In this document: positions 1-64,000 of the stretch, piece after piece
How positions within the stretch are numbered: position 1 is the stretch's first letter
How the letters are laid out: each line of letters starts with the position of its first letter
Assembly (NCBI RefSeq): GCF_001543325.1
Contig: NZ_CP013355.1
Coordinates: forward strand, 1-64,000
Direction of reading: 5' to 3'
DNA: 64,000 nt
DNA from: Lutibacter profundi
GTDB taxonomy: Bacteria > Bacteroidota > Bacteroidia > Flavobacteriales > Flavobacteriaceae
The notes under the pieces: generated by a model
The model's input: the letters and a program-made list of their open reading frames with translations, nothing else
The model's database searches: none
What the model was told of the DNA's origin: nothing
Position numbers and translations under genes: made by a program

Positions 1-1428
1 ATGACTAAAACTGCATCATCAGTTTGGGGGGAATGTTTATCTTTTATAGAGGATAATATTAAACAACAAGCATATAAGACTTGGTTTGAACCTATTAAAC
101 CAATGAAATTATCTGGTGAGGCACTTACAATTCAAGTGCCAAGTAAGTTTTTTTATGAATGGCTTGAAGAACATTATATTAAATTATTAAGAGTTGCGTT
201 GGTAAAGCAATTAGGGGAAGATGCGAAGTTAATTTATGATGTTAGAATGGAAAATAATTACAGTAGCTCTAAGCAGCATACTTTAAAAATTCCAAGTTCA
301 AATAGAAATCCAATAAATGCACAAGGAATTACAGTTCCTTTAGATTTTAATAAGCGTGAATTAAAAAACCCATTTGTAATACCGGGTATACAAAAAGTTA
401 AAATAGAATCTCAATTAAATCCTAACTACAATTTTGAAAGTTTTATTGAAGGTGACTCAAACAGGTTAGCTCGGTCAGCTAGTATGGCAGTTGCAAATAA
501 ACCGGGTGGTACGTCATTTAATCCGTTGTTAATTTATGGAGGTGTAGGTTTGGGTAAAACACACCTAGCACATGCTATTGGAGTTCAAATTAAAGACAAA
601 TATCCTGATAAAACTGTTTTGTATATTTCATCAGAAAAGTTTACACAACAATACATAGATTCTGTAAAAGGGAACACGAGAAATGATTTTATTCACTTTT
701 ATCAAATGATAGATGTATTAATTATTGATGATGTTCAATTCCTATCTGGGAAAACAGGTACGCAGGATGTGTTTTTCCATATTTTCAATCATTTACATCA
801 AAATGGGAAGCAGGTTATCTTAACATCGGATAAAGCTCCTGTTGATATGCAAGATATTGAACAACGTTTACTTTCTAGATTTAAGTGGGGGTTGTCAGCT
901 GAACTTCAAGTCCCAGATTATGAAACAAGAGTCTTAATTTTACAAAATAAATTATATAGAGATGGTGTTGAAATGCCAGAAGAAATAGTTGAATATATTG
1001 CAAAATATATAAAATCTAATGTTAGAGAGTTGGAAGGTGTTTTAATCTCTATGATTGCTCAGGCTTCATTCAACAGAAAAGAATTTACATTAGCTTTAAC
1101 AAAACAAATTGTAGATAAATTTGTAAAAAATACGAAACGAGAAGTTTCAATAGATTATATCCAAAAAATAGTTTCTAATTATTTTGAATTGGATGTAGCC
1201 ACTTTACAATCTAAAACACGTAAGCGCCATATAGTGCAAGCTCGTCAATTGGCTATGTATTTTGCTAAAAGAATGACCAAAGCTTCCTTGGCAAGTATAG
1301 GTTCTCAAATAGGGAAAAGAGACCATGCAACGGTACTTCATGCTTGTAAAACTGTTGATAATTTAACAGAAACAGATAAGCAATTTCGAAGATATGTTGA
1401 TGATTTAACAAAGAAACTTACTTTTTAA
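1..1428 (+). CDS. dnaA: Chromosomal replication initiator DnaA
   Basis: DnaA binds DnaA boxes at oriC and opens the duplex to start replication. The 475-residue protein has the usual length. An N-terminal helicase-interaction domain (about 1-85) and a linker precede the AAA+ core, with Walker A GGVGLGKT at 180-187 and Walker B DVLIIDD near 239-245. The C-terminal DNA-binding domain carries the DnaA signature KRDHATVLHACKTV near 440. The gene starts at the first base of the window, as in assemblies rotated to dnaA, so its promoter and any flanking origin are not visible. It is followed 8 bp later by the phosphatase gene. Confidence 0.98.
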   Translation: MTKTASSVWGECLSFIEDNIKQQAYKTWFEPIKPMKLSGEALTIQVPSKFFYEWLEEHYIKLLRVALVKQLGEDAKLIYDVRMENNYSSSKQHTLKIPSSNRNPINAQGITVPLDFNKRELKNPFVIPGIQKVKIESQLNPNYNFESFIEGDSNRLARSASMAVANKPGGTSFNPLLIYGGVGLGKTHLAHAIGVQIKDKYPDKTVLYISSEKFTQQYIDSVKGNTRNDFIHFYQMIDVLIIDDVQFLSGKTGTQDVFFHIFNHLHQNGKQVILTSDKAPVDMQDIEQRLLSRFKWGLSAELQVPDYETRVLILQNKLYRDGVEMPEEIVEYIAKYIKSNVRELEGVLISMIAQASFNRKEFTLALTKQIVDKFVKNTKREVSIDYIQKIVSNYFELDVATLQSKTRKRHIVQARQLAMYFAKRMTKASLASIGSQIGKRDHATVLHACKTVDNLTETDKQFRRYVDDLTKKLTF

Positions 1429-1436
1429 AAATAGAA

Positions 1437-1898
1437 ATGACTAAAATATTAATGGTTTGCCTAGGGAACATTTGTCGTTCGCCATTGGCAGAAGGTATTT
1501 TAAAATCAAAAATTTATAATTTTAAAATATTAGTTGATTCAGCAGGAACAGGTTCGTATCATATTGGTAAATTGCCAGATAAAAGATCCATCGATGTAGC
1601 CAAATTAAATGGAATTGATATAACAGACCAAAAAGCCAGAGCATTTTCGGTAAAAGACTTTGATAATTTTGATGTTATTTATGTGATGGATAATTTAAAT
1701 TATGAGAATGTAATTGCGTTGGCTAGGAATGAAAATGATAAGGAAAAAGTAAAGTTTATTTTAAATGAAGTATTCCCTGATGAAAACTTAGATGTTCCTG
1801 ATCCATACAATGGAGGTAGTTATGGCTTTAGAAATGTATATAGAATGTTGAATGAAGCTTGTGAGGTAATAGCTGAAAAAATAAATTCAAATGGATAG
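1437..1898 (+). CDS. Low-molecular-weight protein tyrosine phosphatase
   Basis: This small cytoplasmic phosphatase hydrolyses phosphotyrosine or similar monoesters. The P-loop CX5R is at the N-terminus (Cys8 to Arg14, sequence CLGNICRS), and the general-acid Asp lies in the VPDPY motif near residue 122. The length of 153 residues is normal for the family. It sits 8 bp after dnaA and overlaps the next gene by 8 bp, so the three genes are probably cotranscribed. The natural substrate cannot be told from sequence. Confidence 0.93.
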   Translation: MTKILMVCLGNICRSPLAEGILKSKIYNFKILVDSAGTGSYHIGKLPDKRSIDVAKLNGIDITDQKARAFSVKDFDNFDVIYVMDNLNYENVIALARNENDKEKVKFILNEVFPDENLDVPDPYNGGSYGFRNVYRMLNEACEVIAEKINSNG

Positions 1899-2607
1899 TA
1901 AAAATGGAAATTTATATTTGATTCCAACAACTTTAGGAGATAATGAACCTCTTGAAGTTTTACCTCTATCTGTTAAAAAAAGAATTGAAGAATTGGATTT
2001 TTTTATAGTTGAAAATGAAAAATCAGCTCGTAGATTTATAAAACAAATTGCACCTAGAAAATCACAACCATCATTAACTCTTTTTAAATTAGATAAATAT
2101 GCCGATCAATTAGAAGTTAGAACTTATTTAGATGTTTGTTTACAAGGTATTTCAATTGGTTTGTTATCTGAAGCGGGTGTTCCTGCTATTGCAGATCCTG
2201 GTGCTGAGATAGTTAAACTGGCACACGAAAAAGGAATAAAGGTAATTCCGTTAGTAGGACCATCTTCAATTGTTTTAGCAATGATGGCTTCAGGTTTTAA
2301 CGGTCAAAATTTCGCATTTAATGGCTATCTTCCTATAAGCACTTCTGAAAGAAAAGTAGCAATTAAATATTTAGAAAGATTATCTAAAGAAAAAAATCAA
2401 TCTCAGATATTTATTGAAACCCCTTACAGAAATGAAAAAATGCTTGCAGATTTAAAAAGTACTTTAACTCCTACGGCTAAACTTTGTATAGCGTGTGATA
2501 TTACACTTCAAACAGAATATATTAGAACTTTAGAGATTAAAGATTGGAAAAAAGAACATCCAAATTTGCATAAAAGACCAACAATATTTATAATTCATAA
2601 AGAATAA
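1891..2607 (+). CDS. RsmI-like SAM-dependent (tetrapyrrole-methylase fold) methyltransferase
   Basis: The protein belongs to the tetrapyrrole methylase / RsmI superfamily, whose RsmI members 2'-O-methylate C1402 of 16S rRNA. Visible motifs are LIPTTLGDN at the N-terminus, the LLSEAGVPAIADPG segment near 89-102 and the VGPSS loop near 124. At 238 residues it is shorter than typical RsmI (about 280) because the C-terminal extension is missing. It is probably the shorter RsmI paralogue of Flavobacteriia, so the exact target is uncertain. It overlaps the preceding gene by 8 bp and ends just before a large inverted repeat. Confidence 0.85.
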   Translation: MDSKNGNLYLIPTTLGDNEPLEVLPLSVKKRIEELDFFIVENEKSARRFIKQIAPRKSQPSLTLFKLDKYADQLEVRTYLDVCLQGISIGLLSEAGVPAIADPGAEIVKLAHEKGIKVIPLVGPSSIVLAMMASGFNGQNFAFNGYLPISTSERKVAIKYLERLSKEKNQSQIFIETPYRNEKMLADLKSTLTPTAKLCIACDITLQTEYIRTLEIKDWKKEHPNLHKRPTIFIIHKE

Positions 2608-2753
2608 AGAAGGAGGCTGTCTAAAAAGTGTCATTCTGAATGTAAATGAAGAATCTCCTTGAAATTAAACACTTACATATCAAGATGTTGAGATTTTTCA
2701 CTTTGTTCAAAATGACAAGTATAATTACTTTTCAGACAGCCTCCTTCTTTATT
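2603..2753. repeat. Nested inverted repeat (MITE-like / bidirectional terminator)
   Basis: The outer arms are 2603-2629 and 2727-2753 and match at 26 of 27 bases (GGAGGCTGTCT core). Inside are a second pair, TGTCATTCTGAA at 2629-2640 with TTCAAAATGACA at 2706-2717, and a third pair around GAAGAATCTC and GAGATTTTTC. The whole can fold into a long cruciform between two convergent genes. A diverged copy of one end occurs at 10059-10078. It looks like a dispersed non-coding repeat also used as a terminator. Confidence 0.8.
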
Positions 2754-2779
2754 CTTTTATCTAGTTAAAATGAATTAAA

Positions 2780-3397
2780 CTATAATACAGGTTTTTTGTT
2801 AGCTTCTATAAATGAAGTATCATAACCTGAGAATTGTTGTAAGTAATTTTGAACGGAAGATCCGTATGCATCTTTAAATCTAGATTTCCCATTACTCCTA
2901 AGGTATTTTTTTACATTTCCAGCACCTGCAAGGTGGGCTGCGGCAAGAATACCAGATTCTGTAACTTTAATACCGTTTATTTCTTTTCCAATACTCCTTT
3001 TAATATCTTTTCTTAAAATCCACTTATTTACAGAGCAAAGAGCAATAAAGGCTTCTTCCTGTAGTTTGGGAGTTTTTAAAAAATATTGCGTGTTGTATAT
3101 TTTAAATCTTTTTAAAGTAGATTTTCCAAATTGATATTTTCCTAAATAACCAAGAGTATTTACCTCATTATAATTTCCTTGAGATTCTTTAAAGGCAACA
3201 GCTTCTTTAAAACCGTTGAATGAATTCCCTACAAAAGGAATATTAAAATTTTTAGAGAAACTTTCTTTTTCAGTTGGAACTGAGCTTGTTTCTTTAGAGA
3301 AAGAGTAGGTGGTGTTGCTAACCTTTTTATCCTTGGAAAAACTTGAAATAACGATTCCTAATAATAGTAAACTAAAAAATACTGTTACTTTTTTCAT
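2780..3397 (-). CDS. Exported lysozyme-fold lytic transglycosylase-like protein
   Basis: A 205-residue protein with an N-terminal signal segment (about 1-22) and a lysozyme-like domain from about 60 to 190. The likely catalytic Glu71 sits in FKESQGNY, followed by GYLGKYQFG near 83-91 and AAAHLAGAGNVKKYL near 152-166. These are the elements seen in soluble lytic transglycosylase-like domains that cleave peptidoglycan. Homologues are often labelled LysM or peptidoglycan-binding proteins, but I see no LysM repeat here. It stands alone, convergent with the methylase gene and separated from it by the inverted repeat. Confidence 0.75.
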   Translation of the reverse strand: MKKVTVFFSLLLLGIVISSFSKDKKVSNTTYSFSKETSSVPTEKESFSKNFNIPFVGNSFNGFKEAVAFKESQGNYNEVNTLGYLGKYQFGKSTLKRFKIYNTQYFLKTPKLQEEAFIALCSVNKWILRKDIKRSIGKEINGIKVTESGILAAAHLAGAGNVKKYLRSNGKSRFKDAYGSSVQNYLQQFSGYDTSFIEANKKPVL

Positions 3398-3606
3398 AAT
3401 TTACAGGTTTAAATTACCTTCTAAATTTCCGGGTGCAAATGTAAAGTATATTTTTTTATTAACACTAAAAATACAAATTTAATTTTAAAATTAACAAATT
3501 GTTAACAAATAGTTATTTTTGTTAATAAAAATTAAAAATAACAACTATTAGTGTTGAGGTATTTATGGATTATTAAATAGTCTTAGGTAGGAATGAGGTA
3601 GGGAGC

Positions 3607-4641
3607 TTATCTGTTTACACCTTGTTTATTAAGCCAAGATTGATATTTAGTAGCATTTCTATTGTGTTGGCTTAAAGTTTTTGCAAATTCGTGTTTACCT
3701 ATAGTGTTAATACTTGCGCACATATAATAATATTGATGGTTTGCAGGATTTAAAACAGCGTCAATGGATGATATATCTGGCATTGCAATTGGGCCTGGAG
3801 GTAAGCCTATATTTTTATAAGTATTATATGGAGAATTTATTTCTAAATCTTTTGTAAGTACCCTTTTTATAATTATAGCACTTCCCAATTTTTCTTTTAA
3901 AGCAAAAATAATGGTAGGGTCAGCTTGTAAGGGCCATTTATCTCGTAATCTGTTTAAATAGAGTTTTGCTACCATGGGTCTTTCACTAACTATTGCAGTT
4001 TCTTTTTGAACAATTGAAGCAAGTGTTATAACTTCATTTTTTGTCAACCCCAATTCTTTCGCCTTTTTAATTCGTGAAATATTCCAAAATTTATGATATT
4101 CTTTAAGCATCCTATTTCTAAATTCTTTGGCAGAAGTATCCCAGTAAAACTCATATGTATTTGGAATATACATACTAATTGCATTGTTTTTGTTAAATCC
4201 ATTCTCTTTTAGAAAAACATCATCATTGAATGCATTTAAAAGAGAAATTGAATCAGCTTCAATTTGTTGTGCAACTCTTCCGGCAAGTTGTTTAAAGCTG
4301 TCTTGATTGTTAAATGTGAGTTTAACAAATGTTTGTTTACCACTACGTAACAAATTAACCAATTGATTGTTATTCATTCCTTTTGAAATGAGATATTTAC
4401 CCGGTTTAACAGCGTTTGGATACTTCTTCTTCTTTGCAACCCAAATAAATGGTTTTACTCTTTTTAAAAATGGGCGAACTAAGCTTTTAACTTCGTTAAA
4501 GTTACTATTTGTTGGAATGTATAGATAACCTTCTTTTGTAGTGTTAGCTGTATATATTCTACTGTAAATGTTAAAGCCTAATACACCGCCAATTATTATT
4601 AGTAAACTAAAAATTAGAAAAAAGAGTTTCTTAAGGTTCAT
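3607..4641 (-). CDS. mltG: Endolytic transglycosylase MltG (YceG-like)
   Basis: MltG cleaves nascent glycan strands at the inner membrane and sets peptidoglycan strand length. The 344-residue protein has one N-terminal membrane segment (about 6-24), a LysM-like subdomain, and the YceG catalytic domain. Glu214 in ASIVQKETAIV matches the catalytic Glu of the E. coli enzyme, and the PLQADPT motif follows near 237. It is the last gene of a dapF / GNAT / mltG operon and overlaps the GNAT gene by 11 bp. Confidence 0.95.
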   Translation of the reverse strand: MNLKKLFFLIFSLLIIIGGVLGFNIYSRIYTANTTKEGYLYIPTNSNFNEVKSLVRPFLKRVKPFIWVAKKKKYPNAVKPGKYLISKGMNNNQLVNLLRSGKQTFVKLTFNNQDSFKQLAGRVAQQIEADSISLLNAFNDDVFLKENGFNKNNAISMYIPNTYEFYWDTSAKEFRNRMLKEYHKFWNISRIKKAKELGLTKNEVITLASIVQKETAIVSERPMVAKLYLNRLRDKWPLQADPTIIFALKEKLGSAIIIKRVLTKDLEINSPYNTYKNIGLPPGPIAMPDISSIDAVLNPANHQYYYMCASINTIGKHEFAKTLSQHNRNATKYQSWLNKQGVNR

Positions 4642-5164
4642 TGGTGTTTTTGATTAACTGATATAAAATTTCATCTTTAAAAGTATTATCCGAATAAACC
4701 CAATCTTTTCTAATTCCTGATTTTTGAAATTTAAATTTTTCAAAAAGAGAAATACTATTTAAATTGTTGGTAGTGACATTTGCAAATATTTGATGTACAT
4801 CTAAATAGGTAAAAGCGTAGTCTATGATTGCTTTTAAGGCTTCAGACCCGAGGCCTTTGCGCTGGTATTTTGGAAGCAACAAAATGCCAACTCCAACTCG
4901 TTTGTGTTGTGGATTAAAGTCAAACAAATCAATAATACCAATTGGGGTATCTATTTTAGTGCAAATTACAAATCGGTATTGTTTTGCTTCATAAATATCT
5001 TGATGTGAGTTTTTAATGTATTTTTTTAATATGTATTTTGAATATGGTAACTGCGTACCGCTAACCTTCCAAAAATCTTGATTATTTTCAGTAGAAAATA
5101 AAAAATCTAAATCTTCAGGTTCTAAAGCACGTAGGTTAATATTTTCACCAATTAAAGTAGCCAT
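4631..5164 (-). CDS. GNAT-family N-acetyltransferase (RimJ/RimL-like)
   Basis: A 177-residue GCN5-related acetyltransferase that moves an acetyl group from acetyl-CoA to an amine. The acetyl-CoA-binding motif A is LPKYQRKGLGSEAL near residues 97-110, followed by the FEKFKF motif typical of RimJ/RimL-type members. The substrate is unknown. It overlaps dapF by one base at its start and mltG by 11 bp at its end, which indicates tight translational coupling. Confidence 0.88.
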   Translation of the reverse strand: MATLIGENINLRALEPEDLDFLFSTENNQDFWKVSGTQLPYSKYILKKYIKNSHQDIYEAKQYRFVICTKIDTPIGIIDLFDFNPQHKRVGVGILLLPKYQRKGLGSEALKAIIDYAFTYLDVHQIFANVTTNNLNSISLFEKFKFQKSGIRKDWVYSDNTFKDEILYQLIKNTNEP

Positions 5165-5943
5165 TAAATTGAAATATTTCCTTTGAAAACTAATTGAGCA
5201 GGGCCTTTTAAAAATACATTTTTGTATTGATCTCCTGCTTTTTTAAATGAAACTTCTAAACTTCCTCCTAAAACCTCAATTTTTACGGTGTTTAACGTTG
5301 TTTTATTTAATTTATTTGCTGCAATTGCAACGGCGGTTGCACCTGTTCCGCAGGCTAAAGTTTCATTTTCAACACCACGTTCATAGGTTCTAATTTTAAA
5401 AGAATTATCTGAGATTTGTTCAACAAAATTTACATTTGTTCCTTCTTCAAAATAAGGAGCACCATATCTAATTTTTTTACCTAATTTTTTTATGTCTAGT
5501 TTGTCAATATTACTATCAAAACTAATGTGATGTGGAGAGCCTGTATTTAAAAATGTATGATTTTCAAATAAATCAATTTTATCAATATCTATCATTTGTA
5601 AACGTACCATATCTTCTTTAATGGTGGCAACATGTTTTCCATCTATTGCATCAAAAATAGTTTTATCACCGATAATGTCTAAGTGTTTAGCAAAAGCAAC
5701 TATGCATCTGCCTCCATTTCCGCACATTGTACTTTCGTTACCATCAGCATTATAATATACCATGGTAAAATCATTTTTTGTTGAATTCTCTAATAAAATT
5801 AACCCGTCAGCACCAACACCAAAACGCCTATCACATAATTTGCGAATAATTTCAATGTTGTTTTTGGGAAAACTATTGCTTCTATTATCAATAATAATAA
5901 AATCGTTTCCTGCACCTTGATATTTAGAAAAAAGAAGTTCCAT
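5164..5943 (-). CDS. dapF: Diaminopimelate epimerase
   Basis: DapF interconverts LL- and meso-diaminopimelate in the lysine and peptidoglycan pathway. Both catalytic cysteines are present: Cys74 in MCGNGGRC and Cys198 in LACGTGA. The protein has 259 residues, with AGNDF at the N-terminus. It is the first gene of the operon with the GNAT and mltG genes, a grouping that fits cell-wall synthesis. It is divergent from the HtrA gene across about 160 bp. Confidence 0.97.
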   Translation of the reverse strand: MELLFSKYQGAGNDFIIIDNRSNSFPKNNIEIIRKLCDRRFGVGADGLILLENSTKNDFTMVYYNADGNESTMCGNGGRCIVAFAKHLDIIGDKTIFDAIDGKHVATIKEDMVRLQMIDIDKIDLFENHTFLNTGSPHHISFDSNIDKLDIKKLGKKIRYGAPYFEEGTNVNFVEQISDNSFKIRTYERGVENETLACGTGATAVAIAANKLNKTTLNTVKIEVLGGSLEVSFKKAGDQYKNVFLKGPAQLVFKGNISI

Positions 5944-6103
5944 TGCTGCAAATGTAATAAATTCGGCGAAGTTATTGGTAGAATAAATTATAAGAAATTA
6001 GAAATGTTAAAATGAGTTAAAACACCGTTAACAAATAGTTAAACCATTTTTTTAAATGTAATTAAGTAGTAATTTTGAGTAATAATTTAAAAGAGATTTA
6101 ATT

Positions 6104-7510
6104 ATGAAAAGAATTTTAACAATCATTTTATTTTCGGCCATTGGAGGTGTTTTTACTTTAGGGACGTATAAATTATTTGTTGAAAAACCACAAATTGTTA
6201 TAGAAAAACCAGAAAAACCTTTATTAACAACTGTGCCAACTAATTTTACAAGTGCTATTTCAGCTTCAATTGAAAATACAGATTTTACTATAGCTGCTGA
6301 AAAATCTTTAAATTCAGTAGTACATGTTAAAAACACGTCTTTTAAAACTATTCTTGATCCGTATGCAGAGTTTTTCTATGGTCAAGGAAATGGTATAAAA
6401 AAATATTCTCAAATAGGTATGGGAAGTGGTGTTATTATTTCATCTGACGGGTATATTGTTACCAATAATCATGTGATTAAAAATGCAACAGATATTGAAG
6501 TTACTTTGAATAACAAAAAAGTATACAAAGCAAAATTAATTGGGACAGACCCAATGAATGATATTGCATTGCTTAAAGTAGAGGCTAAAAATTTACCATA
6601 TATTACTTTTGGAGATTCAAATAATTTAAAAGTAGGTGAATGGGTATTGGCAGTTGGTAATCCTTATAATTTAACATCAACAGTAACAGCAGGTATTGTG
6701 AGTGCTAAAGGGCGTGATTTAGATGGGAATAAAAATATTGATTCCTTTATACAAACCGATGCCGCTGTAAATCCAGGAAATAGCGGAGGAGCTTTAGTTA
6801 ATATTAGAGGAGAACTTATTGGTATTAATACTGCTATTTCATCAAGAACAGGTTCATTTATTGGGTATTCTTTTGCAGTACCTTCTAACATTGCTAAAAA
6901 AGTAGTTGAAGACATTATGGAATATGGAAATGTACAAAAGGCAATGTTAGGTGTATTTGGAGGGGAATTGAATAATGAGGCTGCCAAAGATTTAGATATT
7001 AATTATACTGAAGGGTATTATATTTCTGGAGTAGCTGATAATTCGGGAGCAAAAAAAGCAGGCTTAAAGGCAAGAGATATAATTATTAGATTGGATAATG
7101 TTAAAATTTCTACATTTGCTGATTTAAAAGGTTTTCTGAGAGCAAAAAGACCAAATGATGTTGTGGCAGTAACGTTTTTAAGAGATGGAGTTGAAAAAAC
7201 AGTAAATGTAAGTTTAACTAAAAATGTAAAAGCAGCTATTTCAACGTTAGGATTGACATTAAAGAATTTAGATAAAAGTGAATTGAAGAAACTCAATATT
7301 TTGAATGGAGTTAAAATTGAAGCTATTTCTAATAGAGAATTAGCTCACTATGGAGTTAAAAAAGGATATATAATTATTTCTATTAATGATGAAAACGTAA
7401 CCTCGGTTGATGAAGTAAGCGATTTAATTGAAAACAGACAAAATGGAGAAGTATTAAGAATAGAAATGCTAAACTTAAATGGAGAATTAGAACGTTATAT
7501 TTTTAGATAA
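6104..7510 (+). CDS. DegP/HtrA-type periplasmic serine protease
   Basis: This envelope quality-control protease has an N-terminal signal or anchor segment (about 3-21), a trypsin-like domain with the triad His123 (TNNHVI), Asp153 (NDIALLK) and Ser227 (NPGNSGGA), and two PDZ domains (about 275-370 and 385-465). The length of 468 residues fits the two-PDZ DegP/DegQ type. A TAATTTTG box lies about 30 bp upstream at 6070-6077, matching the Bacteroidota -7 consensus. A hairpin terminator follows at 7532-7557. Confidence 0.95.
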   Translation: MKRILTIILFSAIGGVFTLGTYKLFVEKPQIVIEKPEKPLLTTVPTNFTSAISASIENTDFTIAAEKSLNSVVHVKNTSFKTILDPYAEFFYGQGNGIKKYSQIGMGSGVIISSDGYIVTNNHVIKNATDIEVTLNNKKVYKAKLIGTDPMNDIALLKVEAKNLPYITFGDSNNLKVGEWVLAVGNPYNLTSTVTAGIVSAKGRDLDGNKNIDSFIQTDAAVNPGNSGGALVNIRGELIGINTAISSRTGSFIGYSFAVPSNIAKKVVEDIMEYGNVQKAMLGVFGGELNNEAAKDLDINYTEGYYISGVADNSGAKKAGLKARDIIIRLDNVKISTFADLKGFLRAKRPNDVVAVTFLRDGVEKTVNVSLTKNVKAAISTLGLTLKNLDKSELKKLNILNGVKIEAISNRELAHYGVKKGYIIISINDENVTSVDEVSDLIENRQNGEVLRIEMLNLNGELERYIFR

Positions 7511-7531
7511 AATTAGTAATTAAGTTTTTAA

Positions 7532-7561
7532 AAATCCTTTCACTTTTGGAAGGATTTTTTT
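7532..7561 (+). terminator. Rho-independent terminator after the HtrA gene
   Basis: Arms AAATCCTT (7532-7539) and AAGGATTT (7550-7557) enclose a ten-base loop and are followed by a T run. Confidence 0.8.
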
Positions 7562-7574
7562 GTTTTAAAAACCA

Positions 7575-7604
7575 TTGCGAAAACGTTTGAAATTGGTACT
7601 TTTG
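7575..7604 (+). promoter_or_regulatory. Promoter of the GAPDH gene (TTG-N19-TACTTTTG)
   Basis: TTG at 7575-7577 and TACTTTTG at 7597-7604 match the Bacteroidota -33 and -7 boxes with a 19-bp spacer. Transcription would begin near 7610, so a translation start at the 7575 TTG is ruled out and the ATG at 7632 is favoured. Confidence 0.7.
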
Positions 7605-7631
7605 CAAAATACTAAACAACACAACTCTAAA

Positions 7632-9077
7632 ATGTCATTTAACGAACTTTACGAAAAAGAACTTGCTTTTCAAACAAATAGACGAAGGGCAACAGTTGAA
7701 TTAATTAGGATAATTAGTGATTTATGGTACGATGATACCGTTGAATTAGTTTTATTTAGAAATCAATTAATAGACCAAAATGTTAGTGAAATACTTAACC
7801 TTTTTGAGTATGCAAGTGATTTTGTTGAAAAACCAATTTCAATTTTTGATGCTGTAGAAATTGCACGTGAAATTAAAAAGCAACAATTACCTCCCTCAAT
7901 AATAGATATTGGTAAGCTAGTATATGAATTTCATTCAGACGGAAATGAGCAATCATATAAAATTTTTGTTAAAGAGCGTTTAAAAGACGCAAATAATACT
8001 ATTGAGATAATACCTAAAGATATAGTACTTTATGGGTTTGGAAGGATTGGACGTTTATTGGCTCGTGAATTGATGACCCGTACAGGAAAAGGCAATTTAA
8101 TGCGATTAAGAGCTATTGTTACCCGTGGAGAAATTACAGAAGCTATTTTAGAAAAAAGAGCAGCACTGTTAAGAAATGATTCTGTACATGGAGATTTTCA
8201 TGGTACCGTTAGTGTAAATTTTGATAAAAAAGTATTGATTATTAACGGAACTACTGTTCACGTAATCTCTGCAAATACTCCTGAGGAAATAGATTATACT
8301 TCTTATGGAATTTTTGATGCATTGGTTATAGATAATACAGGTGCTTTTAGAGATAAAGAATCTTTAAGTAAACATATACAAGCAAAAGGGGCTTCAAAAG
8401 TATTATTAACGGCTCCAGGAAAAGGAATTCCAAATATTGTTCATGGTGTTAATCATAAAGAATATAACCCTGAAGAAATTGATATTTTTTCAGCAGCTTC
8501 TTGTACAACTAATGCAATTACTCCAGTTTTAAAGATAATTGAAGATAATTTTGGGGTAATAAATGGTCATTTAGAAACAATACACGCATATACAAATGAT
8601 CAAAATTTGGTAGATAATATGCATAAAAAGTACAGAAGGGGTAGAGCAGCAGCATTAAATATGGTGATTACAGAAACGGGTGCAGGAAAAGCGGTTTCAA
8701 AAGCATTACCATCATTTGAAGGTAAATTAACTTCAAGTGCAATTAGAGTACCTGTACCAAATGGTTCATTGGCAATTTTGAATTTACATTTGAAAAATTC
8801 AGCAAGTGAAGAAACTATTAATCAAGTAATGAAGAAGTATGCCTTAGAAGGTAATTTGGTTGAACAAATTAAATACTCACTAAGTAATGAATTGGTTTCT
8901 TCTGATATTGTGGGAACAGCAGCTCCAGCAATTTTTGATAGCCATGCAACTATTTCAAATAAAGATGGATCTAATGCCGTATTATATGTTTGGTATGATA
9001 ATGAGTATGGGTACAGTCATCAAGTTATTAGATTAGCACGCTATATTTCTCAGGTTAGAAGATTTACATATTATTAG
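7632..9077 (+). CDS. gap: Glyceraldehyde-3-phosphate dehydrogenase, N-terminally extended form
   Basis: This glycolytic enzyme oxidises glyceraldehyde-3-phosphate with NAD(P). From the ATG at 7632 the protein has 481 residues: an extension of about 130 residues and then a normal GAPDH with nucleotide-binding GFGRIGR near 135-141 and the catalytic Cys291 in SAASCTTN. The extended form is common in Flavobacteriia. I chose this start because the longer frame beginning at 7575 overlaps the promoter. The role of the extension is not known to me. Confidence 0.93.
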   Translation: MSFNELYEKELAFQTNRRRATVELIRIISDLWYDDTVELVLFRNQLIDQNVSEILNLFEYASDFVEKPISIFDAVEIAREIKKQQLPPSIIDIGKLVYEFHSDGNEQSYKIFVKERLKDANNTIEIIPKDIVLYGFGRIGRLLARELMTRTGKGNLMRLRAIVTRGEITEAILEKRAALLRNDSVHGDFHGTVSVNFDKKVLIINGTTVHVISANTPEEIDYTSYGIFDALVIDNTGAFRDKESLSKHIQAKGASKVLLTAPGKGIPNIVHGVNHKEYNPEEIDIFSAASCTTNAITPVLKIIEDNFGVINGHLETIHAYTNDQNLVDNMHKKYRRGRAAALNMVITETGAGKAVSKALPSFEGKLTSSAIRVPVPNGSLAILNLHLKNSASEETINQVMKKYALEGNLVEQIKYSLSNELVSSDIVGTAAPAIFDSHATISNKDGSNAVLYVWYDNEYGYSHQVIRLARYISQVRRFTYY

Positions 9078-9085
9078 AGTAAATA

Positions 9086-9106
9086 GCAACAATAGTTGCA
9101 TTTTTT
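9086..9106 (+). terminator. Short hairpin with T run after the GAPDH gene
   Basis: GCAAC (9086-9090) and GTTGC (9095-9099) form a short stem followed by ATTTTTT. The stem is only five base pairs, so this is a weak candidate. Confidence 0.45.
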
Positions 9107-9133
9107 GAGATTTAATAAAACTACCTTTGATAG

Positions 9134-10048
9134 ATGAAAATATCAAATTCTATCAAAGGTTTTTTATTAGCATTAGTTTCGGTAATCGCTGTTTCTAATG
9201 TTTATATTTTTAGTAAAGCTGCATTGACAGAAGTTAGTATTCAGCAATTTGGAGTTTATTGGTTTGGCTTTGGATTGTTATGGATTTTAATGTATGCTTG
9301 GTATCGTAAATCGTACAAAATTATAAAAGAACTTTCTATTAAAAGCTATTTAATATTAGTGTTTTTAGGACTTGTTGAGGTTGTTGGGACTTATTTTTTC
9401 TTTAAGGCAATTCATACAATTCCCAATCCAACAATTGTTTCGTTTATTGGAAATATATCACCAGCTTTAGTTATTACGTTTAGTTTTTTCATATTAAAAG
9501 AACGTTTTAATACTATAGAATTTATAGGAATGTTACTAGCATTGTTTGGCGCTTTTGTAATAAGCTACAAGGGAAATGCAGGCATGAATGATATGTTTAT
9601 AAATGGTGCTCAATATATACTATATTCAAGTATTTTGGGAGGTGTAAATGCCGTTGTAATAAAAAAGAACATTAAAATAATTCACCCAATAATATTAACC
9701 GTAAGTAGAAGTTTATTTTTATTAATTTTTTCTATAATTGCATTAAATGTTTTAGGAGAATCTACGGTTATATCTACAAGAGCTGTACGTAATATTTTTA
9801 TTGGCTCTCTTTTAGGACCTTTTTTAACAGTTATAGCAGGTTACTTGGCGTTACAATATATACCACTGTCTAGAAAAGCTGTAATAACTAGCACTAAGGG
9901 TCTTTTTGTGTTGTTAGGTTCCTATCTTTATTTTGGACAGTTTCCTAAAACTATTGCTTTAATTGGAGGTTTTGTTACCATTATTGGTGTTTTATTAATT
10001 TCATTTGGTAAATATAAAGAAACAAGGAAAAAGAGATTAAATAGTTGA
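9134..10048 (+). CDS. EamA/DMT-family transporter
   Basis: A 304-residue inner-membrane protein with about ten hydrophobic segments arranged as two EamA repeats (about 5-145 and 155-295), the layout of drug/metabolite transporters such as RhaT- or YdcZ-like exporters. It has the family-typical FIGNISPALVITFSFFILKE segment at the end of the first repeat and a basic C-terminus. The substrate cannot be predicted. It is convergent with the sulfur operon downstream. Confidence 0.88.
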   Translation: MKISNSIKGFLLALVSVIAVSNVYIFSKAALTEVSIQQFGVYWFGFGLLWILMYAWYRKSYKIIKELSIKSYLILVFLGLVEVVGTYFFFKAIHTIPNPTIVSFIGNISPALVITFSFFILKERFNTIEFIGMLLALFGAFVISYKGNAGMNDMFINGAQYILYSSILGGVNAVVIKKNIKIIHPIILTVSRSLFLLIFSIIALNVLGESTVISTRAVRNIFIGSLLGPFLTVIAGYLALQYIPLSRKAVITSTKGLFVLLGSYLYFGQFPKTIALIGGFVTIIGVLLISFGKYKETRKKRLNS

Positions 10049-10050
10049 AT

Positions 10051-10078
10051 AAAAAAAAGACTGCCTTTTCAGACAGCC
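10051..10078 (-). terminator. Terminator of the SQR-DUF1641-TusE-DsrE operon
   Basis: On the minus strand GGCTGTC and GGCAGTC (10078-10072 and 10065-10059) can pair with two G-U wobbles around a six-base loop, followed by eight T. The sequence CTTTTCAGACAGCCTC is a diverged piece of the end of the inverted repeat at 2727-2753. Confidence 0.65.
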
Positions 10079-10109
10079 TCTCTTTTAGTAATTAAATAAT
10101 TAAAAAATT

Positions 10110-10613
10110 TTATGTAAAAATAATTTGTGTTCTGTCTCCGTCACACATTTCATAAAATTCACCAATAGTTAAAATTGCAGAAACCTCATCAGACAAGTCT
10201 TCTTTTTTCAATTTAAACATATCAATAGCTAATTTACAGGCAAAAAGTTCTCCACCACCAGCAGTAATCATTTCTAAAAACTCATCAACGGGAGGCATAT
10301 CTAAATCTTCCATTTGCTTTCTCATCATACTAGAAACAGCCGCTTCAACACCTGGGATTCCACCAAGAATTGTTGGGAAAGGAAGTCCGCCAGGCATTCT
10401 CATAGCAGGATTCCCTGTTGTTGCAGTATGTAAATGATTCATCGTTTTTTTTGTAATCCCATCAAGACCAAAGAAAGTAAAAAATACTTTGGTTTCAATA
10501 CCTTCCATAACGGCGCCATTAGCCATTACTAAAGTAGCGTACACATCTTCTAAAGATCCTTTAGCACAGATGAAACAGACTTTCTCTAAGGGTTTTTTTT
10601 CTTGTGAATCCAT
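10110..10613 (-). CDS. DsrE/DsrF/DrsH-like sulfur-transfer protein
   Basis: A 167-residue DsrE-superfamily protein. Members carry sulfane sulfur on a conserved Cys in cytoplasmic sulfur relays. The candidate active Cys is in LFACKLAIDMF near residue 125, the position used in DsrE2-type proteins; another Cys lies at FICAKG near the N-terminus. It is last in an operon with SQR, DUF1641 and TusE/DsrC-like genes, which supports a role in sulfide or persulfide handling. No DsrF or DsrH partner is nearby, so it probably does not form the usual DsrEFH hexamer. Confidence 0.88.
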   Translation of the reverse strand: MDSQEKKPLEKVCFICAKGSLEDVYATLVMANGAVMEGIETKVFFTFFGLDGITKKTMNHLHTATTGNPAMRMPGGLPFPTILGGIPGVEAAVSSMMRKQMEDLDMPPVDEFLEMITAGGGELFACKLAIDMFKLKKEDLSDEVSAILTIGEFYEMCDGDRTQIIFT

Positions 10614-10654
10614 ATTTAAAATATTAAATTATAATAAAATTGTTAGTTTAAAAT

Positions 10655-10966
10655 CTAAACACAACTTGTTGGTTTAGGAATACCAGCTATCTTAGATGAA
10701 AATTTTAAAGGCCCTTTTGGAAATAACTTATACAACCCTTTGATGTCAACAACTCCAGATTTACCAACGCTTCTAATTGATAAAGCTTCACCTGCAGCAG
10801 ATTTTTCGCGTAAATAATTTAAAACTTCAAAATGTTTATCGGTTAATTCAATACCAATTTCATTTGCAATTTCTTTTGCAACGTCTTCATTCCACTGTGA
10901 CATATCTTCAAGATATCCATCATCTGTAACATTAATTTGTTTACCAGCTATTGTTTTTTCAGCCAT
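10655..10966 (-). CDS. TusE/DsrC-family sulfur carrier with a single C-terminal Cys
   Basis: A 103-residue DsrC/TusE fold protein ending in IPKPTSCV. The penultimate Cys102 is the universal CysA of the swinging C-terminal arm that accepts persulfide. The second Cys of true dissimilatory DsrC, eleven residues upstream, is Ser91 here. The protein is therefore TusE- or carrier-like and not a DsrAB substrate. No dsrAB, TusBCD or tRNA-thiolation genes are nearby; its neighbours are DsrE, DUF1641 and SQR genes, which suggests that it takes sulfur from that set. Confidence 0.9.
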   Translation of the reverse strand: MAEKTIAGKQINVTDDGYLEDMSQWNEDVAKEIANEIGIELTDKHFEVLNYLREKSAAGEALSIRSVGKSGVVDIKGLYKLFPKGPLKFSSKIAGIPKPTSCV

Positions 10967-10996
10967 GATTTTTTTATTTTAATGATTATTAATTTG

Positions 10997-11683
10997 TTAT
11001 TGTTTTTCGTTTTTTATAGTAACATCTTTAGATACATTTTTCATAAAGGTAATACCATAACCTAAAGCTTTTTTCATTTCAGGACTATTCATTTCTTTAA
11101 GAACTCTCCAAATTGAGTAAGAAGGTACACTTTCTGTTTCCATACTATTAAATGCTTTAATTGCATTTTCCATAGTTCCAAGTACTTCAGGTTGTGTCAT
11201 TTCTTTAATAATAGACAAAATTGAAACTATACTATCAGCTAATTCTCTTAAGTCTTCAGGTTTAAATCCAGTTACAATATTATCCATTATAGGACCTAAT
11301 TCTTTAAAGAAAGCAAAGTATCCTTTTTGTTCAAATGTATTGAGTTGTTTTGTAAAATCTATTATTACTTCATTGGCAATTGGGCCAACTTCTTTACTTA
11401 AATCAACTGCCATTTCAAGAGTGTTCATTACCAACTTAATATTGCCAATGTTTCTTAAAAATGTAACTGCTAAATCAGTTAATTCTGAAGGGTCAATTTC
11501 TATTTGTCTTTTGTCTAATTCTACAACAGTAGAATCATACATATCTTTCCCTATAATTCCTAAATCACTCACTAAATCTTCAACAACAGTAGCATTTAAT
11601 CTTTGTTGGTTAACATAACCAAGTATTAAATCCAATTTCTTGTCGAGTGCATTTATTTGTGATTGTATATTTTTATCTTCCAT
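10997..11683 (-). CDS. DUF1641 domain protein of the SQR operon
   Basis: A 228-residue, mostly helical protein without membrane segments or cysteines. The middle part (about 95-135, KEVGPIANEVIIDF and onward) has the repetitive Leu/Ile pattern of DUF1641. Genes of this family commonly accompany sulfide:quinone oxidoreductase-like flavoproteins, as here, where it lies 20 bp after the SQR gene. Biochemical function is unknown; a structural or membrane-docking partner for SQR would be a guess. Confidence 0.8.
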   Translation of the reverse strand: MEDKNIQSQINALDKKLDLILGYVNQQRLNATVVEDLVSDLGIIGKDMYDSTVVELDKRQIEIDPSELTDLAVTFLRNIGNIKLVMNTLEMAVDLSKEVGPIANEVIIDFTKQLNTFEQKGYFAFFKELGPIMDNIVTGFKPEDLRELADSIVSILSIIKEMTQPEVLGTMENAIKAFNSMETESVPSYSIWRVLKEMNSPEMKKALGYGITFMKNVSKDVTIKNEKQ

Positions 11684-11703
11684 TATACTTTTAATAATTT
11701 AGA

Positions 11704-12936
11704 TTAAATACGTTTTTTTCCTGCCATTGACATATCTGCTTCAATAGGTAGTTCTTTTCCTTTAAGTAATATATGCCAGTATATCCATCTAAATAAAATT
11801 TTACCATAGTGGTTCATTTTGGTGTTTTTTAATAAACCAAATGGCCCAATTCCTGGTAGAGGGAATGTTCCCGGAAGAGGTTCTGTTTCATAATTAAAAT
11901 CTATTAAAGCTCCTTTTCCATGACCTGTTTCTATGTAGCAATTTGCATGTCCATCAAATTTGGCAGGTAATGCTCTTCCTTCCATTGCAGCTAAAATATT
12001 TTCCATCAAAATTTCTCCAGCAAAATGTGCTACAGAACCCGCTTTAGATGTAGGGATGTTTGCAGCATCTCCAATTACAAATATATTTTCAAATTGATCA
12101 GATTGTAGCGTGAATTTGTTTGTTTTAATGTAATTCATATCATCACCTAGTCCACTGCGTTTAACCATGTCTGAACCCATATTTACAGGTACAATAGTTA
12201 AGATATCAAAAGGAATTTCTTGTTCGTCATAAGAAATAATTTTTTTATTCTCATTGTCAACATGACTTAAATAAAAATCTGGGATTACTTTAATATTTTT
12301 TTCTTCTAATAAATCACCTAGCATTTTTGAGGCAACAGGTTTTGTGAAAGCACCAGACATAAGTGTTACGTATGAAATATTTACTTTGTCTTTCATACCT
12401 CTTTCAGCAAAATAAGCCTCTGCTAAACACACAAATTCAATTGGGGCTACCGGACATTTGTAAGGTAGTTCAGGAATACACATTACTAAGTTTCCACCTT
12501 CCCAATCTTTAAATCTTTTATGTAAAGCTAAGGCACCTTCAATAGTGTAAAAATCAAATATATCTTTGTACCATAATTTATCTTTCAAACCTTCTGTTTC
12601 CGATGGTCTAGTTTGTGTACCGGTAGCAGCAATTAAAAAATCATAATTTAAAACTTTACCACCTTCTAGGTAAACTTTATTTTCTTCACCAGCAATTCTA
12701 TCAATTGGGCTAAATATAACATCAACACCAGGAGGAAAGAAATCATATTTTGGTTTTGTAACATCTTGTTTGTTGTAAATTCCAAAAGGGATGAATAAAA
12801 AGCCAGGTTGATAATAATGAGTTTTGTATTGATCAACTATTGTTATTTTCCACTCTTCTTTATCAAGTTCTTTATGTAATTTGTTTAACATCATTGTGCC
12901 AGCAGTTCCTGCACCTAGAATAAGTAAGTTTTTCAT
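11704..12936 (-). CDS. sqr: Sulfide:quinone oxidoreductase-like FAD protein
   Basis: The protein is a 410-residue FAD-dependent oxidoreductase of the SQR family, which oxidises sulfide to sulfane sulfur and passes electrons to quinone. FAD-binding motifs are GAGTAG (8-13), the ATGTQT segment (104-109) and IFVIGDAANIP (285-295). The redox Cys pair of SQRs is represented by Cys161 (YKCPVAP) and Cys333 (NCYIETG). The additional N-terminal Cys near 125-130 of classical enzymes is missing. The C-terminus is rich in aromatic and hydrophobic residues (WIYWHILL), suiting membrane contact. It is first in its operon, behind a promoter with an FNR-like site. Confidence 0.88.
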   Translation of the reverse strand: MKNLLILGAGTAGTMMLNKLHKELDKEEWKITIVDQYKTHYYQPGFLFIPFGIYNKQDVTKPKYDFFPPGVDVIFSPIDRIAGEENKVYLEGGKVLNYDFLIAATGTQTRPSETEGLKDKLWYKDIFDFYTIEGALALHKRFKDWEGGNLVMCIPELPYKCPVAPIEFVCLAEAYFAERGMKDKVNISYVTLMSGAFTKPVASKMLGDLLEEKNIKVIPDFYLSHVDNENKKIISYDEQEIPFDILTIVPVNMGSDMVKRSGLGDDMNYIKTNKFTLQSDQFENIFVIGDAANIPTSKAGSVAHFAGEILMENILAAMEGRALPAKFDGHANCYIETGHGKGALIDFNYETEPLPGTFPLPGIGPFGLLKNTKMNHYGKILFRWIYWHILLKGKELPIEADMSMAGKKRI

Positions 12937-12989
12937 TATTAATTATTTAGTTTACTATTAGTGTTTTTACGTAGTTCTTAAATTCTTTG

Positions 12990-13055
12990 TAAAGTTACTT
13001 AAGTTACATATTTTCACTTATGATATTTATCAGTTAGCAATGTAACCTAAGTTAC
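12990..13055 (-). promoter_or_regulatory. Sulfur-regulon promoter 1 (SQR operon)
   Basis: Reading on the minus strand, a TAACTTTA box at 12997-12990 lies exactly 23 bp from the palindrome TGATATTTATCA at 13021-13032, an FNR-type TGAT-N4-ATCA core. A perfect GTAAC-CTAA-GTTAC palindrome follows at 13042-13055, and a GTTAC-TTAA-GTTAC variant overlaps the -7 box at 12994-13007. The same arrangement recurs at two other promoters. The predicted transcription start near 12984 puts the FNR-like site close to -42, the class II activator position. Confidence 0.75.
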
Positions 13056-13152
13056 GTAAATAACACGTAAATGTTTGAATTTGCTACAGCTAAAATATTA
13101 ATAAAAATTAAAAAAATATGATTATTTTAGCAAAGAAGAGAAATAACTTTAG

Positions 13153-15806
<2,654 letters not shown>

Positions 15807-15825
15807 TACTTTTATTTAGTTAATA

Positions 15826-15833
15826 CAAAAGTA
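15826..15833 (-). promoter_or_regulatory. Putative -7 box of the Crp/Fnr gene
   Basis: TACTTTTG on the minus strand lies 20 bp upstream of the start codon and matches TAnnTTTG exactly. No FNR-like palindrome is present here, so the regulator seems to be made constitutively. Confidence 0.5.
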
Positions 15834-15844
15834 CAAAAACTAAA

Positions 15845-15878
15845 AAACAAACTCCTGACAATTATCAGGAGTTTGTTT
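15845..15878. terminator. Terminator of the porin operon
   Basis: Perfect 14-bp arms (AAACAAACTCCTGA and its complement) around a six-base loop, with A and T runs on the flanks, lie just after the porin gene and before the Crp/Fnr gene. Confidence 0.88.
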
Positions 15879-15904
15879 AACTGATTGTTTATAAATAAAT
15901 TAAG

Positions 15905-16942
15905 CTAGAATTTCACTTGAATTTGAGCTAGAAGTATATCATTATCTATGTTTATATAGGTTTCAATATGAGCTTGATAATTTAATTGAAATCTAATTTT
16001 ATCATTAACAAAGTAATTAGCACCAATAGTCATCATTTCCTGATATCCAATTTTTTTCACATCAATGTTTGGATCAAAATACTCATATTTAAAAACGGGT
16101 TGTACTTTCCATTTAGTATCATAAGAAATCATAATGTACCCTCCATCTCTTTTATTGCCTAATTCAACTGGTTCTGAGCCGCAGCCACCACCTGCCGCAC
16201 GGTTATAATCTCCTTCATCATAAATGTATTCACCTTGAATTTTTAAATTATTTAAGGTTAGTACCATTTCTCCACCATAACTTGTTCTCGTATTATCATT
16301 ATTATTTGGGTAGCCGTACCTAAAACTTCCTCCAATACTCATAAAATCAAAAAGTTTATACGATGCTCTACCAATGATATCTTTTTTTGAATTATTATCT
16401 ACAACGTTTAAACCTCTACCGTTCATTAATGCAACAGCATATCTAAATTTAGTGTATTTATTTCCACCTAGTACAATTAACCCAAAGTCACGTTGAGGAG
16501 CTACTAGTTGATCGGCAACAATAGATCTGTTAATGGTTGTTAATCCGTTACAAGGAGTATTTACTTCTAAACTAAAAGGTTGTTTAAAGGTTCCTACAGA
16601 TATTTTAGCCCAATTATATTTTTCATAAGAAACAAAAGCATCCATTAAATATGTGCTACCAACTCCACCAATAAAAGGGCTTGCTTCTAACATAAAATAA
16701 TATGAAAAATCGTCTTTAACTTTACCTCTAATACCAAATCGGGCTCTTTTAAAAGTTAGTGTATTTTCATGAATATCGTTAAAGGTATAATCATATTGGG
16801 TTTGTAGGTAACCAAAAATTTTAATTGTAGGAACAGTTCCATCTGTTGCGGCTGCAGGATCATCTCCATCACAGCCTTGTGCATAAGTATTTACTTGAAA
16901 AAAGAGTGCAAATACAAACAATATATATATATTATTTTTCAT
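15905..16942 (-). CDS. Outer-membrane porin (phosphate-selective OprO/OprP-like)
   Basis: A 345-residue outer-membrane beta-barrel protein with a cleavable signal peptide (about 1-21, ending TYAQG). Alternating hydrophobic strands rich in Tyr and Phe follow, and the C-terminus ends in a final beta strand (LLAQIQVKF). It resembles the OprO/P porin family, which passes anions. Its place as third gene after two tandem-rhodanese proteins suggests uptake of a sulfur anion such as thiosulfate or polysulfide; this is inferred from context only. Confidence 0.82.
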   Translation of the reverse strand: MKNNIYILFVFALFFQVNTYAQGCDGDDPAAATDGTVPTIKIFGYLQTQYDYTFNDIHENTLTFKRARFGIRGKVKDDFSYYFMLEASPFIGGVGSTYLMDAFVSYEKYNWAKISVGTFKQPFSLEVNTPCNGLTTINRSIVADQLVAPQRDFGLIVLGGNKYTKFRYAVALMNGRGLNVVDNNSKKDIIGRASYKLFDFMSIGGSFRYGYPNNNDNTRTSYGGEMVLTLNNLKIQGEYIYDEGDYNRAAGGGCGSEPVELGNKRDGGYIMISYDTKWKVQPVFKYEYFDPNIDVKKIGYQEMMTIGANYFVNDKIRFQLNYQAHIETYINIDNDILLAQIQVKF

Positions 16943-16963
16943 CTTAATTGAATTTATTATTCA

Positions 16964-17968
16964 TTAATTAACTAGAGGTAAATTTTTTGAAACTGAAGCA
17001 CTCCATTTGTTAGATACCCAAGCATTATTTGAGTTGTATAATCCGTTCATACCAAATGTTATACTATAAGCATCATACCCTAAAACTCTTAAATAAGCGG
17101 TAAGTACTGCAGAAGTTTGACCTGTATAGCAATAGGTAGCAATTTTAGCATTTGAGCTAGGGTCTAAACTTTGATAACCGTTTGTTGAAAGTAAAAGTGT
17201 TTCTTTAATACGGTATGCGTTAGTAATATGCCCAAAAGCATTATAATCTGCTTCACCAAAATAATTATTAACAAAATAATTATTAGGAGATGCGAGTACA
17301 TCTCCGCCAGAAACAGTTTTAAATCCGTCTGCAACTACTTGTTCAACTCTTTCTTTTAAAATTTGTGACCCATCTGTTGAAAAACTAGTTATAATAGGAT
17401 CTGAAAAAACGAGGTTAGGAGGAGCTGTTGAATAGGACCAATTTGAGTTTCCTGCTGCAGGGCTACCAATATTACTATTCCAAGGTCCTGCTGTTGCAGA
17501 GTTCCATCCAGACATTCCCCATTTTAGAGCCTGCGTATTGCTATAACCATATAAACGTAATAAGGCAGTAGCATAACAAGCAGTTTGACCCGTATAGCAA
17601 ACTACTAAAATTGGTTTGCTTTCAGCTTTAGGTGCTTCAGTTAAAATATCTGTAAATGCAACATTTTTAGCTCCTTGAATATGTCCGTCACCGTAGGATG
17701 CACTACTTCTAATGTCAATGATATAATATTTTGACAAGAAAGCATTTAAATCTGTTTCTGCAGGTTCACCCACAACAAATTTAATAGCGTCACCAGGGCC
17801 CGCTAATATATTATTAATGTCTAAATTATTACTAACTAAATAGTCTTTCATCAGCGTAAATGCTGGAGTAGCTTCACTATCAATTAAGTCATCACCTCTA
17901 TCACAAGAAGTAAGAAATAATGATGGTATTAATAATAGACCGATAAAAAATAAAGATAATTTTTTCAT
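16964..17968 (-). CDS. Lipoprotein with two rhodanese domains
   Basis: A 334-residue exported lipoprotein: the signal peptide ends in the lipobox LTSC (Cys22). Two rhodanese domains follow, each with an intact catalytic loop: CYTGQT near residue 124 and CYTGQT near 277. Rhodaneses move sulfane sulfur between thiols. The Cys-Tyr-Thr-Gly-Gln-Thr loop differs from thiosulfate rhodaneses, which often have Arg in the loop, so polysulfide or persulfide is a plausible substrate. It is a paralogue of the next gene upstream and cotranscribed with it and the porin gene. Confidence 0.87.
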   Translation of the reverse strand: MKKLSLFFIGLLLIPSLFLTSCDRGDDLIDSEATPAFTLMKDYLVSNNLDINNILAGPGDAIKFVVGEPAETDLNAFLSKYYIIDIRSSASYGDGHIQGAKNVAFTDILTEAPKAESKPILVVCYTGQTACYATALLRLYGYSNTQALKWGMSGWNSATAGPWNSNIGSPAAGNSNWSYSTAPPNLVFSDPIITSFSTDGSQILKERVEQVVADGFKTVSGGDVLASPNNYFVNNYFGEADYNAFGHITNAYRIKETLLLSTNGYQSLDPSSNAKIATYCYTGQTSAVLTAYLRVLGYDAYSITFGMNGLYNSNNAWVSNKWSASVSKNLPLVN

Positions 17969-18007
17969 AATTTTATATTTAATATTATTTGTGATAATTA
18001 GATTGAG

Positions 18008-19003
18008 TTATTCGATTACTGGGTACATGTGAATTTCTTTTTTTGAAAAGGCATTCCAATTTTTTTCTTTAAGAATCTTATTCATAAAGCTGTTAGCTCC
18101 ATAAGCTATATTGCTTGTTTTATAGCCTATCAAATTTAGATATGCCACTGCATAAGCTGCATTTTGACCAGTTGAGCAATACATTGCTATTTCTTTATTT
18201 GTAGGAAGTGTATATAAAAATGTATTAGATGCTAAAGATGAGTTAGGTTGGTATTGTATGGCTCCAGGAATATGACCATTGTTATACTTTTCTTGATCCC
18301 AATAATTTATAATATAGTAATTAGTTGGATTTTTAAAAACTTCGGCAGATTTTATGATATGTTCTCTATATGGTATTTCAAATGCTTTTTTTAATCTGAT
18401 TTTTAGAATTTCTTTAGCATCAGTTTTTCCCGTATTAAGAGTTGGGTAAATGCCTTTTTTAGCTTTAGTGTTTTTTGTAGTTTCTAATTTGTTTACAAAA
18501 GTATTTGCAATATTTTTTTCCCAAGAATTTTCGGCAAAATCTTCTCTCCAAGAACTCATTCCCCATTTCATACTATAAGTATTATTATAGCCAGCCAATC
18601 TTAAAAGGCTTGTGTAATATGCTGCAGATTGACCAGAATAACAGATTAAAATAATTTTGCTGTAATCACTAGCATTTATTTTATTTTCAAAATAAGTAAG
18701 TAATTCTGAAGCCTTAACATTATGAGCATTTTTTAAATGTCCATATTCAAACCAACTCTCACTTCTAATATCAATTATATGATATTTTACATTTTTTAGG
18801 TTCTTTTTAACTTCATTTGCAGTAACTAAGGATGGAGCTAATTCACTATTAATAAAGTTACCGTTTTCTTCTAAATATTGAACAAGAAGTTCAAATTCAG
18901 TTGGGCTATAGTTAGCTTGTTTTTTTTCTGAATTTTTAAACCCACTAAATAAAGTTGCAGTTATAAAAAGTAGTACTAAATATGTTGTTAATTTTTTCAT
19001 CAT
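18008..19003 (-). CDS. Exported protein with two rhodanese domains
   Basis: A 331-residue paralogue of the neighbouring lipoprotein. The signal peptide (about 1-22) has no lipobox Cys, so the mature protein is probably soluble in the periplasm. Catalytic loops are CYSGQS (near 119) and CSTGQN (near 273), both with the active Cys. It is first in a three-gene operon (two tandem rhodaneses and the porin) behind a promoter with an FNR-like palindrome. The division into one soluble and one lipid-anchored protein suggests hand-over between compartments, but this is inference. Confidence 0.87.
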   Translation of the reverse strand: MMKKLTTYLVLLFITATLFSGFKNSEKKQANYSPTEFELLVQYLEENGNFINSELAPSLVTANEVKKNLKNVKYHIIDIRSESWFEYGHLKNAHNVKASELLTYFENKINASDYSKIILICYSGQSAAYYTSLLRLAGYNNTYSMKWGMSSWREDFAENSWEKNIANTFVNKLETTKNTKAKKGIYPTLNTGKTDAKEILKIRLKKAFEIPYREHIIKSAEVFKNPTNYYIINYWDQEKYNNGHIPGAIQYQPNSSLASNTFLYTLPTNKEIAMYCSTGQNAAYAVAYLNLIGYKTSNIAYGANSFMNKILKEKNWNAFSKKEIHMYPVIE

Positions 19004-19303
19004 GTAAGTAATTTAAATTAAATGAATGTCTTAATTATTACATCTAAATTAAATACAGATGAATTTTATTTATATGATATTTATCATGCTACATGTAATA
19101 AATATTTATTCTTTATAGTAACAATTGTTACAATATAATGTGTTGTGTAACAATTGTTTAACTATTGTATTTTGCAATTTTATTTTCGCTATTAATTTGA
19201 GGTGTTTAAAAACGAAAAAGGAATAAATTATTTTAAAAAATAAGGTAAAAAAAAGCTGTTTTTAATTTTAAAAACAGCTTTTTTTTTACTTTAATTATAA
19301 AAA
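19004..19303 (-). promoter_or_regulatory. Sulfur-regulon promoter 2 (tandem-rhodanese/porin operon)
   Basis: This 300-bp gap holds no gene. On the minus strand TAATTTAG at 19051-19044 stands 23 bp from TGATATTTATCA at 19075-19086, a palindrome identical to that at promoter 1. Further upstream are a perfect 14-bp GTAAC-AATT-GTTAC palindrome at 19118-19131 and a near copy (GTAACAATTGTT) at 19147-19158. The far end holds the terminator of the operon that ends at 19304. Confidence 0.75.
19247..19287. terminator. Terminator of the psrABC-yedE-GGC operon
   Basis: Long arms with the core AAGCTGTTTTTAA and its complement, flanked by an A run on one side and a T run on the other, lie 17 bp after the stop of the last gene in the operon. 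Confidence 0.88.
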
Positions 19304-19903
19304 CTAACAACCACCTTCAGCTACCTTCTTTTTCTTTTTTTTGAGTTTTATAATTTTTTTTGGTGCTTTTTTAACAACTGTAATTTTACCCGAGTTGGCT
19401 TTTTTCATAAATTCGGCATAATTTAAGATAGGTTTTTCTAACGGGTAACTTTCTACAATAAGTTTATCATTTTTATACTTTAATTTAGCACAAAGTACTT
19501 TTGTATTTTTTATACCAAGTTGGGTTAAAAGCATCCAAGCACCACTAGCATCTTCAGGAGTTTTAGCATATAAAACAATTGTTTTATTTTCTTTATTTAA
19601 TTGTTTAATATATGATTGTTGTTTAGGTTCTAGTAAATCTGGAGTATAAATATTTACTGCATTTTTAATATACCCTTTGTTGTACTCATAAGGGCTTCTT
19701 ACATCAATTAAAGCGCCATCAATACTATCTAAATCTTTTATTTGCAGTATGTAATCTTGTTTTACTATATGATTTAAGATTAAATTTTTATCATTTTTGA
19801 AAATATTTTTAGGGCGTTTAAAGCTTAAAACTCCTATAAAAATTATTAAAATGAATAGTACAGCAGATATTGAAATCCTTTTTGTTTTTTCTAATTCTTT
19901 CAT
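19304..19903 (-). CDS. Membrane-anchored rhodanese-like protein with C-terminal GGC tail (1)
   Basis: A 199-residue protein with one N-terminal membrane segment (about 11-28) after basic residues, which places the rest in the periplasm. A rhodanese fold follows (IDVRSPYEYNKGYIKNAVNI at 66-85), but the active-site Cys is replaced: the loop reads VLYAKTPEDASG, with Ala113 where Cys is expected. The last 23 residues are a Lys-rich tail ending KKVAEGGC. Only two Cys exist, Cys138 and the terminal Cys199. The tail is nearly the same as that of the preceding gene, which suggests it carries the function, perhaps as a flexible persulfide arm. It is last in the psr operon. Confidence 0.82.
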   Translation of the reverse strand: MKELEKTKRISISAVLFILIIFIGVLSFKRPKNIFKNDKNLILNHIVKQDYILQIKDLDSIDGALIDVRSPYEYNKGYIKNAVNIYTPDLLEPKQQSYIKQLNKENKTIVLYAKTPEDASGAWMLLTQLGIKNTKVLCAKLKYKNDKLIVESYPLEKPILNYAEFMKKANSGKITVVKKAPKKIIKLKKKKKKVAEGGC

Positions 19904-19929
19904 AATGTTATTTTAAATATAAATTAAAA

Positions 19930-20577
19930 TTAGCAACCACCTTCAGCAACTTTCTTTTTCTTTTTAGTAAGTTTAATAACCCTTTTAGGTGCTTTTTTTA
20001 CTGTTTTATGAGATGTATTACCAACACCAAAATACATTCCAGCTGCTATTCTTGTGTTATATTTATCAAATTCTTTTTTAGGAGCTGTCTCTTTAGGTAT
20101 TTTAGGATTAATAATTGTGCTAAACCATTTATTTAAGCCACCTTCAAGTACATATAAGTTTTTATATCCTAATCTATTGCAAAGGAAATAGGCTTGATCT
20201 GAATAATAATTATCATTGGAGTACAATACAACATCAAATGCATCTTGATTTAAATAAGCTTCTGAATCTGATGATAACACTTCTGCTAAAGGAATATTAA
20301 CGGCATTAGGTAAAGAGTATTCTTCAAATTCCTTTGGAGTTCTCACATCTACTAATAAAATTGTAGGATCTTGATTTATTAACCTATTTGCCAGTTGATC
20401 TGTATTTATATACCGTTCAGCGCTTAAAACATTAAGTAAAAAAGCTTGTGGGGTAATACCTTCATTTTTTTCATATTTAGGAAGAAGAACTAATCCTGCA
20501 GATAAAATAATTAATATGGCTGCTAAAATTTGATACCTTCTAACTAAAAACTTTTTATATTTATATGATTTTGACAT
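19930..20577 (-). CDS. Membrane-anchored rhodanese-like protein with C-terminal GGC tail (2)
   Basis: A 215-residue paralogue of the following gene. It has a basic N-terminus, one membrane segment (about 16-33), a rhodanese fold (LVDVRTPKEFEE at 75-86, NAVNIPL at 91-97), and a Lys-rich tail ending KKKKVAEGGC. The catalytic Cys position in VVLYSNDNYYS is Ser120. Its two Cys are Cys133 and Cys215. LEGGLNKW near 144-151 is the usual rhodanese ending, so the tail is an addition beyond the fold. It lies 12 bp after the second YeeE/YedE gene. Confidence 0.82.
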   Translation of the reverse strand: MSKSYKYKKFLVRRYQILAAILIILSAGLVLLPKYEKNEGITPQAFLLNVLSAERYINTDQLANRLINQDPTILLVDVRTPKEFEEYSLPNAVNIPLAEVLSSDSEAYLNQDAFDVVLYSNDNYYSDQAYFLCNRLGYKNLYVLEGGLNKWFSTIINPKIPKETAPKKEFDKYNTRIAAGMYFGVGNTSHKTVKKAPKRVIKLTKKKKKVAEGGC

Positions 20578-20589
20578 AATTTTTAAGGT

Positions 20590-21180
20590 TTAATAAAATA
20601 CTTTTTTAACTTTTTTTCGAATTAAATCTGCTATATAAAATAGTGCTATTGCTAAAATTGAAAATAGAAATATAAACCAATAAGGTGATATTCCTAATGA
20701 GTCTACAACGGTAATATGACCAAGATATGAACCATCAAACATTGGTTCTAAAAATGTAAAGAATTCAGAAAAAACAAAAACACCTATCAATATTCCAACG
20801 CCATAGGCCATAGCATCAATTTTACCAATTGCTATTGCACAAAGGTCTGTTCCAGGGCAAAAACCACCCATTACAAAACCAAACCCCATAACAATGCCAC
20901 CAACAATAGATGCCCATAAGTAAGTTGGATGAATATAAAGTTGAGATATATTTAGAAACCCTAAATAATCCATATAATAAACACCAATTACAGAGACTAA
21001 GACTGCTGTAAAAAAGACTTTAAGTACCACAAAATCGTAGCCATAAAATACGCCTGCTAATTTTCTTGAAGAAGAAAACCCCGAAGCTTCTAGTATGTAT
21101 CCAAAAGCGATACCAATAAACATTGCAATAACAAAATTCCACTCTGTAGGAATTACACCATTAGGAATTAAAGGTCCCAT
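20590..21180 (-). CDS. YeeE/YedE-family sulfur transporter, second half
   Basis: A 196-residue inner-membrane protein from the ATG at 21180, with four to five hydrophobic segments. The motif GFGFVMGGFCPGTDLCAIA carries the conserved Cys of the YeeE/YedE (TsuA) family, which imports thiosulfate or other sulfur compounds. It pairs with the upstream gene; together they equal one full-length TsuA. A longer frame extends upstream into the first-half gene, but the ATG at MGPLIPNG leaves a natural 19-bp gap. Confidence 0.88.
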   Translation of the reverse strand: MGPLIPNGVIPTEWNFVIAMFIGIAFGYILEASGFSSSRKLAGVFYGYDFVVLKVFFTAVLVSVIGVYYMDYLGFLNISQLYIHPTYLWASIVGGIVMGFGFVMGGFCPGTDLCAIAIGKIDAMAYGVGILIGVFVFSEFFTFLEPMFDGSYLGHITVVDSLGISPYWFIFLFSILAIALFYIADLIRKKVKKVFY

Positions 21181-21199
21181 AATTATATTTTTTTTAAAT

Positions 21200-21730
21200 T
21201 TAAATCCAGTTTTTTCTAAAAAAGTAAGCAAATAAATAACCACTACCAAAAATGGTAAGTACTGTTATAAAGCCTCCTGTTGATAATACGGCCATACCAC
21301 TTAAGCCTGCTCCGCTTGTACACCCTCTTGCTAATTGAGCTCCAAATCCAAAAAACGCACCTCCAAGTAAGGCAAAAATCAGTCGTCTTTTAGATGTTAT
21401 TTTAGGAGAATGTTGTACAAATAATTTAAGCCTACCGCTTAAAGCACCTGATAAAAACCCACCAATTAAAATACCTAAAGATTCAAATACTAGCCAAGTA
21501 TTCATTGGAGTATCATCTTCTTTTATGAATTTTTCATAATAGGCATTATTTTCGGCATGTGTTGGGGCAATGTCATCTACAACGGTAACCACTGTGCTTT
21601 TAAAAGCACCACTAGCTCCCAAACCTCTACCTGTTATGTAAAAAGTAGCAAGAATTAAGATTCCTAATAAGAACCCTCCAAAATAAGGATTCCAATATAC
21701 ATGTCTATTTTTTTCAATATTAACTTTCAT
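21200..21730 (-). CDS. YeeE/YedE-family sulfur transporter, first half
   Basis: A 176-residue membrane protein with about four hydrophobic segments. The motif GFGAQLARGCTSGAGLSG near 127-144 carries the conserved Cys. It is the N-terminal half of a split YeeE/YedE transporter and probably works as a complex with the next gene product. Its position between the Psr-like enzyme and the GGC-tailed rhodanese-like proteins suggests that it takes sulfane sulfur handled by them. Confidence 0.88.
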   Translation of the reverse strand: MKVNIEKNRHVYWNPYFGGFLLGILILATFYITGRGLGASGAFKSTVVTVVDDIAPTHAENNAYYEKFIKEDDTPMNTWLVFESLGILIGGFLSGALSGRLKLFVQHSPKITSKRRLIFALLGGAFFGFGAQLARGCTSGAGLSGMAVLSTGGFITVLTIFGSGYLFAYFFRKNWI

Positions 21731-21741
21731 ATCTTTATTTT

Positions 21742-22701
21742 TTAGTATAAGAATCTTGTTAATTGACCTGCATTTATCATAACAATTCTAAATATTAGGC
21801 CTCCCATTAATACAAGAAGGGCAGGAACTATGACGGGTACTTTAAACCCAATTACTTCTGTAAGTTCTAAAATTGCAGGTACTATTAAACCTAGGATAAT
21901 TACAAAAACAAAAAACATAACAGTGTATTGTCCGCTAATTAATATTTGCATTGCTTCCAATTGAACTTGAGAACCAGCAGCCATTCCCATAAACATATGT
22001 ATAATTAAAGCTAATTCTAAAATAATTAATCCTAAATCAATTTTACTTATTAATTTACGTTCAAAGTGATTTTTAGAGAATAATAATATAGCAGCTGCCC
22101 CTGTTGATAGACCCGATGTTAAGAATAAAGGGCCTAAAATAGCATTATTCCAAAGAGGTCTGGCATTAAAAGCAGATAATAATATACCTGTATAAACCCC
22201 TAAAATAATTGATAATGGAATTAAGGCAATTGCAATATATTTTCTATTTTTAATAATATATTTTTCAAAGGAATTTAAAAATTTTAATTTTTTAAATACT
22301 TGTAATTTACTTTCTAATTTTGGATATGTTTCTCTATAATAACTAAATACCCATAACATAGATAGTGGGGTAATAATTAATAATACCCAAGCTCCCCATG
22401 ACATAGGAGAAGTTATTCTTATCGTAGTATATAATCTCCACACATATAATTTATGAGTTAAATCAAAAAAAAGTGCAGCCAAACCAATAACTAAAGCTAT
22501 TGGAGCAATTATGGAAGCGTATTTAACTGTTGCTGGCATTTCATTTTCTTTTTTAAGAAGATAGAATAATGCTGTAAAAAACAAGATACCTGCAGCTAAA
22601 CCACCTAAAAATAAATATAAGGATATTTCCCAGTGCCAAATTTCTAAATATGGATCTATTTTAGGAATGTGTCGTCCACTTACGAAAATTTCTTCTTGCA
22701 T
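21742..22701 (-). CDS. psrC: NrfD/PsrC-family quinone-interacting membrane subunit
   Basis: A 319-residue membrane protein with eight to nine hydrophobic segments, of the NrfD/PsrC family. These subunits anchor molybdoenzymes of the polysulfide, thiosulfate, tetrathionate or sulfite group and exchange electrons with quinone. EIWHWEISLYLFLGGLAAG near the N-terminus is the typical first-helix motif. It is third in the operon after the catalytic and iron-sulfur subunits. Confidence 0.9.
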   Translation of the reverse strand: MQEEIFVSGRHIPKIDPYLEIWHWEISLYLFLGGLAAGILFFTALFYLLKKENEMPATVKYASIIAPIALVIGLAALFFDLTHKLYVWRLYTTIRITSPMSWGAWVLLIITPLSMLWVFSYYRETYPKLESKLQVFKKLKFLNSFEKYIIKNRKYIAIALIPLSIILGVYTGILLSAFNARPLWNNAILGPLFLTSGLSTGAAAILLFSKNHFERKLISKIDLGLIILELALIIHMFMGMAAGSQVQLEAMQILISGQYTVMFFVFVIILGLIVPAILELTEVIGFKVPVIVPALLVLMGGLIFRIVMINAGQLTRFLY

Positions 22702-22710
22702 AATAATATT

Positions 22711-23247
22711 TTATTTAATTAAATAATATACGTTTGGACTTGTTCCTGCTTCAGGTGCCAAAACTTTGTGTTTTCTAGTTTTTAGTAATTCAGATATTTC
22801 ACTTGTAGGATCATCTAAATCACCAAAATACATGCATTTTGTAGGGCAAACTTCTACACACGCAGGTTGTTTACCTTTCTCTAGCCTATGATGACAAAAA
22901 GTACATTTGTCTACATATCCATCAGGATGTTGATATCTGGCATCATAAGGGCAAGACTCTATACAAGCACCGCATCCAATACATTCATCTTCCGTAACCA
23001 TTACAATACCGCCTTCTACAATATGACTAGCACCTGTAGGACAACAACGCACGCAAGGTGCATTGTCACAGTGATTACAGCGTTCAGATTTTAGTTCTAA
23101 ATCTATTGTAGGATATGCACCATTTACAGTTTCAGTTACCCAATCTCTACAATATCCCATTGGAACATTATTTTCGGTTTGGCAAGCCACTACACAATCA
23201 CTACATCCAACACATTTTAATGTGTCAATTACCATTGCATATCTCAT
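22711..23247 (-). CDS. psrB: 4Fe-4S electron-transfer subunit (PsrB/PhsB-like)
   Basis: A 178-residue ferredoxin-like subunit with sixteen Cys forming four [4Fe-4S] sites: CVGCSDCVVAC, CNHCDNAPCVRCCP, CIGCGACIESCP and CTFCHHR-to-CVEVCPTKC. It passes electrons between the molybdenum subunit and the membrane subunit. No signal peptide is present, as expected if it is exported with the Tat-signal-bearing catalytic subunit. The start overlaps the stop of psrA by 4 bp. Confidence 0.93.
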   Translation of the reverse strand: MRYAMVIDTLKCVGCSDCVVACQTENNVPMGYCRDWVTETVNGAYPTIDLELKSERCNHCDNAPCVRCCPTGASHIVEGGIVMVTEDECIGCGACIESCPYDARYQHPDGYVDKCTFCHHRLEKGKQPACVEVCPTKCMYFGDLDDPTSEISELLKTRKHKVLAPEAGTSPNVYYLIK

Positions 23248-25487
23248 ATTTCAATATTTTTATGTGGATCTTCAGTTAAAATTTTCACAAAATTACCTCT
23301 AAGTCCTGTTCCACCCATTAATGGGTCAATATGAACTTTAGAAATCATTTCTGTATCGCTAATACCTTTGCCAAAGGCTCTGGTTAATTTTTTATCATTG
23401 TGACCAAAGCCATGATATAAATACACAGAATCCCATCGTATTCTCTCTGTTACTCGTACTTTGATTGAAAAAGTAGATATAATTCCGTCTTGGTTTTCAA
23501 GCCAAACAACTTGCTCGTTTCTCAAATCTAATATTCTTGCAACTTTTGGATTTATCCATAATTTATTAGTGTCTTTAAGTGCACTTAAATTAGGGTTGTT
23601 AATAGTTCTACTAAAAGTATGCATAGGAGATCTACCATAATTTAATCTGTAATAACCTTGAGGAGGCTCAGGATGTGGAGTATAAATAGGCATTGGGTCA
23701 AACCCTTTAGAGGCTAACTCATCAGAATAGAATTCAATTTTACCACTATTTGTTGCAAATTCATAATCTTGACCTTTTTCTAAGAAGAGAGGTCCAGATT
23801 TTCTTTCAAATTTTTTAACTCCAATTTTTTTCATTTCATCTAGTGAAGTACCTAATTTGTTCAGCTGCCATTTTATAACATCTTCAAAATCGTTATAATC
23901 AAAATAATCATGTAAACCTAAGCGCTCTCCTATTTGTTTACTAATCCACCAAGCTGGTTTAGATTTGTATTTAGGTTTTGCAACAGGCTGTCTTAATGCA
24001 ATTGAAGGCTCTCTATTTGTTGCAGATCTAATACCGTCGTAGCGTTCTAAGTATGTACATTCTGGCAAAACAACATCTGCATAACCAGTAATTTCCATAG
24101 GCATGGTGTCAATTACTACAAAAAACTCTAAGGCATCCATTGCTTTTAAAATCATTTCTCTGTCGGGTACTGTATTAATTAAATTTGTACCAGCAACAAT
24201 CCATCCTTTTATTGGATGTTCAGTATTCTCATTAGGTATTGTTGCTTTTATAAGCTCTGATGTAATACCCATTTCTGCATATGGATATTTTTCTCCAATT
24301 TCTTCCCAACCCCATTTTGGAGTAGGGTAGGCAGGCTGTGGGTATTTAGGTATTTTAATTTTTTCTTTAAAGTAAAAACCACCTCTATTACCCCAAGAGC
24401 CTAATAATCCATTTAGCATTGCTATTGCCCTTTCTCTTTGAGAATCGTCGCCATACCAAACAACATGACGTCCTGGGTGAATAATTGTAGAAGGTGCAGC
24501 AGCAGCCATTATACGAGCAGTTTTTCTAATTTCTTCAGGTTTTATAGTTGTTATACCATAAGCCCATTCAGGAGTAAAATCTTTTACGTGTTCTTTAAGT
24601 TCTTTAAGGCCATACCCATATTTATCAACATATTCTTTATTGTAAAGGTTTTCATAAATAAGTACATGCATCCAAGCGAGTAGTAAAGCAATATCGGTTG
24701 AAGGTTTAATAGCTAACCAATGTTCAGATTTACTTGCTGCGGTAGATAACCTTGGATCAACTGTTATTATAGTAGCGCCATTATCTATAGCGTCAGACAT
24801 TTCTTGTACTTGTGTATTGTGCATATTTTCTCCAATATGAGAACCAATGAGTACTAAACATTTAGTATCCCTAATGTCTGTTGGTTCAGGAGAACCAATC
24901 CAAGAACCTACTGTTAAACCAAATCCAGTTTCTCTTGGTCCTCTACATTGTGCATAGGCAGGTTCAGCAATGGTATCAGATCCGTAAGATTTGAACAAAT
25001 GCTCTAAGTGACTTCCAGGTGAACCATGTTTTAATAAAGCAAAACTTTCAGCTCCATATTTAGATTTTACATCTTTCATTTTTGATGCAATTAAATCTAA
25101 GGCTTCATCCCAAGAGGCTTCTCTATACGTTTGTTCGCCATTAATAGTTGTTCTAATTAAAGGGGTTTTAAGTCTGTCACCATCATTATACATACCAACG
25201 CCGCCAGTTCCTCTAGGGCATAGGCGTCCATTACAATGCGGATCAATTTCATTACCTTTTAATTTGATAATTTCACCCTCTTCATTGGTATATGCCCAAG
25301 CGGCACATTTCCAAAAGCAAACTTCACAATAAGTAGCAGTTCGTTTAAACTTTGTAGCAACATTTTGTTTTACTAAATCATCTAAATATGTATTAGCTCC
25401 AAACATATTTAATGCTGATGTTGACGCTGCTACACCTCCTAAGCCTAAGGCTGAAATTTTAATAAACTTTCTTCTTGATGTAGTCAT
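23244..25487 (-). CDS. psrA: Molybdopterin oxidoreductase catalytic subunit (PsrA/PhsA/SoeA-like)
   Basis: The 747-residue catalytic subunit of a complex-iron-sulfur molybdoenzyme. A Tat signal (TSRRKFIK, residues 3-10) indicates export. The N-terminal FeS site has C54, C57, C61 and C90. Cys181 in YAQCRGPRETG sits where PsrA/PhsA enzymes have their molybdenum ligand. Likely reactions are reduction of polysulfide or thiosulfate, or the reverse. The rhodanese and SQR neighbours favour sulfur chemistry, but substrate and direction cannot be fixed from sequence. No maturation chaperone gene lies in the operon. Confidence 0.9.
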   Translation of the reverse strand: MTTSRRKFIKISALGLGGVAASTSALNMFGANTYLDDLVKQNVATKFKRTATYCEVCFWKCAAWAYTNEEGEIIKLKGNEIDPHCNGRLCPRGTGGVGMYNDGDRLKTPLIRTTINGEQTYREASWDEALDLIASKMKDVKSKYGAESFALLKHGSPGSHLEHLFKSYGSDTIAEPAYAQCRGPRETGFGLTVGSWIGSPEPTDIRDTKCLVLIGSHIGENMHNTQVQEMSDAIDNGATIITVDPRLSTAASKSEHWLAIKPSTDIALLLAWMHVLIYENLYNKEYVDKYGYGLKELKEHVKDFTPEWAYGITTIKPEEIRKTARIMAAAAPSTIIHPGRHVVWYGDDSQRERAIAMLNGLLGSWGNRGGFYFKEKIKIPKYPQPAYPTPKWGWEEIGEKYPYAEMGITSELIKATIPNENTEHPIKGWIVAGTNLINTVPDREMILKAMDALEFFVVIDTMPMEITGYADVVLPECTYLERYDGIRSATNREPSIALRQPVAKPKYKSKPAWWISKQIGERLGLHDYFDYNDFEDVIKWQLNKLGTSLDEMKKIGVKKFERKSGPLFLEKGQDYEFATNSGKIEFYSDELASKGFDPMPIYTPHPEPPQGYYRLNYGRSPMHTFSRTINNPNLSALKDTNKLWINPKVARILDLRNEQVVWLENQDGIISTFSIKVRVTERIRWDSVYLYHGFGHNDKKLTRAFGKGISDTEMISKVHIDPLMGGTGLRGNFVKILTEDPHKNIEI

Positions 25488-25510
25488 AAGTATATCTATT
25501 TTTACAGGTG

Positions 25511-25553
25511 TAAAGATATTTACTTATTGTATTTATGAATATGACATATATCA
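25511..25553 (-). promoter_or_regulatory. Sulfur-regulon promoter 3 (psrABC operon)
   Basis: On the minus strand TATCTTTA at 25518-25511 stands 23 bp from TGACATATATCA at 25542-25553, which differs from the palindrome at the other two promoters by one arm base and by its centre. The spacing is the same in all three, which is strong evidence for a shared class II-type activator. Confidence 0.75.
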
Positions 25554-25582
25554 TAAAAAAACATTTAACATGGATTAATACA

Positions 25583-25640
25583 GTAACATTAGTTGCATTA
25601 AACACTTGAAAATCAATAAATTATATGTAACTTTAGTTGC
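25583..25640. promoter_or_regulatory. Two GTAAC-N4-GTTGC sites between psrA and the cytochrome gene
   Basis: GTAAC-ATTA-GTTGC (25583-25596) and GTAAC-TTTA-GTTGC (25627-25640) match the GTAAC-N4-GTTAC palindromes at promoters 1 and 2 with one mismatch each. They lie between divergent genes and could serve either. The cytochrome gene has a TAAATTTG box at 25725-25732 but no clear TTG at -33, as in activator-dependent promoters. Confidence 0.6.
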
Positions 25641-25747
25641 TTAATGATGATAATAAGCTGTTTTGAAATGAATTAGATTTTAGTTACTGTTCTATTATTT
25701 TTAATATAAAAACATTTATTATTGTAAATTTGAGCATAATTAAATTT

Positions 25748-27643
25748 ATGAAAGTAAAATATTTTAAATTTTCTTTTTTTGTACTGTTAATTTTAATATT
25801 AATTACAGTATTTTATTTTAAGAATAAAGATAGCTTAGGCCTAGTAGAGATTGTAGAAACAGAGTATTCAGTGCTAGAAAATAGAAATGAAGAATCTTGT
25901 TTAACATGTCATCAAAATACGAAAGGATATTCACAATATCATAACCCTGAATTAATAGGATGTGCTAGTTGCCATTTGGGAGATGCTAAAACTACAAACA
26001 AAAAGGAGGCTCACAAAGGAATGATTTTAATACCGGGTAATTTAATCGATGCAGCTGCAACCTGTGGAAAATGTCACCCAAATGAACTTCATAAAATAAA
26101 AAACTCTTTAATGACCACTAATAGTGGTATAGTAGCAGTTGATAAATATATTTTTGGGGAGGCTAATTCTCCAGATTATCACTATCATATAAAGGATATA
26201 AAAAACTCTGCAGCTGATAAGCATATACGTGATTTATGCGCTAACTGTCACTTAGGAGCAGCAAAAGAGGAATATGGAGAAATAACAAATATGAGTAGAG
26301 GTGGAGGCTGTAATGCTTGCCATTTAAATTATTCAAAAGAAGCTAAAGCTGCTTTAGCTTCCTATATATCTTCTGATAAAAAAGAATTACCAAAATTTCA
26401 TCCTTCAACAGATATTTTTGTTACTAATACCCATTGTTTTGGTTGTCATAGTCGATCAAGTAGAATTTCAACTAATTATGAAGGTTGGCAAGAAACATTG
26501 CTAGATGTAGATTCATTAGCAAATAAGAAAGAGTTTAGAATTTTAGAAGGAAGCAGGGTATATAAGTATGTTGAAGAAGATATACACCATACAAAAGGGT
26601 TGTTATGTATAGATTGTCATTCTTCGCATGAAGTAATGGGAGATGGGAAAAAATATGCTCACGAAGAACAAGCTGTAAAATTACAATGTGCAGATTGTCA
26701 TTTTAAAGAAAAACCAATTACAATACCATATGATTCTCTAGATCAAGAGAGTTTGTTAGTTTTTTTACATAGAAATTATTCACATACAAACAAGCAAATT
26801 ATTGTAGCTAAAAAAGATAAGCATCCTTTAGTGAATACATTTGTAGATTCGTTAGGGAATGCATTTCTAATTGGCAAAAAAGATGGAAAATTACATTCTT
26901 TAAAACCTCAATCTGAAGTTTGCGCTAGAGATAAAGCACATCAAGAGCTTAGTTGTTCTACTTGTCACTCAACTTGGACTTCTCGTTGTATTGGTTGTCA
27001 TACTGGATTTGATAAAAATGAACCAAGGGCTTTTGATTTATTAGATAAGAAATATGGAAAAGGACAATGGAAAGAATATGTTGCTGAATTTTCATCATCA
27101 TTACCAGCAATGGGAGTTAGAGAATCTAAAACAGAAAAAAAGATTGAACCGGCAATACCGGGAATGATTTTAACTATTGATAAAGGAAGTTATAAAGGCA
27201 AAGAGAAGGGAACAGACCTTTCTTTTCATAGATTATATGCTCCAAATTCACCACATACTACATCAAAAAAAGTAAGAGATTGCAAAAGTTGTCACGTAAA
27301 CTCAGCTGCAATTGGGTATGGTAATGGAGAATTAAAGTATAATATTAAAAATAATATTGGAAAATGGGTATTTAACCCTGAATATGCTTTGAATGAAAAT
27401 GATGGTTTACCAGAAGATGCTTGGATTCCATTTTTAAAAGAAGTAGACCAAAATACAATTAATTCAACTCGGTTAGATTTTAGACCTTTTACAGTTGTAG
27501 AGCAAAAAAAAATACTATTAATAGGAGCTTGTTTGCAATGTCATAAAAGTGATTCTAAAGTGATGCAGCAGAGCTTGGTTAAAGGAATTAAACCTTTGTT
27601 TCAAAAGTTAACAAAAAAATGTATCTTGCCTACTTGGAATTAA
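25748..27643 (+). CDS. Membrane-anchored dodecaheme cytochrome c
   Basis: A protein of 631 residues from the ATG at 25748, with one N-terminal membrane anchor (about 5-22) and twelve CXXCH heme sites: CLTCH, CASCH, CGKCH, CANCH, CNACH, CFGCH, CIDCH, CADCH, CSTCH, CIGCH, CKSCH and CLQCH. It should act in the periplasm as a redox enzyme or electron conduit. I do not recognise a known multiheme enzyme family. The earlier in-frame TTG at 25730 lies inside the predicted -7 box, so it is not the start. The gene is divergent from psrA and shares its regulatory region, which suggests that it is an electron partner of the Psr-like complex. Confidence 0.88.
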   Translation: MKVKYFKFSFFVLLILILITVFYFKNKDSLGLVEIVETEYSVLENRNEESCLTCHQNTKGYSQYHNPELIGCASCHLGDAKTTNKKEAHKGMILIPGNLIDAAATCGKCHPNELHKIKNSLMTTNSGIVAVDKYIFGEANSPDYHYHIKDIKNSAADKHIRDLCANCHLGAAKEEYGEITNMSRGGGCNACHLNYSKEAKAALASYISSDKKELPKFHPSTDIFVTNTHCFGCHSRSSRISTNYEGWQETLLDVDSLANKKEFRILEGSRVYKYVEEDIHHTKGLLCIDCHSSHEVMGDGKKYAHEEQAVKLQCADCHFKEKPITIPYDSLDQESLLVFLHRNYSHTNKQIIVAKKDKHPLVNTFVDSLGNAFLIGKKDGKLHSLKPQSEVCARDKAHQELSCSTCHSTWTSRCIGCHTGFDKNEPRAFDLLDKKYGKGQWKEYVAEFSSSLPAMGVRESKTEKKIEPAIPGMILTIDKGSYKGKEKGTDLSFHRLYAPNSPHTTSKKVRDCKSCHVNSAAIGYGNGELKYNIKNNIGKWVFNPEYALNENDGLPEDAWIPFLKEVDQNTINSTRLDFRPFTVVEQKKILLIGACLQCHKSDSKVMQQSLVKGIKPLFQKLTKKCILPTWN

Positions 27644-27653
27644 TGTTTTAGGT

Positions 27654-28307
27654 ATGAGTAGAATTAAAGTTGCGTTATTTGTATTTGTATCAGTTTCTAT
27701 ACTCGATATTATTGGAGTTGTTTTTAGTATTCCATATCTCATTTTTATTTTTAAACCGTTTATTTTATTATCATTATTATTGTTATATCACGTTTCAGTT
27801 TCCGAAAAAAACAGTTTGTATGTTAGTGCATTATTTTTCTCTTTTTTGGGAGATGTTTTTTTAATTTATAAAGGTTCTTTTTCCTTTAACATAGGATTGC
27901 TATCGTTTTTAATAGCTCATTTATTTTTTATTAAAATTGTAATTTCACAAATTAAAAAGAAAACGATTTTAAAAGTAATATATTCAATAATTCCATTTTT
28001 TATATTATTTCTAATGTTATTTTTATTTTTGAAAAACGCTCTAAATGATTTATTAATTCCAGTACTAATTTATGGAATTACTATCTCAATATTTGGTGCC
28101 GTTTCTTTAATTAATTATTTGGGTATAAAATCAAGAAAATCATTGTTAATGTTAGGAGGAGCTATTCTTTTTATTTTTTCAGATTCAGTATTGGCAATTA
28201 ATAAATTTTATAATTCGTCACATTTATTTGAAATAATAATTATAATTACATACATAATAGCTCAATATTTAATATTTCGCTCTATGGTGCATGAAGATGA
28301 AATTTAG
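27654..28307 (+). CDS. YhhN/TMEM86-family membrane protein (lysoplasmalogenase-like)
   Basis: A 217-residue membrane protein with about eight hydrophobic segments. The conserved Asp motifs of the YhhN family are present: FFSFLGDVFLI near 61-71 and GGAILFIFSDSVLA near 168-181. Family members include lysoplasmalogenases, which split the vinyl-ether bond of lysoplasmalogens. It starts 10 bp after the cytochrome gene and is probably cotranscribed with it, although no functional link is obvious. Confidence 0.82.
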   Translation: MSRIKVALFVFVSVSILDIIGVVFSIPYLIFIFKPFILLSLLLLYHVSVSEKNSLYVSALFFSFLGDVFLIYKGSFSFNIGLLSFLIAHLFFIKIVISQIKKKTILKVIYSIIPFFILFLMLFLFLKNALNDLLIPVLIYGITISIFGAVSLINYLGIKSRKSLLMLGGAILFIFSDSVLAINKFYNSSHLFEIIIIITYIIAQYLIFRSMVHEDEI

Positions 28308-28314
28308 GGATGCG

Positions 28315-29856
28315 TTAATGTTGAATATTTATGGTTGTTTGATTGGCCCAATCTGGGAATACAGCAGGGTCAATATTAAAAATAACAGTACCCCAGGTTA
28401 GCGTAATTATTGTAATAATTACGATAGCAAAAAGGTTGATAAAAAAACCTGTTTTAATCATAGAAATCATAGAAAGCCTACCCGTACCAAAAACGATAGC
28501 ATTTGGTGGAGTTGCTATTGGAAACATAAAAGCCATTGAAGCAGCTAATGTTACCGGTATCATAATTAATAGTGGATTTATTTTTAGTTGAATTGCCAAT
28601 CCTGAAATTATAGGCAACATCATTTCTGTTGTTGCTGTATTTGAAGTAAATTCAGTTAGCAAAGACATCATTCCTGTTAAAGAAGCGACTAAAAATGTAG
28701 GTGAAAAGTGACCAGCACTAGCCAAAATATTTCCAATATAAGTAGATAGCCCAGAGTCTAAAAAACCTTTTGCTAAAGCAAAACCGCCTCCAAATAAAAA
28801 AACAATATGCCAAGGTATTTTTTGTGTTATTTCCCAATTAACGAGAGCTTCATTTTTTTTAGAAGAAGGAATTACAAATAGCAAAACGGCCATAAAAATA
28901 GCTACGGTACCATCGTTAATAAAATTGGGGTTTTTAAAAAGAGAGCTCCAACCGGGCGTTGTTATAAATCCAAGATTAATACTTTTTCTAAAAACCCATA
29001 GAAATGCTAATATTACAAATAAAATAAGTACTCTTTTTTGCTCTAGGCTAAATTTTCCAAGGGCTATATATTGGTCTTTAAAGAAAGATTTATGTAAAGT
29101 TTTAAGTTTTTCCTTTGGTTTGAAAAGAAGATATAAAAAGAATAAAGTAAAAATAAACATTAAAAAAGCAATAGGAAGCGCAAATGTTATCCATTGTCCA
29201 AAAGAAATTTCAGGGGCATTAGGAAAAATAATTTCAAAAATTCTTAAAAAAGAGAGGTTAGGTGGAGTTCCAACCAAGGTTGCTATTCCTCCAATAGAGC
29301 ATGCGTATGCAATAGACAATAATAAGCCTGAAGAAAACTTCTCTGTTTTTCCTTCTCCATGGACTTCTTCAAGAGCTGAATTTACTGAAAAAGCAATAGG
29401 TAACATCATCATTGCAGTGGCTGTATTTGACATCCACATAGATAAAAATGCTGAAGAAAACATAAATCCAAATAAAATCATAAAAGGGCTTCCTCCAACA
29501 ATTGATAATATTTTCAAAGCAATTCTTTTGTGTAAATTCCATTTCTCCATTGCTAATGCCATAATAAAACCACCAATAAACAAAAAGATAACATAGTTTA
29601 TGTAAGCATTTGAAATGGATTTACCATCCAAAACTCCTAACATAGGAAAAAGTAAAATAGGTAGAAGAGATGTAGCACCAATGGGTAGAGCTTCGCTTAT
29701 CCACCAAAATGCCATTAAAAATGCAATAGCTGCAGTATAAGTAATTTCTGGTTTGTTTGGATCAAGATCTACAAAGAAAATAATACCAAAGAAAATTAAA
29801 AGGCCAATAACAATTAACTTTTTATTTATTTTGTGCTTCTGAGTTAATGTGTTCAT
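28315..29856 (-). CDS. SLC13/DASS-family sodium-coupled anion symporter
   Basis: A 513-residue membrane transporter with about eleven hydrophobic segments and the two Ser-Asn-Thr sodium- and substrate-binding motifs of the family: MSNTATAMMMLP (near 141) and TSNTATTEMMLP (near 405). DASS members carry dicarboxylates, citrate or sulfate. The nearby sulfur island makes sulfate conceivable, but dicarboxylate uptake is more common. It is convergent with the preceding gene. Confidence 0.9.
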   Translation of the reverse strand: MNTLTQKHKINKKLIVIGLLIFFGIIFFVDLDPNKPEITYTAAIAFLMAFWWISEALPIGATSLLPILLFPMLGVLDGKSISNAYINYVIFLFIGGFIMALAMEKWNLHKRIALKILSIVGGSPFMILFGFMFSSAFLSMWMSNTATAMMMLPIAFSVNSALEEVHGEGKTEKFSSGLLLSIAYACSIGGIATLVGTPPNLSFLRIFEIIFPNAPEISFGQWITFALPIAFLMFIFTLFFLYLLFKPKEKLKTLHKSFFKDQYIALGKFSLEQKRVLILFVILAFLWVFRKSINLGFITTPGWSSLFKNPNFINDGTVAIFMAVLLFVIPSSKKNEALVNWEITQKIPWHIVFLFGGGFALAKGFLDSGLSTYIGNILASAGHFSPTFLVASLTGMMSLLTEFTSNTATTEMMLPIISGLAIQLKINPLLIMIPVTLAASMAFMFPIATPPNAIVFGTGRLSMISMIKTGFFINLFAIVIITIITLTWGTVIFNIDPAVFPDWANQTTINIQH

Positions 29857-29909
29857 ACGTAATTACTTTATAGAATATAGGTTTTGAAACAAAACAAAAT
29901 GCAATATAT

Positions 29910-30950
29910 TTATTTTGAAAATACTTCATTTTGTTGTTCTTGAACTCTAATAAAAGTAGTTCTTTTTGTTAGTTCTTTTAATCTGCTTGCACCAACATAA
30001 GTACACGTTGATCTTAAACTACCCAAAATATCTTGTACAGTATTTTCAACACTACCTCTATAAGGAATTTTAACTGTTTTACCTTCTGAAGCTCTATAAT
30101 TGGCTACACCACCAACATGTTTATTCATAGCTGTTTCAGAGCTCATTCCATAAAATTGTTTGTATTTTTTATTTTTTATTTCAATAGTTTCTCCACCACT
30201 CTCCGCATGTCCGGCTAACATACCGCCTAACATTACAAAATCGGCTCCACCACCAAATGCTTTTGCAATATCTCCAGGTATTTTACAACCGCCATCTGAC
30301 ACTATTTGCCCGCCCAAGCCGTGAGCTGCATCGGCGCATTCAATTATTGCAGAAAGTTGAGGGTACCCCACACCAGTTTTAACACGTGTTGTACATACAG
30401 AGCCTGGTCCAATACCAACTTTTATAATATCTGCTCCAGCTAATAATAATTCTTCAACCATTTCACCAGTTACCACATTGCCAGCCATAATTACTTTGTT
30501 TGGATATTTTTCTCTGGTTTTTTTTACAAAATTCACAAAGTGTTCAGAGTAACCATTTGCAACATCAATACAAATAAATTTTAAATCTGGGTTTAGCTTA
30601 AATATTGCTGCAAGTTTTTCTGAATCAGCAGAACCAGTTCCTGTACTAACAGCAATGTAATTTAATATATTTTTATTTGAATTTTGTGTAAATTTTTCCC
30701 ATTCTTGCAAAGAATAATGTTTGTGAATTGCAGTAAATATTTTATATTTTGCCAATGCTATTGCCATTTCAAATGTTCCAACAGTATCCATATTTGCTGC
30801 CATAATAGGAATTCCGTTCCATTTATAATTACTGTGTAAAAAAGTAAATGTTCTCTCCAAGTTAACTTGAGAACGCGAACTTAAAGTTGAACGTTTTGGA
30901 CGAATCATAACATCTTTGAATCCTAATTTTAAATCGGTTTCTATACGCAT
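29910..30950 (-). CDS. guaC: GMP reductase
   Basis: GuaC deaminates GMP to IMP with NADPH in purine salvage. The 346-residue protein matches the GuaC length (347 in E. coli) and lacks the CBS domains of IMP dehydrogenase. The catalytic loop is [20 protein letters not shown], with the nucleophilic Cys near residue 185. [15 protein letters not shown] near the N-terminus and [15 protein letters not shown] are family motifs. It follows the two 5'-nucleotidase genes in the same direction, which suits a purine salvage group. Confidence 0.95.
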
Positions 30951-30963
30951 TTAATAAAATATT

Positions 30964-31872
30964 TTATACTATTATACTTTTTCCTTTACTCGCTTTGTTT
31001 TTATCACTGTCAAAATAGAAATCTATTCTTCCTAAATTAATACCATAACACCCAACTTGATTTACCAATACATTTTCTCCAATGCTGTTTTTTGTAACTG
31101 TTGGTTTGGGTAAAAAAGTGTGTGTATGCCCACCAATAATTAAATCAATATTTTTTGTTTTTGAAGCTAATTCTAAATCGTTCACTTTATCAAATTTATA
31201 ATGATAACCTAAATGAGACAGGCAAATTATTAAGTCGCAATGCTCATCTTCTTTTAAAACACGACTTATATCTTGTGAAATCTCAATAGGATTTAAGTAT
31301 TTTGTTTCTTTATAATTAGCAGAATCAACTAAACCTTGAAGTTCAATTCCTAAACCAAAAACTCCTATTTTAATTCCTTCTTTTTTAAAAATTTTATAAG
31401 GTTTAATTTGTGATTCTAAAACAGTATTTTTAAAGTTGTAATTAGCCGATAAAAAATCAAATTTAGCATTGGGTAATTGAGTGTATAACCCATTAATTCC
31501 ATTGTCAAAATCGTGATTTCCAATGGTGGCAGCATCGTATTTTAACATACTCATCAATTTAAATTCCAATTCGCCACCATAAATATTGAAATAAGGTGTG
31601 CCTTGAAAAATATCACCAGCATCTAATAACAAAGTATTAGGGTTTTCTGTTCTAATACTTTCAACTAAAGTGGCTCTTCTTGCAATACCGCCTTTATTAG
31701 GGTATTTAAAATGATTTTTAGGAAAAGGGTCTATATGACTATGTACATCGTTGGTATGTAAAATGGTAATATGTTTAGTAGTTTTATTGGTAAAAGATTG
31801 TAAAGAAAAACCACCTAAAGTTAAAAATGCTGTTGCAGCAGTTGATTTTTGTATAAAATTTCTTCTTTTCAT
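30964..31872 (-). CDS. Exported metallophosphatase (5'-nucleotidase N-terminal domain)
   Basis: A 302-residue calcineurin-type phosphoesterase with the metal-binding motifs TNDVHSH, DAGDIFQGTPY, GNHDFD and GGHTHTF in order. The N-terminus (MKRRNFIQK plus a hydrophobic stretch) looks like a Tat signal. It corresponds to the catalytic half of UshA-type 5'-nucleotidase; the substrate-binding half is the separate gene 7 bp upstream, which suggests a two-subunit periplasmic enzyme. Confidence 0.92.
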   Translation of the reverse strand: MKRRNFIQKSTAATAFLTLGGFSLQSFTNKTTKHITILHTNDVHSHIDPFPKNHFKYPNKGGIARRATLVESIRTENPNTLLLDAGDIFQGTPYFNIYGGELEFKLMSMLKYDAATIGNHDFDNGINGLYTQLPNAKFDFLSANYNFKNTVLESQIKPYKIFKKEGIKIGVFGLGIELQGLVDSANYKETKYLNPIEISQDISRVLKEDEHCDLIICLSHLGYHYKFDKVNDLELASKTKNIDLIIGGHTHTFLPKPTVTKNSIGENVLVNQVGCYGINLGRIDFYFDSDKNKASKGKSIIV

Positions 31873-31879
31873 AACCTTC

Positions 31880-32629
31880 TTATTTTGTGTGAAATCTTCC
31901 GTCTAATTTAGCTCTAATAGTGTCAGTTTCTTTAAAGTAATCAATAATAGCATTTCTCAATTTATAATTTATTTTGTATAAATTTATGGGGTTTTTAAAG
32001 AAATCCATATGGTCACCTCCATGTTGTAAATAATCAGATGTTAACACAAAATAAGTTTTGGAATCATTCAAGGGTTTGTCATTTATTTTAAAGTTGTACC
32101 CATTATTTGTAAAAACTAAACTTACTTGTTTAGAAATTGGGTGCGCTTTCTTTTTAGTAATTAAATAGGTAACTAATTCTTTTATTTTTTTTGAAGATAA
32201 TTCAACAACAACCAATTGGTTTTCAAAAGGCATTAGATTAAAAGCGTGTTGCATTGTTATATTCCCTTTAGGAATACTTGCTCTAACACCACCAAAATTA
32301 AATAATGCAAAATCAATATTTTTCCCAGTCTTTTTATTAAAAATAGGATTTGCTTCTTGATAACACATATCAGCCATTAAATTTCCTAAGGTACTTTCTA
32401 ATTTCCCGTCTTCTCTCGTTAAATTTATAGGCGTATAACTTAAAATGTTACTCATTTCTTTTTCAATTTTTTCCCGGTAAGGCTTCACAAAATTTTCAAT
32501 ATTTTTATTAGAGGTTATTTCTGAAGTAATTGGGAGTAGCTTTCCTTCAATTTTAAGAAGGTGTTGAGGTTCATTTTTACAACTAAAAAAGAGAACGATT
32601 GTAAAAATTGAAATAATAAATTTTTTCAT
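31880..32629 (-). CDS. 5'-nucleotidase C-terminal domain lipoprotein
   Basis: A 249-residue lipoprotein: the signal ends in the lipobox FFSC (Cys17). The remainder matches the 5'-nucleotidase C-terminal (substrate-binding) domain, with GNLMADMCYQEANP near 85-98, FNFGGVRASIPKGN near 114-127 and DYLQHGGDHMDFF near 208-220. It pairs with the downstream metallophosphatase to make a split UshA-like enzyme. Confidence 0.9.
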   Translation of the reverse strand: MKKFIISIFTIVLFFSCKNEPQHLLKIEGKLLPITSEITSNKNIENFVKPYREKIEKEMSNILSYTPINLTREDGKLESTLGNLMADMCYQEANPIFNKKTGKNIDFALFNFGGVRASIPKGNITMQHAFNLMPFENQLVVVELSSKKIKELVTYLITKKKAHPISKQVSLVFTNNGYNFKINDKPLNDSKTYFVLTSDYLQHGGDHMDFFKNPINLYKINYKLRNAIIDYFKETDTIRAKLDGRFHTK

Positions 32630-32680
32630 TGCTGAAATACTTTGAATTTAAGTAATTTTGTAAACCAATGGTAAATATAA

Positions 32681-33202
32681 ATGATTTTTACAGGATTTAA
32701 ACGAAAAAGCAATCAATTTTTTTTTGACAGACAATTGTCAAAGTTGTTAAAGAATTCAGATGTGAATTCTTCAGGAAAAATAAAAAAAGTACTCATTTTT
32801 TTAAATGATGATACTGAAAAGACTTCTGTTTTAAAGAATTTAGAGAAAACTTTAAACATTTCAAAAAACAAAATAAAAATTATTATTTTCCAACAAAAAG
32901 TACCCAAAGAAAATACGGATGAGAATCTTATCTCTCCTAAAGATTTTGGATGGTACGGTAAAATTACTTCAGAAAAACTAAAAGATATTTTAACAAAAAA
33001 ATACGATTTGTTAATTAATTATAGCAAAGTTGATAATTTATATAACAACTTATTATTATTGCAGTGTAAAGCTGCTTTTAAAGTAGGGTTTTCACATTTA
33101 GACAATCGTTTTTATAATTTGTTAATTAAATGTGAATCATCCAATTTAGAATTGTTTAACAAAGAATTAAAAAAATATTTAACCATTTTAAAGAAACTAT
33201 AA
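32681..33202 (+). CDS. DUF6913-like conserved hypothetical protein upstream of dapA
   Basis: A 173-residue soluble, Lys-rich protein with no signal peptide or recognised catalytic motif. Its pattern (LIFLND..., [22 protein letters not shown] near 134-141) is like a family found beside dapA in Flavobacteriia, annotated DUF6913. The stop overlaps the dapA start by one base, which indicates coupling. Function unknown. Confidence 0.72.
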
Positions 33203-34077
33203 TGAAAGAGTTGGTAGGAACAGGCGTTGCATTAGTAACACCATTTAATCAAGATAAATCGGTTGATTTTGAAGGGCTAAAACGTTTGGTGAACTATCAA
33301 ATAGACAATGGAATAAATTATTTAGTTTTATTGGGAACAACAGGAGAGCCAGCAACATTAACTTTAAAAGAAATTGAGCAAATTAAAAATACTGTTGTAA
33401 AAACAACTAACGGTAGAGTTCCTTTAGTGTTGGGTATTGGAGGTAACAATACAAATGCTGTAGTTGAAGAAATAAAAGCCACAGATTTGTCTGATTATTG
33501 TGCAATACTATCTGTTTCGCCATATTATAATAAACCAACTCAAGAAGGTATTTACCAACATTTTAAGGCAATAGCAGCAGTGAGCTCTAAACCTATAATT
33601 TTATACAATGTGCCAAGTAGAACAGGTGTAAATGTTGAGCCTAAAACCGTAATTAGAATAGCAAATGATTTTAAAAATATTGTTGCGATAAAAGAAGCAG
33701 CAGGAGATATAATACAAGTTTTACGTTTGGTGCAAACAAAACCAACTAATTTTATGGTGATTTCAGGAGATGATATGATTGCTTTACCAATGGTTTTAGT
33801 AGGTGGTTCAGGAGTTATATCTGTTATTGGACAAGGTTTGCCTAAAGATTTTTCTGAAATGATTCAACACGGATTAAAAGGCAATGTGGCAAAAGCAAAT
33901 GCCTTACATTATAAAGTAATGGAAAGTATAGATTCTATTTTTGAAGAAGGGAATCCGGCAGGAATTAAAGCTCTTTTAAAAAAATTAAACATTTGCTCAG
34001 AAGATGTCCGTTTACCTTTAGTGAATGCTTCTTATGATTTACAACAAAAAATAAATACCTTTGTAGATAATTACTAG
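33202..34077 (+). CDS. dapA: 4-Hydroxy-tetrahydrodipicolinate synthase
   Basis: DapA condenses pyruvate with aspartate semialdehyde in lysine and diaminopimelate synthesis. The 291-residue TIM barrel shows [11 protein letters not shown] (substrate loop, 43-53), YNVPSRTG (Tyr about 133, Arg about 138) and the Schiff-base Lys in VAIKEAAGD (about 161). It is followed by the ferritin gene after a short gap. Confidence 0.97.
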
Positions 34078-34134
34078 AGAGTTTCTCTGTGTAGTTGTTC
34101 TAGTTGTAATTAATAATATTAAAAATTAAAGAGT

Positions 34135-34650
34135 ATGCTATCAGAAAAAATGCAATCAGTTTTAAATAAACAAATAAGAATAGAGGCAGAATCGTCTCAA
34201 ATCTATTTAGCAATGGCTTCTTGGGCTGAACTGCAAGGTTTAGAAGGTGTTTCTCAATTTATGTATGCACAATCTGATGAAGAAAGAATGCATATGCTTA
34301 AATTATTTAAATATATAAATGAACGAGGAGGACACGCACAAGTTTCTGAGTTAAATGCTCCACCTCTTGAGTTTGGCTCAATAAAAGAAATGTTTGAAAC
34401 GTTATTTAAACATGAAGTGTTTGTTTCAGGAACTATTAATGAATTGGTTCATATTGCTTTGGAAGAAAAAGATTACGCTACACATAACTTTTTACAATGG
34501 TATGTAGCAGAACAAATTGAAGAAGAGGCACAAGCAAGAACTATTTTAGATAAAATTAACTTAATTGGTAATGACAAAGGTGGTTTATACTTATTTGATA
34601 GTGATATTAAACAACTTACGGTGGTAAGTTCTGTAGCACCACCAGCATAA
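34135..34650 (+). CDS. ftnA: Non-heme ferritin
   Basis: Ferritin oxidises Fe(II) and stores iron in a 24-mer shell. The 171-residue four-helix protein has the ferroxidase ligands Glu (EAESSQIYLAMASWAE near 17-32), EERMHML near 49-55 and the EQIEEEAQART helix near 126-136. The length is typical of bacterial FtnA and there are no heme-binding Met residues as in bacterioferritin. Confidence 0.95.
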   Translation: MLSEKMQSVLNKQIRIEAESSQIYLAMASWAELQGLEGVSQFMYAQSDEERMHMLKLFKYINERGGHAQVSELNAPPLEFGSIKEMFETLFKHEVFVSGTINELVHIALEEKDYATHNFLQWYVAEQIEEEAQARTILDKINLIGNDKGGLYLFDSDIKQLTVVSSVAPPA

Positions 34651-34769
34651 CAATTAACAAACAATTAAGATTATTGAGCAATATTTATAGTAAAAGCAAG
34701 TTATTTTTGTTGTTTATTGAAGTAAAAAAATCATTTTAATAATCCATTTTAAATAACTAATTTTGCCAA

Positions 34770-35597
34770 ATGCAAAAAAATAAAATTTATATTTTCATTT
34801 TGTTAATTGCTTTAGGTTTTTCATCTTGTAGTGAATACCAAAAAGTATTGAATAAAGGTACTGTTGAAAAACAATATCAAATGGCTACCAAAATGTATGA
34901 AGAACAAAAATTTGGAAAAGCCATACAATTATTTGAGAAAATTACACCGAATTACAGGGGTAAACCTCAAATGGAACGTATTCAATATATGGTTGCACAA
35001 GCACATTACAATACAAAACAATACAGTTTAGCAGCCTATTATTTTGATAAATTTGAAAAAAACTATCCTAAAAGTTCAAAAATTGAGGAGGCCGCATATT
35101 TGTCAGCACATAGCCATTATTTAGCTTCACCAATATTTAGTTTAGACCAAAAAGATACTTATGAAGCAATTACAGCGCTTCAAAATTTTATATTTAAGTT
35201 TCCAAATTCAGCGAACATAGCAAATGCTAATAAATATATTAAAGAATTAACACACAAATTAGAAAAGAAATCATTTGAAATAGCAAAACAATATTATCAT
35301 ACTGAAGATTATATAGCAGCAATAGTTGCATTTGATAATTTACTTTCTGATTATTTAGGAACTTCCTATAAAGAAGAAGCACTATATTTTAAATTTAAAT
35401 CGGCCTATGAATTGGCTATAAATAGTTATATTACAAAAAAAGAAGAGAGAACAACGAATGCTATCAAAATACATGAAAGATTTAAACGAAGTTTTCCAAA
35501 CTCTGAATATTTAAAAGAAACCGAAGGATTACTTACAAACCTAACCAAAGAATTAAATTCTTTAACAGCATTAAAAACACAAACTAATGGATTATAA
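34770..35597 (+). CDS. bamD: Outer membrane protein assembly factor BamD
   Basis: BamD is a lipoprotein of the beta-barrel assembly machine. The 275-residue protein has a lipobox (FSSC, Cys20) and TPR-like helical repeats across 30-250. It heads the conserved block bamD / omega / coaBC / DUF4835 / recN, and the next start lies inside its last codons (11-bp overlap). A TAATTTTG -7 box ends only 4 bp before the ATG (34758-34765), so the mRNA may have almost no leader. Confidence 0.93.
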   Translation: MQKNKIYIFILLIALGFSSCSEYQKVLNKGTVEKQYQMATKMYEEQKFGKAIQLFEKITPNYRGKPQMERIQYMVAQAHYNTKQYSLAAYYFDKFEKNYPKSSKIEEAAYLSAHSHYLASPIFSLDQKDTYEAITALQNFIFKFPNSANIANANKYIKELTHKLEKKSFEIAKQYYHTEDYIAAIVAFDNLLSDYLGTSYKEEALYFKFKSAYELAINSYITKKEERTTNAIKIHERFKRSFPNSEYLKETEGLLTNLTKELNSLTALKTQTNGL

Positions 35598-35913
35598 AAA
35601 CTCAAAAGCAGCCACAACTACTGTAACTTACGACAAAAATAAAATTGAAGCTCCAACAGGGAATATTTATGAAGCTATTACAATTTTAGCAAAAAGAGCT
35701 GAACAAATTAACGGTGATTTAAGAAGTGAATTAATTGAAAAATTAGAAGAATTTGCTACTTATACTGATAGTTTAGATGAAGTTTTTGAAAACAAAGAAC
35801 AAATTGAAGTTTCAAAATTTTATGAAAAATTACCAAAAGCAACTGCAATTGCAATTGAAGAATGGTTAGAAGATAAAATTTATTATAGAAAACCAGAGGA
35901 AACACAAGAATAG
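35587..35913 (+). CDS. rpoZ: DNA-directed RNA polymerase omega subunit (Bacteroidota type)
   Basis: Omega helps assemble the beta-prime subunit of RNA polymerase. The 108-residue protein has the divergent form typical of Bacteroidota: NIYEAITILAKRAEQIN near 23-39 corresponds to the conserved helix of omega. It overlaps bamD by 11 bp and abuts coaBC directly. Confidence 0.88.
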   Translation: MDYKNSKAATTTVTYDKNKIEAPTGNIYEAITILAKRAEQINGDLRSELIEKLEEFATYTDSLDEVFENKEQIEVSKFYEKLPKATAIAIEEWLEDKIYYRKPEETQE

Positions 35914-37128
35914 ATGTCAATTTTAAGCGGTAAAAACATACTCTTAGGCGTTACCGCCGGTATTGCTGCTTATAAAACAGCCAATTTAGTACGACTTTTT
36001 ATCAAGGAAGGAGCAAGCGTTAAAGTTGTGATGACACCTGCTTCTAAAGATTTTGTAACACCGTTAACACTTTCAACACTCTCAAAAAATCCAGTATACA
36101 CTACCTTTTTTGAAAAAGGAGAAGAAGAAACTGAAGAATGGAATAGCCATGTAGATTTAGGTCTTTGGGCTAATTATATGCTTGTTGCACCAGCAACAGC
36201 AAATACACTTTCTAAAATGTCAAATGGTGTTTGTGATAATTTACTTTTAGCAGTTTATTTATCAGCTAAATGTAAAGTGTATTTTGCCCCAGCGATGGAT
36301 TTAGATATGTATCAGCACCCTACTACAAAAAAAAGTATTGAAAAATTACAAAGTTTTGGCAATATTTTTATACCACCTTCAAGTGGAGAATTAGCGAGTG
36401 GCTTAATTGGAGAGGGACGTATGGAAGAACCTGAAAAAATAGTATCTTTTATTGAAAATGATATTATTAAAGGATTACCACTGTATTCTAAAAAAGTTTT
36501 AATTACTGCCGGACCAACCTATGAAGCAATAGACCCAGTTCGTTTTATTGGAAATCATTCATCAGGTAAAATGGGGTTTGCACTGGCTAAAAAAGCGGCT
36601 AGTTTAGGAGCGCAAGTTTATTTAATTTCAGGCCCATCAAATGAAAAGGTGTCACATTCATTAATTCAAAGAATTGATGTTGTAAGTGCACAAGAAATGT
36701 ACACTGAAGTACATACATATTTTAAGGATATTGATATAGCAATACTTTCTGCTGCAGTTGCCGATTACAGACCGAAGAATGTATCATTGACTAAAATTAA
36801 AAAATCTACCAATACAATGAATATTGAATTGGTAAAAACTAAAGATATTCTAGCTTCATTAGGTGAAATTAAAAAAAATCAGTTTTTAGTTGGTTTTGCT
36901 TTGGAGACAGATAATGAAATTGAAAATGCTATTGCCAAATTAAATAAAAAGAATTTAGATTTAATAGTGTTAAATTCATTACAAGATAAAGGAGCAGGAT
37001 TTAAAAACGAAACAAATAAAATAACTATTATTGATAAATCCGAAAAAATTTCAGAATTTAGTCTAAAATCTAAAGCTATGGTGGCCGAAGATATATTTAA
37101 TGAAATTATGAATAAAATTTATGCGTAA
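35914..37128 (+). CDS. coaBC: Bifunctional CoaBC (phosphopantothenoylcysteine decarboxylase/synthetase)
   Basis: The enzyme makes 4'-phosphopantetheine in two steps of coenzyme A synthesis. The 404-residue protein has an FMN-binding CoaC half (GVTAGIAAYK near 12-21, PAMDLDMYQHP near 127) and a CoaB half (ITAGPTYEAIDPVRFIGNHS near 196, ILSAAVADYRPKN near 285). It starts right at the omega stop and overlaps the DUF4835 gene by 8 bp. Confidence 0.96.
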   Translation: MSILSGKNILLGVTAGIAAYKTANLVRLFIKEGASVKVVMTPASKDFVTPLTLSTLSKNPVYTTFFEKGEEETEEWNSHVDLGLWANYMLVAPATANTLSKMSNGVCDNLLLAVYLSAKCKVYFAPAMDLDMYQHPTTKKSIEKLQSFGNIFIPPSSGELASGLIGEGRMEEPEKIVSFIENDIIKGLPLYSKKVLITAGPTYEAIDPVRFIGNHSSGKMGFALAKKAASLGAQVYLISGPSNEKVSHSLIQRIDVVSAQEMYTEVHTYFKDIDIAILSAAVADYRPKNVSLTKIKKSTNTMNIELVKTKDILASLGEIKKNQFLVGFALETDNEIENAIAKLNKKNLDLIVLNSLQDKGAGFKNETNKITIIDKSEKISEFSLKSKAMVAEDIFNEIMNKIYA

Positions 37129-38007
37129 TATATTTCAAATAATACTTATTCTTTTAACAGTAACACAACTAAAAGCTCAAGAATTAAACTGTTCTATAAC
37201 AGTTAATTCTGATAAAATTCCAGGTTCAAATAAACAGGTTTTTACAACAATGCAAAGAGCATTAAGCGAATTAGTAAATCAAAAACGTTGGACCAATTTT
37301 AACTATAAGCCACAAGAACGTATAGATTGTAACTTAACGCTAACACTTTTAGAACAAACAGGAAGTAATTTTAAAGGGAATATTCAAATACAATCATCTC
37401 GCCCTGTATATAATTCTTCCTATTTAACACCTGTATTTAATTTTAAAGATAATAATTTTTCATTTCAATACACAGAATTTGAACCTTTGGTATTTAACGA
37501 AAATATTTATGAATCTAACCTAATATCAATTGTAACCTTTTACGTTTACACAATTTTAGGTTTTGATGCTGATACATTTTCTTTAAGTGGAGGAACACCA
37601 TACTTTACAAAAGCTCAAGATGTGCTTGTACAGGCACAGCAAAGTGGATATACAGGTTGGAATCAGAATGATGGAACAGGAACGCGATTTACACTTATAG
37701 ATAATATTTTGTCTCCAACATATAGCTTATTTCGAAATTCTATGTACCAATATCATTTAAAAGGCTTAGATATAATGAGCAGTGATAAAAAAAGGCCAAA
37801 CAAATAATTGCGAATTCAATAGAAAATTTAAAAACAATTTTTGATAGTCGTCCAAATGCATTTTTATTACGTATTTTTATGGATTCTAAAGCTACTGAAA
37901 TTGCCAGTATCTTTTCAGATGGCCCAAGGTTTGATACTTTTAAATTGAAAGAAGACTTACTTAAAATTTCACCATTGAACGCCACTAAATGGAATGAAAT
38001 AAAGTAA
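37121..38007 (+). CDS. DUF4835 exported protein, frameshifted at an A7 run
   Basis: A conserved Flavobacteriia protein with a signal peptide (about 1-19, ending LKAQ). It lies between coaBC and recN as in relatives, and its function is unknown. The reading frame breaks at 37787-37793 (GAT then seven A, then GGCC): the first frame ends at 37807, while the family-like C-terminus (ANSIENLKTIFDSRPNAFLL and onward) continues in another frame to the stop at 38005. An eighth A would restore one open frame of about 295 residues. Sequencing error, true mutation and transcriptional slippage are all possible. Confidence 0.82.
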
Positions 38008-38029
38008 TTTCTTAAAATAAAATACAGAA

Positions 38030-39681
38030 ATGCTTACAAATCTTTCTATAAAAAATTATGCTTTAATTGATAATTTATCTGTCAATTTTAAAGATAGATT
38101 GTCAATTATAACCGGAGAAACAGGAGCAGGAAAGTCTATTTTATTAGGTGCTCTTGGATTGGCGTTAGGAAAAAGAGCAGATTTGTCTACCCTAAAAAAT
38201 ACGCAAAAAAAATGTATAATTGAAGCTGAGTTTTCTATTTTGAATTATCAATTAAATTCTTTTTTCGAAGAAAATAAATTAGACTTTGAAGAAGAAACAA
38301 TTGTTAGGAGAGAAATTTTACCCAATGGTAAATCAAGAGCATTTATAAATGACACGCCAGTTACGTTACAGGTTCTACAAACGTTAAGTGAAAAGTTAAT
38401 TGATGTACACTCACAACATCAAACACAGCAATTGTCGAATGTTAGTTTTCAGTTTGAAATTATTGATGCACTTGCGAATAACTCAGCAAAAATTGAATCT
38501 TATAAAAGAGGATTGAGATTGTATAATGAACTTGTAAAGGAGTTAGATGAACTTAAAAAAAATCAAAACTTAGCAAAAGAACAGTACGAGTATAATTTGT
38601 ATTTATTTGAAGAATTAAAAAATGCTAATTTATTTGAAAATGAACAAAGTATAATTGAAAAAACGCTTGATAAACTAAATAATATAGAAGATGTTAAATT
38701 AAATTTGTTAGAGGCACAATCTATTGCTTTTAATGATGAAATTGGTTTGAAAGTTTTGTTAAACTCTATAACCACTAATTTAAATAAGATTTCTCTATAT
38801 TCAGATGAATATAAAGAGCTTTACAATAGAATTTTAAGCCTTAAAATTGAATTTGATGATATTGCTAGTGAAGTAGAAAAAGCAACAGAGACATTAAATT
38901 TTGACGCATCTGAATTAGTAAAATTAAATGAAAGATTACAGTTAATATATGATTTACAAAAAAACACGCTGTAACAACTATTTCTGAACTATTAGCAATT
39001 CAAGAAGAACTCTCTTTAAAAATAACTGATGTAAAGAATTCTACTTCAATAATTTCAAACAAAGAAAAAAAAGTAAATAATATTGCAGCTAAAATTAACA
39101 CATTGGCACAGTCAATATATAAGCAAAGAGCAAAGTCAATACCCATTTTTATCTCAAAATTAGAAAATATACTTGTTAATTTAGGAATGGAAAATACACG
39201 AGTTCAATTTAATTTATTGCACACAAATCACTATTTTGAAAATGGAAAAGATGAATTGCAATTTTTAATTTCTGCAAACAAAGGAAATAGTTTTGGAGAA
39301 CTAAAAAAGATTGCTTCTGGAGGTGAATTATCGCGAATAATGCTTGCCGTAAAATCCATTCTTTCAGAATATTCAAAACTGCCAACCATTATTTTTGATG
39401 AAATAGATACAGGAGTTTCTGGAGATATTTCTCAAAAAATGGCTGAAATTATGCTACAAATGAGTAATAATATGCAAGTGATTGCAATAACACACTTACC
39501 TCAAATTGCAGCAAAAGGTCAGCAGCATTACAAAGTATATAAAAAAGATATTGAAAATAACATTACAACAAAACTTAGTGAATTATCAGAGAACGAACGT
39601 ATTAATGAAATTGCTGAAATGTTAGGAGGTAAAAATATTTCGAAAACAGCTATTGAACATGCCAAGCAGCTGTTAAATTAA
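38030..39681 (+). CDS. recN: DNA repair protein RecN, frameshifted at an A7 run
   Basis: RecN is an SMC-like ATPase in double-strand break repair. The N-terminal part (38030-38974) has Walker A GETGAGKSILL and the start of the coiled coil. The C-terminal part, readable as a separate frame from 39103, has the signature LKKIASGGELSRIMLA and Walker B TIIFDEIDTGVSG. The break is at 38958-38964: seven A after TTAC give a stop at 38974, whereas eight A would join both parts into one frame of about 550 residues, the normal RecN length. This is the same defect as in the preceding gene. Confidence 0.88.
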
Positions 39682-39733
39682 GAATTTACTATATTTGCAG
39701 CCAATTAAAATAAATCAATAACAAAATACAATT

Positions 39734-40591
39734 ATGTATAACTTACTTAAAGGGAAAAAGGGAATTATTTTTGGGGCTTTAGATTCAAAGTCAATTGCTT
39801 GGAAAGTTGCGGAAAGAGCACATGAGGAAGGAGCTAAATTTGTGTTAACAAATGCACCAGTAGCGTTACGACTTGGAACCATTTCTGAATTAGCAGAAAA
39901 AACAGGTTCAATAGTAATACCAGCAGATGCAACATCAATGATGGATTTAGAAGAATTGGTTGATAAAGCAGTTGAAGAATTAGGAGGGAAAATAGATTTT
40001 GTTTTACATTCAATAGGTATGTCTGTTAATGTGCGAAGAGGAAATCACTACACCCATCAAGATTATAATTTCACAAAAACAGGTTGGGACGTTTCTGCAC
40101 TTTCTTTTCATAGATTAATGAGTGTATTGTACAAAAAAGATGCAATGAATGAATGGGGAAGTATTGTAGCATTAACTTATATGGCTGCACAACGTGTATT
40201 TCCAGACTATAATGATATGGCAGATAATAAGGCGTACTTAGAATCTGTAGCACGTAGTTTTGGATACTTCTTTGGCCGTGATAAAAAAGTTAGAGTAAAT
40301 ACAATTTCTCAATCACCTACACCAACTACAGCAGGAAATGGAGTAAAAGGGTTTGATGGCTTTATAGCTTACGCTGAAAAAATGTCACCATTAGGAAATG
40401 CTACTGCGTTAGAATGTGCAGATTATACAATTAGTTTATTCTCAGATCTTACCAAAAAAGTAACTTTACAAAACTTATTTCATGATGGAGGATTTTCAAA
40501 TATGGGTGTAAGTACTGCTATTATGGATAGTTTTATGGAAAATTATAAAGAAGAAACTATTGATGAACCTAAAAAGAAAGATAAAAAATAA
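39734..40591 (+). CDS. fabI: Enoyl-[acyl-carrier-protein] reductase FabI
   Basis: FabI catalyses the last reduction of fatty-acid elongation. The 285-residue short-chain-dehydrogenase-like protein has GIIFGALDSKSIAWKVA at the N-terminus, LHSIGMS near 95-101, and the catalytic Tyr-x6-Lys pair in YNDMADNK near 159-166. The C-terminus is extended by a Lys-rich tail (EPKKKDKK). A TATATTTG box lies upstream at 39690-39697, and a strong terminator follows. Confidence 0.94.
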   Translation: MYNLLKGKKGIIFGALDSKSIAWKVAERAHEEGAKFVLTNAPVALRLGTISELAEKTGSIVIPADATSMMDLEELVDKAVEELGGKIDFVLHSIGMSVNVRRGNHYTHQDYNFTKTGWDVSALSFHRLMSVLYKKDAMNEWGSIVALTYMAAQRVFPDYNDMADNKAYLESVARSFGYFFGRDKKVRVNTISQSPTPTTAGNGVKGFDGFIAYAEKMSPLGNATALECADYTISLFSDLTKKVTLQNLFHDGGFSNMGVSTAIMDSFMENYKEETIDEPKKKDKK

Positions 40592-40612
40592 TAATAAAAT
40601 AGTTAGAATTTT

Positions 40613-40647
40613 AAAAAGCGATGATTTCAAAATCATCGCTTTTTTTT
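40613..40647 (+). terminator. Terminator after fabI
   Basis: Arms GCGATGATTT and AAATCATCGC (40618-40627 and 40630-40639) flanked by an A run and a T run. Confidence 0.9.
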
Positions 40648-40770
40648 ATGCTCTTATATGAAAGTTAATAAATAACATGGATAATAAAAGAAGTATGAGT
40701 ATTGTCATTTTATACTTGAATTAATTACTTTATTTTTGGGAAGCTTAAAAAAATAATTTAATATTCTACT

Positions 40771-41646
40771 ATGAAACCACTTAAAATTGTAGTACTAGCT
40801 AAGCAGGTTCCAGATACTAGGCACGTTGGTCCAGATGCAATGAAGCCTGATGGTACTGTTAACAGAGGTAAACTTTCAACCATATTTAACCCAGATGATT
40901 TACATGCTTTGGAATTGGCTTTAAGCATAAAAGACAGGATCCCTGGTACAAAAGTGACAATTCTAACAATGGGGCCACAAAGAGCCGCAGATATTATTAG
41001 AGAAGGTTATTATAGGGGTGTTGATGATGGTATTATGATTTCTGATAGAAGATTTGGAGGTGCTGATACTTTAGCAACAAGTTATACACTTGTAAAAGGC
41101 TTACAAAAATTAGCTCCTTTTGATTTGATACTTGGAGGTAGGCAAGCTATTGATGGAGATACAGCACAGGTAGGACCACAATGTGCAGATAAATTAAAAA
41201 TTCCACAAATAACTTATGTTGAGGAGATTGTGGAAATTAAAGAGACTGAAATTATTGCCAAAAGAAGATTAGAAAAAGGTGTTGAAATTGTATCCTCTCC
41301 ATTTCCTTGTTTAATGACAGTGCACGGTTCTTCTCCAGATTGTAGATCTAAACAAGCAAAAAATGTAATGAAATATAAATATGCCAGAACCAAAACAGAA
41401 TTGAGATCAGCCGATGAATTAATGTTATCATTACATAAAAAAAGACCTTATTTAACCATTCCTGAATGGAGTGTTGAAGATATTGACGCCGATTTAAATA
41501 AAATAGGATTAACAGGTTCTCCTACCAAAGTTAAAAGTATTGAAAATATTGTATTAACATCTAACGAAGCTAAAATATTAAGTAATTCTGATATTGATAT
41601 TGAGCTGATGATTAAAGAATTAATTGAACATCACACTATAGGGTAG
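40771..41646 (+). CDS. etfB: Electron transfer flavoprotein beta subunit (FixA-like)
   Basis: A subunit of the ETF that takes electrons from acyl-CoA dehydrogenases. The 291-residue protein has the family N-terminus KIVVLAKQVPDT and the signature LAKRRLEKGVEIV region (read as IIAKRRLEKGVEIVSSPFPC). It is longer than common EtfB (about 250) because of a C-terminal extension after about residue 215. It starts an operon with etfA and an acyl-CoA dehydrogenase. Confidence 0.93.
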   Translation: MKPLKIVVLAKQVPDTRHVGPDAMKPDGTVNRGKLSTIFNPDDLHALELALSIKDRIPGTKVTILTMGPQRAADIIREGYYRGVDDGIMISDRRFGGADTLATSYTLVKGLQKLAPFDLILGGRQAIDGDTAQVGPQCADKLKIPQITYVEEIVEIKETEIIAKRRLEKGVEIVSSPFPCLMTVHGSSPDCRSKQAKNVMKYKYARTKTELRSADELMLSLHKKRPYLTIPEWSVEDIDADLNKIGLTGSPTKVKSIENIVLTSNEAKILSNSDIDIELMIKELIEHHTIG

Positions 41647-41670
41647 TGTTAAAACTTTAAAATTAAATAT

Positions 41671-42690
41671 ATGAAAAGTGTATTAGTCTATTGTGAAGTT
41701 GAAAATCAAAAAGTAGCAGACATAAGTCAAGAATTATTATCAGCAGGAAAACGTTTAGCCCAAAAATTAGATTGTTCATTAGAGGCAATGATTTTTGGAA
41801 AAGAGTTGAAAAATATTGAAAATCAAATCGCTCCTTATGGTGTAGACAAACTATTTGTAGGTGATGATACAAGATTAGAACCCTATAGAACTTTACCTCA
41901 CGCTGCATTGGCAACGGAAGTATTAAAAAAAGAAGACCCTCAAATTGTGTTGTTTGGAGCTACCTCAGTAGGAAGAGATTTGGCACCAAGAATTGCATCA
42001 GCCGTTAATTGTGGATTAACAGCTGATTGTACAGTTTTAGATATTGGAGACCATTTTGTAAAAAAAGAGAAAAAAGAATATAAAAATTTATTATATGCAA
42101 TTCGCCCAGCCTTTGGAGGAAGTATTATGGCAAATATTATCAATTGGGATATGCACCCGCAAATGGCAACAGTAAGAGAAGGTGTAATGAAAAAAGAAAT
42201 TTTCGATAAAAATTATGTTACAGAAGTTGTAAATATTGATGTAAATAAAATTATCAAAGAAGAAGATTTTGTGGTTAAAATTATTGAACGTCATATTGAA
42301 GAATCTGATGTAAATATAAAAGATGCACCTATTATTGTAGCAGGAGGTTATGGTGTAGGATCGAAAGAAAATTTTCAGCTTTTACAAGATTTAGCTGATT
42401 TATTAGGGGGTGAAGTTGGAGGTTCAAGAGCAGCAGTTGATGCAGGTTTTATAGATCACGATCGTCAAATTGGACAAACAGGTACTACTGTACGCCCAAA
42501 ATTATATATTGCTGCAGGAATTTCAGGAGCTATTCAACATACAGCAGGAATGCAAGATTCATCATTAATTATTTCAATTAATAATGATGCTGAAGCTCCT
42601 ATAAATAAATTAGCAGATTATGTAATTAATGGAGATTTAGCCGAAGTAATTCCCAAAATGATTAAATTCTATAAGAAAAATGCTAAATAA
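41671..42690 (+). CDS. etfA: Electron transfer flavoprotein alpha subunit (FixB-like)
   Basis: EtfA binds FAD and forms a heterodimer with EtfB. The 339-residue protein has the FAD-binding C-terminal domain with VAGGYGVGSKENFQLL, GGEVGGSRAAVDAGF, QIGQTGTTVRPKLYIAAGISGA (in parts) and the ending NNDAEAPINKLADYVINGD. It lies 24 bp after etfB. Confidence 0.94.
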   Translation: MKSVLVYCEVENQKVADISQELLSAGKRLAQKLDCSLEAMIFGKELKNIENQIAPYGVDKLFVGDDTRLEPYRTLPHAALATEVLKKEDPQIVLFGATSVGRDLAPRIASAVNCGLTADCTVLDIGDHFVKKEKKEYKNLLYAIRPAFGGSIMANIINWDMHPQMATVREGVMKKEIFDKNYVTEVVNIDVNKIIKEEDFVVKIIERHIEESDVNIKDAPIIVAGGYGVGSKENFQLLQDLADLLGGEVGGSRAAVDAGFIDHDRQIGQTGTTVRPKLYIAAGISGAIQHTAGMQDSSLIISINNDAEAPINKLADYVINGDLAEVIPKMIKFYKKNAK

Positions 42691-42744
42691 TAGCAATTAT
42701 AATAAATGAGTTTTAGTAAAACTTAAAACATAAAAAAGTATATA

Positions 42745-44472
42745 ATGGATAATTTTTTTAAAGATACTCCGGATTTTAAATTCCATTTAGAACATCCTTT
42801 AGTTCAAAAAATTGTAAAGTTAAAAGAAAAGAATTTTAGTGAATCTGAAGAGTATGATTTTGCTCCGTTAAATCATAACGATGCTGTTGATTCTTATAAT
42901 AAAATATTAGATATTGTAGGTGAAATTTGTGCAAGTACAATTGCAAAAAATGCAGAATCTGTTGATATTGAGGGGCCTCATATAGAAAATGGAGAAGTAA
43001 TTTATGCCAAAGGAACTACTGAAAATTATCAAGCATTGTATAAAGCGGGACTTATAGGGATGGCTTTGCCTAGAAAATATGGAGGTTTAAATTTCCCTCT
43101 ACTTCCTTATGTTATGGCTGCTGAGATGGTTGCAAGAGCTGATGCAGGGTTTGCAAATATTTGGGGATTACAAGATTGTGCTGAAACAATTTATGAATTT
43201 GGTTCTGAAGAACAAAAAGAAAAATATTTACCAAGATTTAATAGAGATGGAGCTACAGCAGCAATGGTATTAACAGAACCTGACGCTGGATCAGATTTGC
43301 AATCAGTAAAACTTAGAGCAACCTTTAATAAAGAAAAAAACACATGGATTCTTAACGGTGTTAAAAGATTTATTACTAACGGTGATGCCGATATTTCATT
43401 GGTATTGGCAAGATCAGAAGAAAACACGACAGATGCTAGAGGCTTATCCATGTTTATTTACGATCGTAATAACCATGCGGTTGAAGTAAGGCACCTTGAA
43501 AAAAAACTTGGAATTAAAGGTTCTCCAACTTGTGAGTTGGTTTTTAAAGATGCACCTGCTGAATTGGTGGGTAAAGAAAGATTTGGATTGATTAAATACG
43601 TAATGGCACTTATGAATTCAGCTCGTTTGGGTGTAGGAGCACAATCTGTTGGTATTGCTGATGCTGCTTATAGAGAAGCACTAAAATATGCTGAAGAAAG
43701 AACGCAATTTGGAAAGGTAATTGTGAGGTTTCCAGCTGTTTATGAAATGATAACCAATATGAAGGTTAGAATTGATGCTTTGCGATCTTTATTATATGAA
43801 ACAACAAGCTTTGTTGATATTTTTAAAGTGTACGAGGAAGTTATGAAGGGGAGAAAACTAGAAAAGGAAGAAAGAATGGAAATGAAAGCATATTCAAAAC
43901 TAGCAAGTGTATTTACGCCACTTATAAAACTGATGGCAAGTGAAACATGTAACAGAATTGCCTACGATTCATTACAAATACATGGAGGTACTGGTTTTAT
44001 GAAAGACTTTCCAATTGAGCGTATTTATCGCGATGCAAGAATTACATCTATTTATGAAGGAACTTCACAATTACAAGCGGTTGCAGCTATAAAAGGTGTA
44101 ACAACACATGTTTTTTTGGAGCAAATTAGAGTGTATGAAAATAGTGTTTCCGAAGAAAATATTTTAGTAAAGAAAAAACTTCAAAAAATGACTGAAGATT
44201 ATGAAGCGATTTCTAAAAATATTATTGAAATAAATAATACAGAATTACTAGATTTTCACTCAAGGCGCTTGGTAGAAATGGCAGGTAATATTTTAATGGG
44301 ATATTTGTTGGTTATAAATAGCCAACGAGATGAAAAATTCAACAAATCGGCTGTGTTATATATTAATTTGATTCAATCTGAAAACAGTGAAAAATTCAAT
44401 TATATAACTAATTTTAATGTTAAAGATTTAGAATTGTATAAACTTGAAGGGTTTAATGATGTAGAAAAATAA
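42745..44472 (+). CDS. Acyl-CoA dehydrogenase
   Basis: An FAD enzyme that puts a 2,3 double bond into acyl-CoA and passes electrons to the ETF encoded just upstream. The 575-residue protein has AMVLTEPDAGSDLQSV (FAD site) and the catalytic Glu in SIYEGTSQLQ near 435. It is longer than short-chain members (about 380) because of extra C-terminal helices, as in the long AcdA-type enzymes of Bacteroidota. Chain-length preference cannot be told. Confidence 0.93.
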   Translation: MDNFFKDTPDFKFHLEHPLVQKIVKLKEKNFSESEEYDFAPLNHNDAVDSYNKILDIVGEICASTIAKNAESVDIEGPHIENGEVIYAKGTTENYQALYKAGLIGMALPRKYGGLNFPLLPYVMAAEMVARADAGFANIWGLQDCAETIYEFGSEEQKEKYLPRFNRDGATAAMVLTEPDAGSDLQSVKLRATFNKEKNTWILNGVKRFITNGDADISLVLARSEENTTDARGLSMFIYDRNNHAVEVRHLEKKLGIKGSPTCELVFKDAPAELVGKERFGLIKYVMALMNSARLGVGAQSVGIADAAYREALKYAEERTQFGKVIVRFPAVYEMITNMKVRIDALRSLLYETTSFVDIFKVYEEVMKGRKLEKEERMEMKAYSKLASVFTPLIKLMASETCNRIAYDSLQIHGGTGFMKDFPIERIYRDARITSIYEGTSQLQAVAAIKGVTTHVFLEQIRVYENSVSEENILVKKKLQKMTEDYEAISKNIIEINNTELLDFHSRRLVEMAGNILMGYLLVINSQRDEKFNKSAVLYINLIQSENSEKFNYITNFNVKDLELYKLEGFNDVEK

Positions 44473-44501
44473 GTTTAAGAATACTTATATTTATAAAAGA
44501 G

Positions 44502-44540
44502 CAAAATCCTATTTTAGTAGATTAAATAGGATTTTGTTTG
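44502..44540 (+). terminator. Terminator after the etfBA/acyl-CoA dehydrogenase operon
   Basis: Arms CAAAATCCTATTTTA and TAAATAGGATTTTG enclose a short loop and lead into T-rich sequence. Confidence 0.85.
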
Positions 44541-44573
44541 TAGAGGGTTAAAAATAATTAAAAATACCCAAGT

Positions 44574-44601
44574 TTGAATACCTTAAAATACCTTAACTTT
44601 G
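44574..44601 (+). promoter_or_regulatory. Promoter of the glycosyltransferase gene (TTG-N17-TAACTTTG)
   Basis: TTG at 44574-44576 and TAACTTTG at 44594-44601 match the Bacteroidota consensus with a 17-bp spacer. The predicted transcript start near 44608 supports a translation start at the TTG at 44623. Confidence 0.65.
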
Positions 44602-44622
44602 ACATTGTAAAATAAGTTACAT

Positions 44623-45582
44623 TTGGAGTTGCAATTTTCTATAATTATTCCTGTATATAACAGACCGCAAGAAATTGACGAGCTATTGGCTAGTTTAACA
44701 AGGCAAACATACGCAAAGAATTTTGAAGTTATTATTGTTGAAGATGGATCAACAGAAAAGTCTGATAAAATTATATTGAAATATAAGAAGATATTAAACA
44801 TTAATTATTTTTTTAAAAACAATAGCGGAGCTGGAGCAAGTAGAAATTTTGGAATGCAAAAAGCAATAGGGAACTATTTTATAATCTTTGATTCAGACTG
44901 TATTATTCCACCTCATTATTTAAAAGAAGTAGCTGATACTTTAGATAAAAATTATACTGATGCTTATGGTGGGGCTGATGCAGCTCACCACTCTTTTACA
45001 ATTATTCAAAAGGCAATTAATTACAGTATGACATCCTTTATAACTACTGGAGGGATTAGAGGAAGTAAAAAATCTGTAGATAAATTTCAGCCTCGTAGTT
45101 TTAATTTTGGAATTTCAAAAAAGGCATTTGATAAAACAAAAGGTTTTAGTGATATGAAAATAGGTGAGGATATTGATTTAACCTTTAGGCTGTGGCAAAA
45201 TAATTTTAAAACACAATTTATAGAAAAAGCATTTGTATATCATAAAAGAAGAACTACGTTTCAGCAGTTTTTTAAGCAAACATTTGCCTTTGGAAAGGCA
45301 AGACCTTTTTTAAATAAAAAATATCCAAAAACAGCCAAAATTACTTATTGGTTTCCAACGGTATTTATAGTGCTTTTTTTATTTTCAATCATTAGTTTTT
45401 TGTTAGGCATTAAACTATTTTTAGGGTTATTTAGTGCTTATTTTTTTTTAATACTAGTAGATTCATTTATTAAAAATAAAAAAATATCCGTAGCTGTATT
45501 AAGTATTTTCACAACACTTATTCAATTTACAGGCTACGGATTGGGTTTTGTAAAAGGTTTATGTTCTTTTAAAACTAATTAG
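44623..45582 (+). CDS. Family 2 glycosyltransferase
   Basis: A GT-A fold transferase of 319 residues. The N-terminus FSIIIPVYNRPQEI, VEDGSTEKSD near 46-55 and the metal-binding DSD (FDSDCIIPP near 89-97) are typical. A region with GEDIDLTFRLW near 185 is the acceptor side, and two hydrophobic segments near the C-terminus (about 245-300) anchor it in the membrane. The start codon is TTG (44623), as no ATG lies before the conserved IIIPVYN. Confidence 0.9.
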   Translation: MELQFSIIIPVYNRPQEIDELLASLTRQTYAKNFEVIIVEDGSTEKSDKIILKYKKILNINYFFKNNSGAGASRNFGMQKAIGNYFIIFDSDCIIPPHYLKEVADTLDKNYTDAYGGADAAHHSFTIIQKAINYSMTSFITTGGIRGSKKSVDKFQPRSFNFGISKKAFDKTKGFSDMKIGEDIDLTFRLWQNNFKTQFIEKAFVYHKRRTTFQQFFKQTFAFGKARPFLNKKYPKTAKITYWFPTVFIVLFLFSIISFLLGIKLFLGLFSAYFFLILVDSFIKNKKISVAVLSIFTTLIQFTGYGLGFVKGLCSFKTN

Positions 45583-46132
45583 GGTTATTTAGTTTAAATT
45601 GTTTAGCAATGATAGCCAGTTCTATATCACTTAAATTGGAGGTTTCTTTAAGTTTGTAAATAAATGCTTCAACTTCATTATCAGCGGCAGGACAACCAAT
45701 ATTTCTTCCTTTTTCTTTTAAAACAAATTCATTTTCAACCATTTTAGAATCAGCTAGTAAATTTCCATTACTATCAAAAATTAACCAAAAAGGCACTCCT
45801 TGTTTGTCACCTCCATATTTTTTTAAAAAATCTTCAGAACCAGCGTTTTCTAAATGTTTTTTATTTTTAGATTCAAGAACAACCAAGTGTTTTATTACGT
45901 AATTTTCGTTAAATAGTTTTTTTGTTGAAGCAGCATTCATTGAAGCATCCATTTTTTTACAGTTACTACACCAAGAAGCGCGAAATATAATAAATACATT
46001 TTTGTTTTCATGTGTTGCTTGCTCTAATGATTTTGTAAAAATTTGTTGAGTTGTTGCTGTTTTTTCTTGAGCATAACTAAAATTAGATATAATAATTGCT
46101 AGTGTAATTGTTAAAATTGATTTAATTTTCAT
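45575..46132 (-). CDS. Exported thioredoxin-family protein
   Basis: A 185-residue thiol-disulfide protein from the ATG at 46132, with a signal peptide (about 1-21, ending SYAQ) and a thioredoxin fold with the redox motif WCSNCK. It may reduce or form disulfides in the periplasm. A further in-frame ATG 33 bp upstream would put polar residues before the signal peptide, so the second ATG is preferred. It overlaps the glycosyltransferase gene by 8 bp, tail to tail. Confidence 0.87.
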   Translation of the reverse strand: MKIKSILTITLAIIISNFSYAQEKTATTQQIFTKSLEQATHENKNVFIIFRASWCSNCKKMDASMNAASTKKLFNENYVIKHLVVLESKNKKHLENAGSEDFLKKYGGDKQGVPFWLIFDSNGNLLADSKMVENEFVLKEKGRNIGCPAADNEVEAFIYKLKETSNLSDIELAIIAKQFKLNNPN

Positions 46133-46163
46133 GTAGTTAGTATTAAATTTAATTGTTATTTTC

Positions 46164-46198
46164 AAAAAAAAGTTGAGTATTACTCAACTTTTTTTTTG
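46164..46198 (-). terminator. Terminator overlapping the end of clpC
   Basis: AAAGTTGAGTA and TACTCAACTTT arms meet around 46180, with an A run and a T run outside. The clpC stop codon (46180-46182) lies at the tip of the hairpin and the last codons (Lys-rich) form one arm. Confidence 0.8.
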
Positions 46199-48714
46199 CC
46201 TTTACTAATTTTAATAGTCAGTTCATTCTTCTCTTTATCTAAATCCATAAAAATAGAATCTCCTTCATTTAATTTTGAATTTACAATTTCTTCAGCCAAA
46301 GTATCTTCAATATATTTTTGAATTGCACGTTTTAAAGGTCTAGCACCGTATTGTTTGTCAAAACCTTTATCAGCAATGTAATCTTTTGCCTCTTCTGTTA
46401 ATTGTAGGTTATACCCTATATCTTCAATCCGCTCAATTAGTTTACTTAATTCAATATCAATAATAGAGTGGATATCTTCACGTTCTAAAGCATTAAAAAC
46501 AACTACATCATCAATTCTATTTAAAAATTCTGGAGCAAATGATTTTTTTAGTGCATTTTCAATAACACTTTTTGCATGAGCATTGGCTTGTGAAGCTTTT
46601 GCTGCTGTTCCAAATCCAACACCAGCACCAAAATCTTTTAACTGCCTAGAACCAATGTTAGAAGTCATAATTATAATGGTATTTCTAAAATCAATTCTTC
46701 TTCCAAGGCTATCAGTAATAAAACCATCATCTAATATTTGCAGTAACATATTAAAAACATCTGGATGTGCTTTTTCAATTTCATCTAATAAAACAACTGC
46801 ATAAGGTTTACGTCTAATTTTTTCAGTTAATTGTCCACCCTCTTCATAGCCTACATAACCTGGAGGTGCTCCAATTAAACGAGAGATAGCAAATTTTTCC
46901 ATATATTCACTCATATCAATTCTTACCAAAGCATCTTCACTATCAAATAATTCAGTAGCAAGTACCTTTGCAAGTTGTGTTTTACCAACTCCTGTTTGTC
47001 CTAAAAATATAAATGACCCAATTGGTTTGTTTGGATCCTTAAGTCCAACTCTGTTTCTCTGAATTGCTTTTACAACCTTAGATACAGCTTCGTTTTGACC
47101 AATAACTTTGCCTTTAATAAGTTTTGGTAAATCATGTAATCTTTTACTTTCCGCTTCAGCAACTCTATTTACAGGAATTCCCGTCATCATTGAAACTACT
47201 TCGGCTACATTGTCTTGGGTAACAACTTCTCGATTTAATTTTGAAGCTTCTTCCCATTTTATTTGTTCAGTAAGTAATAAATTTTCAATACGTTTTTCAT
47301 CATCACGTAAGCGAGCTGCTTCTTCATATTTTTGTCCGTTTACAGCAGCAGATTTATCTTCTTTAACTTTTTCTAATTGAGCTTCTAAGTTCAATACTTC
47401 TTTTGGAACCACAATGTTGGTAATATGAATACGAGAGCCTGCTTCATCCATAGCATCAATAGCTTTATCTGGCAAAAATCGATCTGTCATATACCTATTG
47501 GTTAATTTTACACAGGCTACAATAGCCTCATCTGTATAATCAACATTGTGATGTTCTTCATATTTATTTTTAATATTTTGTAAAATTTGAATGGTTTCAT
47601 CAACTGAAGTAGGTTCCACAATTATTTTTTGAAATCTACGCTCTAAAGCACCATCTTTTTCAATATTAGTTCTAAACTCATCTAAAGTAGTAGCACCAAT
47701 ACATTGAATTTCCCCACGAGCTAAAGCAGGTTTTAACATATTTGAAGCGTCTAAAGAGCCTGTTGCACCTCCAGCACCAACTATGGTGTGAATTTCATCA
47801 ATAAACAATATAATGTCATCATTTTTCTCTAATTCATTCATTAACGCTTTCATACGTTCTTCAAACTGACCTCTGTATTTTGTGCCAGCAACCAAGCTAG
47901 CTAAATCTAGTGATACAATTCGTTTGTTGAATAAAATACGGGATACTTTACGTTCAATTATTCGGAGTGCTAAACCTTCTGCAATGGCTGATTTACCTAC
48001 GCCCGGTTCACCAATTAACATTGGGTTATTCTTTTTTCTACGACTCAAAATTTGAGAAACACGTTCAATTTCTTTTTTTCTACCTACAACTGGATCTAAC
48101 TTTCCTTCTTCGGCTAAACGTGTTAAATCACGTCCAAAGTTATCTAAAACAGGTGTTTTAGATTTTTTATCAGAAGGTTTATTACTCTTAGATTGTTCAA
48201 AAGGGTTTTGTTTTGGTGTGTCAAAATCATCATCAGAAGTATTTTCAGCTTTCGGTAAATCTAATTCTTGATCAGAAAATAATTGTTTAAAAACGGTTTT
48301 TGCATCATTATAACTAACTCCAAAATTATGCAATAACTTTGTGGTTGGATCATTTTCATTGCGTAAGATGCACAATAATAAATGTGCTGTATTTACAGCA
48401 TCATTTTGATATAGTTTGGCTTCTAAAAAAGTAGTTTTTAGCGCTTTTTCAGCTTGACGTGTTAGGTGTATACTTTTCTTTTCTTTAGATAAATCTATTG
48501 AAAAGTTGGCAGGGCTTAGCACTTCAATTTTTTTTCGCAAGTGCTCAAGATTAATTTCTAGTGAATTTAAAATTTCAATTGCCTTACCATCACCCTTTCT
48601 TAATAAGCCTAACATTAAATGTTCAGTGCCAATAAAATCATGGCCTAATCGTATAGCTTCTTCTTTGCTGTAGGTTATTACATCTTTAACTTTTGGTGAG
48701 AAATTATCGTCCAT
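46180..48714 (-). CDS. clpC: ATP-dependent Clp protease ATP-binding subunit ClpC
   Basis: ClpC is an AAA+ unfoldase that feeds substrates to ClpP. The 844-residue protein has the N-terminal double Clp repeat (1-145), a first AAA+ domain with GEPGVGKSAIAEG (near 206-218), a UVR motif (GQKYEEAARLRDDEKR near 456), and a second AAA+ domain with GQTGVGKTQLAK (near 568-579). The UVR motif separates it from ClpB and ClpA. It is divergent from gyrA across 258 bp in which I see no gene. Confidence 0.96.
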   Translation of the reverse strand: MDDNFSPKVKDVITYSKEEAIRLGHDFIGTEHLMLGLLRKGDGKAIEILNSLEINLEHLRKKIEVLSPANFSIDLSKEKKSIHLTRQAEKALKTTFLEAKLYQNDAVNTAHLLLCILRNENDPTTKLLHNFGVSYNDAKTVFKQLFSDQELDLPKAENTSDDDFDTPKQNPFEQSKSNKPSDKKSKTPVLDNFGRDLTRLAEEGKLDPVVGRKKEIERVSQILSRRKKNNPMLIGEPGVGKSAIAEGLALRIIERKVSRILFNKRIVSLDLASLVAGTKYRGQFEERMKALMNELEKNDDIILFIDEIHTIVGAGGATGSLDASNMLKPALARGEIQCIGATTLDEFRTNIEKDGALERRFQKIIVEPTSVDETIQILQNIKNKYEEHHNVDYTDEAIVACVKLTNRYMTDRFLPDKAIDAMDEAGSRIHITNIVVPKEVLNLEAQLEKVKEDKSAAVNGQKYEEAARLRDDEKRIENLLLTEQIKWEEASKLNREVVTQDNVAEVVSMMTGIPVNRVAEAESKRLHDLPKLIKGKVIGQNEAVSKVVKAIQRNRVGLKDPNKPIGSFIFLGQTGVGKTQLAKVLATELFDSEDALVRIDMSEYMEKFAISRLIGAPPGYVGYEEGGQLTEKIRRKPYAVVLLDEIEKAHPDVFNMLLQILDDGFITDSLGRRIDFRNTIIIMTSNIGSRQLKDFGAGVGFGTAAKASQANAHAKSVIENALKKSFAPEFLNRIDDVVVFNALEREDIHSIIDIELSKLIERIEDIGYNLQLTEEAKDYIADKGFDKQYGARPLKRAIQKYIEDTLAEEIVNSKLNEGDSIFMDLDKEKNELTIKISKGKKKVE

Positions 48715-48972
48715 AGTTTTCTGTTTATACGGTAAAATTAACTGATTTTTTTCTTTTTTTTAAACAAAAAGGCTACCAGTTTTATTTATTTTATTTAAAT
48801 AGTTGTTTTTTATGATTAAAAATTGCTGAAAATCAACCTTTTAAAGCGTATTTTTTCAACCTTTTATTGTTGATAAATATTACAAAAACAAGAGTAGAAA
48901 TAAGTTGTAAAAATGTTAAAAATTGTATATTGCTTTGTTAAAATTTAAACACTAAAATAAAATCAAAAATTT

Positions 48973-51486
48973 ATGGCAGACGGTGAAAAATTAATACCAA
49001 TTAACATTGAAGATGAAATGAAATCTGCTTACATTGATTATTCAATGTCAGTAATTGTTTCAAGAGCACTACCCGATGTACGAGATGGTTTAAAACCAGT
49101 ACATAGAAGGGTTTTGTTTGGGATGCATGAATTAGGAATAAAAGCAACTGGATCATATAAAAAATCAGCAAGAATTGTTGGGGAAGTATTGGGAAAGTAT
49201 CACCCACATGGTGATACATCCGTTTATGATTCTATGGTGCGTATGGCTCAAGAGTGGAGTGTGCGTTATATGATGGTTGATGGACAAGGAAATTTTGGTT
49301 CAGTTGATGGCGACAGCCCGGCAGCAATGCGTTATACAGAGGTTCGTATGCGAAAAATATCAGAAGATATGCTTTCTGATATAGACAAAGATACTGTTGA
49401 TCATAAATTAAACTTTGATGATACCTTAAATGAGCCAACCGTTTTACCAACTAGAATTCCTAACTTACTAGTTAATGGAGCATCTGGAATAGCTGTAGGT
49501 ATGGCTACCAATATGGCACCTCATAATTTAACTGAAGTTATAAATGGTACATTGGCTTATATTGAAAATAGAGATATAGAAATCTCTGAGTTAATGCAAC
49601 ATATTAAAGCTCCTGATTTTCCAACAGGCGGTATTATTTATGGATATGAAGGCGTAAAAGATGCATTTGAAACAGGAAGAGGTAGAATTGTTATAAGAGC
49701 AAAAGCTATTATAGAAGAAGTACAAGGGCGAGAATGCATTATTGTAACTGAAATTCCGTATCAAGTTAATAAAGCAGATATGATTAAAAAAACTGCTGAA
49801 TTAGTAAATGATAAAAAATTAGAAGGTATAGCGAATATTCGGGATGAATCAGATAGGAATGGTATGCGAATTGTTTATATTTTAAAACGTGACGCAATAC
49901 CAAATATAGTTTTAAATAAATTATATAAATATACAAGTTTACAAACTTCTTTCAGTGTAAATAATATTGCATTGGTTAATGGACGTCCTGAGCAATTAAA
50001 CTTAAAACAATTAATTCATTATTTTGTTGAACACAGGCATGAAGTAGTTGTTAGAAGAACACAGTTTGAACTTAAAAAAGCGGAGGCTAGAGCACATATT
50101 TTAGAAGGATTAATTATTGCTAGTGACAATATTGATGAGGTAATAAAAATAATTAGAGCTTGTTCAAATGCAGACGAGGCAAGAGAAAAATTAATAGCGC
50201 GTTTTGAATTGTCTGAAATTCAAGCAAAAGCAATTGTTGAAATGCGATTGCGTCAACTAACAGGCTTAGAACAAGATAAGCTGCGTGCTGAATATGAAGG
50301 TATAATGAAGCTCATTATAGATTTAAAAGAGATATTGAGTAATGAAGTTAGACGTTATGAAATTATTAAAGATGAGTTAATTGCAGTTAGAGATAAATAT
50401 GGTGATGACAGAAGATCTGTGATTGAATATGCAGGTGGAGATTTGTCTATTGAAGATATGATACCTAACTCTAAAGTTGTAGTTACAATTTCACATGCAG
50501 GTTATGTAAAACGTACAAATTTAGATGAATATAAGGTTCAAAATAGAGGAGGAAGAGGCCAAAAAGGTGTTTCAACAAGAACGGAGGATTTCTTAGAACA
50601 TTTGTTTGTAGGTACAAATCATCAATATATGCTGTTCTTTACTCAAAAAGGAAAGGTATTTTGGATGCGTGTTTATGAAATTCCAGAAGGAGGTAAAACA
50701 TCCAAAGGAAGAGCTATTCAAAACTTAATTAATATTGAGCAGGATGATGTAGTTAAGGCATTTTTGGTGACAGAAGATTTAAAAAACGAAGAGTATGTTA
50801 ACAGTCATTATATTATAATGGCTACTAAAAAAGGTCAAGTTAAAAAAACGTCATTAGAGCAATATTCTCGTCCTAGAACAAATGGTATTAATGCAATTAC
50901 CATTAAAGAAGGAGATGAACTTTTAGAAGCGAAATTAACTACGGGTGATAGCCAAATTATGATTGGTTTAAAATCTGGTAAAGCCATCCGATTTGAAGAA
51001 AGTAAAACACGACCAATGGGAAGGAATGCCTCAGGTGTTAGGGGAATTACTATAGCAAACAAAAATGATGAAGTTGTAGGTATGATTGCTGTAAATGATC
51101 AAGAAAGTGATATTTTGGTGGTTTCTGAAAATGGCTATGGAAAAAGATCTAGTTTAGAAGATTATAGAATTACAAACCGTGGAGGTAAAGGTGTAAAAAC
51201 AATAAATGTTACAGAAAAAACGGGTAATTTAGTGGCTATTAAGAGTGTAACGAATGAAGATGATTTAATGATTATTAATAAATCTGGAATCACTATTAGA
51301 ATGGCTGTAGCTGATTTGCGGGTTATGGGACGTGCAACACAAGGTGTTAAATTAATAAATATTAAAAATAATGATTCTATAGCTGCAGTTGCAAAAGTAT
51401 TACATGAAGATGAAGAAGAAATAGTAGATACAGAAAATGGCACGGAAATTGAAAATAGTAATGAAGAAAATAATAATGAAGAATAA
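48973..51486 (+). CDS. gyrA: DNA gyrase subunit A
   Basis: GyrA cuts and rejoins DNA during negative supercoiling. The 837-residue protein has the catalytic Tyr121 in [10 protein letters not shown], the quinolone region [11 protein letters not shown] (77-87, with Thr82 and Asp86 at the positions of E. coli Ser83 and Asp87), and a C-terminal beta-pinwheel with the GyrA box [11 protein letters not shown] near 523. The tail is acidic (Glu/Asn-rich). Confidence 0.97.
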
Positions 51487-51511
51487 ATAAATCAAGAGTA
51501 AATCAATTAAA

Positions 51512-52789
51512 ATGAAGAAACAATTATTAATTCTATCAGCTTTATTCATTAGCATGATAGCATTCGGACAAAAAAGTGAACTTAAAACTGCTGAAAAGGC
51601 AATTAAATCTGGTGATTTTACTGCGGCAATGGCTGCTATAAAACAAGCGGAAGGTTTAATAGAAGCTGCAGATCAAAAAACAAAAGCTAAATTTTATTAT
51701 TTGAAAGGTAAAGCATTGTATCAAAATGGATCAGATAAAGCTGATATTCAAAAAGTTGGTGATGCATTTAATCAATTAATTAATTTTGAAAACAAAACCA
51801 AGCCTAAATATTCTAAAGAGGTTGGAGAGTTGTTAAATAAACTGATAAGTGATATTGCTAATAAAGCATCAACTAGTTACAAAAAAGCTGTACAAACAAA
51901 AGAAGCAAAAGATTTTGTGAATGCAGCTAATAAATTTCATCAAGTTTTTGCATTAAGTCCAAGAGATACAACCTTTTTAGATAATGCAGCCTTAGTTTAT
52001 TATTTAGGAAAAGACTATGATAATTCAATCAAAGCTTATGAAAAATTATTAGATTTAAACTACACAGGAATTGCAACAATTTATAAAGCTACAAATAAAG
52101 AAGACGGTAAAGATATTATTTTTAATGATAAAAAAGCAATGGATTTACAAGTGAAACTTGGACTTGTTGAAAATCCAAGAATTGAAGCAAAACCATCTAG
52201 ACGTGAATTTTTATTTAAAAATTTAGCTCAAAATTATGCGGCTTTAGGTAAAAATGATAAAGCTTTAGAAATATTAGCTGAAGGAAGAAAAGAATTTCCT
52301 AAAAGTTATTCTTTGTTAATTGATGAAGCTAATGTTTATTATAAATTAGGTAATAATGATGAATTTAAAAAACATTTAGAAAAAGCAATTACTTTAAACC
52401 CAACAGACCCAACGTTATATTACAATGTGGGTGTTATGAATATGGAGCAAAAAAAGATTGATGAAGCTATAAAATATTTTGAGAAGGCAATTGAATTAAA
52501 ACCTGATTATGCAGATGCTTATAATAATATTGGAGCTGCAATTATTGATAAAGTAAACCCTATTATTGAAGAAATGAATAAAAGTTTATCAGATTTTAAT
52601 AAATATGATAAATTACAAGCTGAACAACTTGAAATTTACAAAAGAGCATTACCTTATTATGAAAAAGCCTATGAATTAAATAGTTCTAGTATTAGTACTG
52701 TTCAAACACTAATGGGATTATATGAAAACCTAGAAATGATGGATAAACTTGAAGAACTTAGAGCAGTTTACGAAGAATTAAAAGGATAA
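51512..52789 (+). CDS. Exported tetratricopeptide-repeat protein
   Basis: A 425-residue protein with a signal peptide (about 1-19, ending IAFGQ) and several TPR units: near 140-180, 225-260, and a clear tandem at about 295-345 (PTDPTLYYNVGVMN, PDYADAYNNIGAAI). TPR units mediate protein contacts. It lies 25 bp after gyrA and may be cotranscribed. Function unknown. Confidence 0.88.
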   Translation: MKKQLLILSALFISMIAFGQKSELKTAEKAIKSGDFTAAMAAIKQAEGLIEAADQKTKAKFYYLKGKALYQNGSDKADIQKVGDAFNQLINFENKTKPKYSKEVGELLNKLISDIANKASTSYKKAVQTKEAKDFVNAANKFHQVFALSPRDTTFLDNAALVYYLGKDYDNSIKAYEKLLDLNYTGIATIYKATNKEDGKDIIFNDKKAMDLQVKLGLVENPRIEAKPSRREFLFKNLAQNYAALGKNDKALEILAEGRKEFPKSYSLLIDEANVYYKLGNNDEFKKHLEKAITLNPTDPTLYYNVGVMNMEQKKIDEAIKYFEKAIELKPDYADAYNNIGAAIIDKVNPIIEEMNKSLSDFNKYDKLQAEQLEIYKRALPYYEKAYELNSSSISTVQTLMGLYENLEMMDKLEELRAVYEELKG

Positions 52790-52809
52790 TTTAGATAATA
52801 ATTAGACAT

Positions 52810-52840
52810 AAAAAAAGCTCACATTTGTGAGCTTTTTTTA
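52810..52840. terminator. Bidirectional terminator between convergent genes
   Basis: Perfect arms AAAAAAGCTCACA and its complement around a two-base loop (52811-52838). Confidence 0.9.
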
Positions 52841-53629
52841 TATAATTTTTTTGATAACTCGTAGTTTATGCGTGTGCTTGTGTGAATTAATATTAAAAAT
52901 ACCACTGTGGTCTAATCTGTCAACTCTAACTTTGCCATATGCATGAATAATATAATTATCAGGCATAATTATGCCTACATGCGTAATAATACCTTCATTA
53001 TTATCAAAAAAAGCCAAATCACCAGGCTCACTCTCTTCAATAAAACTTAAAACTTCACCTTGGCTAGCCTGTTGTGATGCGTCACGTAATAATTTATATC
53101 CACAAAGTTTATATACCATTTGTGTAAATCCTGAACAATCAATCCCAAAGGGTGTTTTCCCTCCCCATAAATAAGGAGCGTTTAAATATTTAAAGGCGGT
53201 TTCAATAATTAATTCTTTAGGTAATTTTTGAGAAATTATAGATCCTTCGTATTGAAAAATTCTTGTATTTATAGTAAGGTTTTGATTGTTATAAAAGGGT
53301 AAGCTAGATCCTATTGGAACTGTTATAAAATTTTGTTCTTTATCAGTTGCAAAATCTATCAATTCAGCTGCTAAAATAGGTGTTGAGTTTTCTAATTTAT
53401 CAAATATTTCTCTTGTTATTTCTTCATATTGTTTGTTATCAACCCAACCTTCATAATTGTCGTGTGCAATTCTTATTTTACTCCATTGTTTGCGTATTTC
53501 TAATATTTTAAAATATTCACCAAATAGTAGTTGAGAAATCATTTCACTACTGTTATTAGGCTCTATTCTAAGAGGAACAATACTTAAATTACAAATACCG
53601 TGATGCATATAAAAGTTATAATCTTTCAA
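52838..53629 (-). CDS. NlpC/P60 (C40) peptidase with bacterial SH3 region
   Basis: A 263-residue cell-wall peptidase. The N-terminal part is SH3-like (about 8-70, with GEYFKILEIRKQWSKIR), and the C-terminal NlpC/P60 domain has the catalytic Cys in FGIDCSGFTQMVY near 166 and the His in THVGIIMP near 217. Such enzymes cut gamma-D-Glu/meso-Dap peptides. No signal peptide is obvious. It overlaps the thiolase gene by 14 bp. Confidence 0.9.
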   Translation of the reverse strand: MKDYNFYMHHGICNLSIVPLRIEPNNSSEMISQLLFGEYFKILEIRKQWSKIRIAHDNYEGWVDNKQYEEITREIFDKLENSTPILAAELIDFATDKEQNFITVPIGSSLPFYNNQNLTINTRIFQYEGSIISQKLPKELIIETAFKYLNAPYLWGGKTPFGIDCSGFTQMVYKLCGYKLLRDASQQASQGEVLSFIEESEPGDLAFFDNNEGIITHVGIIMPDNYIIHAYGKVRVDRLDHSGIFNINSHKHTHKLRVIKKII

Positions 53630-54791
53630 TAATTAATGCACTTGCGCCGCCACCTCCATTACAAATTGCTGCAGCACCTATTTTTGCATTATTTTGTGCT
53701 AATATGGAAGTTAATGCAATTACAATTCTTGCTCCAGACATGCCGAGAGGATGACCTAATGAAACAGCACCACCATTTACGTTTACTTTATTGGAGTCTA
53801 ATCCTAAAATTTTCATATTTGCCAAACCAACAACAGAAAAAGCTTCATTAAACTCAAAATAATCAACATCACTTTGGGAAATACCTGCTTTGTTCAGGGC
53901 TTTTGGTAATGCCTTAGCTGGAGCTGTTGTAAACCACTCTGGTTCATGAGCTGCATCGGCATAGCCTAAAATTTTGGCAATAGGTTTTAATTTTAACTCT
54001 TTGGCTTTATCAGCACTCATAATAACCAATGCCGCAGCTCCGTCATTAAGTGTTGAAGCGTTGGCTGCAGTTACGGTACCTTCTTTACTGAAAACAGGTC
54101 GCAATGTTGGAATTTTATCCATTTTTACGTTTTTGTATTCTTCATCTTCAGAAAAAATAATTGGTTCGCCTCTTCTTTGCGGAATTTCTACTGGCACAAT
54201 TTCATTAGAAAAATTATCATTTTCCCACGCTTTGGCAGATCTGTTATATGATTCAATAGCAAAATTATCTTGATCTTCTCTTGTAAAGTTATATTCATTT
54301 GCACATAAATCACCGCAGGTTCCCATATGTTTTTGATCGTAAACATTTGTTAAGCCATCAACAAGCAAGCCATCTGTAGCCGTTATGTTTCCAAGTTTAG
54401 TAGCTTTTCTTCCAGCAATATAATGAGGTATATTACTCATACTTTCCATTCCTCCTGCAACAATTATTTCAGCATCACCAGATTTTATAGCTTGAGCAGC
54501 AAACATAATAGCTTTCATTCCAGAAGCACAAACTTTGTTAACAGTTGTACAAGGAACAGTATTTGGTATTCCTGCAAAAATTGCTGCTTGCCTAGCCGGC
54601 GCCTGCCCTAAACCTGCAGAAACAACATTTCCCATAAAAACTTCATCAATTAATTCAGGATTTAAATTTATTTTATTTAAAGCTCCTTTTATAGCAATGG
54701 CTCCAAGTTTTGTAGCAGAAATAGTAGACAAGCTACCTAAAAAACTTCCAATTGGAGTTCTTGCAACAGATACAATTACAACTTCTTTCAT
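53616..54791 (-). CDS. Acetyl-CoA C-acyltransferase (thiolase)
   Basis: Thiolases cleave or form acetoacetyl/3-ketoacyl-CoA. The 391-residue protein has the nucleophilic Cys in VNKVCASGMKAI near 88, the His in GGAVSLGHPLGMSGAR near 347, and the second Cys in AAICNGGGGAS near 377. It could act in beta-oxidation with the acyl-CoA dehydrogenase seen upstream. Confidence 0.94.
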   Translation of the reverse strand: MKEVVIVSVARTPIGSFLGSLSTISATKLGAIAIKGALNKINLNPELIDEVFMGNVVSAGLGQAPARQAAIFAGIPNTVPCTTVNKVCASGMKAIMFAAQAIKSGDAEIIVAGGMESMSNIPHYIAGRKATKLGNITATDGLLVDGLTNVYDQKHMGTCGDLCANEYNFTREDQDNFAIESYNRSAKAWENDNFSNEIVPVEIPQRRGEPIIFSEDEEYKNVKMDKIPTLRPVFSKEGTVTAANASTLNDGAAALVIMSADKAKELKLKPIAKILGYADAAHEPEWFTTAPAKALPKALNKAGISQSDVDYFEFNEAFSVVGLANMKILGLDSNKVNVNGGAVSLGHPLGMSGARIVIALTSILAQNNAKIGAAAICNGGGGASALIIERL

Positions 54792-54939
54792 TTTTTTATT
54801 TGGATTTATTCAATTGCGAATTTAGTTAATTTTAAACTAATTTTTAAGCAATAAATGAGAGTTTATTATGTGTGACAAATATTACATTGTAAAAGTAATT
54901 GTTTTATAATTTGCATGAGTTATTCAAAATCAGAGAAAA

Positions 54940-56337
54940 ATGAATGTAAAAGAAGCTTTTAATAAACATTATATTGCAGTTATAGGAGGTTCAATTTCAG
55001 GCTCAGAAGCTGCATATTTATTAGCAGAGAAGGGCTTTAAAGTAGTTGTTTTTGATATGAATAAGCTTCCCTATGGTAAAATTGAAGATGGGTTACCTAA
55101 TTGGCATATTAACCTTAGAAATAGGCAAATAAGTGAGATTGATGCAAAACTAGATCATCCAAACATTCGTTTTGTACCCAAAACAAAAATAGGAAGAGAT
55201 ATAAATTTTTTAGATTTAATTAACAATTGGGGATTTTCAGCTATTATTTTAGCCAACGGAGCTTGGAAAGATAGAAAATTCCCAATTCCAGCAATTGAAA
55301 AATTTAAAGATAAAGAACTAATTTATCAAAATTCTTTTATCAATTGGTTCAACCATAAGCATGAACATGATTATATGGGAAAGAATTATTTTATTAAAGA
55401 AAATACGGTGATAGTAGGAGGTGGTTTGGCGTCACTAGATGTTGTTAAAATAGTTATGATTGAACTTGTTAAAAAACAATTATTTTTAAAAAAAGGTATT
55501 GATATTGATTTGTTTACCCTGGAAAAACAGGGGATTAAAAAGTTTTTAGAAGAACATGCTATAAGTTTTGAGGAGCTAGATTTAAAAAAAGCAACATTGG
55601 TTTACAGAAGAACGGCAAAAGATATGCCTTTGAAATTACCAAAAGATGATTCTGAAGAAAGTATAAAAGCAGCCAAATTAGTTTCTGAAAAATTATTAAA
55701 TAAATATGCAGAGAAATACGTATTTAATTTTATTCCCCTAAGTATTCCAGTTGATTTTAGGGAAAAAGAGGATAAGTTAACGAGTGTTATTTTTCAAAAA
55801 GTTATTGTTGAAAACGGTAAAATTAAACCTAAAGAAAATAGTTATTTTGAGTTAAAAACAGCTATATTAATTTCTTCTATTGGTAGCATTCCTGAACAAT
55901 TGGAAGGCTTAGAATATGAACATTCTTCATTGAAAATGCGTAAAAATGCAAATTATCAAGTGGTAGGTTTTGAAAATGTTTTTGCCGTTGGTAATGCAGT
56001 AACAGGGCGTGGTAATATTCAAGAATCTAAACAACATGGAAAACAAATAACAACATTGATTATTGATGAACATTTAACAGAAGATGCATTAGAAAAATGG
56101 TTAACAAATATGAATAATGAAATTAAAAGTGAGGTTAATAACAATTTAAACGCTATAGTTGGTGAAATTTCAAAGCGCCATGTTCAGCCAAAATCAGTAA
56201 TTGAAGGAATTTTAGATAAGATAAATCAAATTCATAAAAAAATAGGGTACACCAACTATAGAGACTGGATTAAAAAGAATACACCCGATAGATTGGAAGA
56301 TATCTTAAAAAATAAATCAAATTGCAAATGCATATAA
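54940..56337 (+). CDS. FAD/NAD(P)-binding oxidoreductase (ferredoxin-NADP reductase FprA-like)
   Basis: A 465-residue flavoprotein with FAD motif IGGSISGSEAAYLLAEKGF (15-33), a second dinucleotide motif VIVGGGLASLDVVK (near 160-173), and NVFAVGNAVTGRGNIQES near 346-363, a layout like adrenodoxin reductase-type ferredoxin-NADP reductases. The C-terminus ends NCKCI. The electron partner is unknown; glutamate-synthase small-subunit-like proteins are an alternative. Confidence 0.75.
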   Translation: MNVKEAFNKHYIAVIGGSISGSEAAYLLAEKGFKVVVFDMNKLPYGKIEDGLPNWHINLRNRQISEIDAKLDHPNIRFVPKTKIGRDINFLDLINNWGFSAIILANGAWKDRKFPIPAIEKFKDKELIYQNSFINWFNHKHEHDYMGKNYFIKENTVIVGGGLASLDVVKIVMIELVKKQLFLKKGIDIDLFTLEKQGIKKFLEEHAISFEELDLKKATLVYRRTAKDMPLKLPKDDSEESIKAAKLVSEKLLNKYAEKYVFNFIPLSIPVDFREKEDKLTSVIFQKVIVENGKIKPKENSYFELKTAILISSIGSIPEQLEGLEYEHSSLKMRKNANYQVVGFENVFAVGNAVTGRGNIQESKQHGKQITTLIIDEHLTEDALEKWLTNMNNEIKSEVNNNLNAIVGEISKRHVQPKSVIEGILDKINQIHKKIGYTNYRDWIKKNTPDRLEDILKNKSNCKCI

Positions 56338-56376
56338 CATAATAATTGTTATTTTTGAAAGGCAAATGCAAACTTC

Positions 56377-58431
56377 GTGAAAAAAATTATAAATAAATTA
56401 TTAGTAAATCATTCGTTAATATATAAGCTATTCTTATACATAGTTACCGTAGTTTTGGTTGTGTATTTATTTCCAAAAGGTGGCCAATTTAAATATGAAT
56501 TCCAAAAAGGAAAACCTTGGCAGTACGAAAATTATTATGCACCATTTGATTTTGCAATAAAAAAATCTAAAGAAGAAATTGATAAAGAAAAAGCACAAAT
56601 AAAGAAAACTTCTAAACAATTTTACGCATATAATGAAGAAATTGTTTCAAATGTAAAAAAAACTATTTTTACCAGTGTTAATAGTGTTTTGGCTAATTCA
56701 AAATTATCAGAAGTAGATAAAAACAATCTTATTCAAAAGGTGCAATCAATTGTAAATAAAATTTATGAATATGGTTATTTAGAAGATACAAATAATATAA
56801 TTGATGAAAATTTAGATATTGCCTTAAGAAAAGGTAATACAATACAGAATATCAAATTTAATAAACTTTTTAAATCATCTCAAATTTCAGGGTTTTTAAA
56901 CTCTAAAATTGGAATTCAGCCATACACAGAGGAAGAAAATGAAATTTTAAATATTCTTTATCAAGAGTTAAAACCAAATGTAATTTTTGATGAAAGTTTT
57001 ACGAATAAAATGCTTCAAGATAATTTAAGTAAAATTTCATATACAAAAGGATTAGTTTCAGAGAAAGAACGAATTATTTTTAAAGGCGATATTGTTGAAG
57101 GTGAAAAATTAGCCATATTAAATTCAATTAAAAGTGAGTTTGAATCGCAAGTTTGGAGCAAATCAAATTACAATTGGATTGTTTTTGGATACACCATATT
57201 GGTTGCTCTGGCATTTTTAATGCTACTACTTTTCTTAAAAAAATATAGAGTTGAAATTTTTGATAATAACAATAAAGTAACATTTATATTTTTTAATATT
57301 ATTTTAATTGTGTTGCTTATAACACTTATTGTAAAGTACGATGCTAAATATATTTATGTAGCACCAATTGTAATATTACCCTTGGTTTTAAAAGCCTTTT
57401 TTGATGCGAGATTAGGCTTGTTTTCTCATGTGCTAACAGTATTGCTTTTAGGTTTTATTGTGCCCAATAGTTTTGAATTTATTTTTCTCCAAATAATTGC
57501 CGGAATTGTTACCATTTTAACTATTTCTGAGCTTCATAAAAGAGCAAATCTATTTATCTCAGTGCTACAAATTACGTTTGTATATTTTGTTGCCTATTTT
57601 GCATTTTCTATTATCCAAGAGGGAAATGCACAAAATTTAAATTGGGAAAAATTCATATATTTTGCTTTAAATGGAGGAGCAACATTATTTGTATTACCAC
57701 TAATATATATATTTGAAAAAATGTTTGGCTTGGTTTCAGATGAGTCTTTGAAAGAATTATCTGACACCAATTCAAAGTTATTGAGGCAATTGGCTGAAAA
57801 AGCTCCAGGAACTTTTCAACATTCTTTGCAAGTGGCTAATTTAGCAGAAGCTTCGGCAAATGAAATTAATGCAAATTCGGTACTAGTTCGAACAGGAGCT
57901 TTGTATCATGATATAGGAAAAATGGATAATCCAATGTATTTTACTGAAAATCAATCAACGAATGTAAATCCGCATAATGAACTTACCCCAAAAGATAGTG
58001 CGCATATTATAATTAACCATGTAATTAAAGGGGTAGAATTAGCAAAAAAGAATCATATACCAGATAGAATTATAGATTTTATTAGAACACACCACGGAAC
58101 TTCACTAGTCTATTATTTTTACAAAAAAGAAGAAGAACTAAATGGAGGAGAAGTAGATAGTACTTATTTTCAATATCCAGGTCCAATACCTTTTTCTAAA
58201 GAAACTGCCATATTAATGATGTGTGATGCTGTAGAAGCGGCTTCACGAAGTTTAAAAGAGCCTACGGCTCAAATGTTAGATAATTTAGTTGAAAAAATAG
58301 TTAGCAAGCAGTTAGAAGATGGGCAATTTATGAATGCAGATATTACTTTTAAAGAATTGCAGACTATTAAGAAGGTTTTAAAAAAGAAGTTGAAAAATAT
58401 ATACCATTTAAGAATTGACTATCCAGAATAA
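56377..58431 (+). CDS. 7TM-HD family phosphohydrolase (PgpH-like)
   Basis: A 684-residue membrane protein: an N-terminal membrane segment, an extracellular 7TMR-HDED domain (about 40-260), about seven membrane segments (about 265-455), and a cytoplasmic HD domain with LYHDIGKMDNP near 509 and RTHHGTSLVYYFY near 568. PgpH members hydrolyse cyclic di-AMP. The start codon is GTG. A TATTTTTG box at 56350-56357 indicates a promoter just upstream. Confidence 0.92.
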   Translation: MKKIINKLLVNHSLIYKLFLYIVTVVLVVYLFPKGGQFKYEFQKGKPWQYENYYAPFDFAIKKSKEEIDKEKAQIKKTSKQFYAYNEEIVSNVKKTIFTSVNSVLANSKLSEVDKNNLIQKVQSIVNKIYEYGYLEDTNNIIDENLDIALRKGNTIQNIKFNKLFKSSQISGFLNSKIGIQPYTEEENEILNILYQELKPNVIFDESFTNKMLQDNLSKISYTKGLVSEKERIIFKGDIVEGEKLAILNSIKSEFESQVWSKSNYNWIVFGYTILVALAFLMLLLFLKKYRVEIFDNNNKVTFIFFNIILIVLLITLIVKYDAKYIYVAPIVILPLVLKAFFDARLGLFSHVLTVLLLGFIVPNSFEFIFLQIIAGIVTILTISELHKRANLFISVLQITFVYFVAYFAFSIIQEGNAQNLNWEKFIYFALNGGATLFVLPLIYIFEKMFGLVSDESLKELSDTNSKLLRQLAEKAPGTFQHSLQVANLAEASANEINANSVLVRTGALYHDIGKMDNPMYFTENQSTNVNPHNELTPKDSAHIIINHVIKGVELAKKNHIPDRIIDFIRTHHGTSLVYYFYKKEEELNGGEVDSTYFQYPGPIPFSKETAILMMCDAVEAASRSLKEPTAQMLDNLVEKIVSKQLEDGQFMNADITFKELQTIKKVLKKKLKNIYHLRIDYPE

Positions 58432-58467
58432 ATAAGTCTATTTTTCTAATAAAAAGAGTGAAAAATG

Positions 58468-58498
58468 TTGTGTAAATGCATTTCTAATGTTACATTTG
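58468..58498 (+). promoter_or_regulatory. Promoter of the tRNA operon (TTG-N20-TACATTTG)
   Basis: TTG at 58468-58470 and TACATTTG at 58491-58498 fit the Bacteroidota consensus with a 20-bp spacer and lie about 35 bp before the first tRNA. Confidence 0.75.
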
Positions 58499-58532
58499 CA
58501 CTCGCAAAAATAAGTTCAGATACATATTTTTA

Positions 58533-58616
58533 GGAGAGGTGCCAGAGTGGTAATGGAGCAGATTGCTAATCTGTCGACGGGTAACTGTCGCCAGGGTTCG
58601 AATCCCTGTCTCTCCG
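58533..58616 (+). tRNA. tRNA-Ser (GCU)
   Basis: An 84-nt class II tRNA with a long variable arm. The acceptor stem GGAGAGG pairs with TCTCTCC, the anticodon loop is TTGCTAA (anticodon GCU), and the T arm contains GGTTCGAATCC. CCA is not encoded. Confidence 0.96.
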
Positions 58617-58629
58617 CTTTTTTATTTTT

Positions 58630-58704
58630 CGGGGTGTAGCGTAGCCCGGTCATCGCGCCTCGTTTGGGACGAGGAGGTCGCAGGTTCGAATCCTGCCACC
58701 CCGA
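58630..58704 (+). tRNA. tRNA-Pro (UGG)
   Basis: A 75-nt tRNA. The acceptor stem CGGGGTG pairs with CACCCCG, the anticodon loop is TTTGGGA (UGG), and the T arm contains GGTTCGAATCC. Confidence 0.96.
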
Positions 58705-58719
58705 CAAAGTAAAAATAAT

Positions 58720-58793
58720 GGTCGCGTAGCTCAGCTGGATAGAGCATCTGCCTTCTAAGCAGACGGTCACAGGTTCGAATCCTGTCGCGATCA
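58720..58793 (+). tRNA. tRNA-Arg (UCU)
   Basis: A 74-nt tRNA. The acceptor stem GGTCGCG pairs with CGCGATC with one G-U pair, and the anticodon loop is CTTCTAA (UCU). It is last of the three-gene tRNA operon. Confidence 0.96.
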
Positions 58794-58821
58794 CGAATGA
58801 ATCAAAAAAAAGATTTAATTA

Positions 58822-58857
58822 CAAGCGAGTTTCAAAATGAAGCTCGCTTCTTTTTTT
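58822..58857 (+). terminator. Terminator of the tRNA operon
   Basis: AAGCGAGTTTCA and TGAAGCTCGCTT form a 12-bp stem (one G-T pair) with an AAA loop, followed by C and a run of seven T. Part of this terminator is also the start of the 131-bp repeat unit. Confidence 0.88.
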
Positions 58858-59183
58858 GAAATGAAGTGCCGTAATTATTTTTTTTGATTCTCAGCACGGA
58901 GTGCTAAGGAGCTATAATCCTGTTTTAGTTGTAAATTGTAAAACATACAATTAAATTGAGTTTCAAAATGAAGCTCGCTTCTTTTTTTGAAATGAAGTGC
59001 CGTAATTATTTTTTTTGATTCTCAGCACGGAGTGCTAAGGAGCTATAATCCTGTTTTAGTTGTAAATTGTAAAACATACAATTAAATTGAGTTTCAAAAT
59101 GAAGCTCGCTTCTTTTTTTGAAATGAAGTGCCGTAATTATTTTTTTTGATTCTCAGCACGGAGTGCTAAGGAACTATAATTCT
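58827..59183. repeat. Tandem 131-bp repeat, about 2.7 copies
   Basis: Units begin at 58827, 58958 and 59089 (GAGTTTCAAAATGAAGCTC...). The first two are essentially identical; the third ends by divergence near 59183. Each unit contains the right side of the tRNA terminator with its T run and, further on, a small GCAC-GGA-GTGC hairpin. No coding frame is apparent. The rest of the gap up to 59367 holds nothing I recognise. Confidence 0.92.
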
Positions 59184-59367
59184 ATCATTTCAATAACCAT
59201 TCTAAATTAAGAAACCCTATAAATTACATCTCTTTTTTTATTAAATTAGCATTAAAATAAATTGAATCTCAATAACTTTTTAAATACAGTTATAATCATT
59301 TGTTCAAAGTAATTATAGGTTGTAATAGTATTATATAAGGAGTTGTGCTTTATTAAAAAATTAAGGT

Positions 59368-60442
59368 ATGAAAACAAGAACACTAATTAAACAGATATCT
59401 ATATTTAGTTTGTTTGTTTGTTTGTTTGTTTGTTTGTTTGTTTGTATTTTTAATCTATTCGTGTATTCTTGATGATTACAATAAGCCTAATTCTGGCTAT
59501 AAATATTTTATAGGAGAATTCCCTGAAACCCCTACTAATTTAACCGATTTTAACACCCAATATGATGATTATAATTCCACTGCGCCAAGTTTAGGAGAAA
59601 CCTTCCCTTTTTGTTTTTCTTCTAATAGAAGAAGTAATGGAAATAATTATGATATTATATATAAACTTATGTCAATTGATTTTTCCAAAACAAGTGGAAT
59701 TCTAAATGTTTTTAATAATACAAATGGGAATTTAAATGTTGTTATTGAAAATAGTAATTTAACTATTGCATTAAATATAATAAACACAACATCTAATGAA
59801 TTTGGCCCATATTTAATTCCAAAAGGAAGGAAACAAGGAGGAACAAATATTAATGGACGATATGAATCCTATATTTTCTTGTATTCAAGCGGAAGTTCTG
59901 GAAATCAAGATATCATGTACACACATAATCTTGATAGAGAAGCATATGTTTTACCAAAAGGAGTAGATTTTATGAACTCTGAATTTGATGATGCTTACCC
60001 TACTTTTAATAAAGATAACTCAAAATTATTTTTCACATCAAATAGAGAAGGCACCTATAATATTTATTCAAATGAAACTGATAATACAAAAGGTGTTCTT
60101 GAAATATTAAATAATACCAATTCCGCATCTCTAAAATCAACAATATTATCATCTTCTTTTGATGATAAGTGCCCATTTATACTTGGTGATTTTATGGTTT
60201 TTACTTCTAATAGAGATGGTGGTTACGGGGGGTACGATTTGTATTATTCAATTTATGATAATGGAGAATGGTCACTCCCTATAAATTTTGGAGATAAAAT
60301 AAACACTCAATATGACGAGTTTCGCCCTATTGTTAGAGAGCAATGGGACTTTAGTAATGATATTATGATTTTCTCATCTAATAGACCGGGAGGATTAGGC
60401 GGGTTCGACTTGTATTATGTTGGTATTAAAAAAATTAACTAA
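59368..60442 (+). CDS. PD40-repeat surface lipoprotein, phase-variable and out of frame here
   Basis: The main frame encodes about 340 residues with PD40/WD40-like motifs (FSSNRRSNG, FTSNREGTYNIY, FTSNRDGGYGGYDLYY, FSSNRPGGLGGFDLYY), which form a beta-propeller on the envelope. The only good start, ATG 59368, is in another frame and runs into TGA at 59470. Between them are nine TTTG units (59409-59444). With eight units the frame would be continuous and would give a good lipoprotein signal peptide ending in the lipobox LIYSC. The locus thus looks like an ON/OFF contingency gene caught in the OFF state. Confidence 0.82.
59409..59444 (+). repeat. Tetranucleotide microsatellite (TTTG)9
   Basis: Nine perfect TTTG units lie within the signal-peptide codons of the PD40 lipoprotein gene. 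Each unit gained or lost shifts the frame. Confidence 0.97.
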
Positions 60443-60470
60443 AACATATACAGCCACATGTGAGTTTCAA

Positions 60471-60492
60471 AAAGAAGCGAGCTTCTTTTTTT
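60471..60492 (+). terminator. Terminator after the PD40 gene, with repeat relic
   Basis: AAAGAAGC-GA-GCTTCTTT with a T run. The flanking GAGTTTCAAAA and TTGATTCTCAGCAC match the 131-bp repeat, so this is another, shortened copy of that element. Confidence 0.8.
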
Positions 60493-60572
60493 GATTCTCA
60501 GCACATGGAACCAAAGAAAGTATAGTTGATTTTACTTTCGTCTTTAACAAAGTATAATTTAAAAAGACAACT

Positions 60573-60614
60573 ATGAAAATAACAACTACACTTTTAATTA
60601 CTTTTTGTCAATAG
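60573..60614 (+). pseudogene. Possible 13-codon remnant of a signal-peptide gene
   Basis: An ATG opens a frame reading like the start of an exported protein (MKITTTLLITFCQ) and stops after 13 codons. No continuation was found in other frames. It may be the stump of a deleted gene or simply chance. Confidence 0.25.
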
Positions 60615-60650
60615 AAAACTGTAAAGTATATTGTGAATACCTAAAAAAGC

Positions 60651-60795
60651 ATGATAAATCATTCAATAATGCTTAAAATATAATATTATGAATGATATAA
60701 CATACATTTGATATGCTATCTATATTAAATGTTGTATATTTGTATGATAAATCATACGTAATGTATAAAATAACCTATTATGAATGATAAATCAC
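60651..60795 (+). promoter_or_regulatory. hipBA promoter and operators
   Basis: ATGATAAATCAT palindromes occur at 60651-60662 and, extended to GTATGATAAATCATAC, at 60742-60757; a partial copy (ATGATAAATCAC) covers the start codon region at 60784-60795. The TATATTTG -7 box is at 60735-60742 and adjoins the central operator. This is a typical autoregulated antitoxin promoter. The rest of the 60443-60779 gap holds only the terminator and the short remnant. Confidence 0.7.
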
Positions 60796-61127
60796 GCAAT
60801 GATTGGTATGCAATGAGCGATAGAGCACTTAATGGAACTATTGGAACATTTATAAAGCATCATCGCCTACAACAAAATAAATCTCAAACAGAAGTGGCTA
60901 ATGCGGCTAATATAAGCAGATCAACACTTAGCCTATTAGAAAGGGGAGAAACAGTAACAGTAGCAACGTTGATACAAGTGCTTAGAGTGCTTCAGCTACT
61001 TCATATTATGGAGTGTTTTCAAGTACAAAAAAAAATAAGTCCAATAGCTTTAGCAAAATTGGAACAAGAGCAAAGAAAAAGAGCAAGTGGTACTAAAAAA
61101 AATGAAAACAATAAAAGTAATTGGTAA
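60780..61127 (+). CDS. hipB: HipB-like antitoxin (XRE helix-turn-helix)
   Basis: A 115-residue DNA-binding antitoxin with an XRE-type HTH (about 22-75; SQTEVANAANISRSTLSLLERGE) and a basic C-terminus. HipB proteins neutralise HipA and repress the operon. Three ATGATAAATCA-type sites lie around the promoter and start. It overlaps the toxin gene by 7 bp. Confidence 0.92.
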   Translation: MNDKSRNDWYAMSDRALNGTIGTFIKHHRLQQNKSQTEVANAANISRSTLSLLERGETVTVATLIQVLRVLQLLHIMECFQVQKKISPIALAKLEQEQRKRASGTKKNENNKSNW

Positions 61128-62431
61128 TGGTAACAACAGCATTTATTAAAATTTGGGGAGAAATGGTTGGTGCAATTGCTTGGGATCAAGAGCAGCAATT
61201 AGGTTTATTTGAATATGACCCCAAGTTTGTACAGAAAGGTTGGAATTTAGCACCTTTAAAAATGCCTATAAATTCAAGTCAAACAATTTTTTCATTTCCA
61301 GAGTTAAGACCATCTAGAAATAGTGAGTACAATACCTTTAAGGGGTTACCTGGATTATTGGCCGACTCACTTCCTGATAAATATGGAAATCAGTTAATAG
61401 ATATTTGGTTGGCAAAACAAGGCCGCCCAGCAAAAAGTATGAACCCAGTTGAGCAATTGTGTTTTATAGGAGCGAGAGGTATGGGAGCTTTAGAGTTTGA
61501 ACCTGCTCAACTAAAAGAAACGAAAAATACTTTTAAAGTTGAAGTTGAGGGATTGGTTGATATTGCTCAGAAAATGTTAAATCAAAGGGGAGATTTTAAT
61601 GCAAATATGAATGTGAATACAGAAGAGGCAATTAAACAAATTATCACTATTGGTACTTCGGCAGGAGGTGCACGTCCAAAAGCTGTGATAGCTTACAATA
61701 AAAAAACAGGAGAAGTCCGCTCTGGACAATCAAAAGCACCTAAAGGATTTGAACATTGGTTACTAAAATTAGATGGTGTAAGTAATGTTCAATTAGGTGA
61801 TACTCAAGGGTATGGAAGGGTAGAAATGGCTTATTATTTAATGGCGAAAGATTGTGGTATTAATATGATGCCTTGTGATTTGTTAGAAGAGAATGGTAGG
61901 GCTCATTTTATGACAAAGCGTTTTGATAGAGGTGAAGGAAATGTAAAACATCATATTCAAACGCTTTGCGGGATAAAACATTTTGACTACAATGAAGTAA
62001 CTAGTTTTAGTTATGAGCAATTGTTCCAAACAATGAGAGAGCTTAGACTGAGTTACCAAGAGGCTGAAGAAATGTTTAGAAGAATGGTGTTTAATGTATT
62101 GAGTAGAAACTGTGATGATCATACAAAAAACTTTTCTTTTCGTTTAAAAAAAGAAGAAAAATGGGAATTAGCTCCTGCTTACGATATATGCCATGCTTAC
62201 AAACCTGATAGCATTTGGGTAAGCCAGCACGCCTTGAGTATAAACGGAAAACGTAAAAATATAGCTTTAGATGATTTTTTAGTACTAGGAAAATCTATGA
62301 ATATAAAAAATGTTAAAAAAATAGTGAAACAAGTTGGAAATATTGTAGGGCAATGGGGAAAATTTGCAAATCAAGTAGGTGTTGAAGAAAAGAAGAAAAA
62401 GGCAATAGAAGAAACCTTATTAAAATTATAG
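61121..62431 (+). CDS. hipA: HipA-like serine/threonine kinase toxin
   Basis: HipA kinases phosphorylate aminoacyl-tRNA synthetases and cause growth arrest. The 436-residue protein includes the N-terminal subdomain (couple_hipA, about 1-110) and the kinase core. The autophosphorylation/P-loop segment is GTSAGGARPKAV (178-189), the catalytic loop is NCDDHTKNFS (330-339), and the metal-binding Asp is in APAYDI (351-356). All key residues are present, so it is likely active. The true start may be the ATG at residue 3. Confidence 0.93.
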   Translation: MVMVTTAFIKIWGEMVGAIAWDQEQQLGLFEYDPKFVQKGWNLAPLKMPINSSQTIFSFPELRPSRNSEYNTFKGLPGLLADSLPDKYGNQLIDIWLAKQGRPAKSMNPVEQLCFIGARGMGALEFEPAQLKETKNTFKVEVEGLVDIAQKMLNQRGDFNANMNVNTEEAIKQIITIGTSAGGARPKAVIAYNKKTGEVRSGQSKAPKGFEHWLLKLDGVSNVQLGDTQGYGRVEMAYYLMAKDCGINMMPCDLLEENGRAHFMTKRFDRGEGNVKHHIQTLCGIKHFDYNEVTSFSYEQLFQTMRELRLSYQEAEEMFRRMVFNVLSRNCDDHTKNFSFRLKKEEKWELAPAYDICHAYKPDSIWVSQHALSINGKRKNIALDDFLVLGKSMNIKNVKKIVKQVGNIVGQWGKFANQVGVEEKKKKAIEETLLKL

Positions 62432-62631
62432 TACAAATGGTTATTAAAAAAACAACGAACATTAAAACATTAAAAAAAAGGAAAAGCAAGTATTTTAAGT
62501 TGAATGCAATTTAACCATTGCGTATAGTTAACCTTGCGACAGTTACAAAACTATAGACCATGTAATAATGTTTTTCTTGTTTTTATTAAGAAAATGAACG
62601 TACAGTAACTCTATGCTTATATGGCGTTTTG
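62432..62631. other. Gap with no recognised feature
   Basis: About 200 bp of AT-rich sequence between hipA and a convergent gene. I see no clear terminator, RNA gene or coding frame. Confidence 0.5.
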
Positions 62632-63108
62632 TTAACCTATTTTTTTAGGGTTTTTCATGTTTTCATCCATTTCCTTTTTTAAATCTACCGCTCCAATATA
62701 AATAGCGAGTTTACTACGTATAAAATATAAAATAACAAATATTATGGCAGTAATAGGTACTGTGTATATAAAATCGACTTCATCTACATATTGTTCACTA
62801 TCGTTAATAACAGCAATTAGTTGAAACAAATAAACAGACATGGGGATAATTAGGGCATGTACCCACCAGTGTTTATTGGTGACAAACCATATAATTAAGA
62901 GGACGAGTGGTACAAATTTAGATAAGAAAAAATATACATACGTTTGAACTCTTAGATAATAACCTCCTTTAATTACACCAAATATTGTATCAAAATTTTC
63001 TATTTCTCTTGGGATACTTTGATGAATATATAATAAGTATGGAATAAATATTATAATTAAAATAATAATACTACCAATCCATAATGAAGTTTTTCTACTG
63101 CCTTTCAT
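62632..63108 (-). CDS. Small integral membrane protein of unknown function
   Basis: A 158-residue protein with four hydrophobic segments (about 8-28, 58-77, 83-103 and 115-136) and a charged cytoplasmic C-terminus (KKEMDENMKNPKK). It has no motif that I recognise. It lies downstream of the 42-residue exported peptide gene on the same strand, and both lie below a probable molybdopterin oxidoreductase gene. Confidence 0.7.
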   Translation of the reverse strand: MKGSRKTSLWIGSIIILIIIFIPYLLYIHQSIPREIENFDTIFGVIKGGYYLRVQTYVYFFLSKFVPLVLLIIWFVTNKHWWVHALIIPMSVYLFQLIAVINDSEQYVDEVDFIYTVPITAIIFVILYFIRSKLAIYIGAVDLKKEMDENMKNPKKIG

Positions 63109-63167
63109 TAAATAAATATATTAAATACATAAATCAAATGTAATAAAATTAATTTTAATAAACACAA

Positions 63168-63193
63168 AAACCACAATAAGTAATTATTGTGGT
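63168..63193 (-). terminator. Hairpin after the 42-residue peptide gene
   Basis: ACCACAATAA and TTATTGTGGT arms (63170-63179 and 63184-63193), with a short T run on the minus strand side. Confidence 0.6.
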
Positions 63194-63230
63194 ATTATTA
63201 TCATCGTGATTAAGATGTAAAGGTTAGAAA

Positions 63231-63359
63231 TTACCCTTGTCTAGGTAAAATAATATCAGATTTTAAAATAGCTTGATCACTAGAAGTGTAGCTTAAAACT
63301 GCAACTGCAACAAAAGCAGATACCATAAGCAATCCGAAAATTAATTTTAATTTTTTCAT
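63231..63359 (-). CDS. 42-residue exported peptide
   Basis: A small gene reading MKKLKLIFGLLMVSAFVAVA... to a C-terminus ending LPRQG. The N-terminal half is a signal peptide or membrane helix and the rest is polar. It has a good start spacing and a hairpin after it. I do not recognise a family. It may be a small membrane subunit. Confidence 0.6.
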   Translation of the reverse strand: MKKLKLIFGLLMVSAFVAVAVLSYTSSDQAILKSDIILPRQG

Positions 63360-63913
63360 TTTTTGTAAGAATTAAATGATTAGTAAGAACATCAAATATA
63401 TACTTAATCTTACAATTAGGCAAAAAAAATCCTCGTTATTTTTAAAATATTTTAAAAATAAGGGGTTCGAAAAGCTATTTTTCTCTTATTTTACGGGGTT
63501 GCACCTTTTGAAAATAAGAAATGAAATACTTTTAATTTTAGTATATAAAATCTCTATTTTGGAGATATTAAAAGCAAAATTTGATTTTTTGTTAACTAAA
63601 AACGGGTATTTTTAGCGTAAAAATCAACAAACCGCAAACCCTCTCCGTAAAAATTTGCAATTATAGGGACGCTCTTACAGTGCAAATATACAAATAAATA
63701 TTTATGTAATGCAAATTATTTGTTAAAAAGTGTATTTTATTACTTAAAACGTGTAGTTTATTGTTTTTATAGTTCAACATTGCAAAGTTTTAAAGAAATT
63801 GTGGCAATCTTTTATTTTAAGAGATAGCTTTACCTTGCCTGCCGTGCCAGATAGGCAGGTTCGCTATGGCGGTTAGTTTTAGTGATAAAGTCTTGAACAA
63901 CTTTAAATGACAT
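63360..63913. other. Long gap with a minus-strand promoter and two GC-richer elements
   Basis: No convincing gene. On the minus strand TTTG-N21-TATATTTG (-7 box at 63682-63689) is a good promoter directed at the 42-residue peptide gene and would give a leader of about 300 nt. The start of that leader (about 63612-63675) holds GC-richer sequence with GAGAGGGTTTGCGG. A separate hairpin element lies at 63833-63874. Confidence 0.5.
63833..63874. repeat. GC-rich palindromic element (CCTGCC...GGCAGG)
   Basis: CCTGCC (63838-63843) and GGCAGG (63854-63859) flank TGCCGTGCCA, followed by TTCGCTATGGCGG. The GC content is far above that of its surroundings. It resembles dispersed palindromic repeats seen between genes in many Bacteroidota. 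Confidence 0.55.
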
Positions 63914-64000
63914 TTAAATTTTTTCAAAATCAACCGCTACAACTTTGTATTCAGGAGTTAAAGTTTCTTTGTCGCCAACATTCCCAGTAATTAAATTGAT
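63914..64000 (-). CDS. C-terminus of a probable molybdopterin oxidoreductase (partial)
   Basis: The last 28 codons of a gene entering from the right edge, ending in TPEYKVVAVDFEKI. The pattern NLITGN...TPEYKVVAV is like the end of formate dehydrogenase/FdhF-type molybdopterin enzymes (NLLT...PEYK.CAV). With so little sequence the assignment is tentative. Confidence 0.5.
   Translation of the reverse strand: MNLITGNVGDKETLTPEYKVVAVDFEKI

Follow-up and report, generated by a model that had tools for sequence, protein, structure and literature searches.

Proteins A and B of Lutibacter profundi have a rhodanese fold that has lost its catalytic cysteine, and the thiol that they and their relatives conserve sits at the tip of a C-terminal tail. 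Both genes lie in the window, the whole stretch of 64,000 nucleotides that was analysed, within one operon with genes for a Psr-like reductase and for the two halves of a YeeE/YedE channel (Table 1). We consider it probable, at roughly 0.6, that the tail acts as a tethered sulfur-carrier arm between the periplasmic reductase and the first cysteine of the YeeE channel, which would make A and B periplasmic sulfur carriers. L. profundi LP1T is an Arctic vent biofilm isolate; passages of its paper mention SQR and polysulfide reductase, and the word 'rhodanese' is absent from the main text (PMC5219744).

Table 1. Features of the A/B operon and its surroundings (positions in the window; -, reverse strand; +, forward strand)
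Feature	Position	Strand	Remarks
Gene A	19304..19903	-	199 aa; anchor helix, rhodanese fold, Ala113 at catalytic position, tail end VAEGGC (Cys199)
Tail of A	19304..19405	-	last 33 residues (14 K+R, 1 D+E) and stop codon
Gene B	19930..20577	-	215 aa; anchor helix 3-30, rhodanese fold about 43-156, Ser120 at catalytic position
Gene B, C-terminal part			helix 167-182, then disordered Lys-rich tail 183-215, end VAEGGC (Cys215)
Tail of B	19930..20031	-	last 33 residues (11 K+R, 1 D+E) and stop codon
YeeE/YedE half, gene 2	20590..21180	-	PF04143 positions 8-153 (N-terminal half); conserved Cys131, Cys137 (listed-ORF numbering); start at the ATG of MGPL is our choice, the listed ORF opens with TTG at 21249
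YeeE/YedE half, gene 1	21200..21730	-	PF04143 positions 172-308; single Cys137
NrfD/PsrC-like membrane subunit	21742..22701	-	
PsrB/NrfC-like 4Fe-4S subunit	22711..23247	-	
PsrA/PhsA-like molybdopterin enzyme	23244..25487	-	PhsA model 463.6 bits, under cut-off of 694
Divergent multiheme cytochrome, ExtM-like	25730..27643	+	upstream of PsrA; 229 bits, far under cut-off of 800
Double-domain rhodanese	18008..19003	-	a Cys in each active loop (ICYSGQS, YCSTGQN); candidate partner
Double-domain rhodanese	16964..17968	-	VCYTGQT, YCYTGQT; candidate partner
Porin, weakly ExtI-like	15905..16942	-	40 bits, far under cut-off of 150; candidate outer-membrane substrate entry
DsrC/TusE-like gene	10655-10966		TIGR03342, 83.3 bits against 53.5

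Relocation of the conserved thiol to the C-terminal tip

The rhodanese domain PF00581 is the only Pfam domain matched by A and B (58.5 and 59.8 bits; cut-off 22.2), and the SoxY domain is absent. Hydropathy gives each protein a single hydrophobic helix with a positive N-terminus, which points to a membrane anchor and a periplasmic orientation. An AlphaFold2 model of B from a 40-row alignment (mean pLDDT 86, pTM 0.68) also contains the anchor helix and leaves residues 183-215 without structure at a block pLDDT of about 56-67; Foldseek searches with this model returned mostly rhodanese-related entries. The preliminary description of these genes as anchored, periplasm-facing rhodanese folds with the catalytic cysteine replaced by Ala113 or Ser120 was thus borne out, as was the near identity of their Lys-rich GGC tails, both of which end in KKKKKVAEGGC. 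The pattern AEGGC followed by a stop codon occurs at two sites in the whole L. profundi genome, namely in A and B, and a reversed control gave none. Each protein has one other cysteine (Cys138 in A, Cys133 in B), which is true of L. profundi and does not extend to a conserved feature, the terminal cysteine often being the sole one elsewhere.

The terminal cysteine is conserved among close relatives. A scan of an 84,980-species collection with two peptide patterns from outside the tail found 163 relatives, of which the best 80 loci in a tblastn ranking with full-length B, tail included, were kept. The scan reaches close relatives only and all 80 loci are Bacteroidota by title, from Lutibacter, Polaribacter, Mariniflexile, Mangrovimonas, Winogradskyella, Maribacter and others to Bacteroidales and Saprospiraceae assemblies; the more sensitive profiles below were run within Bacteroidota. 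Copies of A and B were chosen by similarity to the L. profundi proteins, and an earlier alignment that had picked ORFs by their GC ending (29/29 and 27/27) was excluded from the evidence. In these best 80 of 163 loci, cysteine is the last residue of 78 of the 79 complete B copies, 77 of which end in GGC; the exceptions are SGGCG in L146, where the cysteine is not last, and EEGC in L145. GGC also ends 72 of the 76 complete A copies. The same context without a terminal cysteine, which the preliminary description had regarded as evidence against it, was confined to A in three loci from one clade (L108, L123 and L124), where A stops short of the tail and the B proteins, 82-84% identical among the three, keep it intact; L124 has in addition a double rhodanese ending in QEGGC. 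In L135 the A frame is broken and the tail is found in another frame.

The position of the lost catalytic cysteine is occupied by Ser in all 79 B copies and by Gly (70), Ser (3), Ala (2) or His (1) in the 76 A copies, and the terminal cysteine is the only one in 22 of the 79 B copies and 52 of the 72 tailed A copies. The 80 loci hold 6,204 complete ORFs of at least 50 aa, and apart from the chosen A and B copies only six of them end in GGC: two overlapping 60-aa ORFs, the tail in the broken frame of L135, and one rhodanese-like ORF each in L124, L143 and L145. B of L142 has a lipoprotein-like start (LTQC), the sole such start in the 79 B copies. Among 60 relatives compared, a strong match to B was present in 29 of 36 same-genus genomes; no B orthologue was found in the other 7, four of which are at least 99% complete (G007, G018, G019 and G036), and the system is therefore dispensable.

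Conservation of the tail cysteine extends across the phylum. A profile built from 17 B proteins, tail included, matched 55 of 395 Bacteroidota genomes (E up to 1e-12), and all 59 listed matches were combined with second copies at the same loci, minus a double-rhodanese fragment running off locus L037, to give a sample of 61 ORFs. All 61 have a cysteine within the last three residues (the very last in 57) and at least three K/R among the last 14, and Gly precedes the cysteine in 60. The ends vary (KKKKREGC, SKRVIGGC, LVRMGC, GGCG, GGCT, GGCA and one FQC), the net charge of the last 30 residues falls as low as -3 and -5 in some tails, as in L143 and L145, and 20 of the 33 non-fused members have one cysteine in the whole ORF. 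A control of ordinary rhodaneses, whose ORFs were selected on strand and position from the 30 best-scoring loci of 41 Bacteroidota genomes, had a cysteine in the last three residues in 0 of 30 cases. The terminal cysteine is accordingly the conserved thiol of these proteins, as had been supposed for A and B. A cysteine at the loop position was found in none of the 79 B or 76 A copies and in two of the 61 members of the phylum sample (L055 and L056); an active rhodanese sulfurtransferase is ruled out by this absence.

Because the first profile included the tail, a tail-free profile of the rhodanese core was also run, which matched 88 of the 395 genomes at E up to 1e-9, with 36 matches new. The two cysteine positions proved almost mutually exclusive: the 97 ORFs obtained by adding these new matches to the earlier sample comprise 62 with a tail cysteine and no loop cysteine, 29 ordinary rhodaneses with a loop cysteine only, three with both and three with neither, the loop cysteine being counted over three alignment columns (Fisher P about 5e-18, for sequences that are not independent and with relatedness ignored). 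The ORFs with both are L055, L056 and L163, in the last of which the cysteine lies one column off; in L256, one of those with neither, the arm gene is broken and its KKKKREGC tail is encoded in a different frame.

The tails of A and B also resemble each other within a genome. Over the ten residues before the last four, tail identity between A and B in 72 genomes was 0.825 within the same genome and 0.516 between genomes, and the observed value was reached in 0 of 10,000 permutations; where relatives at 55-90% core identity were available (68 genomes), same-genome A and B tails matched at 0.83, against 0.57 for orthologous B tails. Codons were identical at 0.66 of the positions where the tail residues match, against 0.56 expected from own codon usage, so part of the match could stem from gene conversion and not from a shared partner. 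There is thus some sign of gene conversion, yet the match is strong at the protein level too. Chance or a local repeat as the origin of the tail was ruled out by the counts in A and B and in the phylum sample, the empty control and the permutation result.

A split YeeE channel and two reductase contexts

In the direction of transcription, the operon reads PsrA, PsrB, NrfD, the two YeeE/YedE halves, B and A. A Crp/Fnr-type regulator lies beyond A with the double rhodaneses and the porin, and further on is a type III SQR (selenoprotein subtype, 626 against 525 bits), with a DsrE2-like gene also near. The order from PsrA to A is nearly fixed across the best 80 of 163 loci. PsrA is present on the same strand in 73 of the 80, and in the loci without it (L075, L076, L088, L113, L117, L123 and L136) the match starts less than 1.3 kb from the upstream contig end. 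Both YeeE halves are present in 77 of the 80, with misses at contig ends except in L142. Less constant are relatives of the ExtM-like cytochrome (65/80) and of the double rhodanese at 18008..19003 (45/80).

In 20 distant loci of up to 17 kb, hand-picked and not random, a second reductase context was found. Ten of these contain a cytochrome with eight CxxCH motifs, an ORF of 218-250 aa, a YeeE half and a fusion with a GGC end, counting as present a YeeE half of L240 hidden in the display by an overlapping ORF. The cytochrome belongs to the tetrathionate reductase family TIGR04315 in the two loci of the ten that were tested (569 and 568 bits; cut-off 375), and the neighbouring ORF was identified in one locus as a PF01292 cytochrome b. 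Nine others have PsrA with PsrB and/or NrfD (L241, L245-L247, L249-L251, L253 and L254; L241 also has a fusion), and L248 has neither reductase. Every one of the 20 carries a single arm ORF, which in at least half of them is joined to the channel in one protein; the arm protein occurs twice in flavobacterial loci and in some Bacteroidales. As PsrABC and the octaheme family are unrelated, the constant pair is the channel and the arm. The association with a Psr-like enzyme, proposed from the L. profundi operon, holds, with a second and unrelated partner elsewhere.

The link to the channel is seen from both sides. The Sulf_transp domain PF04143 is recognised in both halves (58.1 and 87.5 bits; cut-off 27), and 28 of the 61 arm ORFs of the phylum sample show homology to the second YeeE half, of gene 2 type, in the same ORF and are thus channel-rhodanese fusions. 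From the channel side, PF04143 was found in 79 of 148 genomes, and among the 30 best-scoring loci, read one per genome, 27 have a rhodanese of the core profile with a GC end (one GGCT, one GGCG). The others are L205, with a full-length YeeE, and L229 and L234, classed as short pairs. This supports the tie to a YeeE/YedE channel outside L. profundi. In the fusion of L243, hydropathy counts put the more positive loops on one side of the membrane and the rhodanese on the other, which fits a periplasmic rhodanese. Four plasmid records match the fusion query, each over 31-45% of its length and in the channel part only.

Both halves retain cysteines. Among 97 aligned sequences, the single cysteine of gene 1 is conserved in 95, and Cys131 and Cys137 of gene 2 in 97 and 79, respectively. 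The relay of Spirochaeta thermophila YeeE is described as running in the order C293, C91, C22, the last of which adjoins the cytoplasmic protein YeeD (PMC11073785). Cys137 of gene 1 aligns with Cys293, the first cysteine of that channel (E 0.00094, counted along the alignment). Gene 2 had no match among solved structures, and its Cys131 is only tentatively equated with Cys91, from the half of PF04143 that it covers and from the split proteins PmpB and PmpA, reported to have one conserved cysteine each, at the Cys91 and Cys293 positions (PMC11582611). By position, none of the conserved cysteine columns seems to correspond to the third cysteine, Cys22. The idea that the arm makes up for an entry cysteine missing from the split channel was considered and dropped: since C22 adjoins cytoplasmic YeeD, the cysteine with no apparent match is the exit one.

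Relation to known sulfur carriers and channels

Carriers with a mobile, cysteine-tipped end are not without precedent. DsrC/TusE proteins are cytoplasmic sulfur carriers with a C-terminal cysteine on a mobile arm and a fold unlike rhodanese, and A and B were first compared with them. That comparison has proved weak: neither protein matches TIGR03342, which rules out membership of the family, and SoxY and Sud are closer analogues. The Sud protein of Wolinella succinogenes, reportedly a periplasmic rhodanese that feeds Psr, is said to bring polysulfide sulfur to PsrA and uses its rhodanese-loop cysteine. It shares with the arm proteins a periplasmic rhodanese fold beside a polysulfide reductase and differs in that the arm proteins have lost the loop cysteine and carry the thiol on the tail. 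The 1qxn chain, deposited as 'sulfide dehydrogenase', was a weak match (E 6e-4) and is absent from the 18 matches of the core profile.

SoxY, a periplasmic carrier, is described as having a C-terminal GGCGG swinging arm whose cysteine binds sulfur substrates (PMC6067878, PMC5336275). The arm proteins resemble it in their glycine-flanked C-terminal cysteine, and differ in being anchored rhodanese folds with a basic tail that are YeeE-linked or YeeE-fused. The GGCGG end itself was not found on them; they end in GGC or GC, the nearest approach being the GGCG of a few members (L146, L148 and L161). None of the annotated L. profundi neighbours is named as a SoxZ-, SoxA- or SoxB-like product. By analogy, SoxY would be the closest design and Sud the closest role.

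On the channel side, the thiosulfate import pair YeeE(TsuA)-YeeD(TsuB) similarly combines, as reported, a cysteine relay of the YeeE family with a partner carrying a further cysteine (PMC11073785). YeeD is cytoplasmic and TusA-like, whereas the partner here is periplasmic, has a rhodanese fold and is often covalently fused. PmpA/PmpB and YedE1E2 are likewise described as two half-size genes (PMC11582611); the halves here are longer, and the short-pair loci L229 and L234 have no GC-ended rhodanese.

Among the matches listed in open-access literature (titles, openings of abstracts and passages, with subscription papers mostly and bioRxiv preprints wholly outside this set), no description of a Cys-arm rhodanese was found. 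The rhodanese fold, the YeeE channel and the swinging-arm carrier are each of known kinds, and their combination with a relocated cysteine and frequent fusion appears undescribed in the literature searched. How periplasmic sulfur is handed to YeeE-type importers is still under discussion, and the SoxT paper weighs SoxYZ, DsbA and SoxS as possible donors (PMC11582611). The arm protein is a good candidate for the missing part that presents sulfur to the YeeE channel: in many Bacteroidota it is conserved beside the channel or fused to it, and it has a single thiol to mutate. The arm protein also offers a case of a rhodanese fold that keeps its shape while its reactive cysteine has moved to a tail, and a searchable mark for sulfur-cycling clusters in the form of a dead rhodanese, a Lys/Arg-rich tail, a GC end and a split YeeE.

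A proposed tethered carrier arm and competing explanations

We postulate that the rhodanese fold without its catalytic cysteine probably serves as a docking scaffold. The thiol has moved to the C terminus, where it tips an arm of about 30 residues that is polybasic in most members and predicted to be disordered in B. The lysine cluster may draw in polysulfide or thiosulfate anions, after which the GGC thiol could be loaded as a persulfide or S-thiosulfonate. The arm would swing from the operon's periplasmic reductase, PsrABC-like in L. profundi and presumably the tetrathionate-reductase-family octaheme cytochrome elsewhere, to the periplasmic mouth of the two-gene channel. Flow may go either way, the arm giving sulfur to the channel's first cysteine or taking it from that cysteine, and the reductase would be its source or its sink. 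The arm would be a periplasmic counterpart of YeeD, whose cysteine acts as the 'fourth cysteine' on the cytoplasmic side, and the nearby cytoplasmic SQR, DsrC/TusE-like and DsrE2-like proteins could take over the sulfur. The swinging arm of the preliminary description thus gains from the conserved thiol, the predicted disorder of the B tail and the presence of both partners, and loses DsrC/TusE as its model. Points against the carrier arm are the tail-less A copies (L108, L123 and L124), locus L142, the loop cysteines of L055 and L056, the non-basic tails, the possible gene conversion between A and B tails, the lack of a structural match for gene 2 and the dispensability of the system. Perhaps, though we hold this tentatively and lean against it, the channel has in many Bacteroidota families its own covalent arm with a 'zeroth cysteine', the rhodanese fold having been turned from an enzyme into the arm's hinge, such that sulfur taken from the reductase would be threaded into the relay and never be a free solute.

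The carrier arm has to be weighed against a Sud-like role, in which the arm would bring polysulfide sulfur to PsrA or to the octaheme enzyme and the channel would be merely co-expressed. Support for it comes from the reported role of Sud, from the weak 1qxn match and from L142 (Robertkochia), which keeps PsrABC and both tails. No dedicated channel was found beside these arms, and the genome shows only two short-type YeeE pairs elsewhere; that channel is thus not a strict requirement for the arm, and L142 fits a direct arm-to-reductase role or the use of another channel. A mere feeding role is nevertheless unlikely in the light of the fusion of nearly half of the sampled members to a channel half, and of a channel that stays constant beside two unrelated reductases.

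A structural or regulatory disulfide is distinctly unlikely: the tail thiols would pair, between A and B or between two copies of the same protein, or would lock to a channel cysteine as a redox switch. Such a bond would suit the oxidising periplasm and the concerted paired tails within one genome. It would not need a disordered, Lys-rich tip with Gly-Gly, and three A copies have lost the tail where B retained it. The single arm ORF in each of the 20 distant loci also speaks against A-B pairing, though two copies of one protein could still pair.

Improbable, too, is the handling of selenium, tellurium or a metal(loid), by which the cysteine arm would bind Se/Te species or a metal ion in an Ext-like respiratory system. 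The ExtM-like cytochrome and weakly ExtI-like porin lend this some colour, both far under their cut-offs, as do the naming of some YedE proteins as putative selenium transporters and the reported effect of Geobacter ExtI on selenite and tellurite reduction (PMC5877670). Set against it are the fusion branch, with a tetrathionate-reductase-family enzyme above the cut-off in both loci tested, the SQR, DsrC/TusE-like and DsrE2-like genes within the window, and a Lys-rich tip better suited to anions than to metal cations.

Highly improbable, finally, is a sorting, processing or membrane-binding tag, with the polybasic tail binding lipid or being cut or lipidated at the terminal cysteine: a polybasic stretch by a C-terminal cysteine on a membrane-anchored protein would suit it, but an anchor helix, or the lipobox of L142, is already present and the tail is found on the channel fusions too. 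Several members have one residue (G, S, T or A) after the cysteine, and hence no fixed C-terminal cysteine carboxylate is needed.

Variant tails and loops among the rhodanese relatives

Several tail-Cys relatives of genes A and B, the paired rhodanese-fold genes of the window, depart from the common arrangement. Three (in loci L146, L148 and L161 from other Bacteroidota genomes) end in GGCG, one residue beyond the cysteine, a form half-way to the C-terminal GGCGG of SoxY itself. In addition, L055 and L056, which belong to one genus-level group, carry a cysteine at the usual catalytic loop position (LLYCE) together with the tail cysteine (KREGC); this double condition is possibly an intermediate state, or perhaps the loop cysteine has been regained. 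A broken member, L256, has an early stop in the rhodanese frame, with a KPKKKKREGC tail downstream in another frame. In Robertkochia (L142), gene B has a lipoprotein-like start (LTQC) and the tails of A and B are both retained; the two dedicated YeeE genes are absent from this operon, and the YeeE pairs found in the rest of the genome are of the short type only.

Additional GGC-ended ORFs were detected in loci of the A/B set, two of the three being similar to the window double rhodanese at 18008-19003. One of these double-rhodanese relatives comes from a genome in which gene A lacks the tail.

Features discussed in the text, with their positions
Feature	Position	Remark
GGCG-ended member	L146:4136-4843	
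Robertkochia variant (lipoprotein-like start of B, both tails)	L142:9977-11355	
GGC-ended ORF	L143:7082-8209	
GGC-ended ORF	L124:11586-12644	
GGC-ended ORF	L145:16392-16907	
DsrE2-like gene	within window 10110-12936	93 bits, below cut-off of 210
DsrC/TusE-like gene	within window 10110-12936	83.3 vs cut-off 53.5 bits
Type III SQR, selenoprotein subtype	within window 10110-12936	626 vs cut-off 525 bits
Porin (weakly ExtI-like), two double rhodaneses, ExtM-like cytochrome	window 15905-19003 and 25730-27643	distant likeness to extHI/extM
Inverted repeat and T run	window 19250-19295	directly past gene A
MerR-type regulator	L245:2336-2779	Psr-context locus; between multiheme cytochrome and PsrA

Surroundings of the operon

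Family-model matches place cytoplasmic sulfur-relay genes in the window, and the same genes lie near the operon in several relatives. The porin, rhodanese and cytochrome set bears a distant likeness to the Geobacter extHI/extM selenite-tellurite cluster, the porin-ExtI and cytochrome-ExtM matches both falling far under the model cut-offs.

By eye, an inverted repeat with a T run (aaaagctgtttttaattttaaaaacagctttttttt) was spotted directly beyond gene A. It looks like a candidate terminator, which would set gene A apart from the double rhodaneses.

In six Psr-context loci (L241, L246, L247, L249, L253 and L254), ORFs of 148-198 aa lie immediately ahead of PsrA.
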